From Nitrosovibrio sp. Nv4 (GTDB lineage: Bacteria; Pseudomonadota; Alphaproteobacteria; Acetobacterales; Acetobacteraceae), in NCBI GenBank assembly GCA_943330455.2, contig CALQHT020000004.1, positions 1 through 64,000 on the forward strand: 64,000 nucleotides of DNA, in the 5' to 3' direction. This document shows positions 1 through 64,000 of the stretch, one piece after another. The stretch's first letter is position 1, and each line of letters opens with the position of its first letter. The notes under the pieces were generated by a model. That model saw only the letters and a program-made list of their open reading frames with translations. It was not told the DNA's origin and did no database searches. The position numbers and the translations under genes are program-made.

Positions 1-912
1 ATGGCCGCGCACGGCGCGACCGAGGGTTTTGGCATCGAGTTTGGATGAACACAGATAGTAATGCGTCTCGCGCTCAACGGAGCCGGCGTGTTCCCGCTGA
101 CGTTCGATCATGCCCAAAGCGGCGAGGCCTGGAAATTTGAACTCTCCGGGATAGCGACGATCGGAGAACAGCCAGCCGATCTCGTGGCAGACGGTATGGC
201 GGCGGGTCTCGATCCGGCCGTGATCGGCGTCGATCGTCTCGCTGCGCTGGAACTTCAACGCCGGCGACGCGGCGGCAAATGCCGCCTGCACCGCGGCATA
301 GGTGGCGGGCCAATTCTCCTTGAGGTTGAGGATATAGTCGCCTCCGCCGTCGAGGATCGTCTGCGCGATCTCGGTCTGAGTCCCCATGGCATCGATCGTG
401 ACGAGTGCGCCGTTCAGGTCCAGTCTCTGGAGCAACAGGGGAATGGCAGTGATTTCATTGGATTTTTCCGCCACCGCTTCCTGTCCGAGCACAAGACGCT
501 GACGCGTGGCCCAGGCGGATACGGTATGCAGGGGCATGCGGCCCTTGGATCGGGCGTGGCTGCGCCGCGAGGTCTTGCCATCGATCGCAATGACATCGGG
601 CATATTGTCGCGCAGTCCCTCGACCCAGGCGAGAAAGCAGGTCTTGAACATCTCCGGATCGATGGCGGCGATGATGTCGCACAAGGTATCGTGGCTGGGA
701 ATGCCACGCTCATAGGGCTGGAAACGGCGCAGGAAGCCCATGTGCTCCTGGCCCCAAAGGTTGATCTCGACGAAATCATCCGCCCCGGATAAGGTGGCGC
801 AGAGCAGCAACAGCAAGATTTCCGGCAGCGGATACAGAACTTTCGCCGCCTGACGCGGATCGCGTAGCGCGGCAAAATGCGCCAGAAACGGTGGGGGTGT
901 TGGCTCGGACAA
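1..912 (-). CDS. ISAs1-family (H-repeat-like) transposase, 3' end cut by window edge
   Basis: Reverse-strand frame open from TTG at 912 to the window edge: LSEPTPPPFLAHFAALRDPRQAAKVLYPLPEILLLLLCATLSGADDFVEINLWGQEHMGFLRRF...CDIIAAIDPEMFKTCF...VIAIDGKTSRRS...LNGALVTIDAMGTQTEIAQTILDGGGDYILNLKENWP...; IDGKTxRRS and DAMGTQ motifs typical of ISAs1 DDE transposases. Not in the ORF track because no stop lies in the window. Confidence 0.85.
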   Translation of the reverse strand, partial: MSEPTPPPFLAHFAALRDPRQAAKVLYPLPEILLLLLCATLSGADDFVEINLWGQEHMGFLRRFQPYERGIPSHDTLCDIIAAIDPEMFKTCFLAWVEGLRDNMPDVIAIDGKTSRRSHARSKGRMPLHTVSAWATRQRLVLGQEAVAEKSNEITAIPLLLQRLDLNGALVTIDAMGTQTEIAQTILDGGGDYILNLKENWPATYAAVQAAFAAASPALKFQRSETIDADHGRIETRRHTVCHEIGWLFSDRRYPGEFKFPGLAALGMIERQREHAGSVERETHYYLCSSKLDAKTLGRAVRGH

Positions 913-1241
913 CGGGGCCTCCTGATACGAAGCCCCCTAAGAATCGTACTTTTGCCCGCGCCGGAATCCCCCTCCCGTTCAAGCGATTGCCCTGCCAGCG
1001 TAGACCCTGGAGATTGACTCTGCTGCGGAGAGACGTTCCTCAATGTCAGCCGCCGCACCAGGACCCATGCCATGCGCCATCCAGCCACGGTACTCGAACA
1101 GATTATCGAACGATTCCCTCAGGATAAATTCTATCGCCGTAACAGGGGCAAAGGTGTGGGCACGCGAGTTTCGAGTGTACTACGCCGGGCGATCCCCTCC
1201 GTGCCAATGAAGATGAGACACCCACCCCCGGTTATCTAGAC

Positions 1242-2399
1242 ATGAGGGCGCGGAAGGATCCCACGCGCATGCCTATGCGCATCCCCCGGACCAACACTCC
1301 GTTCCCACAACCTGACGCTGCGAGTGGTGCCGGCGCCGCCGGAGGCCGGAGACAGATGATTGTGCCGGCGCCGCTCGCAGCGTCGCCCGAATTATCGCAA
1401 CGCCCCCGCCGCCGCAGCGTAACAGCTCAGAACAAGCTGCGCATCCTCGACGAAGTCGACCACGCCACCGGCGCCGACGGCATCGGTGCCATTCTGCGGC
1501 GAGATGGTCTCTACTCCTGCAACCTCACCGATTGGCGCCGTCAGCGCGAGGCCGGTGCCATCGGCGGCCTCACCCCGGCCAAACGCGGCCGGAAAACCGC
1601 TGAACCCAACCCGCTGGCCGCCGAACTGGCGCGCCTGCAGCAGGACAATGCCCGTCTCAAACAGAGCGCCTGACCCGCGCCGAAGCCATCGTCGATATCC
1701 AAAAAATCGCGATGCTGCTGGGGATACTGCCGGCCCCGAGCGGCACCGCGCTCTGATGGACGCCGTCGTGGCCCTTAACCCCGCAGACGGGATCACAAAA
1801 ACGGCCTGCTTTGCGCTCAGCCTCTCACGCGCCAGCGTAGCGGCACCGCCGGCAGAGCCACGGCCCAGGTCGCCCCGCGCTGTTCAGGCCGCTGTTCGAC
1901 GAGACCCTGGTTAAGCACGACGCGCCGCCAGGGCAGTTGACGCTGCATGCCGATAACGGCGCCCCGATGAAGGCCAAGGCGACCGCCTTCCTGCTGGCCG
2001 ACCACCGGATCACGTCCGGTGGCAAGCCTTGGCGTCACGCAGTCGCATAATCGCCCGCATACTTCCAATGACAATCCCGCCTCGGAGGCCCACTTCAAGA
2101 CCCTGAAGTATCAGCCGACCTTCCCAAAGCGGTTCGCCGGCATCGAACAGGCGCGAGACTTCTGCCGTGGGGTCTACGACTGGTACAACCAGGAGCATCA
2201 CCATGCCGGGAGCGGGCTGATGCCTCCCCCCCACCGGGTGCATTACGGTCAGACCGACGCGGTGTTCGCCGCGCGGCTGGCGACACTGGACCAAGCGTTC
2301 GCCGCGACCCCCGAGCGGCTCGTGAAGCAAAACCCCGTCCCGCCGACAAAACCGACCGCGGCCTGGATCAACCCGCCCATCACGAAGGGAGCGGCCTGA
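1242..2399 (+). pseudogene. Degenerate IS3-family transposase (OrfA-like N-terminus plus OrfB C-terminus, core missing)
   Basis: ORF 1242-1673 has IS3 OrfA-like RRRSVTAQNKLRILDEVDHATGADGIGAILRRDGLYSCNLTDWRRQREAGAIGGLTPAKRGRK; then frameshifted LTRAEAIVDIQKIAMLLG; then HADNGAPMKAKATAFLLADHRI and, after another frameshift, SHNRPHTSNDNPASEAHFKTLKYQPTFPKRF...ARDFCRGVYDWYNQEHHHAGSGLMPPPHRVHYG (integrase core C-terminus). Confidence 0.8.
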
Positions 2400-2460
2400 A
2401 TGCCAATCCCGGTTCCACTGTCATTGTCGATCACGAGCGTGCCGCCCCATCGCACCGCTC

Positions 2461-2610
2461 CCGGATACATAAGGCCGGAGAGGACCTTCCGAACATCGAC
2501 CGTGCGTTTGTTGCCGCCAGGCTGGGCGAGCGGGATTTCCGGAGCGATCTCAAACCATTCTTCGTCCGTCAGATCGGAGGGTTATCGCAGATGGCTACGG
2601 TCATACTGGC
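2461..2610 (-). pseudogene. IS5-family transposase N-terminal remnant
   Basis: Reverse strand reads QYDRSHLR*PSDLTDEEWFEIAPEIPLAQPGGNKRTVDVRKVLSGLMYP, matching the conserved IS5 N-terminus (YDRSHLRYPSDLTDxEW) with an in-frame TAA and loss of the rest of the gene. Confidence 0.75.
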
Positions 2611-2890
2611 ATCGATTGTCTTGCGTCCACATTCCACACCTCGTGAACCGAGGGTATCGAATCGTGGCACTTCAGCTGCTGCAACCTCCTCAGATAACCG
2701 ACTCAAAAGCCTCGGAAAATTTCTCCGGCGATTGGGTTATGCTAAGCTCCGAACTTCGATCATGGCCGAGCGCGGTTCTGGCGGCAGTAGCCAGCCCTCC
2801 GCCGACACTCACGACAACCCGGCCAACCCGATTTGCCCAACCGCCACCATCGCTTTATCACTGCCTCAATTAGAAAGCGGGAGAAACACA

Positions 2891-3673
2891 ATGGACCTGA
2901 ACCTGCGCGGCCGGACCGCCTTGATTACCGGTGCCTCCAAAGGGATCGGGATGGCCAGTGCCGAATGCCTGGCCGAGGAAGGCGTCAACGTCATCCTGGT
3001 GTCTCGCACCTTGGACGACCTGCAAGCCGCCCGCCAGAAGATTGCCGCTCGTTGGAATGTTAACGTTCAGGTCCACGCCTACGATCTGTCCGACAGTGCC
3101 AACGTGGACAGGTTGGTGGCAGAACATCCCGACATCGACATCCTGGTCAACAATGCTGGCGCCATTCCCGCCGGCAACCTGCAGGACGTGACCGAGGAGC
3201 GTTGGCGCCAGGCTTGGGACCTGAAAGTCTTCGGCTACATCAACATGTGCCGCCGCTTCTACGCCGCGATGCAGACAAACGGCCGCGGTGTGATCATCAA
3301 CATCCTCGGGATGGCTGGGGAGAAAATGGACCGCACCTATATCGCCGGCTCTACCGGCAACGCCGCGCTGATGGCCTTCACGCGGGCCTTGGGCGGATCG
3401 GCCGGCGACGACAAACTGCGGGTCGTCGGCATCAACCCGGGTGCCATCGCCACGGAGCGCCTGATCACCATGATGAAGACATGGGCCAAGGACCGTGTCG
3501 GCGACGCGGACAAGTGGGAAGAGATGATGAAGCCCCTGCCGATGGGGCGAGCGGGGGATCCGGCGGAGATCGGTTGGATGGTGGCGTTTTTGGCGTCGGA
3601 CAAGTCTGCCTATACCACTGGCACCATCATCACCATCGACGGCGGTGCGGCCAATCGCGGACCGATTTTCTGA
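2891..3673 (+). CDS. SDR family oxidoreductase
   Basis: MDLNLRGRTALITGASKGIGMASAECLAEEG... with TGxxxGxG Rossmann motif, NNAG and C-terminal GGAANRGPIF; ATG at 2891 inside the longer ORF 2591-3673. Confidence 0.9.
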   Translation: MDLNLRGRTALITGASKGIGMASAECLAEEGVNVILVSRTLDDLQAARQKIAARWNVNVQVHAYDLSDSANVDRLVAEHPDIDILVNNAGAIPAGNLQDVTEERWRQAWDLKVFGYINMCRRFYAAMQTNGRGVIINILGMAGEKMDRTYIAGSTGNAALMAFTRALGGSAGDDKLRVVGINPGAIATERLITMMKTWAKDRVGDADKWEEMMKPLPMGRAGDPAEIGWMVAFLASDKSAYTTGTIITIDGGAANRGPIF

Positions 3674-3680
3674 AAGGCAT

Positions 3681-4430
3681 ATGATTATGGATCTGAACGG
3701 AAAAGTTGCCGTCGTCACCGGTGCCAGCGGCGGGATCGGGGCGGCCACCGCGGCCCGCCTGGCGGAAGCCGGCGCCAACGTGGTCGTCGGCTACAACAAC
3801 AACCTGGATGCGGCCCAAAAAGTGGTCGCATCGCTCGCCGGATCCGGCCATCGTGTTGCCCGCATTCCGATGCTGGAAACCCCGGTCATCCGGGAAGTCG
3901 CGGCGATGGTGGAAAGCGAGTATGGCCGCTGCGATGTGCTGGTAAACTCCGCCGGCTTCACCGAGCCGGTGCCGCATGGCAATCTTGAAGCACTGACCGA
4001 TGAGTTGATCGACTCGGTGCTGCTGTCCAACGTGCGTGGTCCGTTTGCCACCATCCGTGCCTTCGTGCCACTGATGAAACGGTCGGGCGATGCCGTGATC
4101 GTGAACATTTCCTCGGTCGCCGCGACGATGGGGTCGGGCAGCAGCATCGCCTATGGCGCGTCGAAGGCGGCGCTGAACACCATGTCGGTGGCTTTGGCGC
4201 GCGCATTGGGGCCGGACATCCGCGTGATGGTCGTGGCGCCGGCCGCCGTGGAAACGGCGTTCGTGCGTGGCCGCACGCATGAGATGGTGGCGAAGATGGC
4301 GGAAGGCACGCCGTTGAAGCGGATCGTTCAGGCCGACGAGGTCGCTCAGGCGGTCATGGCGGCGGTGACGCACCTGACGTCCAGCACGGGCATGATCATT
4401 CCCGTGGATGGAGGCAGAACGATCGCGTAA
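3681..4430 (+). CDS. SDR family oxidoreductase
   Basis: MIMDLNGKVAVVTGASGGIGAATAARLAEAGANVVVGYNNN...SSVAA...YGASKAAL...GMIIPVDGG; starts 7 bp after the previous SDR stop. Confidence 0.9.
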   Translation: MIMDLNGKVAVVTGASGGIGAATAARLAEAGANVVVGYNNNLDAAQKVVASLAGSGHRVARIPMLETPVIREVAAMVESEYGRCDVLVNSAGFTEPVPHGNLEALTDELIDSVLLSNVRGPFATIRAFVPLMKRSGDAVIVNISSVAATMGSGSSIAYGASKAALNTMSVALARALGPDIRVMVVAPAAVETAFVRGRTHEMVAKMAEGTPLKRIVQADEVAQAVMAAVTHLTSSTGMIIPVDGGRTIA

Positions 4431-4452
4431 TTTCGACCGCTCTGAACGTCGA

Positions 4453-4584
4453 CCAATAGCGACCCTCTCCCCGCCTCACCGTCATTGCCGGTCTTGTCCC
4501 GGCGACCCGTCCCCTACCATTGAAGCGCGGGTTGCCGGATCAAGCTCGGCAATGACGGTGAGGCGGGGAGAGGGGCGCTATCGG
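4453..4584. repeat. Palindromic intergenic repeat (family A)
   Basis: Left arm ccaatagcgaccctctccccgcctcaccgtcattgccggtcttgtcccggcgacccg pairs with right arm cgcgggttgccggatcaagctcggcaatgacggtgaggcggggagaggggcgctatcgg. Confidence 0.85.
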
Positions 4585-5882
4585 TCCGTGTTTAGGGCCG
4601 TTTGAATAAGCACGAAGTCCTGTCGCGGACCGGGCCGGCACCGCGCCAGCAGCCGTCGGACCCGAGCCCAGGGGCCCGTGTCGGAACGCCGGGGCGTGGG
4701 TGCAGCGGTGTGAGCGGCATCCAACTCGATGCAAACCTGACGAAAAAGGGCTGCACCGTCCTGGCCGCGCGCTTCCTCCCAAGTCTTCAACCGGTCGACG
4801 ATGTCGTAGACCGCACGGAGCAACGCCACCGCCTGGAGATAATCATCGGCCTCCGGGTTCTGCGTCTGGGCAAGCCAATGGTCGATCCGGGCATGGGCAA
4901 ACCCGATCAAATCCGGCTGCCCTAGGGCAGGTACCGCCGAAGGTTCCACTGCACGGGCGGGCAATTCATGCGCCATCGCGTCCACGCCGTTAGCTGACGC
5001 GCAAGAATGAGCGATTTGCCTGGCATCCAGCATGGTCCCATCCCCGCCATGGCGGGCGAAGGCCTGCCACCCACGAGGCGCGATGCTGGTCGCAGCCAAG
5101 CCATGGATGGTGGGCATGCGCCCACCATGACGGGGTTGGTCATCCATGCGCCAGAGGGAGCAATCGTTTTTCTGCGTCGCTTTGGTCCGGTCAGCCTCTG
5201 CCTCCGCCGGCTCACCAACAACGGTTTCCGCCACGGCCGGATCCCCAACCCGCACTCGGTCCGGCCGGGAGGTGTATCGGTTGGTGCGTTCGATCCAGCC
5301 AGACACATCGGGATGGGACAAATGGTGGATGCACGGTCCCTCTTCGATGCCAACTCGCATGATCCGGTCCGACCGTGGCGTCAGGCCGCCATGCACCGTG
5401 CCGCCCAAAGTCATCGCATCGCGGCGAAACAGCCGAATATGGTGCTCCGGCCAGTAATAGGCACGCTCGTCATGCCGACCGAGGATGTAATGGCGCAACG
5501 GGAATGCATACAGGTCCGCGCTAGGAGCCGCGAGTTCGCGCTGGATGAACCGGACTGCCTCCGGGTTCAGGCACTCATCGTCGTCCAGCAACAGGATCCA
5601 GTCATGCCGGCACAGCGATACGGCGAGCGCCCTGGTCTCTTCGACCGTCGGCGACCATGGCACGGTGACGATCCGGTCCACGAACCGGGCCGCCACCGCT
5701 CGCGTTTCGTCGGTCGACGTTTTGTCGACCAAGATAACTTCATCCGCGAATCCCACGGCGCGCAGGCAGGTGCCGACGATGGACGCTCGATTGTAGGTGA
5801 TGACACAGGCACTGACAGACTGTTGTCGATCGCCCATCGCTGCTGATCCCACATTGCGCTGAGTCGCAACATGCACCGGCAT
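4578..5882 (-). CDS. Glycosyltransferase family 2 protein
   Basis: SVSACVITYNRASIVGTCLRAVGFADEVILVDKTSTDETRAVAARF...WILLLDDDECLNPEAVRFI...GRHDERAYYWPEHHIRLFRRDA; GT-A fold signature. A start at 5837 is also possible. Confidence 0.85.
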   Translation of the reverse strand: MPVHVATQRNVGSAAMGDRQQSVSACVITYNRASIVGTCLRAVGFADEVILVDKTSTDETRAVAARFVDRIVTVPWSPTVEETRALAVSLCRHDWILLLDDDECLNPEAVRFIQRELAAPSADLYAFPLRHYILGRHDERAYYWPEHHIRLFRRDAMTLGGTVHGGLTPRSDRIMRVGIEEGPCIHHLSHPDVSGWIERTNRYTSRPDRVRVGDPAVAETVVGEPAEAEADRTKATQKNDCSLWRMDDQPRHGGRMPTIHGLAATSIAPRGWQAFARHGGDGTMLDARQIAHSCASANGVDAMAHELPARAVEPSAVPALGQPDLIGFAHARIDHWLAQTQNPEADDYLQAVALLRAVYDIVDRLKTWEEARGQDGAALFRQVCIELDAAHTAAPTPRRSDTGPWARVRRLLARCRPGPRQDFVLIQTALNTDR

Positions 5883-5896
5883 TCATGAACGGCAGG

Positions 5897-6934
5897 TTAA
5901 CGTCCGAGCCAATGGCGTTGAAAATTTGGCCAGTAATGCCGCCAGAAGGTCCGGAATGAGCGTGTCACCGCGGCCAGGTCACGCGCCAGCGCGTCCCCCC
6001 GGGCCTCGGCCGCAATCCGAAGGACTTCCGCGGCGGAAGCGTCCGCACGCGCCTGGTCGGCCGCGTCGGTTTGCTGCCTGGTTTCCGCGGTAGCCACAGC
6101 CAGGTCGTGGGAGCGTTGTGCAAGCTCCGCCGCCAGCGCCCCGGCCTTCTCGCGTGCGGCAGCCAGATCGATCCGGTCGGTATCGAGATCGCCGCGCTCG
6201 ATAAACAGGCTGTGCGGCGGCACCGGCACGGGCCGATCGGACGCAATTGCGATCAAATAGGGCGCGCGCGGCATCCCGGCACATGCCTCGAACCGGTCGC
6301 CACGCCGCTCAAACACCAGCGGTGTCTCCGCCGAACTAACATCGCCGAGCAGGGCAGAGCCAATGAGCGGACGCTGTGACAACATGCCGACATGGGCAAA
6401 ATAGCGGCGGATCAGGGTGTCGAATTCACCGCGTCCGAGTTCCCGTACATGATACGGGTTCGATGGCTGGCCCGCCGGCGAATAGATCTCCCGATCGGGT
6501 GTGCTGACGATAAATATGCCGCCCTGCCGCAGGACCCGCCGCACCTCGGACAGAAACGCATCGTGCTCGCCGAAATGTTCCAAGGTCTCGAAGGACACGA
6601 CGACATCCACACAGGCATCGCCCAGCGGCAAGGCGCGCGCGTCGCCCTGGGTGAACCGCAGATTCGGGCGCGGAAAATTCGCCACCGCGCTTTGCACGGT
6701 ATCTGCGGAGTATTCGACGCCGATCACCGATCGCGCGACCTGGGCCAATTGCGCAGATCCGTAGCCCTCCCCGCTGGCGACATCCAGCACGTCCAGGCCC
6801 TGACAGAAGCCGCGGGCAAACAGGTAGCGGTGGTAGTGCTCGATCTGCACCTGACCATCGATAGAAGATGTCAGGCGTTCACCGGTAAAGGCCTCCGGCG
6901 TGCGCGCGGCCTCCCGCTGGAAATAGCCCATCAT
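5897..6934 (-). CDS. Class I SAM-dependent methyltransferase with C-terminal coiled-coil-like region
   Basis: LDVASGEGYGSAQLAQVARSVIGVEYSADTVQSA...VSFETLEHFGEHDAFLSEVRRVLRQGGIFIVSTPD; Methyltransf_11-type motifs. Confidence 0.85.
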   Translation of the reverse strand: MMGYFQREAARTPEAFTGERLTSSIDGQVQIEHYHRYLFARGFCQGLDVLDVASGEGYGSAQLAQVARSVIGVEYSADTVQSAVANFPRPNLRFTQGDARALPLGDACVDVVVSFETLEHFGEHDAFLSEVRRVLRQGGIFIVSTPDREIYSPAGQPSNPYHVRELGRGEFDTLIRRYFAHVGMLSQRPLIGSALLGDVSSAETPLVFERRGDRFEACAGMPRAPYLIAIASDRPVPVPPHSLFIERGDLDTDRIDLAAAREKAGALAAELAQRSHDLAVATAETRQQTDAADQARADASAAEVLRIAAEARGDALARDLAAVTRSFRTFWRHYWPNFQRHWLGR

Positions 6935-6952
6935 CGGATCGTTCCCCCGCGG

Positions 6953-7780
6953 TCAGTTAAGCTGAGCGCGGAGTCCGCCGACGGTGGCTCGCACCCGGTC
7001 GGCCGCGGCGCCTGTCGGAACAATCGCCAGGAACCGATCGTAGCAGCGCAACGCGGCGCCGACCCGATCCAATCTTTGGTTGAGCGTCGCTGCCTGACGC
7101 CACAACTCGGCGTGGTCCGGTGCAATTCGCAGCATGTCTTCCGCACAGGACAGCCCGCCTTCGATATCCGAGCCCTGCAACCGACGCGTCATGACATTGT
7201 TCTGTAGCCGCAGCAGAACACGACGTGCGCTCATGGGTTGCAGCAGTCCGGGACGCAGTTCGGCGTCATCTCCCTGCACCCGCTTCAGCAACGCCCGCAG
7301 GTCGCGTGAATTCAATGGTGTGCCACCATGGAAGACGTCCAAGACGACCTGGGCGGCTTTGCCTTCCAACGCAACCAGGAAATGCGCGGGGAAATCGACC
7401 CCATGCCCGCTCCACCCCGCGGCACGGGCCGTATGCAGCCAGATAATGCCCAGCGCCACGGGCAGGCCACGCCGCCGCTCAATGACCCGGATCAGGTTGG
7501 CGTTGGCGAGGTCGTCATATGTGTCGACATCCCCGGTATAGCCGTACCGTCCCCCCAGCAACCCAGACAGCGCGATCGCTCGGCTTGCCAGGTCCTCCGC
7601 GTCGATATTAGCCGCGAGGGCGACCGCCTGACGCGCCAGTTCCGACAAATGGGCACGTGCTTGGGACCAGTCCGCCTCCGGCGCATCGACACGGGCCAAT
7701 TGCAACGCGGCATCCGCGATATCGATCTCGGTATCGGGCAGTTGGCCGATTGCCTCAAGGGCGGCACGAGGGTCCGTCAT
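6953..7780 (-). CDS. SirB1-family transglutaminase-like/TPR protein
   Basis: DPRAALEAIGQLPDTEIDIADAALQLARVDAPEADWSQARAHLSELARQAVALA...YDDLANANLIRVIERRRGLPVALGIIWLHTARAAGWSGHGVDFPAHFLV; C-terminal TPR. Confidence 0.75.
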   Translation of the reverse strand: MTDPRAALEAIGQLPDTEIDIADAALQLARVDAPEADWSQARAHLSELARQAVALAANIDAEDLASRAIALSGLLGGRYGYTGDVDTYDDLANANLIRVIERRRGLPVALGIIWLHTARAAGWSGHGVDFPAHFLVALEGKAAQVVLDVFHGGTPLNSRDLRALLKRVQGDDAELRPGLLQPMSARRVLLRLQNNVMTRRLQGSDIEGGLSCAEDMLRIAPDHAELWRQAATLNQRLDRVGAALRCYDRFLAIVPTGAAADRVRATVGGLRAQLN

Positions 7781-8088
7781 GCGGGAAATCTCTCGTTCAT
7801 TTAATGTTCAGGCTCACTATGCACGCACCGGTCGGCGCGGGATTCGCCCCCGAGCCGAAACTGGCTGGCATTTGTGAGGCTAGTGGCGTTCGACGGCAAC
7901 CCTGGAGGCGGCCAAGACACAAGGTATTCCGACGCCGGGCCGCGGTGAAAGAGATTGCCAAGGGTGGCGTGATGCAAACTTGGCTTCCAATACGCCACGC
8001 AATCGGTATGTCTTGCCCCCCGGGCGGCCACGCGGCGAATCGCCCCTTCCAACCATACGCGCACCTAGAGACAGGAGACGGATACGTC

Positions 8089-8535
8089 ATGACTGAATAC
8101 CGGCGGATCGGACATCGCTCGGCCTGGCTTGCCATCGCGGTCACCGGCTCCCTGTTGACCGGCTGCGCCGAACCGGGGACCCCGAGCAGCGCCACGGGCG
8201 GACGCGTGTTCGCCGTAGACCAGACCGGAGGCGCGCGGAAATGTGATGCCCCCCGGCCCGATCTGACCGACGGCAAGACGTCCGAGGTCAAGATGACCGT
8301 CAGCAATGACGGCGGCTGGTGCGGGATTGTGGCGCAGCGCGGCGGCCGGCCGTACGACTCCGGCCTGCTGCCGGTGCGCCCGGACAACGGCAAGCTGCTG
8401 GTGCATCGTGTGGGTGACATCACGCGCATAACCTACACGCCGACGCGCGGGTATGTCGGGCCGGACAAATTTACCGTGAAGCTGATTCCAGGCGATGCGG
8501 TGGTCAATGTGACGGTCGCCGTGACCGCGCCCTGA
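8089..8535 (+). CDS. Small secreted lipoprotein with Ig/cadherin-like domain
   Basis: N-terminal lipobox SLLTGCAEPG; C-terminal ITYTPTRGYVGPDKFTVKLIPGDAVVNVTVAV resembles an Ig-like/cadherin-like strand pattern. Confidence 0.65.
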   Translation: MTEYRRIGHRSAWLAIAVTGSLLTGCAEPGTPSSATGGRVFAVDQTGGARKCDAPRPDLTDGKTSEVKMTVSNDGGWCGIVAQRGGRPYDSGLLPVRPDNGKLLVHRVGDITRITYTPTRGYVGPDKFTVKLIPGDAVVNVTVAVTAP

Positions 8536-8664
8536 CGAGAGCCCGGACAGACGGGGAGAAGATTTTTCCCCTCCCCGTGCAGGCGACTACATCCTCACAT
8601 TGGGTGGGTCGCCCAGGGGCAGAGAAGGACTTGCTTGGAGCGCGGATCTTGGGCGCCGCCTCCG

Positions 8665-8788
8665 CCCTCACCGTCATGGCCGGGCTTGACCCGGCCACCC
8701 ACCCAGTGACGGCAACACCAGATTTTGCGACGGTTGGTCCAAATTCGGGGGTGGGTGGCCGGGTCAAGCCCGGCCATGACGGTGAGGG
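8665..8788. repeat. Palindromic intergenic repeat (family A)
   Basis: ccctcaccgtcatggccgggcttgacccggccaccca...ggtgggtggccgggtcaagcccggccatgacggtgaggg at a convergent gene junction. Confidence 0.9.
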
Positions 8789-8809
8789 TTGGCCTTGCGC
8801 CGACCAAGC

Positions 8810-9328
8810 CTACTTCCCGGCGGTGCGCACTGGCGCCGACGCGGTGGCCGTCACTGCTTTGGCGCGCGCGCCAGGCGCATGGCAGATGTCGATCGTTGGC
8901 GGAAGCAGGTCCTTCGCCGCCGCGAACTCCGCCAATTCCGCCGCATTCCGCAGCGCCAGGACTTCCGAGAAAATCTGGCCATTGCGCGGGCAAAAATCCG
9001 ACCCCAGTCCGGTCCCAACGCGGGAACGCGCATTCGCCATGTCCGTCACGAACCGATCGTGTTCGGCCTGCCCGGAACGGCCATAATACTTCTTGAAATA
9101 GGCGGAGACCGCCCGCTCGTTCGCCTGCAGGTCGCTCTGATACCGGCGGATGAACGCGTTGTAGCGGCTGTCTTCATTGCAACCGGTCGCCAGCACCATC
9201 AACTCACTACGGAGCGCCTGGACTTCGAACGCAGCCTGGTCAGCCGGCGAGGCACATTGGCGCTGGGCCAGCGCCGGCTGCAGAGCCAGGCCACAAAGAG
9301 CCGCGGCACCAAGGATTAAACCACGCAT
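8810..9328 (-). CDS. Secreted hypothetical protein with signal peptide
   Basis: MRGLILGAAALCGLALQPALAQRQCASPADQAAFEVQALRSELMVLATGCNEDSRYNAFIRRYQSDLQANERAVSAYFKKYYG...; Ala-x-Ala-like signal peptidase site. Confidence 0.65.
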   Translation of the reverse strand: MRGLILGAAALCGLALQPALAQRQCASPADQAAFEVQALRSELMVLATGCNEDSRYNAFIRRYQSDLQANERAVSAYFKKYYGRSGQAEHDRFVTDMANARSRVGTGLGSDFCPRNGQIFSEVLALRNAAELAEFAAAKDLLPPTIDICHAPGARAKAVTATASAPVRTAGK

Positions 9329-9512
9329 CCTGTTCTCCAATGATAGAATTGGAGACGAGATAGCGTGGATCGCCATGCACCGCGAGCATTTTCTTGTTCA
9401 TCCCCAAATGGTTGTGTGACGGTCTTCATGCATCCTCGCAACCGTGCATCCATTAGGAACCCAATCGGCCGGAATGGCAGACATGCTCGCATGGGTCTGC
9501 TAGAGACCGTCC

Positions 9513-10400
9513 ATGACCCGCTCAGACAGACTTGCCATCGGCAGTATCGCGATCGGGTGCCTCGTTCTGGCATTGAAGACCATGGCGTGGCGGTTGACCG
9601 GCAGTGCGGCGCTTTATTCGGATGCGCTTGAAAGTATTGTCAATGTCGCTGCCAGCGTAATCGCCCTGGTGGCCCTCCGGTTAGCCTCCCGCCCGGCCGA
9701 CGCCAATCATCCCTACGGCCACCACAAGGCCGAATTCTTTGCCGCGGTGATCGAGGGGGTGCTGATCGTCATCGCCGCCATTTCCATTTTCCGCAGTGCC
9801 TGGGAGGCATGGCTGGCGCCGCACGCCCTGGAGATGGCGCTGGAGGGCCTGGCCCTGAACGGAGCGGCCACCTTGCTGAACGGCCTATGGGCCGCACGGC
9901 TCATTACGTCAGGCCGAGCGCTGCGGTCGCCGGCTCTGGTCGCGGATGGAAGGCATCTGGTGTCGGACGTGGTGACGTCCGTTGGGGTCGCGATCGGGGT
10001 TTGGCTGACGGTTTTGACCGGTTATCTGCCGCTCGACCCGATTCTGGCCGGGATGACGGGCGTTTATGTGCTGTGGGCGGGCATGCACATGATCGCGTCG
10101 TCCGTTGGGGGCTTGATGGATGCGGCGCCGGAGCCCGCGGTGGTTGCGCGTATCCGCGACCTCGTGGCCACCAGTGCGGAAGGGGCGTTGGAGGCGCATG
10201 ACCTGCGCACGCGCCATGCCGGGCGTCTGACATTCCTGGACTTCCACCTCGTGGTCCCGGGGGACATGTCGGTCGCCGCCTCCCACGCCATCTGCGATCG
10301 GATCGAGGCCGCCTTGTATGCCGAAATGGACCATCTGGTGGTGACGATCCATGTCGAGCCGCCGGAGAAGGCCAAACACCACGGCGTCATCGTGTTGTAG
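9513..10400 (+). CDS. Cation diffusion facilitator family transporter
   Basis: LTGSAALYSDALESIVNVAASVIALVALRLASRPADANHPYGHHKAEFFAAVIEG; HPYGHxKAE motif of CDF transporters. Confidence 0.9.
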   Translation: MTRSDRLAIGSIAIGCLVLALKTMAWRLTGSAALYSDALESIVNVAASVIALVALRLASRPADANHPYGHHKAEFFAAVIEGVLIVIAAISIFRSAWEAWLAPHALEMALEGLALNGAATLLNGLWAARLITSGRALRSPALVADGRHLVSDVVTSVGVAIGVWLTVLTGYLPLDPILAGMTGVYVLWAGMHMIASSVGGLMDAAPEPAVVARIRDLVATSAEGALEAHDLRTRHAGRLTFLDFHLVVPGDMSVAASHAICDRIEAALYAEMDHLVVTIHVEPPEKAKHHGVIVL

Positions 10401-10446
10401 GGCAACCGACGGAACAACTGACCGATGCACCGCCATCCACGCACCG

Positions 10447-10483
10447 CACCGTCATTGCCGGGCTTGACCCGCCAATGACGGTG
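10447..10483. repeat. Short palindromic repeat (family A)
   Basis: caccgtcattg ccgggcttgacccgc caatgacggtg between convergent genes. Confidence 0.8.
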
Positions 10484-10537
10484 AGGGAGGCGCGGGAGCG
10501 GACGCCGCCCACGCACCGATGGCTAAAGCCCGCGGGT

Positions 10538-11800
10538 TCAGAACACCTGTTCGCCGTGCAGGACGATGTCCAGCCCCTCGCGTTCCTCGTCGCGGGAGAC
10601 TCGCAGTCCGATCACCAGATCGACCACCTTCAGCAGGATGAAGCTGACCACGCTGACATACACGATCGTCGCCAGGACCCCGATCGCCTGGGTCTGCAAC
10701 AGCGCCCAGCCTCCGACGGTCACGCCCCCGGGCGCATCCTTGGTGGCGGTAAGAGGGCCGTAGGCGAACCAGCCCGTGGCCAGGGTCCCGATGATCCCGC
10801 CCACACCATGCACGCCGAACGCATCGAGGCTGTCATCGTAGCCCAGCCTCTGTTTCAGCATGGTCGACGACCAGAAGCACACGGCGCCCGAGACGATGCC
10901 AATCGCCAACGCCGGCCCGGGCAGCACGAACCCGGCCGCGGGCGTGATCGCGACCAGACCGGCCACCGCTCCCGAGATCGCGCCCAGCACCGACGGCTTC
11001 CCGCGCAGCCACCACTCGGCAAAGCTCCACGACAACGTCGCGCCCGCGGCGGCAATTTGGGTGACCAGGACCGCCATGCCGGCTCTGCCATTCGCGGCCA
11101 GCGCGCCGCCCGCGTTGAAGCCCATCCAGCCGACCCACAGCAGGGATGCGCCGATGACGGCATAGCTCAGATTCCACGGCGCCATGTTCTCTTGCCCGTA
11201 GCCCAAGCGGCGACCGAGCATGAGGGCGCAGACGAGGCCGGTGAAGCCGCAATTGATCTCGACCACCGTGCCGCCGGCGAAATCGGCGAAGCCCATGGCA
11301 GCGAGCCAGCCGAGCGGATGCCAGACCCAATGGGCCAGCGGTGCATAGACCAGCAGCGACCACAAGGTCATGAAGACGAGCAGGGCGGAGAATTTCATCC
11401 GATCGGCGCAGCTTCCGGTCACCACGGCGGGCGTGATGATCGCGAACGCCATCTGGAACATCAGAAACACGCTTTCCGGGATCGTGGTCGGCACCACCAC
11501 ACCGGTGCCCGCTGCGAGGGTGAACGCCTTGTCCCAGTCGGCGCCGATACCGTTCAGGAAGACTCGCGACAGGTCGCCCACCCAGGCGTTGCCGTTGGTG
11601 AACGCCAGCGAATACCCGGCCACCACCCAGACCACGGTCATCGCCGCGCACAGGCTGAACGATTGCATCATGATCGCGAGGACGTTCTTCTTGCGGACCA
11701 TCCCGGCGTAGAACAACGCCAACCCGGGCACTGTCATCAGCAACACCAAAATCGTGCTGAGCAGGACCCAGGCAACGTCGCCTGGCTCTACTTGTTGCAT
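10538..11800 (-). CDS. amtB: Ammonium transporter
   Basis: DVAWVLLSTILVLLMTVPGLALFYAGMVRKKNVLAIMMQSF...DFAGGTVVEINCGFTGLV...DDSLDAFGVHGVGGIIGTL; Amt-family motifs. Confidence 0.93.
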   Translation of the reverse strand: MQQVEPGDVAWVLLSTILVLLMTVPGLALFYAGMVRKKNVLAIMMQSFSLCAAMTVVWVVAGYSLAFTNGNAWVGDLSRVFLNGIGADWDKAFTLAAGTGVVVPTTIPESVFLMFQMAFAIITPAVVTGSCADRMKFSALLVFMTLWSLLVYAPLAHWVWHPLGWLAAMGFADFAGGTVVEINCGFTGLVCALMLGRRLGYGQENMAPWNLSYAVIGASLLWVGWMGFNAGGALAANGRAGMAVLVTQIAAAGATLSWSFAEWWLRGKPSVLGAISGAVAGLVAITPAAGFVLPGPALAIGIVSGAVCFWSSTMLKQRLGYDDSLDAFGVHGVGGIIGTLATGWFAYGPLTATKDAPGGVTVGGWALLQTQAIGVLATIVYVSVVSFILLKVVDLVIGLRVSRDEEREGLDIVLHGEQVF

Positions 11801-12008
11801 GTTTCCGTTTCCCCCTGGACCGGGTACCCCGACCTAAGGGGAGCGGGCTTCCCAAAAACCGTGCCACATGACCGGCCTTGCGTGGACCGGCTGCCAGGGC
11901 CAGTTTGCCTGCCAAATGGGCAGGGTCAGTTGCCGCCGTGGAAGGCAACTGCCGGATGAACGGCTCACAAGGACGTGAGAACCGATGCCTGATTTCAAGG
12001 CAGGACCG

Positions 12009-13256
12009 ATGACGGAGACTGTGACCGCCGATGTGTGTGTGATGGGCGCCGGCCCGGTGGGGGGCACCTTGGCCTGCCGCCTGGCCGACGCCGGGGTCCG
12101 CACCGTCGTGGTGGATCGCGCCGCCCTGCCGCCGATGGAGCATCCGGCTTTCGACGGACGTGCCTACGCGATCGCCGCGGGCTCCCGCCGCCTGTTGGAA
12201 CAGGCCGGGCTATGGGACACGCTGACCGATCCGCCGTCGCCCATCCTGGACATCCGCGTGTCCGACGGCCGCGTCGGGCGTCCGGCGTCTCGCCTGCACC
12301 TGCATTTCGACCATCGCGAAGCCGGGGACGATGCCACGGCGTTCGGCTGGATGGTGGAAGCCCGGTCGCTGCGGCGAGCCCTGAACGTTCATATGCCCGA
12401 AGTGGAGGCGCTAACGGTGCTGGCGCCCGCCGAGGCAACGGTCGAACGACGCGCCGACGGGGTAACGGTGCACGTCGCCGGCGGACCGACGATCGAGTGT
12501 CGCCTGGTGGTCGCGGCGGAAGGACGCCAATCGCCACTGCGTGAGCAGGCGGGGATTCCGGTCACGCGGCTGCCCTATGACCAGACCGGGATCGTGTGCG
12601 CCATCAGCCACGAACTCCCCCATAACGGAGTCGCGCTGGAGCATTTCCTGCCAGCCGGCCCCTTCGCTGTCCTGCCGATGGGCCCCAGCCCGGATGCCGA
12701 GATCGGAGGCGCGCTCAACGTCTCCGCCATCGTCTGGACGGATCGAACCCCGGTCGCGGAACGCATCCTCCGCCTGGACAATCCCCGCTTCGAGCGTGAA
12801 ATCGTCCGCCGGCTCGGCCATCACCTGGGCGCGATCCGTGTAGTCGGCCGGCGATGGAGTTATCCTCTCTCGGCCATGCTCGTGCATCGGTATGTCGACA
12901 CAAGGATGGTGCTGGTGGGCGACGCCGCCCATGGCATCCATCCGATCGCCGGACAGGGCTTGAATCTGGGCTTTCAGGATGCGATCGCGCTGTCGGGCCT
13001 ACTGATCGAGGCCGCCCGGACGGGCGATGATCCGGGTGAGCCAGCGTTGCTGCGCCGCTACCAACGCCTGCGACGTCCGGACAACCTGGCGATGCTGGCA
13101 ATGACCGATGGGCTGGATCGCCTGTTCAGTTCCAACAATCCCCTGTTGCGACTGGCCCGGGATGTCGGCATCGCCGCCGTGGATCGATCCCCACCGCTAA
13201 AACGACTCTTCATGCGGCGGGCGATGGGATTAGGGGGCTCGGTGGTTACGAAATAA
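12009..13256 (+). CDS. UbiH/UbiF/VisC/COQ6-family FAD-dependent hydroxylase
   Basis: MTETVTADVCVMGAGPVGGTLACRLADAGVRTVVVDRA...MVLVGDAAHGIHPIAGQGLNLGFQDAIALSGLL; FAD GxGxxG and GDAAH motifs. Confidence 0.9.
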   Translation: MTETVTADVCVMGAGPVGGTLACRLADAGVRTVVVDRAALPPMEHPAFDGRAYAIAAGSRRLLEQAGLWDTLTDPPSPILDIRVSDGRVGRPASRLHLHFDHREAGDDATAFGWMVEARSLRRALNVHMPEVEALTVLAPAEATVERRADGVTVHVAGGPTIECRLVVAAEGRQSPLREQAGIPVTRLPYDQTGIVCAISHELPHNGVALEHFLPAGPFAVLPMGPSPDAEIGGALNVSAIVWTDRTPVAERILRLDNPRFEREIVRRLGHHLGAIRVVGRRWSYPLSAMLVHRYVDTRMVLVGDAAHGIHPIAGQGLNLGFQDAIALSGLLIEAARTGDDPGEPALLRRYQRLRRPDNLAMLAMTDGLDRLFSSNNPLLRLARDVGIAAVDRSPPLKRLFMRRAMGLGGSVVTK

Positions 13257-13338
13257 TGCAACCCCATAAACCGTTGACCGATGCGTCGGCCCTCTACTGT
13301 CATTGCCAGGCTCGACCTGTCACCCCACGCTTTGGGAC

Positions 13339-13587
13339 ATGCTCATTGGCATTGCCGCCCCGGACGGCGCGGTGATCATCATGGACGCGGGGGTCGCCAC
13401 CGCGGCCAACACCGCCCGGCTGTATTGTCATTCCACGGGACCTGAGACCGAGGAAACCGCGATCGCCGCCCGCTTGAGCAAACCGCGCGGACATAAGAGG
13501 CTGGCGGAAAGCCAACGATGGATTGGCCGTTTGCAAGAAAAGAACCGCGGCGCCAACCTCGTTGTGCCCGCCCGCGAGAGCGCCTGA
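13339..13587 (+). pseudogene. IS1634-like transposase remnant
   Basis: LIGIAAPDGAVIIMDAGVATAAN/TARLYCHSTGPETEETAIAARLSKPRGHKRLAESQRWIGRLQEKNRG resembles IS1634-family 'MDAGIATEAN...' and 'LYCHST...E..I..R...GRLKEK' segments with internal deletions. Confidence 0.55.
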
Positions 13588-13590
13588 CAG

Positions 13591-15114
13591 ATGGCAATCG
13601 CTGCGCTCGTGCCGGCTCTCGACCTCACCCTGGCGCTGCACTTGGCGTGGGAGCCGCGGGATAGCGCTGGCGTGCGTGCTCTTGCGGGACTGCTCGTATC
13701 GGGTGGTGCGGCCGAGATCGCCGCCACCCGTTTGGCGGCTTGCCTGGCTCGGTTCCCGGATGATGCAGCAATTTGGGTGGATCGCGCCCAAGCGATTGTT
13801 GCTCAGGAGAGAGGAGGTATCGGCACGGATCTGGTCGAGGCGGACCCTCGGTCGGCGACCGCCCGGATCGTGCAACTGCTGTGGGAATGGAACAGGCTGG
13901 ACGACGCGATCCCGGTGCTCGATCGGGCGATATCTCTGCTGCCGGGGGATCGAGCCCTCCTGGTAACCCGCGGCCTGGTGCTGTTGGCTGCCGGGCGAGC
14001 CGGGAAGGCGTTGGCGGATTTTGCCGCTGTCCTGGCAGGGGAGGCGCCCAACGCGGCAGCGCTGCGGGGCAAGGGCCTCGCACTGGTCCAATTGGATCGG
14101 TTGGAGGAAGCGCGTGAGGCCCTGCGAAGTGCGGCGGCCTTGGCCCCGCACGATCCTTCGGTGCTGGGAGCGCAGGCGCATGTCAGCCTGGCTCTTGGCA
14201 ACTATGCGGATGGATGGCGGAAATATGAAACGCGATGGTCGAACCCGAGCTTCGCCCTCTCTCGTCCGGATTACGCTCAACCGGCGTGGTTGGGGGACGG
14301 TGACCTCACCGGCAAGACAATCCTGCTGCATGGCGAGCAAGGGTTCGGCGATATCATCCAGTTCTGCCGCTACGCGACGCTGGTTGCGCGTCGAGCTGCG
14401 CGGGTGAGGCTGCGGGTGCCGGGGCCGCTGGTGCGGTTGATGCAGAGCATGGATGGCATTCAGGTGCTGGACATGGCCGACCCGGTCGATGCGTTCGACT
14501 GCTACTGTCCGTTGATGAGCCTACCCCTTGCCTTCGGAACCTCGGTCGCGACCATCCCAGCGGAAATCCCATATCTGCGTGCCGACCCGGGTCTGGCGGA
14601 GGTATGGCGGATTCGCTTGCAGGCGGTGCAAGGGCCACTCATTGGGGTGGTCTGGGCGGGAAACGCCCGCATCGTGGATCGCGCGACCAACAGCTATGAT
14701 CGGCGGCGCTCGATACCGGCGGATGTTTTTGGACGCCTGCTTGCGGAACCGGGTTTCGCCTTTGTGTCATTGCAAAAGGAACCGGCCGGAACCGGGACCA
14801 ACCGGGTCGAGGGCATCCTGGTGCGGGACCTGATCGACTGGACAGCCGAGTTACAGGACTTCGCGGATACGGCCGAGCTGATCGAGGCGCTCGACCTTGT
14901 CATCACCGTCGACACGGCCGTCGCCCACTTGGCCGGTGCACTTGGCAAGCCGGTCTGGATCCTGAACCGATATGATGCGTGCTGGCGATGGGTGCGAGGG
15001 GTGGACGGCTCGCCTTGGTATCCGACCGCGCGCTTGTTGCGGCAGCCAGCGCCCGGGGATTGGGACAGTGTGATGTCGGAGGTTGCGGCAGCTTTGCGTA
15101 TGTGGGCTGGGTGA
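13591..15114 (+). CDS. TPR-repeat protein with GT9/heptosyltransferase-like C-terminal domain
   Basis: N-terminal TPR-like repeats; C-terminus GKTILLHGEQGFGDIIQFCRYATLVARR...GVVWAGN...DLVITVDTAVAHLAGALGKPVWILNRYDACWRW...SPWYPTARLLRQ. Confidence 0.85.
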   Translation: MAIAALVPALDLTLALHLAWEPRDSAGVRALAGLLVSGGAAEIAATRLAACLARFPDDAAIWVDRAQAIVAQERGGIGTDLVEADPRSATARIVQLLWEWNRLDDAIPVLDRAISLLPGDRALLVTRGLVLLAAGRAGKALADFAAVLAGEAPNAAALRGKGLALVQLDRLEEAREALRSAAALAPHDPSVLGAQAHVSLALGNYADGWRKYETRWSNPSFALSRPDYAQPAWLGDGDLTGKTILLHGEQGFGDIIQFCRYATLVARRAARVRLRVPGPLVRLMQSMDGIQVLDMADPVDAFDCYCPLMSLPLAFGTSVATIPAEIPYLRADPGLAEVWRIRLQAVQGPLIGVVWAGNARIVDRATNSYDRRRSIPADVFGRLLAEPGFAFVSLQKEPAGTGTNRVEGILVRDLIDWTAELQDFADTAELIEALDLVITVDTAVAHLAGALGKPVWILNRYDACWRWVRGVDGSPWYPTARLLRQPAPGDWDSVMSEVAAALRMWAG

Positions 15115-15237
15115 TCGTCCCCCTGGCCGCTACCTGCCGTCACGCGGGCGCACTAACACCAGCACTGATGGCGTCAGGACGTGCCCGCCGTCGCCCCCGT
15201 CCAAGGGCGCGCCCAGGACGGGGGTTGGGTCGGAAGG

Positions 15238-16896
15238 TCAGCTATGCCACTTGAACTCTTGCGGCTTGCGCTCCGAGCCCAGGCTGAGCTTGACGTTGAC
15301 CAGCGCTGGCCCTTCGACACGCATCGCCTCGTCCAAAGCGGCGCGCAGGTCCTTCGGATCCTCCACGTAGGAACCATGTCCGCCGAACGCCTTCATCATC
15401 AGGTCGTAGCGAGCCCCATAGATCAGCGAGTTCGGCTTCATGTTCAGCATCGGATCGTCCGGGATGTCACCACCCCCCGGCCCGATCCCACCATTGTTGA
15501 AGACGACGATCTTCGCGGGCATGCCGTAGCGGCACAGCGTCTCCATCTCCATGCCGGAGAAGCCGATCGCCGAGTCGCCCGAAATATGCACGATCGGCTT
15601 GTCGGGATGCGCCACGCAGGCCGCGATCACGAAGCCGAGGCCGACGCCCATGGTGCCATAGGTGCCTGCGTCCAACCGAGAGCGCGGGTTGTAGTTCGGC
15701 AACTGGGTGCGCCCGATATCCATCGTGCTGGCGCCCTCGGAACAGATGATCGCGTTCTTCGGGATCCAGGCGGCGACGTCACGCAGCAGCCGGTAGTAAC
15801 CGCCGGGAGCCGAATCGTCGGCGATCTGCGGTGCGATGACCGCCGCGTTCTCCGCCGATTTCTTGGCAATGGCCGCGTGCCACGGGGTCTCCTTCGGGTA
15901 GAACCACTGGCGACCTTCCAGGGCCTTGTTCAACTGGCCGACAATCGCCTTGCCGTCGCCGACCATCGCGACCTCGGCCGGCTTGTTCTGGTGCATCGCT
16001 TCCGGCGAGATGTCGAGCTGGACGACCCGCACATCCTTGTTGTAGCGCGGCGGCAGGCCGAAATGCATGATCCAGTTGAAGCGCGCGCCCATCAGGAAGA
16101 CCACGTCGGCCTGAGACAGCGCCAGGCTGCGAGCCGCGCCGACCGACAGCGGATGATCGTCGGGCATCACGCCCTTGCCCATCGGGGAGGCGAGGAATGG
16201 CAGTTGCGTGCGCTCGATGAAGGCGCGGACCTCGTCCTCGGCGCGCGAGTGCGCCATGCCCTTGCCGATGATGACCAGCGGGCGCTGGGCCGATTGCAGC
16301 ACGTCCAGCGCCTGCTCGACATATTCCGGCATGGTCTGGATGCGCGGCGGATCGGGGCAGCGCGCGGCCTCGTGGACGTCGCTCTCTTCGCAGCCGCCGG
16401 TGATCAGGTCGTCGGCGATGTCGAGGTAGGTGGCGCCCGGCCGGCCATAGATCGACTGGCGGACCGCCATTTCGACATAGAACGGAATGCGGTTCACATG
16501 CTCGATGGCATGGGCCCATTTGCTGACCGGGGTCGCGATCATGACCTGGCGCTCTTCCTGGAAGGCACCCATGCCGTTGCGATAGGTCTCGGACGCGCCA
16601 CCGATCAGTACCATCGGCCAGCAGTTCGACTGCGCATTGGCAAGGCCGGCGAGGCCGTGGATGACGCCGGGACCGGTGACCGTGATGCAGGACCCGGGAC
16701 GCCCGGTCAGGTAACCGATGGCGCCGGCGGCGTAGGATGCCGCCTGCTCATTGCGCATACCGATATAGGGAAGGCCGACTTTCTGCGCTGCCGTCGCGAT
16801 CGGCCCGACCGGGAACCCGACCACGCCGAACATGAATTGCACGCCTTGTTCCTTGAGGCTTTTCGCCAGCAAGTCGGCGCCCTTGATTTCTGCCAT
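15238..16896 (-). CDS. ThDP-dependent 2-hydroxyacyl-CoA lyase / oxalyl-CoA decarboxylase family enzyme (HACL-like)
   Basis: [50 protein letters not shown]...[20 protein letters not shown]...[27 protein letters not shown]...[36 protein letters not shown]...[31 protein letters not shown]. Confidence 0.88.
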
Positions 16897-17198
16897 GTGC
16901 TTCCTCCTGTCATCGGGCCGCTACGATTGGGCCCGTTTTCGACAAAGTCCGAACGTTGGACACATTACGCCGATATGGCGGCTTGGCAAATTCGAGTGCC
17001 GACGAGGAGACTGGGCCGGCCACCGGCGTCGGATCGACCGGCAAGCCCGCGGAGGTCGGGCCGCCACGCGGACCGGGTTGCACAACCAGTCCCATTCGTC
17101 CACATCATCACCCGGGCTGGTCATACCCGGTCCGGGACGGTCTTGCTCGCAAGCCCGCCTCGATCATCAATGCCGCAGAACCGATACGGGGAGCCCAC

Positions 17199-18617
17199 AT
17201 GTCCGCCAGCAGGCCACGCACCCTTTTCGACAAGATATGGGACAGCCACGTCGTTGAGCGTCTGCCGGACGGGACCTGTATCCTTTATATCGACCGCCAC
17301 CTCGTGCACGAAGTGACCAGCCCGCAGGCGTTCGAGGGGCTACGTTTGGCTGGTCGGCCCGTCCGCCGCCCGGACTGCACCCTGGCGGTGGCGGATCACA
17401 ATATTCCGACCGTCGGTTCCCGCATTCCGTCCGACATCAAGGAAGATGACAGCCGCATCCAGGTCGAAACCCTGGAGAAGAACGTCAAGGAATTCGGGGT
17501 CCCCTACATCCCCATCCTGGATGTGCGCCAGGGCATCGTTCACATCATCGGGCCGGAACTGGGGATTTCCCTGCCAGGCACGACCCTGGTGTGCGGCGAC
17601 AGCCATACCTCGACCCACGGTGCCCTCGGCTCGCTGGCGTTCGGGATCGGCACGTCGGAGGTGGAGCACGTGCTCGCCACCCAGACGCTGTTGCAGAACC
17701 CGGCCAAGAACATGCGCATTGATGTCACCGGCACGTTGGGCTTCGGCTGTTCGGCCAAGGACATCGTGCTGGCGATCATCGGCAAGATCACCACGGCGGG
17801 TGGAACCGGGCACGTCATCGAATACACCGGCGATGCGATCCGCGCGCTCGACATGGCCGGGCGCATGACCGTGTCCAACATGTCGATCGAGGCCGGTGCC
17901 CGTGCCGGCCTGATCGCGCCCGACCAGACCACGTTCGACTATGTGAAGGGCCGGGAGTTCTCGCCGAAGGGCGAAGCTTTCGAGCAGGCCGTTGCCTACT
18001 GGAAGACCCTGCCCACCGATCCCGGTGCGCATTTCGATACCACCGTCATGATCAGCACCGCCGATATCGCGCCGATGGTCACCTGGGGTACCACCCCGGG
18101 GGCGGTTATCCCGGTCACCGGCGTGGTACCGAACCCCGAAGACGAACCCGATGAGGGCAAACGCACCCAGTTGCGCCGCATGGTCGAATACATGGCGGTG
18201 ACGCCGGGCCAGCGCCTGACCGATCTGGCGGTGGATGTCGTCTTCATCGGCTCCTGCACCAATGGCCGGATCGAGGACATCCGCGCCGCCGCCGCGGTCG
18301 CGAAAGGCCGCAAGGTCGCCGCCGGCGTGCAGGCGCTGGTGGTGCCGGGCTCCGGTCTGGTGAAGCGCCAGGCGGAAGAAGAAGGTCTGGACCGGATCCT
18401 GCTGGAAGCCGGGTTTGAGTGGCGGGATCCCTGCTGCTCCATGTGCCTTGGTATGAACCCGGACAAGCTGACCCCCGGCCAGCGTTGCGCCAGCACGTCG
18501 AACCGCAATTTCGAGGGGCGCCAGGGGCAGAACGGCCGCACCCACCTCGTGTCCCCGGCCATGGCCGCCGCCGCCGCTGTCATGGGTCGGTTCGCCGATG
18601 TGCGGCAGTTGGTCTGA
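17199..18617 (+). CDS. leuC: 3-isopropylmalate dehydratase large subunit
   Basis: [65 protein letters not shown]...[32 protein letters not shown]...[15 protein letters not shown]; aconitase Fe-S cysteines present. Confidence 0.97.
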
Positions 18618-18632
18618 GAGGGGAGAGCCACC

Positions 18633-19253
18633 ATGGATAAGTTCACCACACTGACCGCGATTGCCGCGCCGATGCCGATGCAGAACATCGACACCGACAA
18701 GATCATCCCGGCGCGCTTCCTGAAGACCATCAAGCGTTCCGGCCTTGGCGTGCATCTGTTCGATCCGCTGCGGTTCGATGCAGATGGCAAGGAGAAGCCC
18801 GACTTCATCCTGAACCAGGAGCCCTATCGCAAGGCCCAGGTCATCATCGCGCATGAGAATTTCGGCTGCGGTTCGTCGCGTGAGCACGCCCCCTGGGCTC
18901 TGCTGGATTTTGGCATCCGCTGCATCATCGCGCCGGATTTCGCCGACATCTTCTATAATAACAGTTTCAAGAACGGCATCCTGCCCGTCCGCCTCCCCCG
19001 CGCCGTCTGCGACCAACTCATCGAAGACTCCAAGCTCGGCGGCAACGCCCGGGTGACCGTCGATCTGGCACGCCAGGTCGTGGTCCGCCCGAACGGCGAG
19101 GAAATTTCCTTCGAGATCGATCCCTTCCGCAAGCATCTGCTGCTGAACGGGTTGGACGATATCGGTCAGACCATGCAGCACGCGCCCTCGATCGACACCT
19201 ACGAAGCCAGGAACCGTCAGACCCAGCCCTGGATGCCATCGACCGCTGTCTGA
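18633..19253 (+). CDS. leuD: 3-isopropylmalate dehydratase small subunit
   Basis: [43 protein letters not shown]...[44 protein letters not shown]. Confidence 0.97.
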
Positions 19254-19283
19254 AGACGCCCAATCCGAGTTGAGGAGCCGTAA

Positions 19284-20396
19284 ATGCCGGCCAACAAGAA
19301 TCTGCTGGTCCTGCCAGGTGACGGGATCGGCCCCGAGGTCATGCGGGAAGTCCGCCGGGTCATCGATTGGATGGACCGCCGCCGCATGGTCACGTTCGAC
19401 CTGACGGAAGATTATGTCGGCGGGGCCTCGATCGATCATCGCGGCACGCCGATCACCGATGAGACGATGCAGAAGGCCAAGGACGCCGACGCGATCCTGT
19501 TCGGCTCGGTTGGTGGCCCGAAATGGGAGACCCTGGGCTTCGACATGCGCCCGGAACTCGCCATCCTGCGGCTGCGCAAGGAGCTGGACCTGTTCGCCAA
19601 TCTGCGGCCGGCCATCGTGCTGGACCCGCTGGTCGATGCCTCCACCCTGAAGCCCGACGTGATCCGCGGGCTGGACATCATGATCGTCCGTGAAAGCACC
19701 GGCGGGATCTATTTCGGGGAGCCTCGCGGCGTGGAAACCCTGCCCAACGGGGAAAAGCGCGGCTTCGACACGGAAACCTACTCCACCAGCGAGATCGAGC
19801 GGGTTGCCCGGGTTGCCTTCGAACTCGCGCGCAAGCGGCAGAACCGCGTGTGCAGCGTGGAGAAGGCCAATGTGATGCAGTCGGGCCTGTTCTGGCGCCA
19901 GGTGGTCACCGACCTGCAAAAGCGCGACTACCCGGATGTCGAGCTGTCGCACATGTACGCCGACAACTGTGCCATGCAGTTGGTGCGTAACCCGCGCCAG
20001 TTCGACGTCATCGTGACCGGCAACCTGTTCGGCGACCTGCTGTCCGACCTGGCCTCCATGCTGACCGGAAGCCTGGGCATGCTGCCCTCCGCCACCCTCG
20101 GCGCCGTCCAGCCGTCCGGCAAGCGGCACGCTTTGTATGAGCCGATCCACGGCAGCGCGCCAGATATTGCCGGCAAGGGCATCGCCAATCCGCTGGCGCA
20201 GATGCTCAGCTTCGCCATGCTGCTGCGCTTCTCCTTCGGCATGGACGAGGACGCGGCCCTGATCGAGCGGGCCTGCACCAATGTACTGAAATCGGGCTTG
20301 CGCACCGGTGACATCATGGGTCCGGGCACCGCGCGGGTCGGCACCTCCGTGATGGGTGAGTCGATCCTGCGAGAGCTGGATAAGCTCGCGGCTTAA
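19284..20396 (+). CDS. leuB: 3-isopropylmalate dehydrogenase
   Basis: MPANKNLLVLPGDGIGPEVMREVRRVIDWM...FGSVGGPKWE...IVRESTGGIYFGEPRG...MYADNCAMQLVRNPRQFDVIVTGNLFGDLLSDLASMLTGSLGMLPSA...YEPIHGSAPDIAGKGIANP. Confidence 0.97.
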   Translation: MPANKNLLVLPGDGIGPEVMREVRRVIDWMDRRRMVTFDLTEDYVGGASIDHRGTPITDETMQKAKDADAILFGSVGGPKWETLGFDMRPELAILRLRKELDLFANLRPAIVLDPLVDASTLKPDVIRGLDIMIVRESTGGIYFGEPRGVETLPNGEKRGFDTETYSTSEIERVARVAFELARKRQNRVCSVEKANVMQSGLFWRQVVTDLQKRDYPDVELSHMYADNCAMQLVRNPRQFDVIVTGNLFGDLLSDLASMLTGSLGMLPSATLGAVQPSGKRHALYEPIHGSAPDIAGKGIANPLAQMLSFAMLLRFSFGMDEDAALIERACTNVLKSGLRTGDIMGPGTARVGTSVMGESILRELDKLAA

Positions 20397-20442
20397 GCCT
20401 TGCGATACGACGGGGGGTGGGCTATATCCCCCGTCACTGGAT

Positions 20443-20519
20443 GCGCCCGTAGCTCAATTGGATAGAGTACTAGACTACGGATCTGGGGGTTAGGAGTTCG
20501 AATCTTCTCGGGCGCGCCA
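20443..20519 (+). tRNA. tRNA-Arg(ACG)
   Basis: gcgcccg ta gctc aattggata gagt a ctaga ctACGga tctgg gggtt aggag ttcgaat cttct cgggcgc g cca: full cloverleaf with 7-bp acceptor stem, anticodon ACG and encoded CCA. Confidence 0.95.
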
Positions 20520-20560
20520 GTTCAACATCAAGACGGCAGCTCATATATCGCGAAGCGCGA

Positions 20561-21460
20561 TTACACGCGGCCGCCACCGTTGCATATGCGACTGAGTTCT
20601 TCGGCTAGTGCGTCGAACACCAGTCGGACCCTCCGGCTCGTGTGCAACTCGCGATGGCTGACGAGCCAGACTGGTTCTGGCGTGCCCGGTAGCTCGTGCA
20701 GTAATCGCACAATCCCAGGCATGCCCGCCGCGATTTCTTTCAGCATCATGCAGATGCCAAGACCTTGTCGCACCATCTCCCAGAGTACCACGGAGTTCGC
20801 GGACACAATACGGAACCGGTCCGCCGAGATCGGAATACCGGCTGCGTGCAAGTGCTCCGAGAACTGATCAACCGGCTCGAACCCGAGCAAATCGGCATCA
20901 CAGAGCTCCGCTACCGATCCGGGGATGCCATTCTTGGCAACCCACCTTTCCGCCGCATAAAAATGAGCTGTCATCTCACCCACCAACCGGGCGATTAGCT
21001 CCGGCTCGCTCGGGCGGACATGGCGGATGGCGATGTCAGCCTCGCGCTTTCGCAGGTCGCTGATCGAGTCCGAAGCGACGACCACAAATGTGATCTGCGG
21101 CGCCTTCTGACGGATGTGCTCGATAATGTCAGGCAGGAGATAGGCCGAGAACGCATCGGTGGCAGAGATACTGACCCGACCGGCGACATCCTGTGACTTG
21201 CCCGCCGCCCCCAGCACCAAGGCATCCGCCGCCGCCGCCATGGACCGCGCATGTTCGACAAGACTGAGGCCGACATCCGTCAAGACCAGTCGCTTGCCGA
21301 TCCTCTCGAACAGCATGACACCAAGCACGACCTCCAGTTCGGCCACCTGGCGCGACAACGTCGGCTGTGTCAGGCCGAGTACTCGAGCAGCGGCGGAGAG
21401 TGAGCCGTGGTCTGCCGTAGCGCAGAAGGCCCGTGCCAGATTCCAATCCAATCTATCCAT
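20561..21460 (-). CDS. LysR-family transcriptional regulator
   Basis: MDRLDWNLARAFCATADHGSLSAAARVLGLTQPTLSRQVAELEVVLGVMLFERIGKRLVLTDVG; classic LysR HTH; the upstream ORF extension is rejected. Confidence 0.92.
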   Translation of the reverse strand: MDRLDWNLARAFCATADHGSLSAAARVLGLTQPTLSRQVAELEVVLGVMLFERIGKRLVLTDVGLSLVEHARSMAAAADALVLGAAGKSQDVAGRVSISATDAFSAYLLPDIIEHIRQKAPQITFVVVASDSISDLRKREADIAIRHVRPSEPELIARLVGEMTAHFYAAERWVAKNGIPGSVAELCDADLLGFEPVDQFSEHLHAAGIPISADRFRIVSANSVVLWEMVRQGLGICMMLKEIAAGMPGIVRLLHELPGTPEPVWLVSHRELHTSRRVRLVFDALAEELSRICNGGGRV

Positions 21461-21544
21461 ACGGATTTGTATATAAATTCTACGGAGATCGGCAATTCCG
21501 TATATTTGTGCCAGCGTTAGGAAGGTGCGCAGAAGGAGAACACC

Positions 21545-22270
21545 ATGCTTCGCACCATTGACGACGCGCGCTTCTGGGATCGGATCGCACGCAAATATTC
21601 TACCGCGCGCATCAGGGATTTGGTCGGCTACGAGCGCACTCTCGAGCGCACCCGTCGCTTTGTCAGCAACTCCGACATGGTGCTCGAGGTTGGCTGTGGC
21701 ACCGGCACGACCGCGCTTCAGCTCGCATCGTCCGTCTCGCGCATTGTGGGGAGCGACGTGTCTAACGAAATGATCACAATCGCGCGGGAGAAAATGACCG
21801 CACAAGCATGTCACAATGCCGAGTTCACGGTCGCAGCGGCCGAGCGTTGGCCGGGTCCCGCAGGAACCTATGATGCGGTGCTAGCGTTCAACCTTCTACA
21901 TCTGATCGCCGATCGATCATCAACCCTGGCCGCGATCGACCGCCTGCTGAAGCCGGGTGGTCTGTTCATCTCGAAGACGCCCTGCCTGTCGGAGATGAAC
22001 CCGTTGGTCCGGGTCGCCGTGCCGGTCATGCGTTTCATGGGCAAGGCGCCGTTTGTCTCCTTCTTCTCAGCAACTGAGCTTGAGGCGGAGATCGCCCGCG
22101 CGGGCTTTACGGTCATCGAGCGTGATAGGCATGGGGCGGGTCGCAAGGATGTCCGGCTATTCATCGTAGCCCGGAAGTTGGAAGAGGCGGGCCACCTATC
22201 ACTCATTCGTCAAGAAACCAGTAGAGTTCACGTCGGTATTTCAACCGTAACTGCCCAGGTACCCCGCTGA
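21545..22270 (+). CDS. Class I SAM-dependent methyltransferase
   Basis: DMVLEVGCGTGTTALQLASSVSRIVGSDVSNEMITIAREK...AFNLLHLIADRSSTLAAIDRLLKPGGLFISKTPC. Confidence 0.88.
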   Translation: MLRTIDDARFWDRIARKYSTARIRDLVGYERTLERTRRFVSNSDMVLEVGCGTGTTALQLASSVSRIVGSDVSNEMITIAREKMTAQACHNAEFTVAAAERWPGPAGTYDAVLAFNLLHLIADRSSTLAAIDRLLKPGGLFISKTPCLSEMNPLVRVAVPVMRFMGKAPFVSFFSATELEAEIARAGFTVIERDRHGAGRKDVRLFIVARKLEEAGHLSLIRQETSRVHVGISTVTAQVPR

Positions 22271-22397
22271 CCTATCTGGGCAGTTACCAATCAAAAAGGC
22301 GTTCGCAAGCTTATCTTCTCACGCGTCTCGGCACACCATGATCCATGATCTTCCGGAGGAAGGGATGTCGTTTCCGTCCCCCCGGCCCCAACTCCCC

Positions 22398-24050
22398 CTA
22401 CGCCCGACGCCGCCACGCGCTGATCTGCTGCAGCGACGTGTGCACATGCACGACCACCGGCTGGTCCTTCACCGATAGCGCCTCGGCGATCACGCCATCG
22501 ACTTCCGATTCCTCGTGGATGGTCATCCCCTTCGCACCGAATGCCGTCGCCCAGATCGCGAAATTCGGGTTCGTCAGTTGCGTCGCTGCCTGATAGGGCC
22601 GCCCGGGATAGCGCATGTCGTGGTGCTGCGTGATCGTGCCGTAGCAATTGTTGTCCGACACGATGAACACCGGATTGACCCGATACTGCACGGCCGTCGC
22701 GATCTCATTCCCCGTCATCAGCGCCCCGCCATCGCCGGCAAACGCGATCACCTGCGTTCCGGGCCGGCGCAAGCACGCTGCCACGCCCATCGGCAGCCCC
22801 GAGCCCATAGCGCCAACCACCGACGCCAGGAACATCTGCCCCGGCTTCATCATCAGATACCGGTGCACGAAGGTCGCGAAATTCCCCGCATCCGACGTCA
22901 CCGTCGCGTCATCCGTCAGGTGCCGGTTCACCGCCGCGATCACGGCTGAAAAATTCACCCCGTCCGGCATCGCCTCCCATTCCGGCTTCGACACGCGTTT
23001 GTGGATGGCGTTCAACCCACTCACCCAGCCGCGCCGCTTCTCCGCTCCGGTCGGAGCGCCACGGGCCAGCAGCGCCTGCACCACTGCCGACGGCTCACAT
23101 GCCATTGCCAGGTCCGGACGCCACACGCGTCCGACCTCATTCGGATCCGGCCAGACATGTACCAACGGCATCTGCGGCTCCGGCGCCGCCGGGAACGTGA
23201 AGCCCTGGGTCAGGCTGCCGGTCAGGCGTTCGCCCAACGCCACCAGCAGGTCGGTCTTCTTCATCTCCGCGACCATGTCGGCATGCACCCGGCTTGCCAT
23301 GTAGCCGCCGTAGTTCGGATGGCCCGCATCGAACAGATGCGGCCGGCGATGAGTCGGGCTGACCGGCAGCACCCATTGTTCGGCCAGCTTCGTCAGGGCG
23401 GGGATCGCGGACTCCTTCAAGGTGGCGCCAACCCAGATCAGAGGCCGCTCCGCCGCCGCCAGCATCTCCGCCAACCGATCCAGATCGGCTGGCAGCGGAC
23501 CACCCTGGGCAGCCGGGCGAGGACGGTTCAGCGCTGCCTCCGTCTCCGTGTCGAACACGTCTTCCGGGATGATGATAGCGACCGGACCGGGCGTGCCGCT
23601 CTCGGCGATGTGGAAAGCGCGGGCAACCGCCTCGCTGGCCTGGATCGGGTCGTTGACCTCGATCACCGCCTTGGTGATATCGCCCAGCAACACCGAGTAG
23701 TTCTGCTCCTGCAACGCCAGCCGCCCGGCCTCGAACCGTTCCACCTGGCCGATGAACACGACCAGCGGCGTGGCGTCGTGATAGGCGGTGTGGATGCCGA
23801 TCATGGCATTCGACAGTCCGGGGCCTCGCGACACAACGCATACCCCGGCGCGTCCGCCCCGCATGCGTCCATCGGCCGCCGCCATGAACGCGGCACCGCC
23901 TTCGTGGCGGCACACGATCAGCCGCATGCGGTTGTTGTCCGCCAGCGCATTAGTCATGCCCAGGTAGCTCTCGCCGGGCACGCAATAGATCAGATCGATG
24001 TCATGGGCTTCGAGACTGTCCACCAGCAGGCGGGCAACGGTCTGGGGCAT
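22398..24050 (-). CDS. Thiamine pyrophosphate-binding protein, acetolactate synthase large subunit-like
   Basis: MPQTVARLLVDSLEAHDIDLIYCVPGESYLGMTNALADNNRMRLIVCRHEGGAAFMAAADGRMRGGRAGVCVVSRGPGLSNAMIGIHTAYHDATPLVVFIGQV...GDGGALMTGNEIATAVQYRVNPVFIVSDNNCYGTI. Confidence 0.88.
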   Translation of the reverse strand: MPQTVARLLVDSLEAHDIDLIYCVPGESYLGMTNALADNNRMRLIVCRHEGGAAFMAAADGRMRGGRAGVCVVSRGPGLSNAMIGIHTAYHDATPLVVFIGQVERFEAGRLALQEQNYSVLLGDITKAVIEVNDPIQASEAVARAFHIAESGTPGPVAIIIPEDVFDTETEAALNRPRPAAQGGPLPADLDRLAEMLAAAERPLIWVGATLKESAIPALTKLAEQWVLPVSPTHRRPHLFDAGHPNYGGYMASRVHADMVAEMKKTDLLVALGERLTGSLTQGFTFPAAPEPQMPLVHVWPDPNEVGRVWRPDLAMACEPSAVVQALLARGAPTGAEKRRGWVSGLNAIHKRVSKPEWEAMPDGVNFSAVIAAVNRHLTDDATVTSDAGNFATFVHRYLMMKPGQMFLASVVGAMGSGLPMGVAACLRRPGTQVIAFAGDGGALMTGNEIATAVQYRVNPVFIVSDNNCYGTITQHHDMRYPGRPYQAATQLTNPNFAIWATAFGAKGMTIHEESEVDGVIAEALSVKDQPVVVHVHTSLQQISAWRRRA

Positions 24051-24482
24051 GGGGCGTTTCCTTGGTTGGCCAAGGGGGAAGCCTTACGGCGTCCCCGGGG
24101 CAGTCGGTCAGTCGATAGCGCGAGTCTGGCACAAGGGTCGGACCGTGTCATGACGCAATGAACATCGGCCGCGGGTCATGCCGCTCCGCCGGGACGGTTT
24201 CATCGTGCAGGATCGCCAGCCGCGGACGATGGTCGAAAATGGCTGGTTGGGTTCCCGTTAAACGACCGTGTCCCCGCCACCTCCGAGGAACGGGCCCGAT
24301 CTGGAACACCGTTCGACGCGCCAAAAGCGATCATGAGGCAGCGCGCGATTGCGATGAAACCGACCGGACGTACGGGGGGGGCCGATCCAGCGAGATCGGC
24401 CATGAGATCATGATATTGGGGCGCACCCCGGCGGGATAGCACGACGCCGAATCTGCCTTCTGGAAGATACGATCGTTCCGAC

Positions 24483-25355
24483 CTAACTGGTCGCACCCGA
24501 TGACGCGCTGGCGACGCCTTCGTGTTTCAAGGCAGCCCGGATCGGCGAGAGCAACTCATCGACCTTGTGCAGCAATTTCAGACCCGCCTCGCCACCGTCG
24601 CCATTCAGCCGGTTATGGGCGACTCGCTTCATGGCCATGGTCAGGGACAGAATCACGCGACCCAGATCGGCATGGCAGCGTGCGGCTCCCGCGGGGAACT
24701 GCTCCGCGGCGCGCATCAAGGCGATGCCGCGACCGGCGAGGGTCACGACCAGATCATAGCCGAGGGCGTTGGCAGGCTCGGACACCGTCTCAAGCGCTCT
24801 CAGGACCGAGCGGACCAATGAGACGCGTTCACGGACCCGGAAAGGAAAGCTGCCCATCAGCTCTTCCAACGCCGCGATCGCGGACATCATATGTGCGTGA
24901 TGACGCTCCATTGACTCCCGGGTGGTGGCATCAACCGAGCCTGAGCTGCCTGGGGAACCCAGTCCCAGCGCCGAACCCACCCGTTCAATGAGCTTGATCG
25001 CGGAGATTGGCTTGCTGACCCATGCGTCGATGCCAAGCTCCTGGGCTTCGGCAATGGTGTCGGGATTGGTCTCCGCACTCAGCATGATGACCGGCCAGCC
25101 GCTGGCGAGGCCCGACTGGCTCAAGGTCCGCAGAAATTCGAGCCCGTTCATCGGCGCCATCTGGTAGTCGCAGATCACCAGATCGAATCCGCGCCCGGCG
25201 CAGATATCCAGGGCTTCCTGGCCGCCTTTGGTCTGAACGATGTCCCGGCAGCCGCGGTTTTGCAACGCCGCGCGAACCACTGCCCGCATGACGGGATCGT
25301 CATCGATGCACAGGATGCCGGCGGACGACAGATCGATCAAAGCGGACGACGACAT
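24483..25355 (-). CDS. Response regulator (REC domain with uncharacterised helical C-terminal region)
   Basis: GILCIDDDPVMRAVVRAALQNRGCRDIVQTKGGQEALDICAGRGFDLVICDYQMAPMNGLEFLRTL...VIMLSAETNPDTIAEAQELGIDAWVSKPIS. Confidence 0.88.
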   Translation of the reverse strand: MSSSALIDLSSAGILCIDDDPVMRAVVRAALQNRGCRDIVQTKGGQEALDICAGRGFDLVICDYQMAPMNGLEFLRTLSQSGLASGWPVIMLSAETNPDTIAEAQELGIDAWVSKPISAIKLIERVGSALGLGSPGSSGSVDATTRESMERHHAHMMSAIAALEELMGSFPFRVRERVSLVRSVLRALETVSEPANALGYDLVVTLAGRGIALMRAAEQFPAGAARCHADLGRVILSLTMAMKRVAHNRLNGDGGEAGLKLLHKVDELLSPIRAALKHEGVASASSGATS

Positions 25356-25423
25356 GCGATACCCTGGAGGATGCGTGACATGGGCCCAATGTCCGCAGAA
25401 AACCTGAACATCAAGTTAACCAT

Positions 25424-26611
25424 TCAACCGCTGACGGAAATCAGCCGCACGCGGCGGCCATCGACACCTAGGGCGATTTCGCCGCGTTTCAACGCCAGCG
25501 CATCGTTACCAAATATGTCTCGACGCCAGCCGTGCAGCGCCGGGACATCCGGCTGCTCTTCCACGGCAAGCCGATCGATGTCGTCGGAGCTAGCAACCAG
25601 CCGAGGTGCGACAAAGAAATTTTCGCACTTGGCGGCGAGCAGGACTTTCAGCAGAGACACCAGGGCAGCCGAGGGACGCACCGTGTCTCGTTGGGAGGCG
25701 GCGGCTGGCAGCATCTCATCGGTCACCAGCTTGGAATTGGCCACCACGTCCAGCAGCGCAAGCCCGACGCGGCCCTCGGCGAAGCCCTTGGTGATGCCAC
25801 GGGCCCGGGTCAATGCCGCCACATCCGCGGGTGCGGTGGCGGCGATTTCCATCAGCACCTCGTCCTTCAGCAGGCGTTGGCGAGGAATATTGACGCGCTG
25901 GGCTTCGCGCTCCCGCCATGCCGCGAGGACTTTGACCAGGCCGAGGAAGCGCCGGTTGTTGCTGCGCGGGCGCAATTTCTCCCACACGGTGTCGGGATCG
26001 GGCCGATAGGTTGCGGGGTTGGTGAGGACGCTCATTTCCTCCGCTACCCAATCCAGGCGTCCATCCGCCTCCAGTCGAACGCATAGGCGTTTGTAGACTT
26101 CCCGCAGATGCGTGACATCGGCGGCCGCATACGTGATCTGCGCCGGCGACAAAGGGCGCGCCGACCAGTCGCTGAACCTATGCGCCTTGTCGATGGACCC
26201 GCCGGTCAGGCCGGAGACCAGGGAATCGTAGCCGACCTGATCGCCGAACCCGGCAACCATCGCGGCGACCTGGGTGTCGAACATCGGTCTTGGCACATCG
26301 CCGAAGCGCAGGACGAAAATCTCGATATCCTGACGCGCGGCGTGGAAGACTTTCATCACCGACTCATCGGCGAGCAATTCGCCCAGCGCGGTGAGGTCGA
26401 GTCCTTCCGCCAGTGCGTCGACCACCGCGACTTCATGTTCGCCGCCCAACTGCACGACGCAGAGTTCGGGCCAGTAGGTACGCTCACGCATGAACTCCGT
26501 GTCGACGGTCACGAAGTCGCCAGTACGCAGGCGCTGACAGGTATCGACCAGGTCCGATGTTGTCGTGATCAGAGTCGGAAGCGGAAAATCGGTGCGCGGT
26601 GATCGGGGCAT
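25424..26611 (-). CDS. rnd: Ribonuclease D
   Basis: DFVTVDTEFMRERTYWPELCVVQLGGEHEVAVVDAL...VMKVFHAARQDIEIF...FDTQVAAMVAGFGDQVGYDSLV...DWSARPLSPAQITYAAADVTHLREVYKRL; DEDD exonuclease plus HRDC. Confidence 0.95.
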   Translation of the reverse strand: MPRSPRTDFPLPTLITTTSDLVDTCQRLRTGDFVTVDTEFMRERTYWPELCVVQLGGEHEVAVVDALAEGLDLTALGELLADESVMKVFHAARQDIEIFVLRFGDVPRPMFDTQVAAMVAGFGDQVGYDSLVSGLTGGSIDKAHRFSDWSARPLSPAQITYAAADVTHLREVYKRLCVRLEADGRLDWVAEEMSVLTNPATYRPDPDTVWEKLRPRSNNRRFLGLVKVLAAWREREAQRVNIPRQRLLKDEVLMEIAATAPADVAALTRARGITKGFAEGRVGLALLDVVANSKLVTDEMLPAAASQRDTVRPSAALVSLLKVLLAAKCENFFVAPRLVASSDDIDRLAVEEQPDVPALHGWRRDIFGNDALALKRGEIALGVDGRRVRLISVSG

Positions 26612-26906
26612 AACGTACTTCTACACCGGTCGGCGTCGATGCCAAGGCGGAACCGACACTGTCATGGCGAAGAATGTCGCACGCTGGCGATGTGGGCGGT
26701 CGAAGTGCATTGGTTTGTGGCCAAATGTCGCTCAAAATCTCCGTATAACTGGCCAACTCGGGCCGGAGTCACCGAGCCTGACCCGATCACGGGTCTTATG
26801 GTCGGCGATTCGCACGATTCCACGCTGGACCCGGATGCGGGTTTGTCGCAGGCTGCGATTTCCCGGCGCGACCGGAGATGGCGCGCCCATCGCGGGGAGT
26901 GCGAAC

Positions 26907-28598
26907 ATGACCCATCGCCCGACTATTTACGGCACCCGGCATGCCGTGTCCGCTGGCCACTATCTGGCGGCCTCGGCGGCGTTTTCCATTCTGGAATCGG
27001 GCGGCAACGCCATTGACGCCGGCTGCGCGGCCGGTATCGCCCTGGGGGTTCTGCAACCCGATCTGGTGAACTTCGCCGGGGTCGCCCCCATCATGATCAG
27101 GCTGGCCGACGGCTCGGTCGAAAGCATCGCCGGTCTTGGTTGGTGGCCGAAATCGCTGCCCGCCGATCTTTTCATGCGAGAGCATGGCGGCAAGATCCCG
27201 GACGGCGTGTTGCGCACGGTCGTGCCCGCGGCACCGGATGCATGGATCACGGCGTTGCGTCGCCACGGCACGATGCGGTTCGCCGATGTCGCCGCCCCGG
27301 CGATCCGGTTCGCCGCGGAAGGGTTCTCGGTTTACCCGCTACTGGTCACCTCCATCGCGTCGCACGAGCATGAGTACCGCCGCTGGGCGTCCAACACGGC
27401 GGTCTTCCTGCCGAACGGACGCGTGCCACGCGCCGGCGAGAAACTGGTCCAGGCCGATCTCGCCCGCACTATGCAATTCATGGCTGACCAGGATCGGGCG
27501 GCTGGTCCAGACCGTATGGCCGGCCTGGATGCCGCGCATCACGCCTTTTATCGCGGCGACATCGCGCGGGAGATCGTGAAGTATCAGCGCCAGGAGGGTG
27601 GTTACCTATCCATGGACGATCTGGCGGAATACCGATCGGCCATCGAACCCGTCGTCCGCCGCAACTGGCGGGGCCATGAGTTGATCACCTGCGGCCCGTG
27701 GTGCCAGGGGCCGGCCCTGCAACAAGCGTTGGCTCTGGTGGAGCGGGTTGGCATCGACGGACTGGCGCATAATTCCGCCGATTACCTGCATCGGATTGTC
27801 GAGTGCCTGAATCTGGCACTGGCCGACCGGGAGCATTTCTTCGGCGACCCACGCTTCGTGGACGTGCCGATCGATCACCTGCTCGATCCGGCGACGATCG
27901 CCCGTCGTGCGGCGGCGGTGCGCGATGACCGGGCGTTTGGGGAGATGCCGGCGCCGCTCGACCTGCCGAACCGATCCTATCTGGCCAGCGAGCGGGAGTT
28001 GCCGAAAGTCGAGGCCGATACGTCCTATTGCTGCGTCGTCGATCGCTGGGGCAACGCGTTCAGCGCCACGCCATCGGATGGGTCCGGGAATGTGCCGGTG
28101 GTTCCGGGGCTGGGTATCACTCCATCCGGCCGCGGCAGTCAGAGCCGGCCGGACCCGCGTCACCCGGCGGGGGTTGCGCCCGGCAAGCGGCCTCGGTTGA
28201 CGCCGAATCCCGCCATGCTGGTCACCGACAAGGGCGGAGTCATGCCGTTCGGCACACCGGGCGGAGACGTGCAGACCCAGGCGATGCTGCAGGTGCTGCT
28301 GAACGTCATGCATTTCGGCATGGATCCGCAGACCGCGATCGAGGCGCCGCGGGTGGCGTCCTACTCCTTCCCATCGTCGTTCGCGCCGTTCGAGTATTTC
28401 CCCGGCCGGTTGGCCGTCGAAGGGCGCATTCCGCAGGCGGTGCGCGACGATCTGGCCGCGCGCGGGCACGAGATCCAGACTTGGCCCGAATGGACTTGGC
28501 TGGCGGGGTCGGTTGAAGCGATCCTGACCGATCCGGAAACCGGCATGATAGGGGCGGGGGCCGATCCGCGCCGGCCGGCCTACGCAATCGCGATCTGA
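26907..28598 (+). CDS. Gamma-glutamyltransferase family protein
   Basis: MTHRPTIYGTRHAVSAGHYLAASAAFSILESGGNAIDAGCAAGIALGVLQPDLVNFAG...DTSYCCVVDRWGNAFSATPSDG...TPNPAMLVTDKGGVMPFGTPGGDVQTQAMLQVLLN. Confidence 0.9.
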   Translation: MTHRPTIYGTRHAVSAGHYLAASAAFSILESGGNAIDAGCAAGIALGVLQPDLVNFAGVAPIMIRLADGSVESIAGLGWWPKSLPADLFMREHGGKIPDGVLRTVVPAAPDAWITALRRHGTMRFADVAAPAIRFAAEGFSVYPLLVTSIASHEHEYRRWASNTAVFLPNGRVPRAGEKLVQADLARTMQFMADQDRAAGPDRMAGLDAAHHAFYRGDIAREIVKYQRQEGGYLSMDDLAEYRSAIEPVVRRNWRGHELITCGPWCQGPALQQALALVERVGIDGLAHNSADYLHRIVECLNLALADREHFFGDPRFVDVPIDHLLDPATIARRAAAVRDDRAFGEMPAPLDLPNRSYLASERELPKVEADTSYCCVVDRWGNAFSATPSDGSGNVPVVPGLGITPSGRGSQSRPDPRHPAGVAPGKRPRLTPNPAMLVTDKGGVMPFGTPGGDVQTQAMLQVLLNVMHFGMDPQTAIEAPRVASYSFPSSFAPFEYFPGRLAVEGRIPQAVRDDLAARGHEIQTWPEWTWLAGSVEAILTDPETGMIGAGADPRRPAYAIAI

Positions 28599-28714
28599 TG
28601 CCAGATCCGATCCAGCGCCGGGGTCGCCAAATCCGTGCGACGTTGGTTGGAAGCGCGTCTGGTTGAGGCGCATTTTCCAGCCGCGTCCCGCCGTGTGATG
28701 GCGTATAAGGCCTG

Positions 28715-30805
28715 ATGCGTCCTGACCTCGCGATCGCCGCGCTCCGCTTCGACCCCATGCTGCCGGTATGGGCGCTCGCGGCGCTGGGCGGGTTGGCCCT
28801 GTTCGTCGTGGCCCTTGGATTCTGGCGGCGCGCGCGGGGTACGACGGCCCGCTTGGCGGCGTTTGCCGTGTTGCTGGTGTGGCTTTCCGGCCCGCGCTTG
28901 GTGCGCGAAACGCGAGAGGCGCTGTCGGATATCGGTCTTGTGGTGATCGACCAGTCCGCCTCCATGCTGGTCGGTGACCGGGCGCGACTGGCGGATGTCG
29001 CTCGCACCGCAATTGTCGAGCAGGCCGGGCGCCACAAGGACCTGGAATTGCGTGTGTTGACGGTTCCGGAAAGCGGCAATGCGGGCACGCGCCTGTTTAC
29101 CGAGATCGAGCGGGCGCTGGCGGATATCCCGCGGTCTCGATTGGCCGGGACGATCGTCATCACCGACGGGCAGGCGCACGATGTCCCGGAAACCGCGCCT
29201 GGCGGCATGCCGCTGCACGTCTTGGTGCCCGCCCGGGCCGAGGAGACCGACCGCCGCCTGCGCGTGATCGAGGCGCCGGGCTACGGCATCGTGGGCAAAT
29301 CGGTGACTCTGCGAGTTGCCATCGACGATCTCGGCGTCACCGCGCGCAACGCGTCGGCGACCTTGACCGTGCGCCGGGACGGCGACCCGCCCCGGATCGA
29401 AAGTGTCCCGGTTGGGCGCGAACAGCGGATCGAAATCCCGATCACCCGCGCCGGACCCACCGTGGTGGAGATGTCCGCCAGCCCATTGTCCGGAGAGGTG
29501 TCCGGCCTGAACAACCGCGCCGTGGTCGAAATCAACGGGGTGCGTGAACGCCTGCGGGTCCTGCTGGTCTCTGGCGAACCGCATCCGGGCGAGCGCACCT
29601 GGCGTCGTCTGCTGAAGGCGGACCCGTCCGTCGATCTGGTGCATTTCACCATCCTGCGCCCGCCCGAAAAGGACGACCTGACGCCGCTGAACGAGTTGGC
29701 GCTGATCGCCTTTCCGGTGCGGGAGTTGTTTCAGGACAAGATCGGTGAGTTCGACCTGATCATCCTGGATCGTTTCCAGAATCGCGGCCTGCTGCCGCAA
29801 CCCTATCTGCTGAATATTGCCAACCGGGTGCGCCAGGGCGGCGCTCTGCTGTTGAGCGTCGGACCGGAGTATTCCGGCAGTACCAGCCTGGCGGCGACGC
29901 CCCTGGGCCAGGTGCTGCCCGGCGCGCCGGTGCGCTTCAACGCCGTGGTTGACGGAAAATTCCGGCCGGCGGTCAGCGACCTGGGGCTGCGGCATCCGGT
30001 CACCGAGGGGCTGACTGGTGCCAATGCCGACCCGACGCGCGCCGCCACATGGGGGGCCTGGTATCGCCGCATCCAGACCGGACAGGTGCGTGGCGACGTT
30101 CTGATGGAAAGCCCGGACGGCCAACCGCTGCTGGCCTTGGATCGTGTCGGCCAGGGTCGAACCGCGTTGTTGCTGTCGGATCAGATATGGCTGTGGTCGC
30201 GTGGTCACGAAGGGGGTGGGCCGCAGGCCGAACTGCTCCGCCGGATCGCGCATTGGCTGATGCGGGAGCCGGAGCTTGAGGAAAATGCTCTGACCGCGCA
30301 CGTGACCGAAGGGCGGCTCTCCATCGTCAGGCGTTCGATCGAGGCTGCCACCGCCGTCTCTGTGACCATCACCGATCCGGACGGCAAGATTCAGAGCTCG
30401 ACATTGCGGGAAGTATCGCCTGGACGCGCCACACTTGTGTTGCCGGTGACGACCCCCGGGGTATGGCAGGTCTCGGACGGCACGCGTTCGGCCTATGCCG
30501 CGGCCGGCGCGGCGAATCCGCCGGAGTTGTCGGACCTTCGGGCGACCGCAACGGTGCTGAACCGCGTGGTTCGCGCGTCGGGCGGGAGCGTTCATTGGCT
30601 GGGGCGGGTCGGTGAGCCCCAGATACCGGAACTGCGTCGGACCGAGATGGGCCGAGCGGCGTCGGGCGGGTCATGGGTCGGGTTGGAACGGAAAAAGGAT
30701 CACGTTGTGACCGGCGTGGCGTCTTTGGCGCTGCTGCCGGCTTGGGCGTCCTTGCCGCTGATGCTGGCGTTGCTGGTGTTCGCCTGGCGCCGTGAGGGTC
30801 ATTGA
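28715..30805 (+). CDS. Large membrane protein with VWA-like (MIDAS DxSxS) and glutamine-amidotransferase-like regions
   Basis: Two N-terminal hydrophobic segments, IGLVVIDQSASMLVGDRARLADVAR (DQSAS), GTIVITDGQAHDVP, amidotransferase-like middle and C-terminal TM ASLALLPAWASLPLMLALLVFAW. Confidence 0.65.
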   Translation: MRPDLAIAALRFDPMLPVWALAALGGLALFVVALGFWRRARGTTARLAAFAVLLVWLSGPRLVRETREALSDIGLVVIDQSASMLVGDRARLADVARTAIVEQAGRHKDLELRVLTVPESGNAGTRLFTEIERALADIPRSRLAGTIVITDGQAHDVPETAPGGMPLHVLVPARAEETDRRLRVIEAPGYGIVGKSVTLRVAIDDLGVTARNASATLTVRRDGDPPRIESVPVGREQRIEIPITRAGPTVVEMSASPLSGEVSGLNNRAVVEINGVRERLRVLLVSGEPHPGERTWRRLLKADPSVDLVHFTILRPPEKDDLTPLNELALIAFPVRELFQDKIGEFDLIILDRFQNRGLLPQPYLLNIANRVRQGGALLLSVGPEYSGSTSLAATPLGQVLPGAPVRFNAVVDGKFRPAVSDLGLRHPVTEGLTGANADPTRAATWGAWYRRIQTGQVRGDVLMESPDGQPLLALDRVGQGRTALLLSDQIWLWSRGHEGGGPQAELLRRIAHWLMREPELEENALTAHVTEGRLSIVRRSIEAATAVSVTITDPDGKIQSSTLREVSPGRATLVLPVTTPGVWQVSDGTRSAYAAAGAANPPELSDLRATATVLNRVVRASGGSVHWLGRVGEPQIPELRRTEMGRAASGGSWVGLERKKDHVVTGVASLALLPAWASLPLMLALLVFAWRREGH

Positions 30806-30914
30806 CGGCAGGGTCTGTAAGCCCGATTCGCCAGCGAGATCGACGCAATTTCCTGGGTGTCGCAACGAACCGTCGGCCCGAGCAGGCCTGATTGGCCTGT
30901 CCGCATCGGAACCC

Positions 30915-30947
30915 ACAAAAAAGGCGGCGCCCGATCGGACGCCGCCG
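30915..30947 (-). terminator. Rho-independent terminator for the peroxiredoxin gene
   Basis: Minus strand ggcggcgtccgatcgggcgccgccttttttt: GC stem-loop followed by a T tract, just 3' of the stop at 30969. Confidence 0.85.
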
Positions 30948-30968
30948 TTTCCGTGACCGTAGACTGGA

Positions 30969-31451
30969 TTACAGCGCGGAGATGATGGCCTCGGCCTTGC
31001 TGACTTCGAAGCCACCAGGGGCCTCGACGCCCAGATGCGTCACCTTGCCATCGACCGCGACCAGGGCATAACGCTGGCTGCGCCAACCCATGCCGCGCGC
31101 ATTCAGGTCCAGCTCCAGGCCAATGGCCTTGGCGAAGGCCGCCGCGCCATCGGCAAGCATTTCGACCTTGCCGCTGGTGCCCTGGTCCTTGCCCCATGCG
31201 CCCATGACAAACGCGTCATTGACCGAGATGCATGCGATGGTGTCGACGCCCTTCGCCTTGATCGCGTCGGCGTTCTGCACGAAGCCCGGCAGATGCTTGG
31301 CGCTGCAGGTGGGGGTGAAGGCGCCCGGAACGGCGAACAGCACCACCTTCTTGCCCTTGAAGATATCGTCCGTGGAGGTCTCCTTTGGCCCATCGGCCGT
31401 TGCGACCATCAGCTTCATCGACGGAATTGTGTCACCGACCTTGATCGTCAT
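30969..31451 (-). CDS. Peroxiredoxin (Prx5/glutaredoxin-type)
   Basis: MTIKVGDTIPSMKLMVATADGPKETSTDDIFKGKKVVLFAVPGAFTPTCSAKHLPGF; PGAFTPTCS active site. Confidence 0.93.
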   Translation of the reverse strand: MTIKVGDTIPSMKLMVATADGPKETSTDDIFKGKKVVLFAVPGAFTPTCSAKHLPGFVQNADAIKAKGVDTIACISVNDAFVMGAWGKDQGTSGKVEMLADGAAAFAKAIGLELDLNARGMGWRSQRYALVAVDGKVTHLGVEAPGGFEVSKAEAIISAL

Positions 31452-31569
31452 GGAATTCTTGCTCCCCATTGGGTGTCTCGTGGGCCTGCCGAGGTGGGCA
31501 GTGACGGACTCCTAGCTGGCCTTGGGGCCGGTGTCACGCCGGGGGTGTCGATCGTCGTACCCCCGGTGC

Positions 31570-32742
31570 TCACTTCAATGCCCGCAGCCTGGCTGGGACC
31601 TCGGCGATCGCCTCCATGTCGACATTCGCAAAGGCCAGCCGTAGATGTCTCTCCTGGCCGGGGCCGAAGAACGGTCCGGCGAGCGACAGCAATCCGCACT
31701 CGGTCGCCAAGGCTTCTCCCACCGCCAGCGCGTCGCGTTCCCCCTCGGGGATTCGGATGTAGGCGAAGTAGGTGCCGAGCGCGTCGATGTGCCAGTTTTG
31801 GAGCTGGCCGACACCGTCGCGGAAGACGCGGGCACGTTCGGCGATGATCGCGCGGTTTCCGGCCTTCCACGCATGCAGATTGTCGACCGCCCAGGTCAGC
31901 CCTGGCAGAGGGCCACGCGGCGGGCAGATCTGCATCGTATCCAGCACCTTGTTCAGTTCCACCCGCACCCGAGGCCCGCAAACCATCGCCCCGACCCGGT
32001 GTCCGGCCACGCAATAGGCCTTCGAGAACGAGTAAAGATGGATGACCCCATCCCGCCACTCCGGGTCCTGGAACAACCCATGCGGGGGCCGTGCGGTGTC
32101 CGGCAGAAAATCCCGGTAGGATTCATCGACGATCAGCCAGATGCCGCGTTGCCGGCACAGGGACGCGAACCGAGCAATCACGTCGGGCGGATAGACCGCC
32201 CCAGTCGGATTATTGGGACTGATCAGCACCACGGCGCGGGTCCGATCCGTCATCAGTGCCGCCGCCCGCCCCGGATCCGGCACAAACCCATCCTCCGCTC
32301 GGCAGGGCAGCGGCAGCGCTTCCAACCCCTGCATCGTCAGTGCCATGGCGTTGTTGAAGTACCAGGGCACCGGCAGCATCACCTGATCGCCAACGCCGCA
32401 CAGAACGGTCATCGCCATGGTGAACGCCAGATTCGCGCCGGCGGTGATGGCCACGTCGGCCGCATCCAGATCGGCGCGATAGACTCGATTGATGTCGGCG
32501 GCCAGGGTCGCTCGTAGCGCCTCATCCCCGTCGATCGTGCCGTAGCGGGCTTGCACCGGCGATGCCGCCCCTTCGGCCAAACGCGCCGCGAGATCTGGGT
32601 GCGTCGGATAGCCCGGCACCGCCTGCGTCAGGTCAATAATCGGACCGGCACGCCCGTCATAGCGGTTGGCCCAGGCCTTGGCCGTGGGGATGGGAGCCGC
32701 GAAGGTCGCGCGAATACGGGGGGAGAGCGGAGGGGCTGTCAT
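31570..32742 (-). CDS. Class I/II pyridoxal-phosphate aminotransferase
   Basis: [23 protein letters not shown]...[39 protein letters not shown]...[20 protein letters not shown] (PLP lysine motif SFSKAY). Confidence 0.9.
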
Positions 32743-32852
32743 CGGCGCAGTTTGCGTGGATATCGGCCGGTCGGGAAGGCCCTTACCGACGCTTGATATT
32801 GCCTCCCCTTCGCCACGGCGCTACTCCCCCGGGCGTCGAGGAGTTTGCCCGC

Positions 32853-34082
32853 ATGCGCGTCAAGGATGTGAAGAAAGTGGTTCTCGCCTATTCGGGCGGG
32901 CTGGACACCAGCGTGATCCTGCGTTGGCTGCAAACCACCTACCAGTGTGAGGTCGTGACCTTCACCGCCGATCTCGGCCAGGGCGAGGAGCTTGGGCCGG
33001 CGCGCCAGAAAGCGGAAATGTTCGGCGTGAAGGAGATCTTCGTCGACGATCTGCGCGAGACCTTCGTGAAGGACTTCGTCTTTCCGATGTTCCGCGCCAA
33101 CGCGTTGTATGAGGGCCAGTATCTGCTGGGCACCTCCATCGCGCGCCCGTTGATCGCTCAGCGCCAGATCGAGATCGCCGAGATGGTCGGTGCCGACGCC
33201 GTGGCACATGGTGCGACCGGCAAGGGCAACGACCAGGTGCGGTTCGAGCTGTCCTATTACGCCCTGAAGCCCGACATCAAGATCATCGCGCCCTGGCGGG
33301 AATGGGACCTGACCAGCCGCACGACCTTGATCGAGTTTGCCGAGACGCATCAGATCCCCATCGCCAAGGACAAGCGTGGCGAGGCGCCGTTCAGCGTCGA
33401 TGCCAATCTGTTGCACTCGTCGTCCGAGGGCAAAATTCTGGAAGACCCGGCGGTGGAGGCGGATGAAATCGTCTATCAGCGCACGATCCGGCCGGAAGAT
33501 GCGCCCGACAAGGCAACTGTCATCTCGATGGATTTCGAGCATGGCGACCCGGTGGCGATCGACGGGGTGCGGCTGTCCCCGGCCGCTCTGCTGACCCGGT
33601 TGAACGAGCTGGGCAAGGCAAACGGCATCGGCCGGCTGGATCTGGTGGAGAACCGGTTCGTCGGCATGAAGTCGCGCGGCGTCTATGAAACGCCAGGTGG
33701 CACCATCCTGTTGCTGGCCCATCGGTCGATGGAAAGCATCACCCTGGATCGCGAGGCGGGGCATCTGAAGGACAGCCTGATGCCGCGCTACTCGGAGCTG
33801 ATCTACAACGGATTCTGGTTCAGCCCGGAGCGGCGGATGCTGCAGGCGTTGATCGATGAAAGCCAGAAGAGCGTCAGCGGCCGCGTGCGGTTGAAACTCT
33901 ACAAAGGCAACGTCACCTGCATCGGCCGTGAGTCGCCGCATAGCCTTTATGACACACGGGTCGTGACGTTCGAGGATGACCAGGGTGCCTATGACCAGGT
34001 CGATGCCCAAGGCTTCATCAAGCTGAACGCGCTGCGGCTGCGGCTGGGCGCGATGGTCGGGCGTCGCGGCGGGACGTTGTAG
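32853..34082 (+). CDS. argG: Argininosuccinate synthase
   Basis: [47 protein letters not shown]...[18 protein letters not shown]...; YSGGLDTS P-loop. Confidence 0.97.
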
Positions 34083-34092
34083 GCGGGGCTAC

Positions 34093-34344
34093 GGAAGGAA
34101 GACCTCGGGGCTCCGCCCCGAACCCCGCGAGGGGCTTTGCCCCCTCGACCCCCACCAAGGCTGGGCCTTGGATGCCATTTGTTGGGTCGGGGACGAAAGG
34201 GGGCCGACACGGACGCTGAAACGCCAGGGTCGGCCCCCTTTCGCCCCTGACCCAATGGATCGCGGTCCAGGGGCCGCAGCCCCTGGTGGGTTCGAAGGGC
34301 GAAGCCCTCGCGGGGTTTGGGGCGGAGCTCCAAGGCTTTCCTTC
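34093..34344. repeat. Large nested imperfect inverted repeat (cruciform-like)
   Basis: Outer arms ggaaggaagacctcggggctccgccccgaaccccgcgagggg... / ...ccctcgcggggtttggggcggagctccaaggctttccttc; inner stem tgggtcggggacgaaagggggccgac (34183) / gtcggccccctttcgcccctgaccca (34254). Confidence 0.9.
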
Positions 34345-34345
34345 A

Positions 34346-34846
34346 TCACCCAAGCAACGTCAGCAACCCCTGCAACAACTGCGTCGGCGTCGGCGGACAG
34401 CCGCGGATTACCAAGTCGACCGGCACGACGGCGGACACGCCGCCCACCACGGCATAGCTCCCGGCGAATACGCCCGCATCGGCGCCGCAATCTCCCACGG
34501 CGACCACCCATTTCGGATCGGGCGTGGCCTGCCAGGTTCGTTCCAGCGCTTCCCGCATGTTCTTGGTCACGGGCCCGGTGACCAGCAGCACGTCGGCGTG
34601 CCGGGGCGACGCGACAAAGTGCAGACCGAACCGCTCCAGGTCATGGAACGCGTTGTTCAGGGCATGGATTTCCAATTCGCACCCATTGCAGGACCCGGCA
34701 TCCACCTGGCGGATCGCGAGGCTTCGCCCCAGCCTGCGGCGAGCGGTCGCGTCCAGGGTCGCCGCCAGCTTGGCCAGGTCCGGGTCGATGTCCGGTTTGG
34801 ACTCGGTCAGCGGCCGCCTCAGACCTTCCAGCAGATGTCTCAGCAT
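34346..34846 (-). CDS. hyfI: NuoB/HyfI-like small subunit of a hydrogenase-4-like (Ehr-like) complex
   Basis: RSLAIRQVDAGSCNGCELEIHALNNAFHDLERFGLHFVASPRHADVLLVTGPVTKNMREALERTWQATPDPKWVVAVGDCGADAGVF...VIRGCPPTPTQLLQG; four Cys for a proximal [4Fe-4S] retained. Confidence 0.88.
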   Translation of the reverse strand: MLRHLLEGLRRPLTESKPDIDPDLAKLAATLDATARRRLGRSLAIRQVDAGSCNGCELEIHALNNAFHDLERFGLHFVASPRHADVLLVTGPVTKNMREALERTWQATPDPKWVVAVGDCGADAGVFAGSYAVVGGVSAVVPVDLVIRGCPPTPTQLLQGLLTLLG

Positions 34847-34853
34847 GGGGTGG

Positions 34854-36338
34854 TCACAGGTCGTGTCCCGAGTAGGAGCAGTTGAAGCTCTTGTTGCATA
34901 ACGGAAAATCCGCGACGATGTTGCCCTCGATCACCGCTTCCAGCAGGGGCCACTGGAACCAGGACGCGTCGCGCGCGTGACAGCGTTCGACCACCCCGCC
35001 GACGATGCGCAGCCAGATCAGCAGATCGCCACGGAAGGCCTCGACCAGGGCGATGCCTTCTCCGGCCGCGCCGGTCGGGTCGAACGGGGTCACGGTGTCT
35101 CCGGGTGGCAGACCTTTCAGCAACTGGTCCAGCATCGAGAGGCTTTGCGTGATTTCCTCGATCCGGATCCAGACGCGAGCATTGACGTCGCCATCGCTCC
35201 GCACCGGCACGGTAAACGCCAGCGTGTCATACGGCGCGTATCCCGGTGAACGGCGAGCGTCGAAATCCCGGCCGGATGCGCGACCGACATAGCCGCCGGC
35301 ACCGAACCGGCGCGCGAGATCAGGTTTCAGGTAGCCGGTGGTGACCGTGCGATCCTGCAGGGACGCCATGTTGTCGTACAACGAAACCAGTGGCGGGAAA
35401 CGGGCGCCGATTTCCGCCAACAGGTCCCGGATCAGGCCCACCCGATCCGGGTCCAGGTCTGCGTCCACGCCGCCGGGCACGATCCGATCCATCATCAACC
35501 TGTGGCCGAAACAGACGTTGGCGCAGCGTAAAACCCGCTCCCGCAGCACGGCACAATGCGCCAGCATGATGCTGAAGGAGGCGTCGTTGCAGATCGCCCC
35601 GAAATCCCCGAGATGATTGGCGATGCGTTCCATCTCGGCCATGATCGCGCGCAGCCAGACGGCGCGCGGGGGAACCTGGATGCCCAGCGCCGCCTCGACC
35701 GCTTGGCTGAAGGCGAGGCCATAGGCGACGGTGCTGTCGCCGGATATGCGCCCGGCGATGCGGTGTGCCCGAGCGATCGGGGCGCCGGCGAGCAGCCAAT
35801 CGATCCCCTTGTGGACGTAGCCCAGGCGCTGCTCCAACCGCACCACGGTCTCGCCATCGGCGGTAAAGCGAAAATGCCCGGGCTCGATGATGCCGGCATG
35901 CACCGGGCCGACCGGGATCTGATGCAGTCCCTCACCGTCCACTGGCAGGAATTGGTAGGATGCGGCCGGCGGGGTTTCGCCCTCCCAACGGCCATGATCC
36001 AGCCAGGGTCGCGTGTCGGGCAGGCCGATCGGGTTCAATCCGAACAGATCGCGCATCGCCCGCTCCAGCCGGATCGCGGGAGGATGCAGGCGCCCGATCG
36101 ATGGATACACCAGGTCGGCGCACTCTAGGCTCAATACGGCAATGCAGGGATCGGCCTCGCCCAGCAACGCCATGTGCGCCCGTCCGACTTCACCCCAGAC
36201 GCTCAGGAGCGTCACCGTGCCGGCGGCGAGGGCGTCGATGGCGCGTTCCCAGACGACGATATCGACTTCATGTCGCGGCCATGGCGCGGAACCGAAAACC
36301 GGTCGGCCTTGCTTCAGCAGGTCCTGCAAGCCGGTCAT
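34854..36338 (-). CDS. hyfG: NuoCD/HyfG-like large subunit lacking most [NiFe] cysteine ligands
   Basis: NuoC-like N-terminus (ERAMRDLFGLNPIGLPDTRPWLDHG) then NuoD/HyfG-like LEQRLGYVHKGIDWLLAG...RISGDSTVAYGLAFSQAVEAALGIQVPPRAVWLRAIMAEMERIANHL; ATG overlaps the hyfF stop (ATGA). Confidence 0.88.
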   Translation of the reverse strand: MTGLQDLLKQGRPVFGSAPWPRHEVDIVVWERAIDALAAGTVTLLSVWGEVGRAHMALLGEADPCIAVLSLECADLVYPSIGRLHPPAIRLERAMRDLFGLNPIGLPDTRPWLDHGRWEGETPPAASYQFLPVDGEGLHQIPVGPVHAGIIEPGHFRFTADGETVVRLEQRLGYVHKGIDWLLAGAPIARAHRIAGRISGDSTVAYGLAFSQAVEAALGIQVPPRAVWLRAIMAEMERIANHLGDFGAICNDASFSIMLAHCAVLRERVLRCANVCFGHRLMMDRIVPGGVDADLDPDRVGLIRDLLAEIGARFPPLVSLYDNMASLQDRTVTTGYLKPDLARRFGAGGYVGRASGRDFDARRSPGYAPYDTLAFTVPVRSDGDVNARVWIRIEEITQSLSMLDQLLKGLPPGDTVTPFDPTGAAGEGIALVEAFRGDLLIWLRIVGGVVERCHARDASWFQWPLLEAVIEGNIVADFPLCNKSFNCSYSGHDL

Positions 36339-37789
36339 CCGAGTTGTACCGCGACGTGGTGGAACCACGCCACCAGCGGCGGCGGCAACCAGATACCGGC
36401 GATCAGCACCAACAAGAGATGGGCGAACATCGGCAGGTAGGAGGCTCGCACCGGCCCGACCGGTCCCTTCACCGGGCCGAACGCCAGGTCATTGACCCGC
36501 AGCAGCAAGGCGCCGAAGGCCAGCAACAGGCCGAAGACGAACAGCACGGCCAGCACTGGAACGCGGGCGAAGGTGGTGGACGCCACCAGGAACTCGCTGG
36601 TGAAGACGCCGAAGGGGGGCATCCCGCCGATTGCCGCCACTCCGGCCACCAGAGACCAGCCCAGCACCGGGTGCGAAACGGTCAGGCCACCGATATCGGC
36701 CATGCGCTGGGTTCCCTTGACCTGCACGATATGGCCCACCGCAAAGAAGATCGCCGATTTGGTCAGGCTGTGCATCGCCATGTGCAGCAGGCCGGCGAAA
36801 TTGCCCAACGGCCCCGCCATGCCGAACGAGAACACGATAATCCCCATGTGCTCGATCGACGAATAGGCGAACATGCGTTTGATGTCGCGCCGGCGATACA
36901 GCATGAACGCCGCGAAAATCAGCGACAGCAGCCCCATGCCGATCATCAGTGGCCCGGGTGCCAGAGCGCCAGGATTGGCCGCGATCAGCATCTTGAAGCG
37001 CAGCAGGGCATAGAGCGCGACGTTCAACAGCAAGCCCGACAGCACGGCGGAGATCGGCGTCGGCCCCTCGGAATGTGCGTCGGGCAGCCAGGCATGCAGC
37101 GGTGCCAGCCCGACCTTGGTGCCATAGCCCAGCAGCAGGAAGATGAAGGCGATGTTCAGCAATGATGGATCGAGCGCCGCGGCCCGCGAGACCAGGGTCG
37201 TCCAGACCATGGCATCCATGCCCTCCCCGATGACCGGCAGCGCGGCCAGGTAGACCAGGATGGTGCCGAACAGGGCCAGCGCGATGCCGACACTGCCGAG
37301 GATGAAGTATTTCCAGGCGGCTTCCAGGGCCTCGGCCGTGCGGTAGATCCCGACCATCAGGACCGTGGTCAGGGTTGCCAGTTCGACGGCGACCCACATC
37401 AGGCCGATATTGTTGGCGACCAGCGCCAGACCCATGCCGAACTGCATGATCTGATACATCGCGTGGTAGAATCGCAGATGCCTTTGAGTCAGGCGGCCGA
37501 TTTCCAGTTCGTGCGCGATGTAGCTGGCACTGAAGACGCTGGTGGTGAAGCCCACGAAGGTGTTCAGGATGATGAACACCACGTTCAGATCATCCACCAG
37601 CAGGTATTGCCCCGGTGCCGGTCGCCCCGCTAGCAGCATCAGCGCGCAGAGCAGCGACCCCAGGCTGGCCGCCATGTTCATCCCGGCCGACACCCGATAA
37701 CCGGGCACGAATGCCAGGACGGCGGCCGCGACCAGCGGGATCGACAGCACACCCACCAAAGGGTCGATACCGAGCAGGAACGGCATCAC
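36335..37789 (-). CDS. hyfF: HyfF-like proton-translocating antiporter subunit (NuoL/M/N family)
   Basis: Highly hydrophobic; FVGFTTSVFSASYIAHE...LMWVAVELATLTTVLMV...KVGLAPLHAWLPDAHSEGPTPISAVLSGLLLNVALYALLRF...YSSIEHMGIIVF; Proton_antipo_M hallmarks. Confidence 0.92.
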   Translation of the reverse strand: MMPFLLGIDPLVGVLSIPLVAAAVLAFVPGYRVSAGMNMAASLGSLLCALMLLAGRPAPGQYLLVDDLNVVFIILNTFVGFTTSVFSASYIAHELEIGRLTQRHLRFYHAMYQIMQFGMGLALVANNIGLMWVAVELATLTTVLMVGIYRTAEALEAAWKYFILGSVGIALALFGTILVYLAALPVIGEGMDAMVWTTLVSRAAALDPSLLNIAFIFLLLGYGTKVGLAPLHAWLPDAHSEGPTPISAVLSGLLLNVALYALLRFKMLIAANPGALAPGPLMIGMGLLSLIFAAFMLYRRRDIKRMFAYSSIEHMGIIVFSFGMAGPLGNFAGLLHMAMHSLTKSAIFFAVGHIVQVKGTQRMADIGGLTVSHPVLGWSLVAGVAAIGGMPPFGVFTSEFLVASTTFARVPVLAVLFVFGLLLAFGALLLRVNDLAFGPVKGPVGPVRASYLPMFAHLLLVLIAGIWLPPPLVAWFHHVAVQLG

Positions 37790-38448
37790 CCTTGGCCTCC
37801 GCGGAATTTGTCCAGGGCCCCGACATCGACGGTATCGAAGCGCTCCCGGATGCGGAACAGGAAGATGCCGATGACGATGAACGCGATCAGGATCGAGAAG
37901 GCGATGCTGATCTCAACTACCAGCGGCATGCCGCGCGCGCCGGTGGCGGCCAGATTGATGCCGTTTTCCAGCGACATGAAGCCGACGACCTGGCTGACGG
38001 CGTTGCGGCGGGTGACCATCATCAGAAGGCCGATCAGTACCACGGACAAAGCGAGCGCGATGTCCTCCCGCGCGATCGGGTCGGCCTTGGCGGTGACCGG
38101 CAGCATGACCTCCAGCGACAGGGCCACCAGTGCCATGCCTGCCAGCATCGTCAGGCCGACGCTGACAACGGCCTCGATTTCCCGATGCACGCCCATGCGA
38201 AACACCATGCGGCGCAGCGCCCAGGGGACCAGGATGGCCTTGAAGCCCAATGCGATGGCGGCGGTGACATACAGATGCGGCGAGCCCTGGATGTGTGCCT
38301 GCCACGCGACCGAAAGCGACAGCACCAGCGCATGAAGCGCCAGGACATTCAGCAACGCGTAGAGCCGGACCTGATACAGCATCATGAAACTGACCAGCAC
38401 CAGGGCTCCGGCCAGCATATGGGCGATATCGAAGGATAGCCCGTGCAT
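37786..38448 (-). CDS. hyfE: HyfE-like membrane subunit
   Basis: Multi-TM 220 aa protein with C-terminal VGFMSLENGINLAATGARGMPLVVEISIAFSILIAFIVIGIFLFRIRERFDTVD (NuoK/HyfE-like); ATGA overlap with hyfF. Confidence 0.85.
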   Translation of the reverse strand: MHGLSFDIAHMLAGALVLVSFMMLYQVRLYALLNVLALHALVLSLSVAWQAHIQGSPHLYVTAAIALGFKAILVPWALRRMVFRMGVHREIEAVVSVGLTMLAGMALVALSLEVMLPVTAKADPIAREDIALALSVVLIGLLMMVTRRNAVSQVVGFMSLENGINLAATGARGMPLVVEISIAFSILIAFIVIGIFLFRIRERFDTVDVGALDKFRGGQG

Positions 38449-38451
38449 CTG

Positions 38452-39408
38452 CTACATCCCCCGCGACACGAACAGCAGCAGCACGCCCAGCAACGCCAGC
38501 ATCAGCGCGGCACCCAGGAAATTCGGCACCCGGAACACCCGCATCTTGGCGATCGACATTTCGGACACGCTCAGCAGCACGCCCGCCCCTGTCAGCTTTA
38601 CGAGCCAGAGGCCCGCACCGGCGGCATAATCCAGCGGGGAGCTGGCCGCTCCGGCCAGTCCGAACGGCAGGAACAGGCAGATGATCAGCGACGCATAGGC
38701 CAGCAATTTCAGGGACGCGGCGAGGTCGATCATCGCCAGATGGCGACCGGAATATTCCAACACCATCGCCTCGTGCACCATCGTCAGTTCCAGGTGCGTC
38801 GCGGGATTGTCCACGGGGATGCGGCCGTTTTCGGAGATCGCCACGATGATCAACGCCACCAACGCCAAGGCGAGCGACACCCGCAGACCGACCGCGTCCG
38901 ACTGCATGAACACGGCGATCGTCGACAACTGGGTCGAGCCCGCGATCAGCGCCACCGAAAACACGATCATGACCATCGCCGGTTCCGCCAGGGAGGCGAT
39001 CATGACTTCCCGGGACGCGCCGATCCCGCCGAAGCTGGTGCCGACATCCAGCCCGGCCAGCGCCTGGGCAAAGCGGACACCGCCGAACAGCGCGATGATC
39101 ACCAGCAGATCGCCGGACCAACTGAACAGCAGCCCGGTCGCGAAAGTCGGGATCAGGGACGCGGCGACCCAGGTGATCGCGAACACGACATAGGGAACGC
39201 CGCGGAACAGCCAGGAGGCGTTCTCCGCCATCACGACATCCTTGCCGAACAGGCGGCGGAGGTCCCGGTAGGGCTGCAGCAACGGCGGGCCCTGGCGACG
39301 TTGCAGCCTGGCCTTGACCTTGCGCACCAGGCCGGTCAGCAGCGGCGCCAAGCCCAGCACCAGCGCCATCTGCGCAAATTGGGTTAGCAGCGCGCCCATC
39401 ATGTCCAT
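38452..39408 (-). CDS. hyfC: HyfC/NuoH-like membrane subunit
   Basis: LAPLLTGLVRKVKARLQRRQGPPLLQPYRDLRRLFGKDVVMAENASWLFRGVPYVVFAITWVAASLIPTF...PVDNPATHLELTMVHEAMVLEYSGRHLAMIDLAASLKL; NuoH/HycD family. Confidence 0.9.
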   Translation of the reverse strand: MDMMGALLTQFAQMALVLGLAPLLTGLVRKVKARLQRRQGPPLLQPYRDLRRLFGKDVVMAENASWLFRGVPYVVFAITWVAASLIPTFATGLLFSWSGDLLVIIALFGGVRFAQALAGLDVGTSFGGIGASREVMIASLAEPAMVMIVFSVALIAGSTQLSTIAVFMQSDAVGLRVSLALALVALIIVAISENGRIPVDNPATHLELTMVHEAMVLEYSGRHLAMIDLAASLKLLAYASLIICLFLPFGLAGAASSPLDYAAGAGLWLVKLTGAGVLLSVSEMSIAKMRVFRVPNFLGAALMLALLGVLLLFVSRGM

Positions 39409-39426
39409 GGGGTCAGGGCCGTCATG

Positions 39427-41424
39427 TCATTGCCACAACGTCAGCGACACCAGCAGAATCACCAGGGCCGCGAAGACGAACCCCAGATAGCGCCGGATGG
39501 TCAGGTGCTGCATCAGGTTCAGGACCGTCGCCACGGCCAGAATCAGGCGAGCGATAGGAGCGTAAGCCAGCTCCCATATCGTGTCGTGGCTGGTTTTCGC
39601 GATACTGGCCGCCCTGGTGTCGCCGGGGGAAGGCATGTCCACCTTCTCCCGCGTGCGGAACACAACGGCGCCGTAAACGCGGCGGATGGGCTGGTCGAAA
39701 CTGGCGGCCGTATATTGCGTCGCCGGGTTCGGGTCCGGGAACCCACAGTCCCAGGGTGGCGCTCGCCGCAGGCCGCTCGACGCGAACCGGTGGATGACCG
39801 CGACCGTGAGAACCGCGCTGCCACTGATGAACAGGAAGACCAACAGCCCGTTATAGGAGCTGCGGCTGGCGGTGATCGGCGCGACGGTCAGCCACGCATC
39901 GCTCACTTGTGGGGCGATGCGCGCACCGCTCAGCGCTTGCAGGACCGGCGCCAGGAAGTCGATCACCACGCCCGGCAGGATACCGCCCAGCAGACAGAGG
40001 CCGGCAAAGATCAGCATCGCGGCCTGAGACCAGATGTCCGTCTCCCGTGCCTGTTCGGCCGCCGGACTGCGAGGTCGGCCGAGAAACGCGATGCCGAAGG
40101 CGCGCACGAAGCACGCCGCGGCCAGGGCGGCGGCCAGGGCAAGCAGAGCTCCATCCACGGGCAGCGCCAGTTTGGGACCCCATTGCGGCAACTCCGGCCG
40201 CAGCAGGATGGCCTGGAAGATCAGCCACTCGGAGGCAAAACCGTTCAGCGGCGGCAGGGCCGATATCGCGATGCAGCCAACCAGGACCGCAACGGCCGTG
40301 CGTGGCATGCGGTGGATCAGCCCGCCCAACCGTTCCAGATCGCGATGGCCGGTTGCGTTCAGGACCGCGCCCGCACCAAAGAACAACAGGCTCTTGAACA
40401 CGGTGTGGTTCAGCGCATGGAAGAACGCGCCAGTCAGAGCGAGCGTCACACCGGTGGTGAATGCATTCGCCTTGAATGCCAACGCCAATCCCAGAGCGAC
40501 GAAAACGATGCCGATATTCTCGACGGTCGAGAATGCCAGCAGCCGCTTCATGTCCCGCTCCAGCATCGCGTGCAGAACGCCGAGCACGGCGGTGATGCCG
40601 CCCAGCACCAGCACGATGGTGGCGAACCACCAGGGCGGGGTCGGCAGCAGGTCGAAGACGATGCGCACGAAGCCGTAGATCGCGATCTTCGTCATCACCC
40701 CGCTCATCAGGGCCGAGACATGGCTCGGCGCGGCTGGGTGGGCGAGGGGCAGCCACACATGCAGCGGCACCAGGCCCGCCTTCGCGCCGGTCCCGATCAG
40801 CGCCAGCAGCAGGGCGGCCGAGGCCAGGCCGTTGGACGGGGACACCGCCCGGATCGCGTCGAACGCGTAATTCCCGCTCGGACCGGCCAGCAGACCGAAC
40901 GCCAGCAATAACGTCATGCCGCTGAATGCGGCCATCAGCATGTAGACAAAGGCGGCGTGGGCGTTGCCGTCCTCTCGGTGCTGCGCCATCACCAGCGCCC
41001 AGGAGGAAATCGACATCAACTCCCACGCGAACAGGAAGGTGAAAGCGTCGTCGGCCAGGATGACCAGATTCATGCCGGCCAGGAACACCGGATAGAACGG
41101 CAGCACGCGGGCCGGTTCTTCTTCATGCCGGCCGTAGCCGATGGCGAACAGGCTGGCCCCGGCGCCGCCCAGGCCGGTCAGGACCAGGAAAAAGGATGCC
41201 AGCGCATCGAGGCGCAGATGCGTTCCGCTGCCGGGGAGGCCGAGCGGCAGGGTGAGTCGCTGGATTGGGCCGGCTATGGAGGTCAGGCCCGTGCCGAGGA
41301 TGACCAGGCAGACGATCAGGCAACCACCATAGGTCAGGACCCGCCCGATTGGCATCCGTGCCGTAACCGCCGCGATCATGCCCAGAAGTAGCAGGCAGAG
41401 AATGGCGATCAGCACGGTCTCCAT
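39427..41424 (-). CDS. hyfB: HyfB-like proton-translocating subunit (NuoL/M family)
   Basis: DDAFTFLFAWELMSISSWALVMAQH...GTGAKAGLVPLHVWLPLAHPAAPSHVSALMSGVMTKIAIYGFVRI...AFSTVENIGIVFVALGLAL...HALNHTVFKSLLFFGAGAV. Confidence 0.92.
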   Translation of the reverse strand: METVLIAILCLLLLGMIAAVTARMPIGRVLTYGGCLIVCLVILGTGLTSIAGPIQRLTLPLGLPGSGTHLRLDALASFFLVLTGLGGAGASLFAIGYGRHEEEPARVLPFYPVFLAGMNLVILADDAFTFLFAWELMSISSWALVMAQHREDGNAHAAFVYMLMAAFSGMTLLLAFGLLAGPSGNYAFDAIRAVSPSNGLASAALLLALIGTGAKAGLVPLHVWLPLAHPAAPSHVSALMSGVMTKIAIYGFVRIVFDLLPTPPWWFATIVLVLGGITAVLGVLHAMLERDMKRLLAFSTVENIGIVFVALGLALAFKANAFTTGVTLALTGAFFHALNHTVFKSLLFFGAGAVLNATGHRDLERLGGLIHRMPRTAVAVLVGCIAISALPPLNGFASEWLIFQAILLRPELPQWGPKLALPVDGALLALAAALAAACFVRAFGIAFLGRPRSPAAEQARETDIWSQAAMLIFAGLCLLGGILPGVVIDFLAPVLQALSGARIAPQVSDAWLTVAPITASRSSYNGLLVFLFISGSAVLTVAVIHRFASSGLRRAPPWDCGFPDPNPATQYTAASFDQPIRRVYGAVVFRTREKVDMPSPGDTRAASIAKTSHDTIWELAYAPIARLILAVATVLNLMQHLTIRRYLGFVFAALVILLVSLTLWQ

Positions 41425-41438
41425 GACGCCTCGCCGCC

Positions 41439-41696
41439 CTAGGGCGTTTCGGGCGCGACGAACCGGACACCGCGGCCGCCGCGGGGGCTGGCCGCGCCGT
41501 CGTGGATCAGCTCAATGCCTGAGGCATGCAACGCGGCCACCAGTTTCATCAACGAGTCGACATTGCCCCGCACAACCCCGTCACTGGCTTCCATCCGTTG
41601 CACCGTCGGCAGCGACAGCCCAGAAAGTTCGGCCAGGCGTCTCTGGTCGATCCCCAGCAGGGCGCGCGCCGCTCGCATTTGGCCGGCGGTTATCAC
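41439..41696 (-). CDS. Small XRE-type helix-turn-helix regulator
   Basis: MITAGQMRAARALLGIDQRRLAELSGLSLPTVQRMEASDGVVRGNVDSLMKLVAALHASGIELI; HTH_3 pattern; 14 bp upstream of hyfB on the same strand. Confidence 0.8.
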   Translation of the reverse strand: MITAGQMRAARALLGIDQRRLAELSGLSLPTVQRMEASDGVVRGNVDSLMKLVAALHASGIELIHDGAASPRGGRGVRFVAPETP

Positions 41697-41844
41697 GTGT
41701 CAAACATCAGTTGTTCGATCCATGATTGGAAAGTGACTTAATCCGCATGATAATTCAAGCCGGTCCCTGGGGATTGCGAGCCTGCCGAGGCGCCGCTTAC
41801 GCCTTTGCGTTCGCGGTGCATCGGTCAATGGTTATGGCTGGCGA

Positions 41845-42750
41845 TCAGTGTCGCGATCGCTCCGCCAGATAGTCGTCCATCATAGGACCCCAGATGGCCG
41901 AACCGCCGCGGCCGAAAAACAGCGAATGTCCGTCTTCACGGAACGGCCCGAGCTGGGCCAGCCTGGCGGTCCCTCCCGACCGCAGGAACGCGTCATGCAT
42001 GCCCTTCGCGAGCGTCGGGCTGAAAAACGTGTCGTTCTCGGTGTAGATCCATAGCATCGGCGTGGTCGCGGCGGCGCCGAGAATGCCGGCGGCGCGGACC
42101 AATTCCTCGGGGCGGCAATTGGTGTGCGGGACGTTGCCGACCCGCCCGCCTCGACCGCCCGCCATGCTCACCATCGCGACGACAGGTTGGTGCAGCACAC
42201 TGTTGTAACCGAGTGCGGCCCAGCCGCCGGCGGACTGTCCGACGACAACAACGTTGTCGGCCTGAGCGTAGGGCAGGCGGGTGACGTAACGCACCGTCGC
42301 GTCCAGGTCGCGCGCGCTTTCTCGGGCGGCCGAGGCGTATTCGTCGGCGCTGCATCGGCCGGACGTTTCGGCCCAGCGCCCTCCCGTCAGGCCGTAACCG
42401 CGGCGGATCCCGGCGACCACCATGAAGCCGCGGGCCATGAACCATTGAACCGCCTCATGATCGCATGCGGCGGGCATCATGGAGGGCCGGCGGGTCGGAT
42501 CGGCCGGACTCCCATGCGCGAGGACCATGACGCGGGCTGGATGATCGCCGGGAGGGCGACATACCCTTGTATAAAGCAGGCGTGCCGGATCGCTTGGATC
42601 GCGGGTCGGTATCCAATGAATCTGTTCGCGAAAGGGACCGGCTGGTTGGCCGATCGGGCCGGGGTGAGCCGGAATTTCATCCTGACCGGCGCAGTTGGCC
42701 AAGAACGCCAGACACAGCAAGATCTGCCAAACAATCTTCAGACAGGCCAC
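41845..42750 (-). CDS. Alpha/beta hydrolase with signal peptide or lipoprotein-like N-terminus
   Basis: LLCLAFLANCAGQDE...VMVLAHGSPADPTRRPS...VVVGQSAGGWAALGYNSV (GxSxGG nucleophile elbow)...PMLWIYTENDTFFSP. Confidence 0.8.
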   Translation of the reverse strand: MACLKIVWQILLCLAFLANCAGQDEIPAHPGPIGQPAGPFREQIHWIPTRDPSDPARLLYTRVCRPPGDHPARVMVLAHGSPADPTRRPSMMPAACDHEAVQWFMARGFMVVAGIRRGYGLTGGRWAETSGRCSADEYASAARESARDLDATVRYVTRLPYAQADNVVVVGQSAGGWAALGYNSVLHQPVVAMVSMAGGRGGRVGNVPHTNCRPEELVRAAGILGAAATTPMLWIYTENDTFFSPTLAKGMHDAFLRSGGTARLAQLGPFREDGHSLFFGRGGSAIWGPMMDDYLAERSRH

Positions 42751-42824
42751 TCCGCGCCGGTTTCCTATTGGTGATGCGCCGTTCGGTGATGCGCCTTTCG
42801 GTCGCGACCGGGGGTGGCCCTCGG

Positions 42825-43409
42825 TCAGCGTCGAAGGTCCAGGATCATTGCCTCGGCATCCTCGTGGCTCATGGCCATGGCGGTGTTGACGGCATCACGG
42901 GTGAACCCGGCCCGAGCCAGGATGGCCATCTCGCGTTGGCGGGCGGCGGCGTCCGCTGCCTCCCCGATTCGGAATGGGCCGATCCGTCGTCGGCGCGCCA
43001 GTGTTAGGGCGGCGGCCACTTCTGTGTCCGGGTCATTGGGCAGGACGGATTGGGCGATCTTGGCATTCACGCCCTTGGTTGCCAGCCGAGCGGCGATGGC
43101 GCGACGGGACAGGCCGGAACGGGCGAGGCCGCGGGCTTTTCCGGCGGCGAATTCAGCGTCGTTGAGAGCGCCGGATGCGACCAACCCGGCCACCACTTTC
43201 ACGGCTGCCTGTTTGGCCACAGCGATCTGGTCGGTCACCTTGTCGCGATCGTCGATGCTCCGGGCCCAGCGGGCGATGCGGCGGTCCAGCACCTGTCGCA
43301 GCCCGGCCTCGGTCGCGGCGAAGCGCGCCAGGTAGGACAGGGCAGCGTCGCGCAGCGTGGCCTCCGTGGGGGCTGGGCCGGGAGAATTACGGTCCGGGTG
43401 GTGCGGCAT
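42825..43409 (-). CDS. recX: RecX family regulatory protein
   Basis: MPHHPDRNSPGPAPTEATLRDAALSYLARFAATEAGLRQVLDRRIARWAR...LVASGALNDAEFAAGKARGLARSGLSRRAIAARLATKGV; RecX repeat pattern. N-terminal extension to 44444 overlaps argD and is rejected. Confidence 0.82.
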   Translation of the reverse strand: MPHHPDRNSPGPAPTEATLRDAALSYLARFAATEAGLRQVLDRRIARWARSIDDRDKVTDQIAVAKQAAVKVVAGLVASGALNDAEFAAGKARGLARSGLSRRAIAARLATKGVNAKIAQSVLPNDPDTEVAAALTLARRRRIGPFRIGEAADAAARQREMAILARAGFTRDAVNTAMAMSHEDAEAMILDLRR

Positions 43410-43637
43410 GGGGGGACGATGCCAGCTGACGACGGCGTTTGGAAGCGCTTCGGCGGATCGTGGGCGCGGGGTGCGTCGGGTTTTCTGCTGCATGCAAGGC
43501 CGATCTGCGCGGTTTATTCGCAAGTGTCGTTTGACTTCGGTCTGCCGGTACACAATGATCCCCCTTCCCTCGGAGCCGCCCCGAAAGGTCGCGGGCGGGA
43601 GATCCGTTGGGAACTGTAACCGAGGGTCACAACCCCC

Positions 43638-44834
43638 ATGATTTCTGCTCTTCTGCCGAACTACGCCCGTGCCGACCTTGCCTTCGAGCGGGGCGAAGGT
43701 GCCTGGTTGTGGACGGTCGACGGGCGACGATTCTTGGATTTCGGGTCGGGTATCGCCACGGCCTCGATCGGACACGGCCACCCGCATCTGGCGAAGGCGA
43801 TTGCCGAACAGGCCGCCAAAGTGATGCACGTGTCCAACCTGTATCGGATCCCGCAGGCCGAAAAGCTGGCCCAACGGCTGGTCGACATGACCTTCGCGGA
43901 CAGCGTGTTCTTCTGCAACTCGGGCGCCGAAGCGAACGAGGGCATGATCAAGATGATGCGCCGCGCGATGTCGGATGCCGGCAAGCCGGAACGCTTCCGC
44001 TTGATCTGCTTTGAAGGCGCGTTCCACGGCCGCACCCTGGCAACCCTGGCCGCCACCGGCAACCCGCACTACCTGGAGGGTTTCGGCCCCGTGGTGGAAG
44101 GCTTCGATCACGTTCCGTTCAACAACATGAACGCGGTGCGCGACAAGATCGGGCCGAACACGGCGGGCATTATCGTCGAGCCGATCCAGGGCGAAGGCGG
44201 GGTGCGTCCGGCCGACATGCAGTTCCTGCGGGATTTGCGCGCGGTCTGCGACGAATACGGCATCATCCTGGGCATGGATGAAGTGCAGTCCGGAATGGGC
44301 CGCACCGGCAAGCTGTTCGCGCATGAATGGGCCGGCATCACGCCCGACGTCATGTCCGCCGCCAAAGGCATCGGTGGCGGCTTCCCGCTCGGCGCCGTCC
44401 TGGCCAAGGAGCAGTTTGCCAAGGCACTCGTTCCCGGCACGCATGGCACCACCTACGGCGGAAATCCGTTGGCCTGTGCCGCTGGCAACGCCGTGCTGGA
44501 TATCATCTCCGCGCCGGGCTTTATCGAAGATGTGGAGCGTAAGGGCCGCAAACTCGGCGCCGAACTGGACAAGGTGGCGAAGGAATTCCCCACATTGTTC
44601 GATAACGCGCGCGGCATGGGCCTCCTTCGCGGCATCAAATGCGTGGTCCCCGTCGGTCAGGTCCAGGCGGCCTGTGTCGCGGAAGGCCTGATGGCGATCA
44701 CGGCCGGGGAGAACACCTTGCGTCTGGCGCCCCCTCTGGTCGTTACCGACAGCGACATCGACCAGGCTATGGTGATGCTGCGAGCCGCGGCTGGAAAGGT
44801 GGCAGCAACAGTCGCAAAGGCCGCCGCACAGTGA
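43638..44834 (+). CDS. argD: Acetylornithine aminotransferase
   Basis: [55 protein letters not shown]...[14 protein letters not shown]...[48 protein letters not shown]. Confidence 0.95.
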
Positions 44835-45799
44835 GCGTTTCGCTCCATCGCGGAACCAAGTCAGCGGGCCGGTCCACCGATGAGGTGGCCGGCCCTAGAC
44901 ATTTCCTCGACTTGCGGGATTTCGAACCGGCGGTCTTGCGTCAAATGCTGGATATCGGAACGGGCTTCAAGCGTGCCGGTGGCGTCAGTTCACGTCCCCT
45001 CGCGGGCAAGACACTGGCGCTGATATTCGAGAAGCCTTCGACTCGCACGCGAGTTTCCTTCGAAGTCGGCATGCGCCAGCTTGGCGGTGACGTGATCGTG
45101 CTGAGCGGCAAGGAGATGCAGATCGGCCGCGGGGAGACAGCAGCCGATACGGCGCGGGTGCTGTCACGCTATGTCGACGCGATCATGCTGCGCACCGACA
45201 GCGCGTCCAAGCTGCATGAACTGGCGGATCATGCCACGGTCCCGGTCATCAACGGCCTGACCGATAAGTCGCATCCCTGCCAGTTGATGGCCGACGTCAT
45301 GACGTTCGAGGAACACCGCGGTCCGATCGCCGGTCAGGTTGTGGCCTGGTGTGGCGATGGCAACAATGTTGCTCGCAGTTGGATTGAAGCCGCGGTTCGC
45401 TTCGGTTTCACGCTCCGTCTGGCCACGCCGGACGGTCTGCGCCCTCCCACGGATCTGGTCGAGTGGGCGCGCGCACAAGGCGGCAAGATCGAACTCACGG
45501 ACGATCCGGTCGAAGCGGTTGTCGGAGCGCGTTGCGTGGTGACCGACACGTGGGTGTCCATGTCGGACGACCCAAACGAAAGCCGGCACAACATGCTGGC
45601 GCCGTACCGGGTGACCAGCGCATTGATGAGCAAGGCCTCGCCCGACGCGATCTTCATGCATTGCCTGCCCGCGCATCGGGGAGAGGAAGTCACCGCAGAC
45701 GTGATCGACGGTCCACAATCGGTGGTGTTCGACGAAGCCGAAAACCGGCTGCACGCCCAGAAAGGTATCCTCGCCTGGGCATTCGGCGCCGCCCGATAG
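44831..45799 (+). CDS. argF: Ornithine carbamoyltransferase
   Basis: GTG start overlapping the argD stop (GTGA); [15 protein letters not shown]...[30 protein letters not shown]...[13 protein letters not shown]. Confidence 0.96.
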
Positions 45800-45864
45800 G
45801 GTTCGGCTCATTGAGCCTGACGTCTGGGTGCTGGAGCGGTCGCTGATTGTTGATCCGTGTCGCC

Positions 45865-46692
45865 TTATCCGATCAGCCGCCGCCTGACCTGCGCGGATAG
45901 GAAGTCGATCACCGCGACCGTCACCAGGATCAGGATGATGATGAACGCGACCTCGTCCCAATAGCGAACCCGGATCCGTTCCGCGATCTGCAGACCGATC
46001 CCACCGGCGCCGACCACGCCGAGAATCGCCGCGCCACGGGTCGCGCTCTCGAACGCATACAGAACCTGAGCCAGCAGGATCGGCGCCACTTGCGGCACAA
46101 GTCCGAACCGGATGGCCATCAGGCGGGAGCCACCGACCGCGGTGATCGCTTCGGGCTGGCGTGGATCGGCGTTCTCGATGGCCTCGGCAAACAGTTTGGC
46201 CAGCACGCATATTTCGGCCGCCGCGATGGCCAGCACGCCGGCCAGAGGCCCAAGCCCGACCGCGCGCACGAAGGCCAGCGCCCAGATCAACTGGTCTACC
46301 CCTCGGAAACCGTCGAAGACCCGGCGGATGGTGAAATGGGCCAGGAAGTTCACCACTACATTGCGAGCGCCCAGAAAACCCAAAGGCAACGCGATGCAGG
46401 CGGCCAGGAATGTGCCCAGGAACGCCATGGCGACGCTTTCGGCCAATCCCCGCAGGATGTCCGGCCATTGCGCTCCGGGAGAAGGCGGCACCATTTGCCG
46501 CAGGATCACGAACAGACCGGACACGCCGCGACTCAGGCGAGCGGGGGTAATATCGAACCACCAACACAGGGCGAGGAGCCAGAGGATTGTCGCGATTCCG
46601 ACGCCGATCCAGGCAAGGCGCACGCCGAGGCTTGCCCCGAAAGCACGGGGAAGAGCCGCCCGCAGCCGAGCGGTGTCCGAGGCCGTGGTCAT
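45865..46692 (-). CDS. phnE: Phosphonate ABC transporter permease
   Basis: LRGLAESVAMAFLGTFLAACIALPLGFLGARNVVVNFLAHFTIRRVFDGFRGVDQLIWALAFVRAVGLGPLAGVLAIAAAEICVLAKLFAEAIENAD. Confidence 0.93.
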   Translation of the reverse strand: MTTASDTARLRAALPRAFGASLGVRLAWIGVGIATILWLLALCWWFDITPARLSRGVSGLFVILRQMVPPSPGAQWPDILRGLAESVAMAFLGTFLAACIALPLGFLGARNVVVNFLAHFTIRRVFDGFRGVDQLIWALAFVRAVGLGPLAGVLAIAAAEICVLAKLFAEAIENADPRQPEAITAVGGSRLMAIRFGLVPQVAPILLAQVLYAFESATRGAAILGVVGAGGIGLQIAERIRVRYWDEVAFIIILILVTVAVIDFLSAQVRRRLIG

Positions 46693-47561
46693 GGATTTTG
46701 GCCGATCGCGAGGCTGCGCACTCGTTCGGAAATCAGGTCGATCGCGCTGACGGCCAGGATGATCAGCACGATCAGGGCGCCGATTTCCTGGTAGTAGTTG
46801 AAGCTGATCACGGTGTACAGCTCCTGCCCGATGCCGCCGGCGCCGACGAAGCCGATGACCGTGGCGCCCCGCACATTCGTTTCGAACCGCAGCAGAACAT
46901 AGCTAAGGATATTCGGCATCACCTGCGGCAGGATGGCATAGCGAACGGTCTGGACCCAATTGGCCCCGGCCGCTCGGACACCGTCCCAGGGGCGCATATC
47001 GGCGTTTTCCGTGACCTCGGCGAACAGTTTCCCCAGTGCCCCGGTGGTGTGCAGGGCGATTGCCAGGATGCCCGCCAGCGGTCCGACGCCGAACGTCCAT
47101 ACCAGGATCAACGCGTAGACCAGATCGGGCACGGAGCGGAACAGTTCCAAGGTCCGACGGAAGCCGCGGTAGACCCACCGGTTTGGTGCCAGGTTGGCGG
47201 CGGCGGGGAAGCAGAGAAGCAATGCTCCGCACGCGCCCAAGAGAGTCGCCAGGGCGGCGATCTGGCTGGTTTCGAATAACAGCCAGAGCCAGGAATCCAG
47301 CCGATACATCCAATAGGCTAACGAGCCCTGGGTCTCGGTGCTGGCGAGCAGCACGGGCAGGCGCAGGTCGGGGATCAGTTTGACAAAATACTCGCCCATC
47401 CGGGGCATGCCGGCGATCAGCGTGGCCGGCAATACTTCCGACACCCAGGCGGAAACGATCAGACAGACCGTCAGGATCGTGCCACCGACCAAGTATGCCA
47501 GTAGGCGTGTGTGCCGACGGGACTGATAGGCGGCTTCAACCTGGGCGATGGACATGCGCAA
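46689..47561 (-). CDS. phnE: Phosphonate ABC transporter permease
   Basis: RTLELFRSVPDLVYALILVWTFGVGPLAGILAIALHTTGALGKLFAEVTENADMRPWDGVRAAGANWVQTVRYAILPQVMPNILSYVLLRFETNVRGATVIGFVGAGGIGQEL. Confidence 0.93.
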   Translation of the reverse strand: MRMSIAQVEAAYQSRRHTRLLAYLVGGTILTVCLIVSAWVSEVLPATLIAGMPRMGEYFVKLIPDLRLPVLLASTETQGSLAYWMYRLDSWLWLLFETSQIAALATLLGACGALLLCFPAAANLAPNRWVYRGFRRTLELFRSVPDLVYALILVWTFGVGPLAGILAIALHTTGALGKLFAEVTENADMRPWDGVRAAGANWVQTVRYAILPQVMPNILSYVLLRFETNVRGATVIGFVGAGGIGQELYTVISFNYYQEIGALIVLIILAVSAIDLISERVRSLAIGQNP

Positions 47562-47564
47562 ACA

Positions 47565-48518
47565 TTACCGCCGCCGTCGCTGCGCCGCCTCGGCCTGCGA
47601 CATGTCGATGAAGGGCTGGAAGTCCTCATGCTTCACGGGCACCCAACCTTTGCCGGACCCCATGTCGATCGAGCGATAAATGTCCGGATGGGCCGCCGGC
47701 AGCGCCAGATGGAACGCCAGCATGTCGTCCTGGAACGATGCCGGCGTGCTTTTCCGCACCGTCAGCGGTCCGTTCAGCACCGGGCGGGACGTCCAGATGA
47801 TGCGAATGTCCTTCATATCGAGCATCTTCTTTTCGACCATCATCCGCAGCGCGCCCCGCGTATAACCCGCGAGCGGATCGCCCAGGCCGGACACCCAGGT
47901 CACGCCGGCGTCGTATTGCCGGTTCAGAACGGCGACAACCGTCTGTTCATGCCCTCCGGCGAACCCGGTGCGGCTGAAATACTTTCCGGACTCCGGGTCG
48001 ATCCCCTGGGCGCGAAATTCAGAGCGTGGGATCAGGTATCCGGATGCGCTGTTCGGATCCGCCCAGGCCAGGGCTTTGCCTTTCATGTCGGCCAGCGATG
48101 TGATGCCGCTGTCTGACCTGGTGTACATGACCGAAACATAGGACGTGCTGCCGTCCTGTTCCTGCGTGACAGAGAGCGGGCGGACGTCGCCATTGCTCTG
48201 GATCCACGCCTGGGCATAAGCGGCAGGGCTCATATACGACAGATCGATCTGTCCGGCGGCGAAGGCCTGGATTACGCCGCCATAATCCGCCGCGACCAGC
48301 AGCTTGATCGGCACCTGGAACGTGGTTTCCATCAGCTTCTTGTAGCCATCGACGCGCGCCAGCCGGTCGGCGTCATTCTCCCCGCCCAGCAGCCCCATCC
48401 GGATCACCGGCACCTGCTCGGACCAGGCCCGTTTTCCCGTGGCCGGCATTTCTGCCGCCGCCGCTTGCGCCAGCAGCAAGCCCGTCAGGCCCAACCCGGT
48501 CGCTCGTCGAGTGATCAT
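47565..48518 (-). CDS. phnD: Phosphonate/phosphate/phosphite ABC transporter substrate-binding protein
   Basis: MITRRATGLGLTGLLLAQAAAAEMP signal peptide; IRMGLLGGENDADRLARVDGYKKLMETTFQVPIKLLVAADYGGVIQAFAAGQIDLSYMSPAAYAQA; PhnD-type fold sequence. Confidence 0.92.
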   Translation of the reverse strand: MITRRATGLGLTGLLLAQAAAAEMPATGKRAWSEQVPVIRMGLLGGENDADRLARVDGYKKLMETTFQVPIKLLVAADYGGVIQAFAAGQIDLSYMSPAAYAQAWIQSNGDVRPLSVTQEQDGSTSYVSVMYTRSDSGITSLADMKGKALAWADPNSASGYLIPRSEFRAQGIDPESGKYFSRTGFAGGHEQTVVAVLNRQYDAGVTWVSGLGDPLAGYTRGALRMMVEKKMLDMKDIRIIWTSRPVLNGPLTVRKSTPASFQDDMLAFHLALPAAHPDIYRSIDMGSGKGWVPVKHEDFQPFIDMSQAEAAQRRRR

Positions 48519-48612
48519 CGTGCACGCTCCTTCGACGTGCATGATAGCCCGCCCGCGCTGGCATGCTACCCTGCCGCCCGCACTCAACAGTCAACCCAGT
48601 GGGAGCTAATCC

Positions 48613-49230
48613 ATGCTATATTTCGACTCGATCGGTCCCAATCCCAAGGTCGTGCGCATGTTCATGGCCGAACGTGGCGTCACCGGCATTCCGACCGAGA
48701 CGGTCGACCTGCGTGGCGGCGAGAATCGGCGGGAGCCGTTCCTGTCCAAGAACCCGTCCGGTCAATGCCCGGCCCTGGCCCTGGACAATGGATCGGTGCT
48801 GGCTGAGATCACCGCTATCTGCGAATACCTCGATGAAGTTGGACCGGCCGGCAAAACCCTGATCGGTGCTACTCCGGAAGAGCGGGCCGAAACCCGTATG
48901 TGGGCGCGGCGGGTTGATCTGAACATCCTCGAACCGATGGCCAACGGCTTCCGCTTCGGCGAGGGTCTGAAGCTGTTCGAGAATCGCATCCGTTGCATCC
49001 CGCAGGCGTCCGACGACCTGAAGAAGACGGCGCAGGAGAAGTTGACCTGGCTGGATGGGTTGATCGCCGGCCGTAAATATATCTGTGGTGATCGTCTGAC
49101 CCTGGCGGATATCCTGTTGTTCTGCTTTCTGGATTTCTTTGCCGGCATCAAGCAGCCGATCAACCCGGACAACAAGAACATCGTTGCCTGGTATGAGCGG
49201 ATGAAGGCCCTGCCGAGCGCGGCGGCGTAG
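48613..49230 (+). CDS. Glutathione S-transferase family protein
   Basis: MLYFDSIGPNPKVVRMFMAERGVTGIPTETVDLRGGENRREPFLSKNPSGQCPALALDNGSVLAEITAICEYLDE; GST N- and C-terminal domains. Confidence 0.9.
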   Translation: MLYFDSIGPNPKVVRMFMAERGVTGIPTETVDLRGGENRREPFLSKNPSGQCPALALDNGSVLAEITAICEYLDEVGPAGKTLIGATPEERAETRMWARRVDLNILEPMANGFRFGEGLKLFENRIRCIPQASDDLKKTAQEKLTWLDGLIAGRKYICGDRLTLADILLFCFLDFFAGIKQPINPDNKNIVAWYERMKALPSAAA

Positions 49231-49243
49231 TTTCAGTAGGGGC

Positions 49244-49275
49244 GTTACCCCGTCCTGGTCTCAGGACGGGGTTAC
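49244..49275. terminator. Stem-loop between convergent genes
   Basis: gttaccccgtcctg gtct caggacggggttac, one mismatch, between GST (+) and Fe-S protein (-) stops. Confidence 0.6.
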
Positions 49276-49280
49276 CTCGG

Positions 49281-50618
49281 TCAACCGGCGGGCGGCGCGG
49301 TTTTGTGCGGAGTTTTCCCGCCGAACATATCTTGGGCCACCACGTCGCGGACCGTGTCCAAATCCAACCCATGCGCCGCGATCATATCGGCCGAATCGGC
49401 GATGATCGCGTCGATGTCGCCCATCAAGGTCAGGCGCTTGTAGAGGTCGGGGATCTGGATCCCCATGCTCTCGCCGATCAGTTCCATGAAGTTCAACAGT
49501 TCGAACGACACGTCTGGTTGGAATTGGACCAGTTCCCGGTGGCAGCCATGGAAGATCGAGGCGAACGTCGTGACTCCTGCCTCGGCGGCGGCGCGGAACT
49601 CCCGCTCCCGCAACTCGGCTTTGAACTTCGGCAGCACATTCAGATGGACCGCCTGCGTGCTGAGCACCGGCACGTCCAACGTCACCAGTTCCAGGCCAGG
49701 GATCGCGCCCAGCACCTTCTTCACCGCGGCCATGATCCCGGGCAGTGCTGAACGCTCCTGGATTGCCACGCGCTTGTTGACGGGATGGACCAGGAATGGC
49801 CGCAAATCCTCCAGCCGCTCCGCGAAGAATTCCGTGATCGGATTCAGGTCGAACGGCATGGAGCCGGTCGAGTCCTTGTAGGCGGGCAGCGCGACCTCGC
49901 CGATCTGGATCTGGCAACTCGGGCACCACGACACGACCTTGGAGGAGCCCGCGCGGGACAGCCGCTCGATCGTGTTGTAGCCAACGCGACCGGCAGTTTT
50001 CATGTCTCCCTGCTTGAACTGCTGGATGCCGCAGCAGGTCGAGTTACCGCCCATGACTTCATACGACACGCCGATCGCGTCGAGCACATCCAGGACCAGC
50101 AGCGCGATATGTGGGGTCTTGATGACGTTGCAGCCAGTGTAGAACACGATGTCCGGTGAGCCTTCATACTCCCCGGCCGGGCGCAGCGGCGGGTTGATCC
50201 GCGCGATAACGTCGGGCGGCAGTTGTAGGCGTGAAATGATGCGCGTGCCGCGGCTCATGGTGTTGAAATACTGGTTGGCCGCCTTCCGCACCGCGGCGTC
50301 GCCCTGCTTTGCCTTCGATGCGACGCGGGCCAGATTGACCATCAGTCGAGGATTGATCCCATGCTCGCAGGCCGGGATGCACTTGCCGCTGTTGCTGCAA
50401 ACCTGCGCCCAACGTTCGGCGTCCGGGGTGCCGGCGCCGCCGGCCAGCAGGTCCAAAATTCCGGCGGCCACGCCAGCGGAGTCCGATGTATCGACACCGG
50501 CCGGTTCGGCCATAGGGCAGGCTTCCACGCATTTGCCGCATCGGGTGCAGGCGTCCAGTATATGGTCCACGCGCCCTTGCATGGCATCGGCAAACGACAA
50601 GATTCCACTGTCCGGCAT
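49281..50618 (-). CDS. HdrB/GlpC-like (Fe-S)-binding protein (ferredoxin-like plus CCG domains)
   Basis: CTRCGKCVEACP ferredoxin motif; degenerate CSNSGKCIPAC; CX31CCX35CXXC (YTGCNVIK...STCCGIQQ...SWCPSCQ) CCG motif. Confidence 0.88.
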   Translation of the reverse strand: MPDSGILSFADAMQGRVDHILDACTRCGKCVEACPMAEPAGVDTSDSAGVAAGILDLLAGGAGTPDAERWAQVCSNSGKCIPACEHGINPRLMVNLARVASKAKQGDAAVRKAANQYFNTMSRGTRIISRLQLPPDVIARINPPLRPAGEYEGSPDIVFYTGCNVIKTPHIALLVLDVLDAIGVSYEVMGGNSTCCGIQQFKQGDMKTAGRVGYNTIERLSRAGSSKVVSWCPSCQIQIGEVALPAYKDSTGSMPFDLNPITEFFAERLEDLRPFLVHPVNKRVAIQERSALPGIMAAVKKVLGAIPGLELVTLDVPVLSTQAVHLNVLPKFKAELREREFRAAAEAGVTTFASIFHGCHRELVQFQPDVSFELLNFMELIGESMGIQIPDLYKRLTLMGDIDAIIADSADMIAAHGLDLDTVRDVVAQDMFGGKTPHKTAPPAG

Positions 50619-50677
50619 AATGGTGATCCTTCTGGTCGCGTGTTCAGCCTAACCGATTTCCGCTTTGGCTGGAAACT

Positions 50678-51475
50678 CTACCCAGTTGGTCCGTCGGTCA
50701 GCAAATTCTCTTCGGTGACGCCGTAGATCGCAAACACGTGGTCCGCGGTCAGTTCGGCTGGTGTGCCGTCGAATATCATCCTGCCATCCCGCATGCCGAC
50801 CACCCGATCGCAATAGGCGCGCACCACATCCAGATGATGCAAGTTGGCCAGCACCGTCAGCCCATCCTCGTGATTGATCCGCTTCAACGCTTGCATCACC
50901 ACCCGCGCGTTGTGCGGATCCAGGCTGGCAATCGGCTCATCCGCCAGCACCAACCACGGTTCCTGCAACAGTGCTCGGCAGATCGCCACCCGCTGCTGTT
51001 GGCCACCCGAAAGTGTGCCGGCCCGTTGCAGGGCCACTTCGAGAAGGCCGAAGCGTTCCAGGACCAGCAGGGCTTCCGTGCGCTCCTCGGCCGAGAACCG
51101 CCCCAGCAGGGCCGACATCGTGCCATGTCGCTGCAATCGTCCGGTCAGGACATTTGTCAGGACATCCAGCCGAGGGATCAGGTTGAACTGTTGGAAGATC
51201 ATGGCGGCCCGCGCCCGCCACCGGCGCAGATCGTTGCCCCGCAGAGTCGTCACGTCGATGGTGCCATAATGGATGGAGCCGCTGTCGGGCTCGATCAGCC
51301 GATTGATCAGGCGCAGTATCGTGGATTTGCCGGCGCCCGACCGGCCGACAATGCCGACGAACTGTCCCGCCGGCACTGTCAGGTCGAATGTATCGACTGC
51401 AACCACGGTCCCGAACCGGCGGACCAGGCCGCCGATCCGCAGGTCCGCGGTGCTTGCGGGGGCGGGGTGCGGCAT
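50678..51475 (-). CDS. phnC: Phosphonate ABC transporter ATP-binding protein
   Basis: VGIVGRSGAGKSTILRLINRLIEPDSGSI (Walker A), LSGGQQQRVAICRALLQEPWLVLADEPIASLDP (signature/Walker B). Confidence 0.93.
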   Translation of the reverse strand: MPHPAPASTADLRIGGLVRRFGTVVAVDTFDLTVPAGQFVGIVGRSGAGKSTILRLINRLIEPDSGSIHYGTIDVTTLRGNDLRRWRARAAMIFQQFNLIPRLDVLTNVLTGRLQRHGTMSALLGRFSAEERTEALLVLERFGLLEVALQRAGTLSGGQQQRVAICRALLQEPWLVLADEPIASLDPHNARVVMQALKRINHEDGLTVLANLHHLDVVRAYCDRVVGMRDGRMIFDGTPAELTADHVFAIYGVTEENLLTDGPTG

Positions 51476-51506
51476 CAGCCCGCCACACCTCGGGACGGAG
51501 GCATTG

Positions 51507-52460
51507 TCAGACAGGCTTGCTCGCAGTGTCGATCTGCTGGATCGCGGCAGTGTCCAGGTTGATCTCGGCCGCCCCCATCAGTTCCTTCAATTGATCCAGG
51601 TTGGTGGCGCTGGCGATCGGCGCGGTGACGCTGGGGCGCGCGATAAGCCACGCAATCGCGATCTGCCCGGGCTTGGCGTTGTAGCGCTTCGCCACGTCGT
51701 CCAGCGCCTTGATCACGCCGAACCCGTAGTCGTTCAGGTATTTCTCCACCCGAGCGCCACGCAACCGGCCTTCCATGTCCGCCTTGGAGCGATATTTCCC
51801 GGTCAGGAACCCGCTGGCCAGGGAGTAGTAACCGATGACTCCGACCTTCTCCGCCAGGCACAGAGCTTCCAGCGGCCCCTCGAATTCGGCCCGCTCGACC
51901 AGGCTGTATTGCGGTTGCAGGCTCTGATAGCGCGGCAGGCCCTTTTCGGTGCTGATCTTCAGCGACTCTCCCAGGCGAGCGGCGGAGAAGTTCGAAGCGC
52001 CGATCTCGCGAATTTTGCCCTGCTTGATCAGGTCGGCATAGGCGGACAGGGTTTCCTCGATAGCGGTGTCCGGATCGTCGCGATGCGATTGATACAGGTC
52101 GATGTAGTCGGTCTTCAGCCGGCGCAGGGAGTCTTCCACGGCCTGCATCATGTAAGCGCGAGATAGGCCCTTCTTGCCCGGTCCCATTTCGATGCCCAGC
52201 TTCGAGGCAATGATGACCTTGTCGCGGTTGCCGCGGGACTTGAGCCAATTGCCGATGATGATTTCGGACTCGCCACCGCTGTTGCCGGGATGCCAGCGGG
52301 AATAGACGTCGGCGGTGTCGATGAAGTTGAAGCCACCGGCGACGAAAGCGTCCAGCAGCTCGAACGACGTCTTTTCATCCGCGGTCCAGCCGAAGACGTT
52401 GCCGCCGAACGTGATCGGCATGACATGCAGCGATGATTGGCCAAGCCTGCGCTTTTCCAT
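51507..52460 (-). CDS. Aldo/keto reductase
   Basis: MEKRRLGQSSLHVMPITFGGNVFGWTADEKTSFELLDAFVAGGFNFIDTADVYSRWHPGNSGGESEIIIGNWLKSRGNRDKVIIASKLG...DYIDLYQSHRDDPDT. Confidence 0.93.
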   Translation of the reverse strand: MEKRRLGQSSLHVMPITFGGNVFGWTADEKTSFELLDAFVAGGFNFIDTADVYSRWHPGNSGGESEIIIGNWLKSRGNRDKVIIASKLGIEMGPGKKGLSRAYMMQAVEDSLRRLKTDYIDLYQSHRDDPDTAIEETLSAYADLIKQGKIREIGASNFSAARLGESLKISTEKGLPRYQSLQPQYSLVERAEFEGPLEALCLAEKVGVIGYYSLASGFLTGKYRSKADMEGRLRGARVEKYLNDYGFGVIKALDDVAKRYNAKPGQIAIAWLIARPSVTAPIASATNLDQLKELMGAAEINLDTAAIQQIDTASKPV

Positions 52461-52643
52461 ACGGGGACTCCCTGGGTGGATAGAAATCTGAAAAAGCGAG
52501 CGAACACCCTGATGGAGCCCCGCCCGGTCGTGCAAACGGCGGGCCGAAGCCCGCCGGTTGGACGCAGGATAGACGATACGGCCCGTGGTTCAAGCACCCA
52601 AGGACCATCCTTCCCCGCGAGCGGGGGAAGGTTTTCGAGGCGA

Positions 52644-54362
52644 TCAGACCCGCCCGGCGCGAACCAGACGGCCCGGAGTGGCACCGGTGTACTGGCCGTT
52701 CTCGAACGTGCAGACGCCGGACACGAAGGTGTTGCGATAGCCATCGACCCGTTGCACCAGCCGCCGTCCGCCCATCGGCAGGTCGTAGCGGACCTCCGGG
52801 ATGTGCAGCCGAAGGCCATCATAGTCGATCACGTTGACGTCGGCCTTCTTGCCGACCGCAAGAACGCCGCGGTCATGGAAGCCGAAGAAGTTCGCCGTTT
52901 CGCTGGTCTGGCGCTTCACCATCAGTTCCAGCGGCAGCTTCTCACCCCGCGTCCGATCCCGCGCCCAGTGGATCAGCATCCAGCTCGGCACGCTCGCGTC
53001 GACAATGGACGAACAATGCGCGCCACCGTCCGACAGACCCAGGATCGTCGCGTCGTCGGTCAACATCATGCGAATGATGTCGTGGTTGCTCTCGTTGTAG
53101 CCAACGATCGGGAAATATAGGAACTTGTCGGCACCGGTCGCGAGATAGTCGTACGCGACTTCATCGGGCGAGTGGTTGGAGCGGGCCGCGATGGCCGCGA
53201 TGCTCTCGCTCGCTTCCGGCTCATAGTTCGGCGGGTCGCCCATTGGGAACATGCGATCCCAGCCGGTCGTGATGTATTGGCGGAACTGCGACAGGCGACG
53301 CAGCAGGTGCGGTGCCGGCGCCTCGCTGAGCACCTGGGCGCGGAACGCCGGGTCCTGCATCCGCTTGATCCGCTCTTCTGCCGGCAGCTTCAGCAGCGCC
53401 TGGTAGCTTTCGCGGATCGAGAACGGGTTGAGCGCGGTGTCGATGCCCAGCATCACGCCGACGGGACGACCGGCGATCTGCGCCGTGACCATCGCGCCCT
53501 GCGAGCGGGCCTTGTGCACACCGGCCATCAGGCGCTTCCAACGGACGGCATCGTTCGGGCGGTCGGTCAGCAGGAACCATACCGGGCGGCCGGTATCCTG
53601 GCCCAGCTTGGTCATCCACTCCAATTCGACTTTTTCGTCGTCGAAGTCGCTGTTGACGCCGAACGCACCGTAATTCAGGCCCTTGAAGGCGGAGCCGATG
53701 CCCAGCAGTTCCTGCACTTCGGAATAGCGGCCAGGGACCATCTCCCCCTGCGGGGTCTTGTGCGAGTTGGTCCGGGATGTCGTGAAGCCGAACGCGCCCG
53801 CTTCCAGGCCGGCCCGCACCGCATCGCGCATCGCGGCGATGTCGTCGGCGGTGGCGGCTTCACGGTTGATGGCGCGATCGCCCATCACATAGACGCGCAG
53901 GGGATGGTGCGGGATCTGCGCCGCGATATCGATCGCGCGCGGCATCTGGTCCAGCGCATCCAGGTATTGCGGGAAGGTTTCCCAGTTCCACTTCAGCCCT
54001 TCCGCCAGGGCGACACCTGGGATTTCCTCGATCGATTCCATCAGGCCGATCAGGGAGGTATGATCCTCGTTGCGAACGGGCGCGAAGCCGACGCCGCAAT
54101 TGCCGAACATGATGGTCGTGACACCATGCCAGGAGGACGGTGCGAGCACCGGGTCCCAGGTGGCCTGGCCGTCATAATGGGTGTGGACATCGACCCAGCC
54201 CGGCGTGATCAACAGCCCATTGGCGTCGATTTCGCGCTTTCCCGGACCTGCCTTGCCGCCGACCGAGGCAATCTTGCCGCCTTCAAGCGCAACGTCGCCA
54301 GTATAGCCCGGTTTGCCGGTCCCATCGACGATGGTGCCGCCCCTTATTACTGTGTCGTGCAT
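52644..54362 (-). CDS. N-acyl-D-amino-acid deacylase-like amidohydrolase
   Basis: MHDTVIRGGTIVDGTGKPGYTGDVALEGGKIASVGG...LLITPGWVDVHTHYDGQATWDPVLAPSSWHGVTTIMFGNCGVGFAPVR; HTHYD metal motif; D-aminoacylase family. Confidence 0.88.
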   Translation of the reverse strand: MHDTVIRGGTIVDGTGKPGYTGDVALEGGKIASVGGKAGPGKREIDANGLLITPGWVDVHTHYDGQATWDPVLAPSSWHGVTTIMFGNCGVGFAPVRNEDHTSLIGLMESIEEIPGVALAEGLKWNWETFPQYLDALDQMPRAIDIAAQIPHHPLRVYVMGDRAINREAATADDIAAMRDAVRAGLEAGAFGFTTSRTNSHKTPQGEMVPGRYSEVQELLGIGSAFKGLNYGAFGVNSDFDDEKVELEWMTKLGQDTGRPVWFLLTDRPNDAVRWKRLMAGVHKARSQGAMVTAQIAGRPVGVMLGIDTALNPFSIRESYQALLKLPAEERIKRMQDPAFRAQVLSEAPAPHLLRRLSQFRQYITTGWDRMFPMGDPPNYEPEASESIAAIAARSNHSPDEVAYDYLATGADKFLYFPIVGYNESNHDIIRMMLTDDATILGLSDGGAHCSSIVDASVPSWMLIHWARDRTRGEKLPLELMVKRQTSETANFFGFHDRGVLAVGKKADVNVIDYDGLRLHIPEVRYDLPMGGRRLVQRVDGYRNTFVSGVCTFENGQYTGATPGRLVRAGRV

Positions 54363-54479
54363 GGCTCTCTCCCGTTACCGTCATTCGCTGGCGCGCATCG
54401 GAAACCCGGAACACGCCAGGGTCAAGTCTTGGCCAATTCGGCCGGTCGGCGGCCGCCGGTTTGTTCCGGCGCCGTCGGA

Positions 54480-55346
54480 TCAGGCCGGCGTCGTGCCGCG
54501 CAAGCAGGTGCGATGCAGCACCCGAGGATGGAAGGCCGCATCGAAGTTCGGATCGGCGCGATGCAGCAGGCAGCGATTGTCCCACATCAGCATGTCGCCG
54601 GCCCGCCAGTGATGGCGGTACTGAAACTCATCCCGCGTCGCATGCGCCTCCAACTCCGCCAGCACCGCTCGGCCTTCTTCCATCGGCCGGCCGTCGAAAT
54701 GCGACGCGTGCTCGCCCATGAACAGGCTGCGGCGGCCGCTATCCGGGTGAACGCGCACCAGAGGATGTGACATCGGCGGGGCATCGGCGGCCTCCTCCGG
54801 CGAGATCGTGATCCCGTTCTTGGCCAGCGACAATTCCCAGCTATGGACGACACGCACGCCATCGAGCGTGGCTTTCCGGTCGGCGGGCAGCGCCTCATAG
54901 GCCGCTCCCATATCGGCAAACAGGGTATCGCCACCCTCGGGCGGCATCACGATCGCGTGCAGGATCGTCGCCATCGAGGGCAACTCCCGAAACGATTTGT
55001 CCGTGTGCCAGCGCGTGGAGGCCACTTTCCCGCTGGGTTTGCCGGTCGCGTCCAGGTTGGTGACGGTGTGGACCAGCGGATTGCCGGTGCCGCGATTGCC
55101 CAAAGTATGCCGTTCCAATGTGCCAAATTGCTCGGTGAAAGCGATCTGCTCCTCCGGGGTCAGGGCCTGATCGCGGAAGCACAGGACATGGTAGCGCACG
55201 AACGCGTCATACACGGCCTGACAGACGGATTGGCTGAGCGGACGACGCAGGTCCAATCCAACCACCTCGGCCGCCAGACGGGGGGACAGCGGTCTGATGG
55301 AAAAGTCCTGAGCAGCGGCGGGGCGGGATCCCAGGCTGACTGACAT
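54480..55346 (-). CDS. TauD/TfdA family Fe(II)/2-oxoglutarate dioxygenase
   Basis: FRDQALTPEEQIAFTEQFGTLERHTLGNRGTGNP...STRWHTDKSFRELPSMATILHAIVMPPEGGDTLFADM (HxD)...WDNRCLLHRADPNFDA (distal His). Confidence 0.92.
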   Translation of the reverse strand: MSVSLGSRPAAAQDFSIRPLSPRLAAEVVGLDLRRPLSQSVCQAVYDAFVRYHVLCFRDQALTPEEQIAFTEQFGTLERHTLGNRGTGNPLVHTVTNLDATGKPSGKVASTRWHTDKSFRELPSMATILHAIVMPPEGGDTLFADMGAAYEALPADRKATLDGVRVVHSWELSLAKNGITISPEEAADAPPMSHPLVRVHPDSGRRSLFMGEHASHFDGRPMEEGRAVLAELEAHATRDEFQYRHHWRAGDMLMWDNRCLLHRADPNFDAAFHPRVLHRTCLRGTTPA

Positions 55347-55516
55347 GGCTACATCCTCCGGGAACCGAGGGGGCGGTTTGCGCCTTCACCTCATGGTTCC
55401 TTATGACTTCTCGCCGCTTTGAACGGTTTATCGAGTTGGGAAGGTAGCAATCCAGGCATGCGGTGGCAATCTCGACGTTGGCCGATGGCGAGCAAGCTGC
55501 ACCGGCCACCGCAACA

Positions 55517-57421
55517 CTACTCTGCCGCCAAGGCCTTGACTCCCCCACCGTAAAGCAAGGCCGCGGCACTGGATGCCTGCATCGGACGACCGAACAGATA
55601 TCCCTGGCCATAGGTGCAACCCAACTCGCGCAGGCGGAGCATGGTGGCTTCGTCCTCGATCCCCTCCGCGGTCAGTTCCAGACCCAACGCATGTCCCAGT
55701 CCAATGATCGCCGCCACGTAACGCGCGCTTTCCGCATCGGTATCCAGTGCCTGCATGAAGGACTTATCGATTTTCAACTTGTCGAACGGCAATTCACGCA
55801 AGTGATACAGGCTGGAAAATCCAGTCCCGAAATCGTCCAGCGCCACCGAGACACCCTGTTCCCGCAACCCATCGACAACCCCCCGCGCAATCCGAGAATC
55901 ATGGATCAGCGCGTTCTCGGTAATTTCGATTTCCAGTCGGGTTCCGTCCATCCCGTGACGCTCCAGGATGTGGCGCACATCTTCAGGCAGCGACTCGTCC
56001 TGCAATTCATGCGGCGACATATTGACCGACAGCCGGAGTTCCGGCGGCCAATCACGTGCGGCGGCGCAGGCGGCGGACAGGATGGCTCCGAACATTGCCG
56101 CCGACAGTCCTGCCTCCTCCACCAAAGTCAGGAACTGAACGGGGGGCAGCAGCCCGTGCACCGGATGCTCCCAGCGCGCCAAGACTTCGAACCCGACAAT
56201 GGCTATGTTGTCCAACCGCACCAACGGCTGGAAATACGGCACGATCTCCCCGGCCTCGATCGCGCCGCGCAATTCGCCCTTCAATTCCGTGGACCGCATC
56301 AGGTCCTCGCTCATGCGCCGCTCGAAGAAGCGGTAACACCCGCCGCCCTCTGCCTTCGCATAGGACATGGCGATGTCCGCGGTCCGCAGGATCGATGTGG
56401 CGTCCGTTCCGTCCCGCGGACCAACCGATATGCCGATCGCGGCGCTGACATCCAGGGTCATGGCGCCAACCTGGATCGGCTCCGACAGCAGACGCAGCAC
56501 ATCCCTCGCCCGCGCCGCGATGCCGGTATCGTCCTCGGTCACCCGCAGCACCGCGGCAAATTCGTCAGCGCCAAGACGAGCCACAATAGGCTCATTGGCC
56601 AATTCCCGTGCGAGGCGGGTGCCGATCTCTCGCAGCATCGTATCCCCGACCGGATGTCCGTGCACGTCATTGACGGCCTTGAACCCGTCCAGATCGATGA
56701 ACAGCACAGCACAGGGTGCCGCCGCGGCAAGCATTCGCTCGGTCGTTTCCAGGAAGCATGTCCTGTTCGGCAGACCGGTCAACGAATCCTGCATCGCGGC
56801 CCGCGTCAGATGCTTCATCGCTTCCGTCAGCGTGTCCTCCGCTCGGCGGTGCTTCGTGTTGTCGCGCAGCACAGCGACAAAGCCACGATGCGGCGCCAGG
56901 TCACGCAGCCGCGCCTCTATCCACACCGGCGAGCCATTGCCGTGGCGCAGCGCCCAAGTGGTTTCCTGCCCCAGATCCGCCGCGTCGATGCGTGCCAGGG
57001 CCTGGTGCAGCCCGGTCCGATCCTCCGCCGTGTCGCTCAGCAGGGCGGATGCCTCCATCCCGAACACATCCTGACAAGCCGGAGAGACGAAGTTGGGCTG
57101 AAGCTGCCGGTTCAGCCGGACAATCACGTCAGAGCTATGATCCAGCACCATCCGCGCCATCGCCAGCCGGTCGGTCTGTTCGGCTCGCGCCTCTGCCAGC
57201 ATCCACGCGCCTTGGGTGATATTGCCACGCAAGCGTCCGATGTGGCGCGACAGCAGCAGCCAACACAGGCAGGCCGCGCCCCAGCCCGTTGCCGCCAGAA
57301 GGGTCAGAACCATGGGTAGGCCGAGCATCAGACGTCCTCGCGCCGATTGGGTTCGGGTGACGGTCCCACGAGGGGGGAGCAAATGGTCGGAAACGGGAAA
57401 CCGCCAACGCATGCCGTCCAA
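55517..57421 (-). CDS. PAS-GGDEF-EAL protein with N-terminal TM segment
   Basis: PAS-like region (RMVLDHSSDVIVRLNRQLQPNFVSPACQDVFG), GGDEF domain (MQDSLTGLPNRTCFLE...VARLGADEFAAVL), EAL domain (GFEVLARWEHP...LDDFGTGFSSLYHLRELPFDKLKIDKSF). Confidence 0.92.
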   Translation of the reverse strand: MDGMRWRFPVSDHLLPPRGTVTRTQSARGRLMLGLPMVLTLLAATGWGAACLCWLLLSRHIGRLRGNITQGAWMLAEARAEQTDRLAMARMVLDHSSDVIVRLNRQLQPNFVSPACQDVFGMEASALLSDTAEDRTGLHQALARIDAADLGQETTWALRHGNGSPVWIEARLRDLAPHRGFVAVLRDNTKHRRAEDTLTEAMKHLTRAAMQDSLTGLPNRTCFLETTERMLAAAAPCAVLFIDLDGFKAVNDVHGHPVGDTMLREIGTRLARELANEPIVARLGADEFAAVLRVTEDDTGIAARARDVLRLLSEPIQVGAMTLDVSAAIGISVGPRDGTDATSILRTADIAMSYAKAEGGGCYRFFERRMSEDLMRSTELKGELRGAIEAGEIVPYFQPLVRLDNIAIVGFEVLARWEHPVHGLLPPVQFLTLVEEAGLSAAMFGAILSAACAAARDWPPELRLSVNMSPHELQDESLPEDVRHILERHGMDGTRLEIEITENALIHDSRIARGVVDGLREQGVSVALDDFGTGFSSLYHLRELPFDKLKIDKSFMQALDTDAESARYVAAIIGLGHALGLELTAEGIEDEATMLRLRELGCTYGQGYLFGRPMQASSAAALLYGGGVKALAAE

Positions 57422-57607
57422 GACAGATTCATGACCAGCGTCCTACCGGTGCGGGATGCACCTGCATCCGAGTGGCCACAGTGGGCCAGCTTGTATGAAC
57501 GAGTTACTAACGCCGACGAATTTCATGATGATTGAATGATGCGGTGCACCCTTGACACAGCCCGCCGCCGGGGTTGCCATCGTCCACCCACAGCGCACCG
57601 GAGCACC

Positions 57608-58063
57608 GTGCCACAACGATCCTTCCATAGCCCCGTCGGGGACATCACGGTCTTTGAGGAGGACGGTGCGATCGTCGCCCTGGACTGGGGCTGGACCGGT
57701 GACCAGCACGACACGGCATTGCTGCAACAGGCGGCTGCCCAACTCGAAGCCTATTTCGATGGCGCGTTGCGGGCGTTCGACCTTCCCCTGGCGCCGGTCG
57801 GAACGCCGTATCGCCAGAAGGTCTGGCGCGCTCTGTGCGACATCCCGTATGGCGAGACCCGCTCCTATCTCGATGTCGCCGCCGTCGCCGGTGGCAGCCC
57901 GCGTTCCGTGGGCCAGGCGAACGGGTCCAATCCCATCCCGCTGATCATCCCCTGCCACCGGGTCATTGCCAGCACATCCATAGGAGGCTACTCGGGCGGC
58001 GACGGGCTTCCCACGAAGCGCTGGCTCCTTGCCCTGGAGAACCCCTCATCCTTGTTGATCTGA
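57608..58063 (+). CDS. ogt: Methylated-DNA--[protein]-cysteine S-methyltransferase
   Basis: GTG start; GTPYRQKVWRALCDIPYGETRSYLDVAAVAGGSPRSVGQANGSNPIPLIIPCHRVIASTSIGGYSGG; PCHR active site. Confidence 0.93.
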   Translation: MPQRSFHSPVGDITVFEEDGAIVALDWGWTGDQHDTALLQQAAAQLEAYFDGALRAFDLPLAPVGTPYRQKVWRALCDIPYGETRSYLDVAAVAGGSPRSVGQANGSNPIPLIIPCHRVIASTSIGGYSGGDGLPTKRWLLALENPSSLLI

Positions 58064-58140
58064 CCGTATGTCAGGCGCGCCCCTATTCGCCACGGCCCTA
58101 TCGACCCATCGCCTCGATCACGTCCATCACGGAGACTGAC

Positions 58141-59112
58141 ATGACACACGCCATCCGCATCCACACCAATGGCGGCCCAGAGGTGATGAAATGGGAAGAC
58201 CTGCCCACCCCCGAGCCCGGTCCCGGTGAGGCATTGATCAAGCATAGCGCGGTTGGCCTGAACTACATCGACGTCTATTTCCGGACCGGCCTCTACAAGG
58301 CCCCCGGCATGCCGCTGATCATCGGGCAGGAGGGTGCGGGCACCGTTCTCGCGGTCGGAGCGAATGTCACCAGCGTGGCGGTGGGCGATCGCGTGGCCTA
58401 TGCCGGCCCGATCGGTGGCTATGCGACCGAGCGTGTGATCCCCGCCGATCGTTTGGTGAAGCTGCCGGACGCGATCAGCTTCGAAATTGGTGCGGCGATG
58501 ATGCTGCAAGGCATGACGGCTCAGTATCTGCTGCGCCGCACCTACCACGTGAAGCCCGGCGACCCGATCGTGGTCCATGCAGCGGCCGGCGGCGTCGGCC
58601 TGATCATGTGCCAATGGGCGAAGCATCTCGGCGCCACCGTCATCGGTGTCGTGTCCAGCGAGGACAAGGCCGCGCTCGCCCGTGCCAATGGGGCTGCCCA
58701 TACCGTCGTCGGATATGGCAGCCTGGTGGCGGACGTGAAGCGTATCACGGGCGGCGCGATGGTGCCGGTCGTCTATGACAGCGTCGGCAAGGACACGTTC
58801 AATGCCAGCCTGGATTGTCTCGCGCCACTGGGCCTGATGGCCAGCTATGGCAGCGCATCCGGTCCGGTGCCGCCGGTGGATATCGGGGTCCTGGCGGCCA
58901 AGGGCAGCCTGTTCCTGACCCGCCCGTCGCTGGCGACTTACACCGCCAAGCGGTCCGACCTGGAAATGGTGACGGCCGACCTGTTCGACGTGGTGGCGAA
59001 GGGCGCGGTGAAGATTCAGGTGAACCAGACCTTCGCCCTGAAAGACGCGGCCAAGGCCCATATCGCCCTGGAAGCACGCCAGACGACGGGCAGCACGGTT
59101 CTGATCCCGTAA
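58141..59112 (+). CDS. Quinone oxidoreductase (zinc-independent MDR family)
   Basis: MTHAIRIHTNGGPEVMKWEDLPTPEPGPGEALIKHSAVGLNYIDVYFRTGLY...VVHAAAGGVGLIMCQWAKHLGATVIGVVSSEDKAALARANGA. Confidence 0.93.
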   Translation: MTHAIRIHTNGGPEVMKWEDLPTPEPGPGEALIKHSAVGLNYIDVYFRTGLYKAPGMPLIIGQEGAGTVLAVGANVTSVAVGDRVAYAGPIGGYATERVIPADRLVKLPDAISFEIGAAMMLQGMTAQYLLRRTYHVKPGDPIVVHAAAGGVGLIMCQWAKHLGATVIGVVSSEDKAALARANGAAHTVVGYGSLVADVKRITGGAMVPVVYDSVGKDTFNASLDCLAPLGLMASYGSASGPVPPVDIGVLAAKGSLFLTRPSLATYTAKRSDLEMVTADLFDVVAKGAVKIQVNQTFALKDAAKAHIALEARQTTGSTVLIP

Positions 59113-59140
59113 GGCGGGACTCTCGCCGACATCGGCCGAG

Positions 59141-59189
59141 GAGAAAAATTCCTCCCCCTCCCCTTGAGGGAGGGGGAGAGTTTTCTCCA
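59141..59189. terminator. Bidirectional terminator-like inverted repeat
   Basis: gagaaaaattcctccccctccccttgagggagggggagagttttctc between convergent genes: GC-rich stem with A/T tracts on both sides. Confidence 0.8.
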
Positions 59190-59198
59190 GCACCCCCC

Positions 59199-60773
59199 CT
59201 ACGACCGCACCAAACCCCGCAACGCCGTCTCCACCCGCGCTAGCACCGGATCCCAGCCGTCCAGCCCGCAACGGAACAGCCGAGCGGTGGGATACCAGGG
59301 ACTGTCCGCTCGGTCGGTCAGCCAGCGCCAGTCGGGCGCCAGAGGCAGCAGAATCCACACAGGCTTGCCCAGCGCTCCGGCCAGATGCGCGACCGACGTG
59401 TCGACCGTGATGACCAGATCCAACTGAGACACCACCGACGCGGTATCCCCGAAATCGGCGAACCGCTCCCCGATCCGATCCACCGCCGGGCAAGCCTCCA
59501 AGGTGGGGATATCGCTCGCCCGGATCAGGTTCTGCAGGCAATAGAACCGCACCCCCGGCACCCTCGTGATGCGCAGAAACCGGCTGGCTTGGATCGAGCG
59601 CAGGTGGTCGGTCAGATGCCTTGGGTCACCCGACCACACCAGGCCCACATTCAGCCCTTCCCCGCGTGGCAGGCGCAGGCCATCCCTCGGTTCTCGGTTC
59701 GGCGGGCGCACATAGGGGACGGAAACCGGGATCGTCCCCTCCCTCGACGAAAACAGGCCCGGCAGGCTTGCGGTCAGGCAATGCAGGTCCGGTCGCAGAT
59801 CGGGCGGTGCTTCGGTCATCACCTCCGCCACCTGGGTGGACGCGGCCAGCAGGTCCCGCAGCAACGTGAAGGTCAGCAACACGATCCGAGCCGGTCCCAG
59901 CCGCCACACCAGCGGCAGGTAGCGAAAGAACTGGATCGCATCGCCATAGCCCTGGTCGTCCCGCAACAGGATGGTCTTGCCGCGCGGATCCTGCCCAATC
60001 CATTTCTCGCCGGGTGGGGACGGGGTGCCCGGCGGGTAGAAGAACGAGATCTGCTCCCGGATGGCATAGGACCGCCAGCCTTCCTCGAACTGCCCCAACC
60101 GCAGCAGATTCGTGCCGTGGATCATATGCGTGGTGGGGTTGTCAGGCTGCAGCGCCAGGGACGCGCGGGTCCAGGCGACCGCGTCATCGAACCGCCCCCG
60201 CGCGGTCTCCAGTTCCGCCCGTCGGTGCAGCGTCCGCGCGCGGGTTGGCCGGTCCAGCCAGTCCGCCGCCAGCAGCGCATCCAGCAGAGCCTCGGCCTCC
60301 TCGTAATATCCGAGCCACAGGCACAGATGCGCGCAATTCAGCTGATATTCCGCGTGTCTCGGCTGGATCTCCATCGCGCGTCTGGCCAGCGGCAGCCCCT
60401 CCGCCGGCTTGCCGGCAAGCCAATAGGCCAGACCCAGGGCCGACAATGCCGGTGCGCAGTTGGGTTCGTCCGCCAATGCACGTTTGGCGTAGGTGATCGC
60501 GCTTACGTGGTCCCGACGCTCCACCGCGAGGGTCGCAAGCTGGGTCAGCGCCATCTGGTGCCGCGGGTCGAGCTGCAACACCTGCTCCAACAGCCTGATC
60601 GCGCTTTCTGGCCCCCCGTGGGTGTCCCCGGCGCGTTGCCGCCCCAGCGCCGCCTGAATCAGCCGCTCGGCTTGCTCCCGGTCCGCCGCGGCGGGGGGCC
60701 GTGTGGTGCGTGCCCTATCTGGGTGTCGTTGGCGTTGGCGGTCCGTCGGGCCGGTCCCGGAGGAGGCTGCCAT
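59199..60773 (-). CDS. TPR-repeat protein with GT9/heptosyltransferase-like C-terminal domain (paralogue of 13591-15114)
   Basis: TPR N-terminus; GKTILLRDDQGYGDAIQFFRYLPLVWRLG...DLVITVDTSVAHLAGALGKPVWILLPLAPDWRWLTDRADSPWYPTARLFR. Confidence 0.85.
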   Translation of the reverse strand: MAASSGTGPTDRQRQRHPDRARTTRPPAAADREQAERLIQAALGRQRAGDTHGGPESAIRLLEQVLQLDPRHQMALTQLATLAVERRDHVSAITYAKRALADEPNCAPALSALGLAYWLAGKPAEGLPLARRAMEIQPRHAEYQLNCAHLCLWLGYYEEAEALLDALLAADWLDRPTRARTLHRRAELETARGRFDDAVAWTRASLALQPDNPTTHMIHGTNLLRLGQFEEGWRSYAIREQISFFYPPGTPSPPGEKWIGQDPRGKTILLRDDQGYGDAIQFFRYLPLVWRLGPARIVLLTFTLLRDLLAASTQVAEVMTEAPPDLRPDLHCLTASLPGLFSSREGTIPVSVPYVRPPNREPRDGLRLPRGEGLNVGLVWSGDPRHLTDHLRSIQASRFLRITRVPGVRFYCLQNLIRASDIPTLEACPAVDRIGERFADFGDTASVVSQLDLVITVDTSVAHLAGALGKPVWILLPLAPDWRWLTDRADSPWYPTARLFRCGLDGWDPVLARVETALRGLVRS

Positions 60774-60831
60774 CCGGGTTCAGGGCCCTATATCCACCGG
60801 CCGAAACGATGACCCACGGGCGTCCCCTTAC

Positions 60832-60909
60832 CGTCATTGCCGGGCTTGACCCGGCAACCCGCCCCTTGCCGTCGCAGCGCGGGTTGCCGGGTCAAGCCCA
60901 GCAATGACG
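60832..60909. repeat. Palindromic repeat (family A)
   Basis: cgtcattgccgggcttgacccggcaacccgc...gcgggttgccgggtcaagcccagcaatgacg; outer arms (ccaccggccgaaacgatgacc / ggtcatcgttccagccggttgg) extend it to about 60795-60947. Confidence 0.9.
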
Positions 60910-60956
60910 AGAGAGGCGGTGCATCGGTCATCGTTCCAGCCGGTTGGTATGACCGG

Positions 60957-61493
60957 TCAGCTCGGCGCTTGTGCCTGCTCGCGCAACCGCCGAGCGCGGT
61001 CCAGCACCTTGTTCTCAATTTCGCTGACCGTGATGTCGCTGACCGGGGCATCCACCCACTGGTTATGCTGCAACACCTGGCGGAAAATCGTCACCTTCAC
61101 CCCGTCGCTGCGCAGATCGCGCGACAGGATATAGGCCGTGGCCTTGAAACGCTCCTGCGTCGAGACCTGAGGCGTGTACCAGTCGGTGATGATCACGCCG
61201 CCAAACGGATCCGCGGATGACAGGGGCATGAAGCCCAGCGTGTCCAGCGCCCCGCGCCACAGATAGGCGTTCACGCCGATCCCGCTGCCCGGTCCGCCGC
61301 CACTGCCCTGTTTGCTCTTGCTCGTGCCGAGCGTGAAGCCCAGCCCCTCATCGCCGACGATGCTCCCCGGGACCGGCCCAGGTTCGAACATCTGGTTGGG
61401 CGCGATCGTGCTGGGTGTGCTGCGGCCACACGCCCCGAGACTGGCAACAGCCAGCAGTCCCAATGCGTATCCGGCGAGTCGAAGGCGGGTCAT
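60957..61493 (-). CDS. DUF3576-type lipoprotein
   Basis: MTRLRLAGYALGLLAVASLGACGRS lipobox; GIGVNAYLWRGALDTLGFMPLSSADPFGGVIITDWYTPQVSTQERFKATAYILSRDLRSDGVKVTIFRQ. Confidence 0.85.
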   Translation of the reverse strand: MTRLRLAGYALGLLAVASLGACGRSTPSTIAPNQMFEPGPVPGSIVGDEGLGFTLGTSKSKQGSGGGPGSGIGVNAYLWRGALDTLGFMPLSSADPFGGVIITDWYTPQVSTQERFKATAYILSRDLRSDGVKVTIFRQVLQHNQWVDAPVSDITVSEIENKVLDRARRLREQAQAPS

Positions 61494-61626
61494 GGCACAT
61501 CCATCGTTGGAGCGGTTGGTTCCTTAGTCCCTCTACCCCTCACCGCCAAGTGCCACGAAGCGGAAACATGACGGTGTCTGGATTGAGGCGGCCTTGGTCG
61601 CGGGTCTGCGGCCGATCCGCGGTCAA

Positions 61627-61657
61627 AGAAAAGGCGGCGAGGTTTCCCTCGCCGCCT
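61627..61657 (-). terminator. Rho-independent terminator for the porin gene
   Basis: Minus strand aggcggcgaggg aaa cctcgccgccttttcttt immediately 3' of the porin stop. Confidence 0.88.
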
Positions 61658-61683
61658 GTCCGTAGCCAATCGTGCGTAGCGGG

Positions 61684-63204
61684 TTACCAGGAAACCTGGG
61701 TGCCGAACACGAAGCCCTGGCCCTGCACCTGGTTGTTCGCCGCGCCAGCAGCGCCGGTGCCGAAGTTCCAGCCGCTTTGCTTGCGGTTCTGGTAGATGTA
61801 GTCCGCGAACAGCACCAGACCCGGAGCCAGCGCGTAGCTGCCGCCGATATCGAGCGCGTATTCCTTGCGCTGGGTCAGGCCGGACATCGCCACCGCACCC
61901 TGCGAGTCGATGTATTCATACGCTACGCCGACCGTCAGCGGGCCCGTCGCATACTGGATACCAGTGACGAAAGCGTTCGCATTCGCGCCGCCGCTCGGCT
62001 TTGCCGCGCCACGGCCGTTGATCGCCCCGGTGATGAAGTTGCCGCCAACCGTTACGCCGGCATAGGTCATGGCAACGCCCATCGAGCCGTAGTTCAGGTT
62101 GTCGAACTGGCCGCTCCAGGTGCTGCCAGCCGGAGCGCCAACCGCCGCGCGAGCGCCGAGCGCGGTGCCGCTGTAGTTCACGTGACCAGCGTAGGTGTAG
62201 ACGCCATAGGCCAACAGGTTGACCGGGCCGACGTCACCGGAGTAGCGCGCACCAGCGGCGATCATGTTGTTGTAGCGTGTTCCGTCAAGCGCGGTGCCGG
62301 AGGTCTGCAGGTTCGCGCAGGTCGAAGCCGGCAGGGTGCAACCGTTCAGGCTTTGGAACGCGGACGGGGAGTATTGCAGACCGAAGTCGAAGCCCGAGAA
62401 GTTCGGCGACAGATAGACGAACTTCTGGGTGTCGTATTCGTCGCCCGACCCGGACATGAAAATCCACGGCGCGGCGCTGTTGCCACCGATCGCGACACTA
62501 AGATCGGACCCGTTGAAGGTCGATGTCGGCGAGAACGTCTGCATCGTCGTGCGGCCCTGGTCGAACAGGGTGATCAGGCCGTCGCCGAGGCCGGCGCGGA
62601 TGATGCCGAGTTCATTGGTGCCGAGGTAGACGAACGAACGGCGGTTATACAGGGTCTGCAACGTGGAAGCGCCGCCGCCACCGCTGTTCGGGTTGGCGCC
62701 GCCGGCGTTTGCCGCGGGCGACACGTTCTGCCGGATTTCCATTGCGGCACCGTAGCGGAGGCCGTTGGCCGCCATGCCGTCCACGCCCGGATACAGGCGC
62801 AGCCAGGAGCTCATGGAGCCCGACTGGGTGCTGAAGCCCGGTGCGGAATTCATCAGGGAATTCCAGGCTTGGTTGTACTGCACGATCACGCGGCCATTTA
62901 GATGGATAACCATCGTGCCGGGGGTCGGGTTGCCAGACGGGCCGGATTTGGCCGTGCCGAAGGCGTTGTTGTTGTTGTTGGCACCGACATAAGCGCCGGG
63001 CTTCGCAATCAACTGGCCGGTCGACGGGTTCCAGGGTGCAATTTCGATCGGCGCCGGCGCGATGTTGGTTCCGACATAACCACCGACCGCGCCCGATACT
63101 GGGGCGGGGGCGGCAGCAGGGCGTGTTTGCGCGATAGCCGTTCCGACTGTCCCGACGGCGCCCAGAGCGAATACGCTCGCGAGCAACATGTTCCGCATGA
63201 TCAT
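61684..63204 (-). CDS. Gram-negative porin
   Basis: MIMRNMLLASVFALGAVGTVGTAIAQ signal peptide; VIVQYNQAWNSLMNS...RRSFVYLGTNELGIIRAGLGDGLITLFDQG...; alternating beta-strand pattern, ends VFGTQVSW (terminal aromatic). Confidence 0.88.
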   Translation of the reverse strand: MIMRNMLLASVFALGAVGTVGTAIAQTRPAAAPAPVSGAVGGYVGTNIAPAPIEIAPWNPSTGQLIAKPGAYVGANNNNNAFGTAKSGPSGNPTPGTMVIHLNGRVIVQYNQAWNSLMNSAPGFSTQSGSMSSWLRLYPGVDGMAANGLRYGAAMEIRQNVSPAANAGGANPNSGGGGASTLQTLYNRRSFVYLGTNELGIIRAGLGDGLITLFDQGRTTMQTFSPTSTFNGSDLSVAIGGNSAAPWIFMSGSGDEYDTQKFVYLSPNFSGFDFGLQYSPSAFQSLNGCTLPASTCANLQTSGTALDGTRYNNMIAAGARYSGDVGPVNLLAYGVYTYAGHVNYSGTALGARAAVGAPAGSTWSGQFDNLNYGSMGVAMTYAGVTVGGNFITGAINGRGAAKPSGGANANAFVTGIQYATGPLTVGVAYEYIDSQGAVAMSGLTQRKEYALDIGGSYALAPGLVLFADYIYQNRKQSGWNFGTGAAGAANNQVQGQGFVFGTQVSW

Positions 63205-63401
63205 CCTCCGTTGTGCGCCGAGCGAACCGGCGTAACCTTCTAAAGCCTCGCCCCAACAGAGAGATCGGCGTGGGGGCAGCCAGACCTGACGAGAGTATTG
63301 AACTGGTTTCGGTCAACCCGCAACCGCGTGTCTGCGCCCCGCATGGCATTTCCGAAACACTGTGGCTCTGGCGTCACACCGCGTTGACGGCAGTGTTGCA
63401 G

Positions 63402-64000
63402 TCAGGACAGCGCGCCGATGGCGCCAACCGCGCGGCACCATCCTAACCGTTTGATATTGTGCCCGTCTATGCCACCCAAGGCGCCGATCGGCAAGGATGC
63501 GACCATGGATGCAGCCAAGGACGCAGACCGTGCGAGCCGGGTCCAGCGGGCGGCGCCGAGCGTTGGCTCGCCTGGGTGACTGGCGGTTGGAAAGACGGGG
63601 GAGAGGAAGGCCAGATTGGCGCCGTTGCGGCGCGCCCGGATCAGATCGGCTGGGTGATGGGCGGAACTGGTGACAAAGCCCGCGAGTCGGATCGACCCTG
63701 GCCAGCGTCCGCCCCGTATATGGACGCCGGCACGAAGCTCGGCCGCCAGGCGGACGTCGCCGGAGACGACCAGCGTGATCCGACGGGCGCGGCAGATCCG
63801 GGCAAGGGTCCGACCGATGGCGGCGCGGTCCGGATGGTCGTCGTGGCGGAAGACGATGCCGGCGATGCGTTTGGGTAGCAGCCTGGCCGCGGGGATTGGG
63901 TCCGGCAGTCGGCGCGTGTCGGTGAACAGCCACAGGCTTGGCAGTCCGGGGCGCCGAACCGATGCGGCCCGACCCCAGGCAATCAGGGCGTGATCCGTCA
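63402..64000 (-). CDS. Thiamine-phosphate synthase/TenI-family protein (5' end cut by window edge)
   Basis: Reverse-strand frame open to the edge, not in the ORF track: LWLFTDTRRLPDP...IAGIVFRHDDHP...LVVSGDVRLAAELRAGVHIRGG...GFVTSSAHHPADLIRARRNGANLAFLSPVFPTASHPGEPTLG...IGALGGIDGHNIKRL. Confidence 0.8.
   Translation of the reverse strand, partial: TDHALIAWGRAASVRRPGLPSLWLFTDTRRLPDPIPAARLLPKRIAGIVFRHDDHPDRAAIGRTLARICRARRITLVVSGDVRLAAELRAGVHIRGGRWPGSIRLAGFVTSSAHHPADLIRARRNGANLAFLSPVFPTASHPGEPTLGAARWTRLARSASLAASMVASLPIGALGGIDGHNIKRLGWCRAVGAIGALS

Follow-up and report, generated by a model that had tools for sequence, protein, structure and literature searches.

A predicted nickel-free, six-subunit relative of hydrogenase-4 and complex I: sequence support for an operon of the Ehr class

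Comparative sequence analysis supports the assignment of the hyf-like operon found in the window (the whole stretch of 64,000 nucleotides analysed here) to the known Ehr class, as a nickel-free, six-subunit relative of hydrogenase-4 and complex I. The class can be called known since it has been described under the name Ehr in several bacteria, each time with no function assigned: in Nitrospira (PMC10284858; see also PMC5596200), in Sulfobacillus (PMC4378227) and in the M. tuberculosis complex (Rv0081–Rv0087; PMC6728331). An earlier reading made from the sequence alone (hereafter the sequence-only reading) had proposed a NiFe-free complex of Ehr type, in agreement with the data presented below, and had regarded it as a candidate for an under-described system. 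The adjective is fair, but the idea of a new system is not warranted, the class being already published.

The operon lies on the minus strand, from 41424 down to 34346, with all open reading frames intact. Adjacent hyf-like genes either overlap by 4 bases, as in the ATGA junction between hyfG and hyfF, or are separated by gaps of 3–18 bases, which bears out the description of six co-directional, tightly packed genes for HyfB, HyfC, HyfE, HyfF, HyfG and HyfI homologues. A small XRE-type HTH_3 gene located directly upstream of hyfB had been overlooked. At several loci of Rhizobium, Bradyrhizobium and Methylovirgula an annotated HTH regulator occupies the same position, and when the genes around the operon were clustered, 12 of 63 loci proved to have an HTH gene (cluster c5). 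The features of the unit are the following:

41439–41696, minus strand: small regulator of XRE/HTH_3 type, with which the unit begins (Pfam HTH_3 over the cut-off)
39427–41424, minus strand: HyfB-like antiporter-type subunit (NCBIfam hydrogenase 4 subunit B, 840 bits, above the cut-off)
38452–39408, minus strand: HyfC-like (NuoH) membrane anchor (NuoH models, below the cut-off)
37786–38448, minus strand: HyfE-like membrane subunit (NCBIfam hydrogenase 4 membrane subunit, E=5e-24, below the cut-off)
36335–37789, minus strand: HyfF-like antiporter-type subunit (NCBIfam hydrogenase 4 subunit F, 843 bits, above the cut-off)
34854–36338, minus strand: HyfG-like large subunit, a NuoCD fusion without [NiFe] ligands (match to HycE, PDB 7z0s_E, E=3e-55)
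35733–35750, minus strand: R-I-S-G-D-S of HyfG, replacing R-x-C-G-x-C (alignment to 7z0s_E)
34857–34886, minus strand: C-terminal F-N-C-S-Y-S-G-H-D-L of HyfG, replacing L-D-P-C-x-x-C-x-x-R (alignment to 7z0s_E)
34346–34846, minus strand: HyfI-like (NuoB) small subunit (NuoB family, E=1.5e-37)

The large subunit also matches NuoD models, the matches of the subunits other than HyfB and HyfF being mostly below the cut-off. An ordinary neighbour, argG (argininosuccinate synthase; 32793–34082, plus strand), adjoins the end of the operon.

The lost [NiFe] site of HyfG (numbered here from the GTG at 36368, to which the reading frame stays open) is best seen in the alignment to HycE of the E. coli formate hydrogenlyase (7z0s), a comparison that the sequence-only reading had proposed: RISGDS stands opposite RVCGIC, and FNCSYSG opposite LDPCYSC. 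All four ligand cysteines are replaced (Ser209, Ser212, Ser498 and Gly501), confirming the announced loss of both cysteines of the N-terminal motif and that of the C-terminal DPCxxC motif. The cysteine thought to survive from the latter motif does not belong to it: Cys497 aligns with the proline of DPCxxC, which is not a ligand position, and this position is variable among relatives (Leu in 53 of 159, Gly in 7 of 159). An alignment of 159 large subunits, in which some genomes are represented more than once, shows that the replacement motif, R-x-S-G-D-S-T ... K-S-F-N-x-S-Y-S-G-x-D-L, is a recurrent one: Ser209 is present in 146, Asp211 in 158, Ser212 in 131, Asn496 in 157, Ser498 in 142, Tyr499 in 157, Gly501 in 157 and Asp503 in all 159. 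Since different classes and phyla have the same replacements, the loss of the ligands is not a matter of chance or of a sequencing slip; the prospect, raised by the sequence-only reading, that a corrected sequence might restore the CxxC motifs is thereby removed. As judged from these alignments, the HyfG sequence is a fixed new motif, neither decay nor sequencing error. Hydrogenase large subunits are cut at their C-terminus during maturation; HyfG ends at this cleavage position, so that no extension is left to process. The AlphaFold model of HyfG (pLDDT 83.8, residues 131–187 being poorly predicted) most resembles HycE in the PDB (7z0s_E, TM 0.85), followed by NuoCD.

In the phylogenetic trees, also among the checks initially proposed, HyfG falls in a clade that lacks the NiFe ligands, outside both the group 4 [NiFe] hydrogenases and NuoD. 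In the first tree, the NiFe-less set has an SH-aLRT value of 97, and [NiFe] group 4 and NuoD reach 100 each; the one published Ehr sequence aligned and placed by name is that of C. metallidurans (L166). A genome scan yielded named loci spanning the Alpha-, Beta- and Gammaproteobacteria and Nitrospirota, and plasmid records add relatives in Rhodococcus, Meiothermus and C. metallidurans. The HyfG proteins of a member of the family (L012) and of the Methylovirgula plasmid pHY1 (L078) are very close sisters, on branches shorter than 0.1, suggestive of horizontal transfer. One locus, L177 (6101–7714, G113:C107), encodes a HyfG with all four cysteines (RICGVC and ELCYSCTDR), and the ferredoxin motif is absent from its called genes. 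It is predicted to be a NiFe-competent relative, from a source bin that is 88% complete with 5% contamination and whose origin is unsure. In a second tree, which included more paralogues, L177 takes a basal position in the NiFe-less set, suggesting that this lineage once held NiFe.

The remaining subunits retain their Fe–S and proton-channel residues. The four Fe–S cysteines of HyfI, pointed out from the start, are present here and in at least 98% of relatives (C53, C120 and C150 each in 156 of 158 sequences, C56 in 157 of 158). Their CxxC...C...C arrangement is that of hydrogenases, not the tandem CC of NuoB, and they probably ligate one [4Fe-4S] cluster. The antiporter-like subunits of an Ehr complex, with their proton-channel residues, are represented by HyfB and HyfF, in which the Glu and Lys residues are kept as in their E. 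coli counterparts: in HyfB, all 76 sequences have Glu135, Lys215 and Lys344, and 71 of them have Lys246; in HyfF, Glu136 is invariant, Lys225 and Lys344 are each found in 144 of 145 sequences, and N256 occupies the TM8 position, like in E. coli HyfF. E161 and E179 are conserved in HyfE, and the acidic loop residues of HyfC are invariant. The HyfC loop NPATHLELTMVHEA contains a three-residue insert, with H205 and H212 each present in 85 of 86 relatives; neither E. coli HyfC, HycD and NuoH nor Azospirillum HyfC has such an insert. That these histidines compensate for the lost cysteines was considered and rejected, for L177 carries the insert (THLELTMLH) yet still has its CxxC ligands.

As in other Ehr systems, group 4/complex I-like core subunits are encoded together. 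The operon shares with the published Ehr complexes hyf-type membrane and Fe–S subunits and a large subunit that lacks the NiFe ligands or was not classed as a hydrogenase, and it differs from them in its host lineage and in the XRE-type regulator upstream. The same six genes, hyfBCEFGI, occur in Cupriavidus (PMC2864759) and At. ferrooxidans (PMC7735108). Hydrogenase-4 and formate hydrogenlyase (FHL) complexes (E. coli Hyf and Hyc, Azospirillum argentinense p2) have in common with it the HyfB, C, E, F, G and I homologues and a CxxC-type HyfI, but the present operon lacks the NiFe ligands, HyfA, HyfD, HyfH, HyfJ, the protease, formate dehydrogenase (FDH) and hyp genes. The NuoB, NuoCD, NuoH, NuoK and NuoL/M-type core and the NuoCD fold recall complex I; unlike complex I, the operon has neither NuoI nor an NADH module, its HyfI carries CxxC instead of the NuoB tandem cysteines, and the tyrosine of the NuoD RLDY motif (which we take to be Tyr87 in T. 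thermophilus) is a glycine in HyfG. Replacement of complex I by the operon was rejected, as NuoG scores over the cut-off in the same genome.

Could the operon nevertheless encode a genuine [NiFe] hydrogenase with unusual ligands? The fold of HyfG, nearest to that of HycE, is in its favor, but no member of the clade has regained the four ligand cysteines as a set, the C-terminal extension is absent, and neither hypA nor hypD, the two maturation genes covered by the search, was found in the genome, which is 98.6% complete. The sequence-only reading had asked for this search and named placement inside a [NiFe] clade with hyp genes and hydrogenase activity as fatal to the Ehr assignment; clade and genome both point the other way, and of the marks of a group 4 hydrogenase neither the RxCGxC/DPCxxC ligands nor hypA and hypD are present. 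The genome holds no other [NiFe] large subunit, the NiFe Pfam family retrieving solely the HyfG of the operon and a second NiFe-less copy. In a survey of 150 genomes of the family (taken as Acetobacteraceae), 86 contain a close HyfG (match below E=1e-70), of which 65 lack hypD above the cut-off. As a positive control, family member G029 displays both RVCGIC and DPCYSC, and its hypD and FDH genes lie at most about 15 kb away. A hydrogenase with unusual ligands is thus strongly disfavoured, its probability being close to negligible.

The second copy (L028, 4331–10688, G000:C133) is a divergent B-C-E-F-G set whose HyfG is 38% identical to that of the operon; no HyfI was found beside it on its contig, its HyfF looks split, and its proton-channel residues have been lost, the HyfB TM8 stretch GVMTK reading GAMVP. 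Within the same family, a paralogue clade (L030, L033, L042, L043, L178 and L180–L196) mostly keeps the HyfI cysteines, all four of which are lost in L043, and has lost the proton-channel Glu and Lys residues of HyfB and HyfF where these can be aligned. Such a degenerate copy in the same genome might suggest that the operon is itself a non-functional remnant; we hold this to be very improbable, given six intact genes and pocket, Fe–S and channel residues conserved across classes.

No ferredoxin-like subunit, such as NuoI or the HyfA and HyfH of hydrogenase-4 and FHL complexes, is encoded in the operon. CxxCxxCxxxC was sought in the open stretches of 92 loci, each 12 kb long or more, over a range reaching 11 kb ahead of HyfG and 5 kb beyond it: 75 loci had none, and most remaining matches fall outside the operon or in other frames; the true hydrogenase (FHL/Hyf) control loci (L162, L163, L169 and L044) have three or four each. 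Gene clustering in 63 loci revealed no conserved redox gene beside the operon: the neighbour clusters consist only of regulators and of spermidine-synthase-like, metG, methyltransferase and transporter genes, and a conserved partner dehydrogenase at this place was discarded on these grounds.

With moderate confidence, we favor a minimal, Ehr-type redox-driven proton pump with a single Fe–S cluster, a soluble donor and an acceptor that would most simply be a quinone. The donor, a soluble carrier such as a ferredoxin or flavodoxin, or else a dehydrogenase whose genes lie elsewhere, would dock on HyfI at the site that HycF/HyfH occupies in true hydrogenases; electrons would cross the single [4Fe-4S] cluster to the acceptor, most simply a quinone, in a re-shaped HyfG/HyfC cavity, and their flow would drive proton movement via HyfC, HyfE, HyfF and HyfB or, in reverse, be driven by protons. 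The quinone step is the weak one, because the RLDY tyrosine is a glycine in HyfG; His186, being common to hydrogenases, does not discriminate for a quinone site. The literature yielded no usable mutant phenotype for such complexes.

The archaeal MBS relative turns over sulfur compounds, and it is possible, if on the unlikely side, that the acceptor or donor of this Ehr-type complex is a small molecule turned over in the old NiFe pocket rather than a quinone. The missing quinone tyrosine and the near invariance of H186, D211, N251, H252, D370, R372, N496 and Y499 in the pocket region fit this idea, but no neighbouring gene hints at a substrate. The bolder proposal, that the old pocket now forms a new catalytic site, different from both the NiFe and the canonical quinone site, which would couple an unrecognised reaction to proton movement through a single Fe–S cluster, is speculative and to our mind unlikely. 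Alternatively, the operon might provide the membrane arm of a formate or CO dehydrogenase encoded elsewhere. FDH-Ehr and CODH-Ehr chains have been proposed for other bacteria (PMC6349859), an operon of this kind adjoins CODH in Ca. N. nitrosa (PMC5596200) and a Geobacter Ehr is more abundant on formate (PMC7894505). The genome studied here does encode FDH, and FDH accompanies a close HyfG in 57 of 86 family genomes, versus 22 of the 64 others, these being raw counts uncorrected for kinship and genome size. However, 29 of the 86 carriers have no FDH match over the cut-off, and neither FDH nor CODH is a conserved neighbour in the clade of the operon, which makes such an arm quite improbable here.

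Ehr complexes are widespread relatives of complex I that have no assigned reaction. In the clade described here the six genes form an autonomous and strongly conserved unit, which also occurs in Rhizobium, Azospirillum and Cupriavidus, hosts that are genetically tractable, so that the question of the Ehr reaction can be tested there. If the proposal of a new catalytic site in the old pocket is true, this site would sit in a complex widely carried by proteobacteria.
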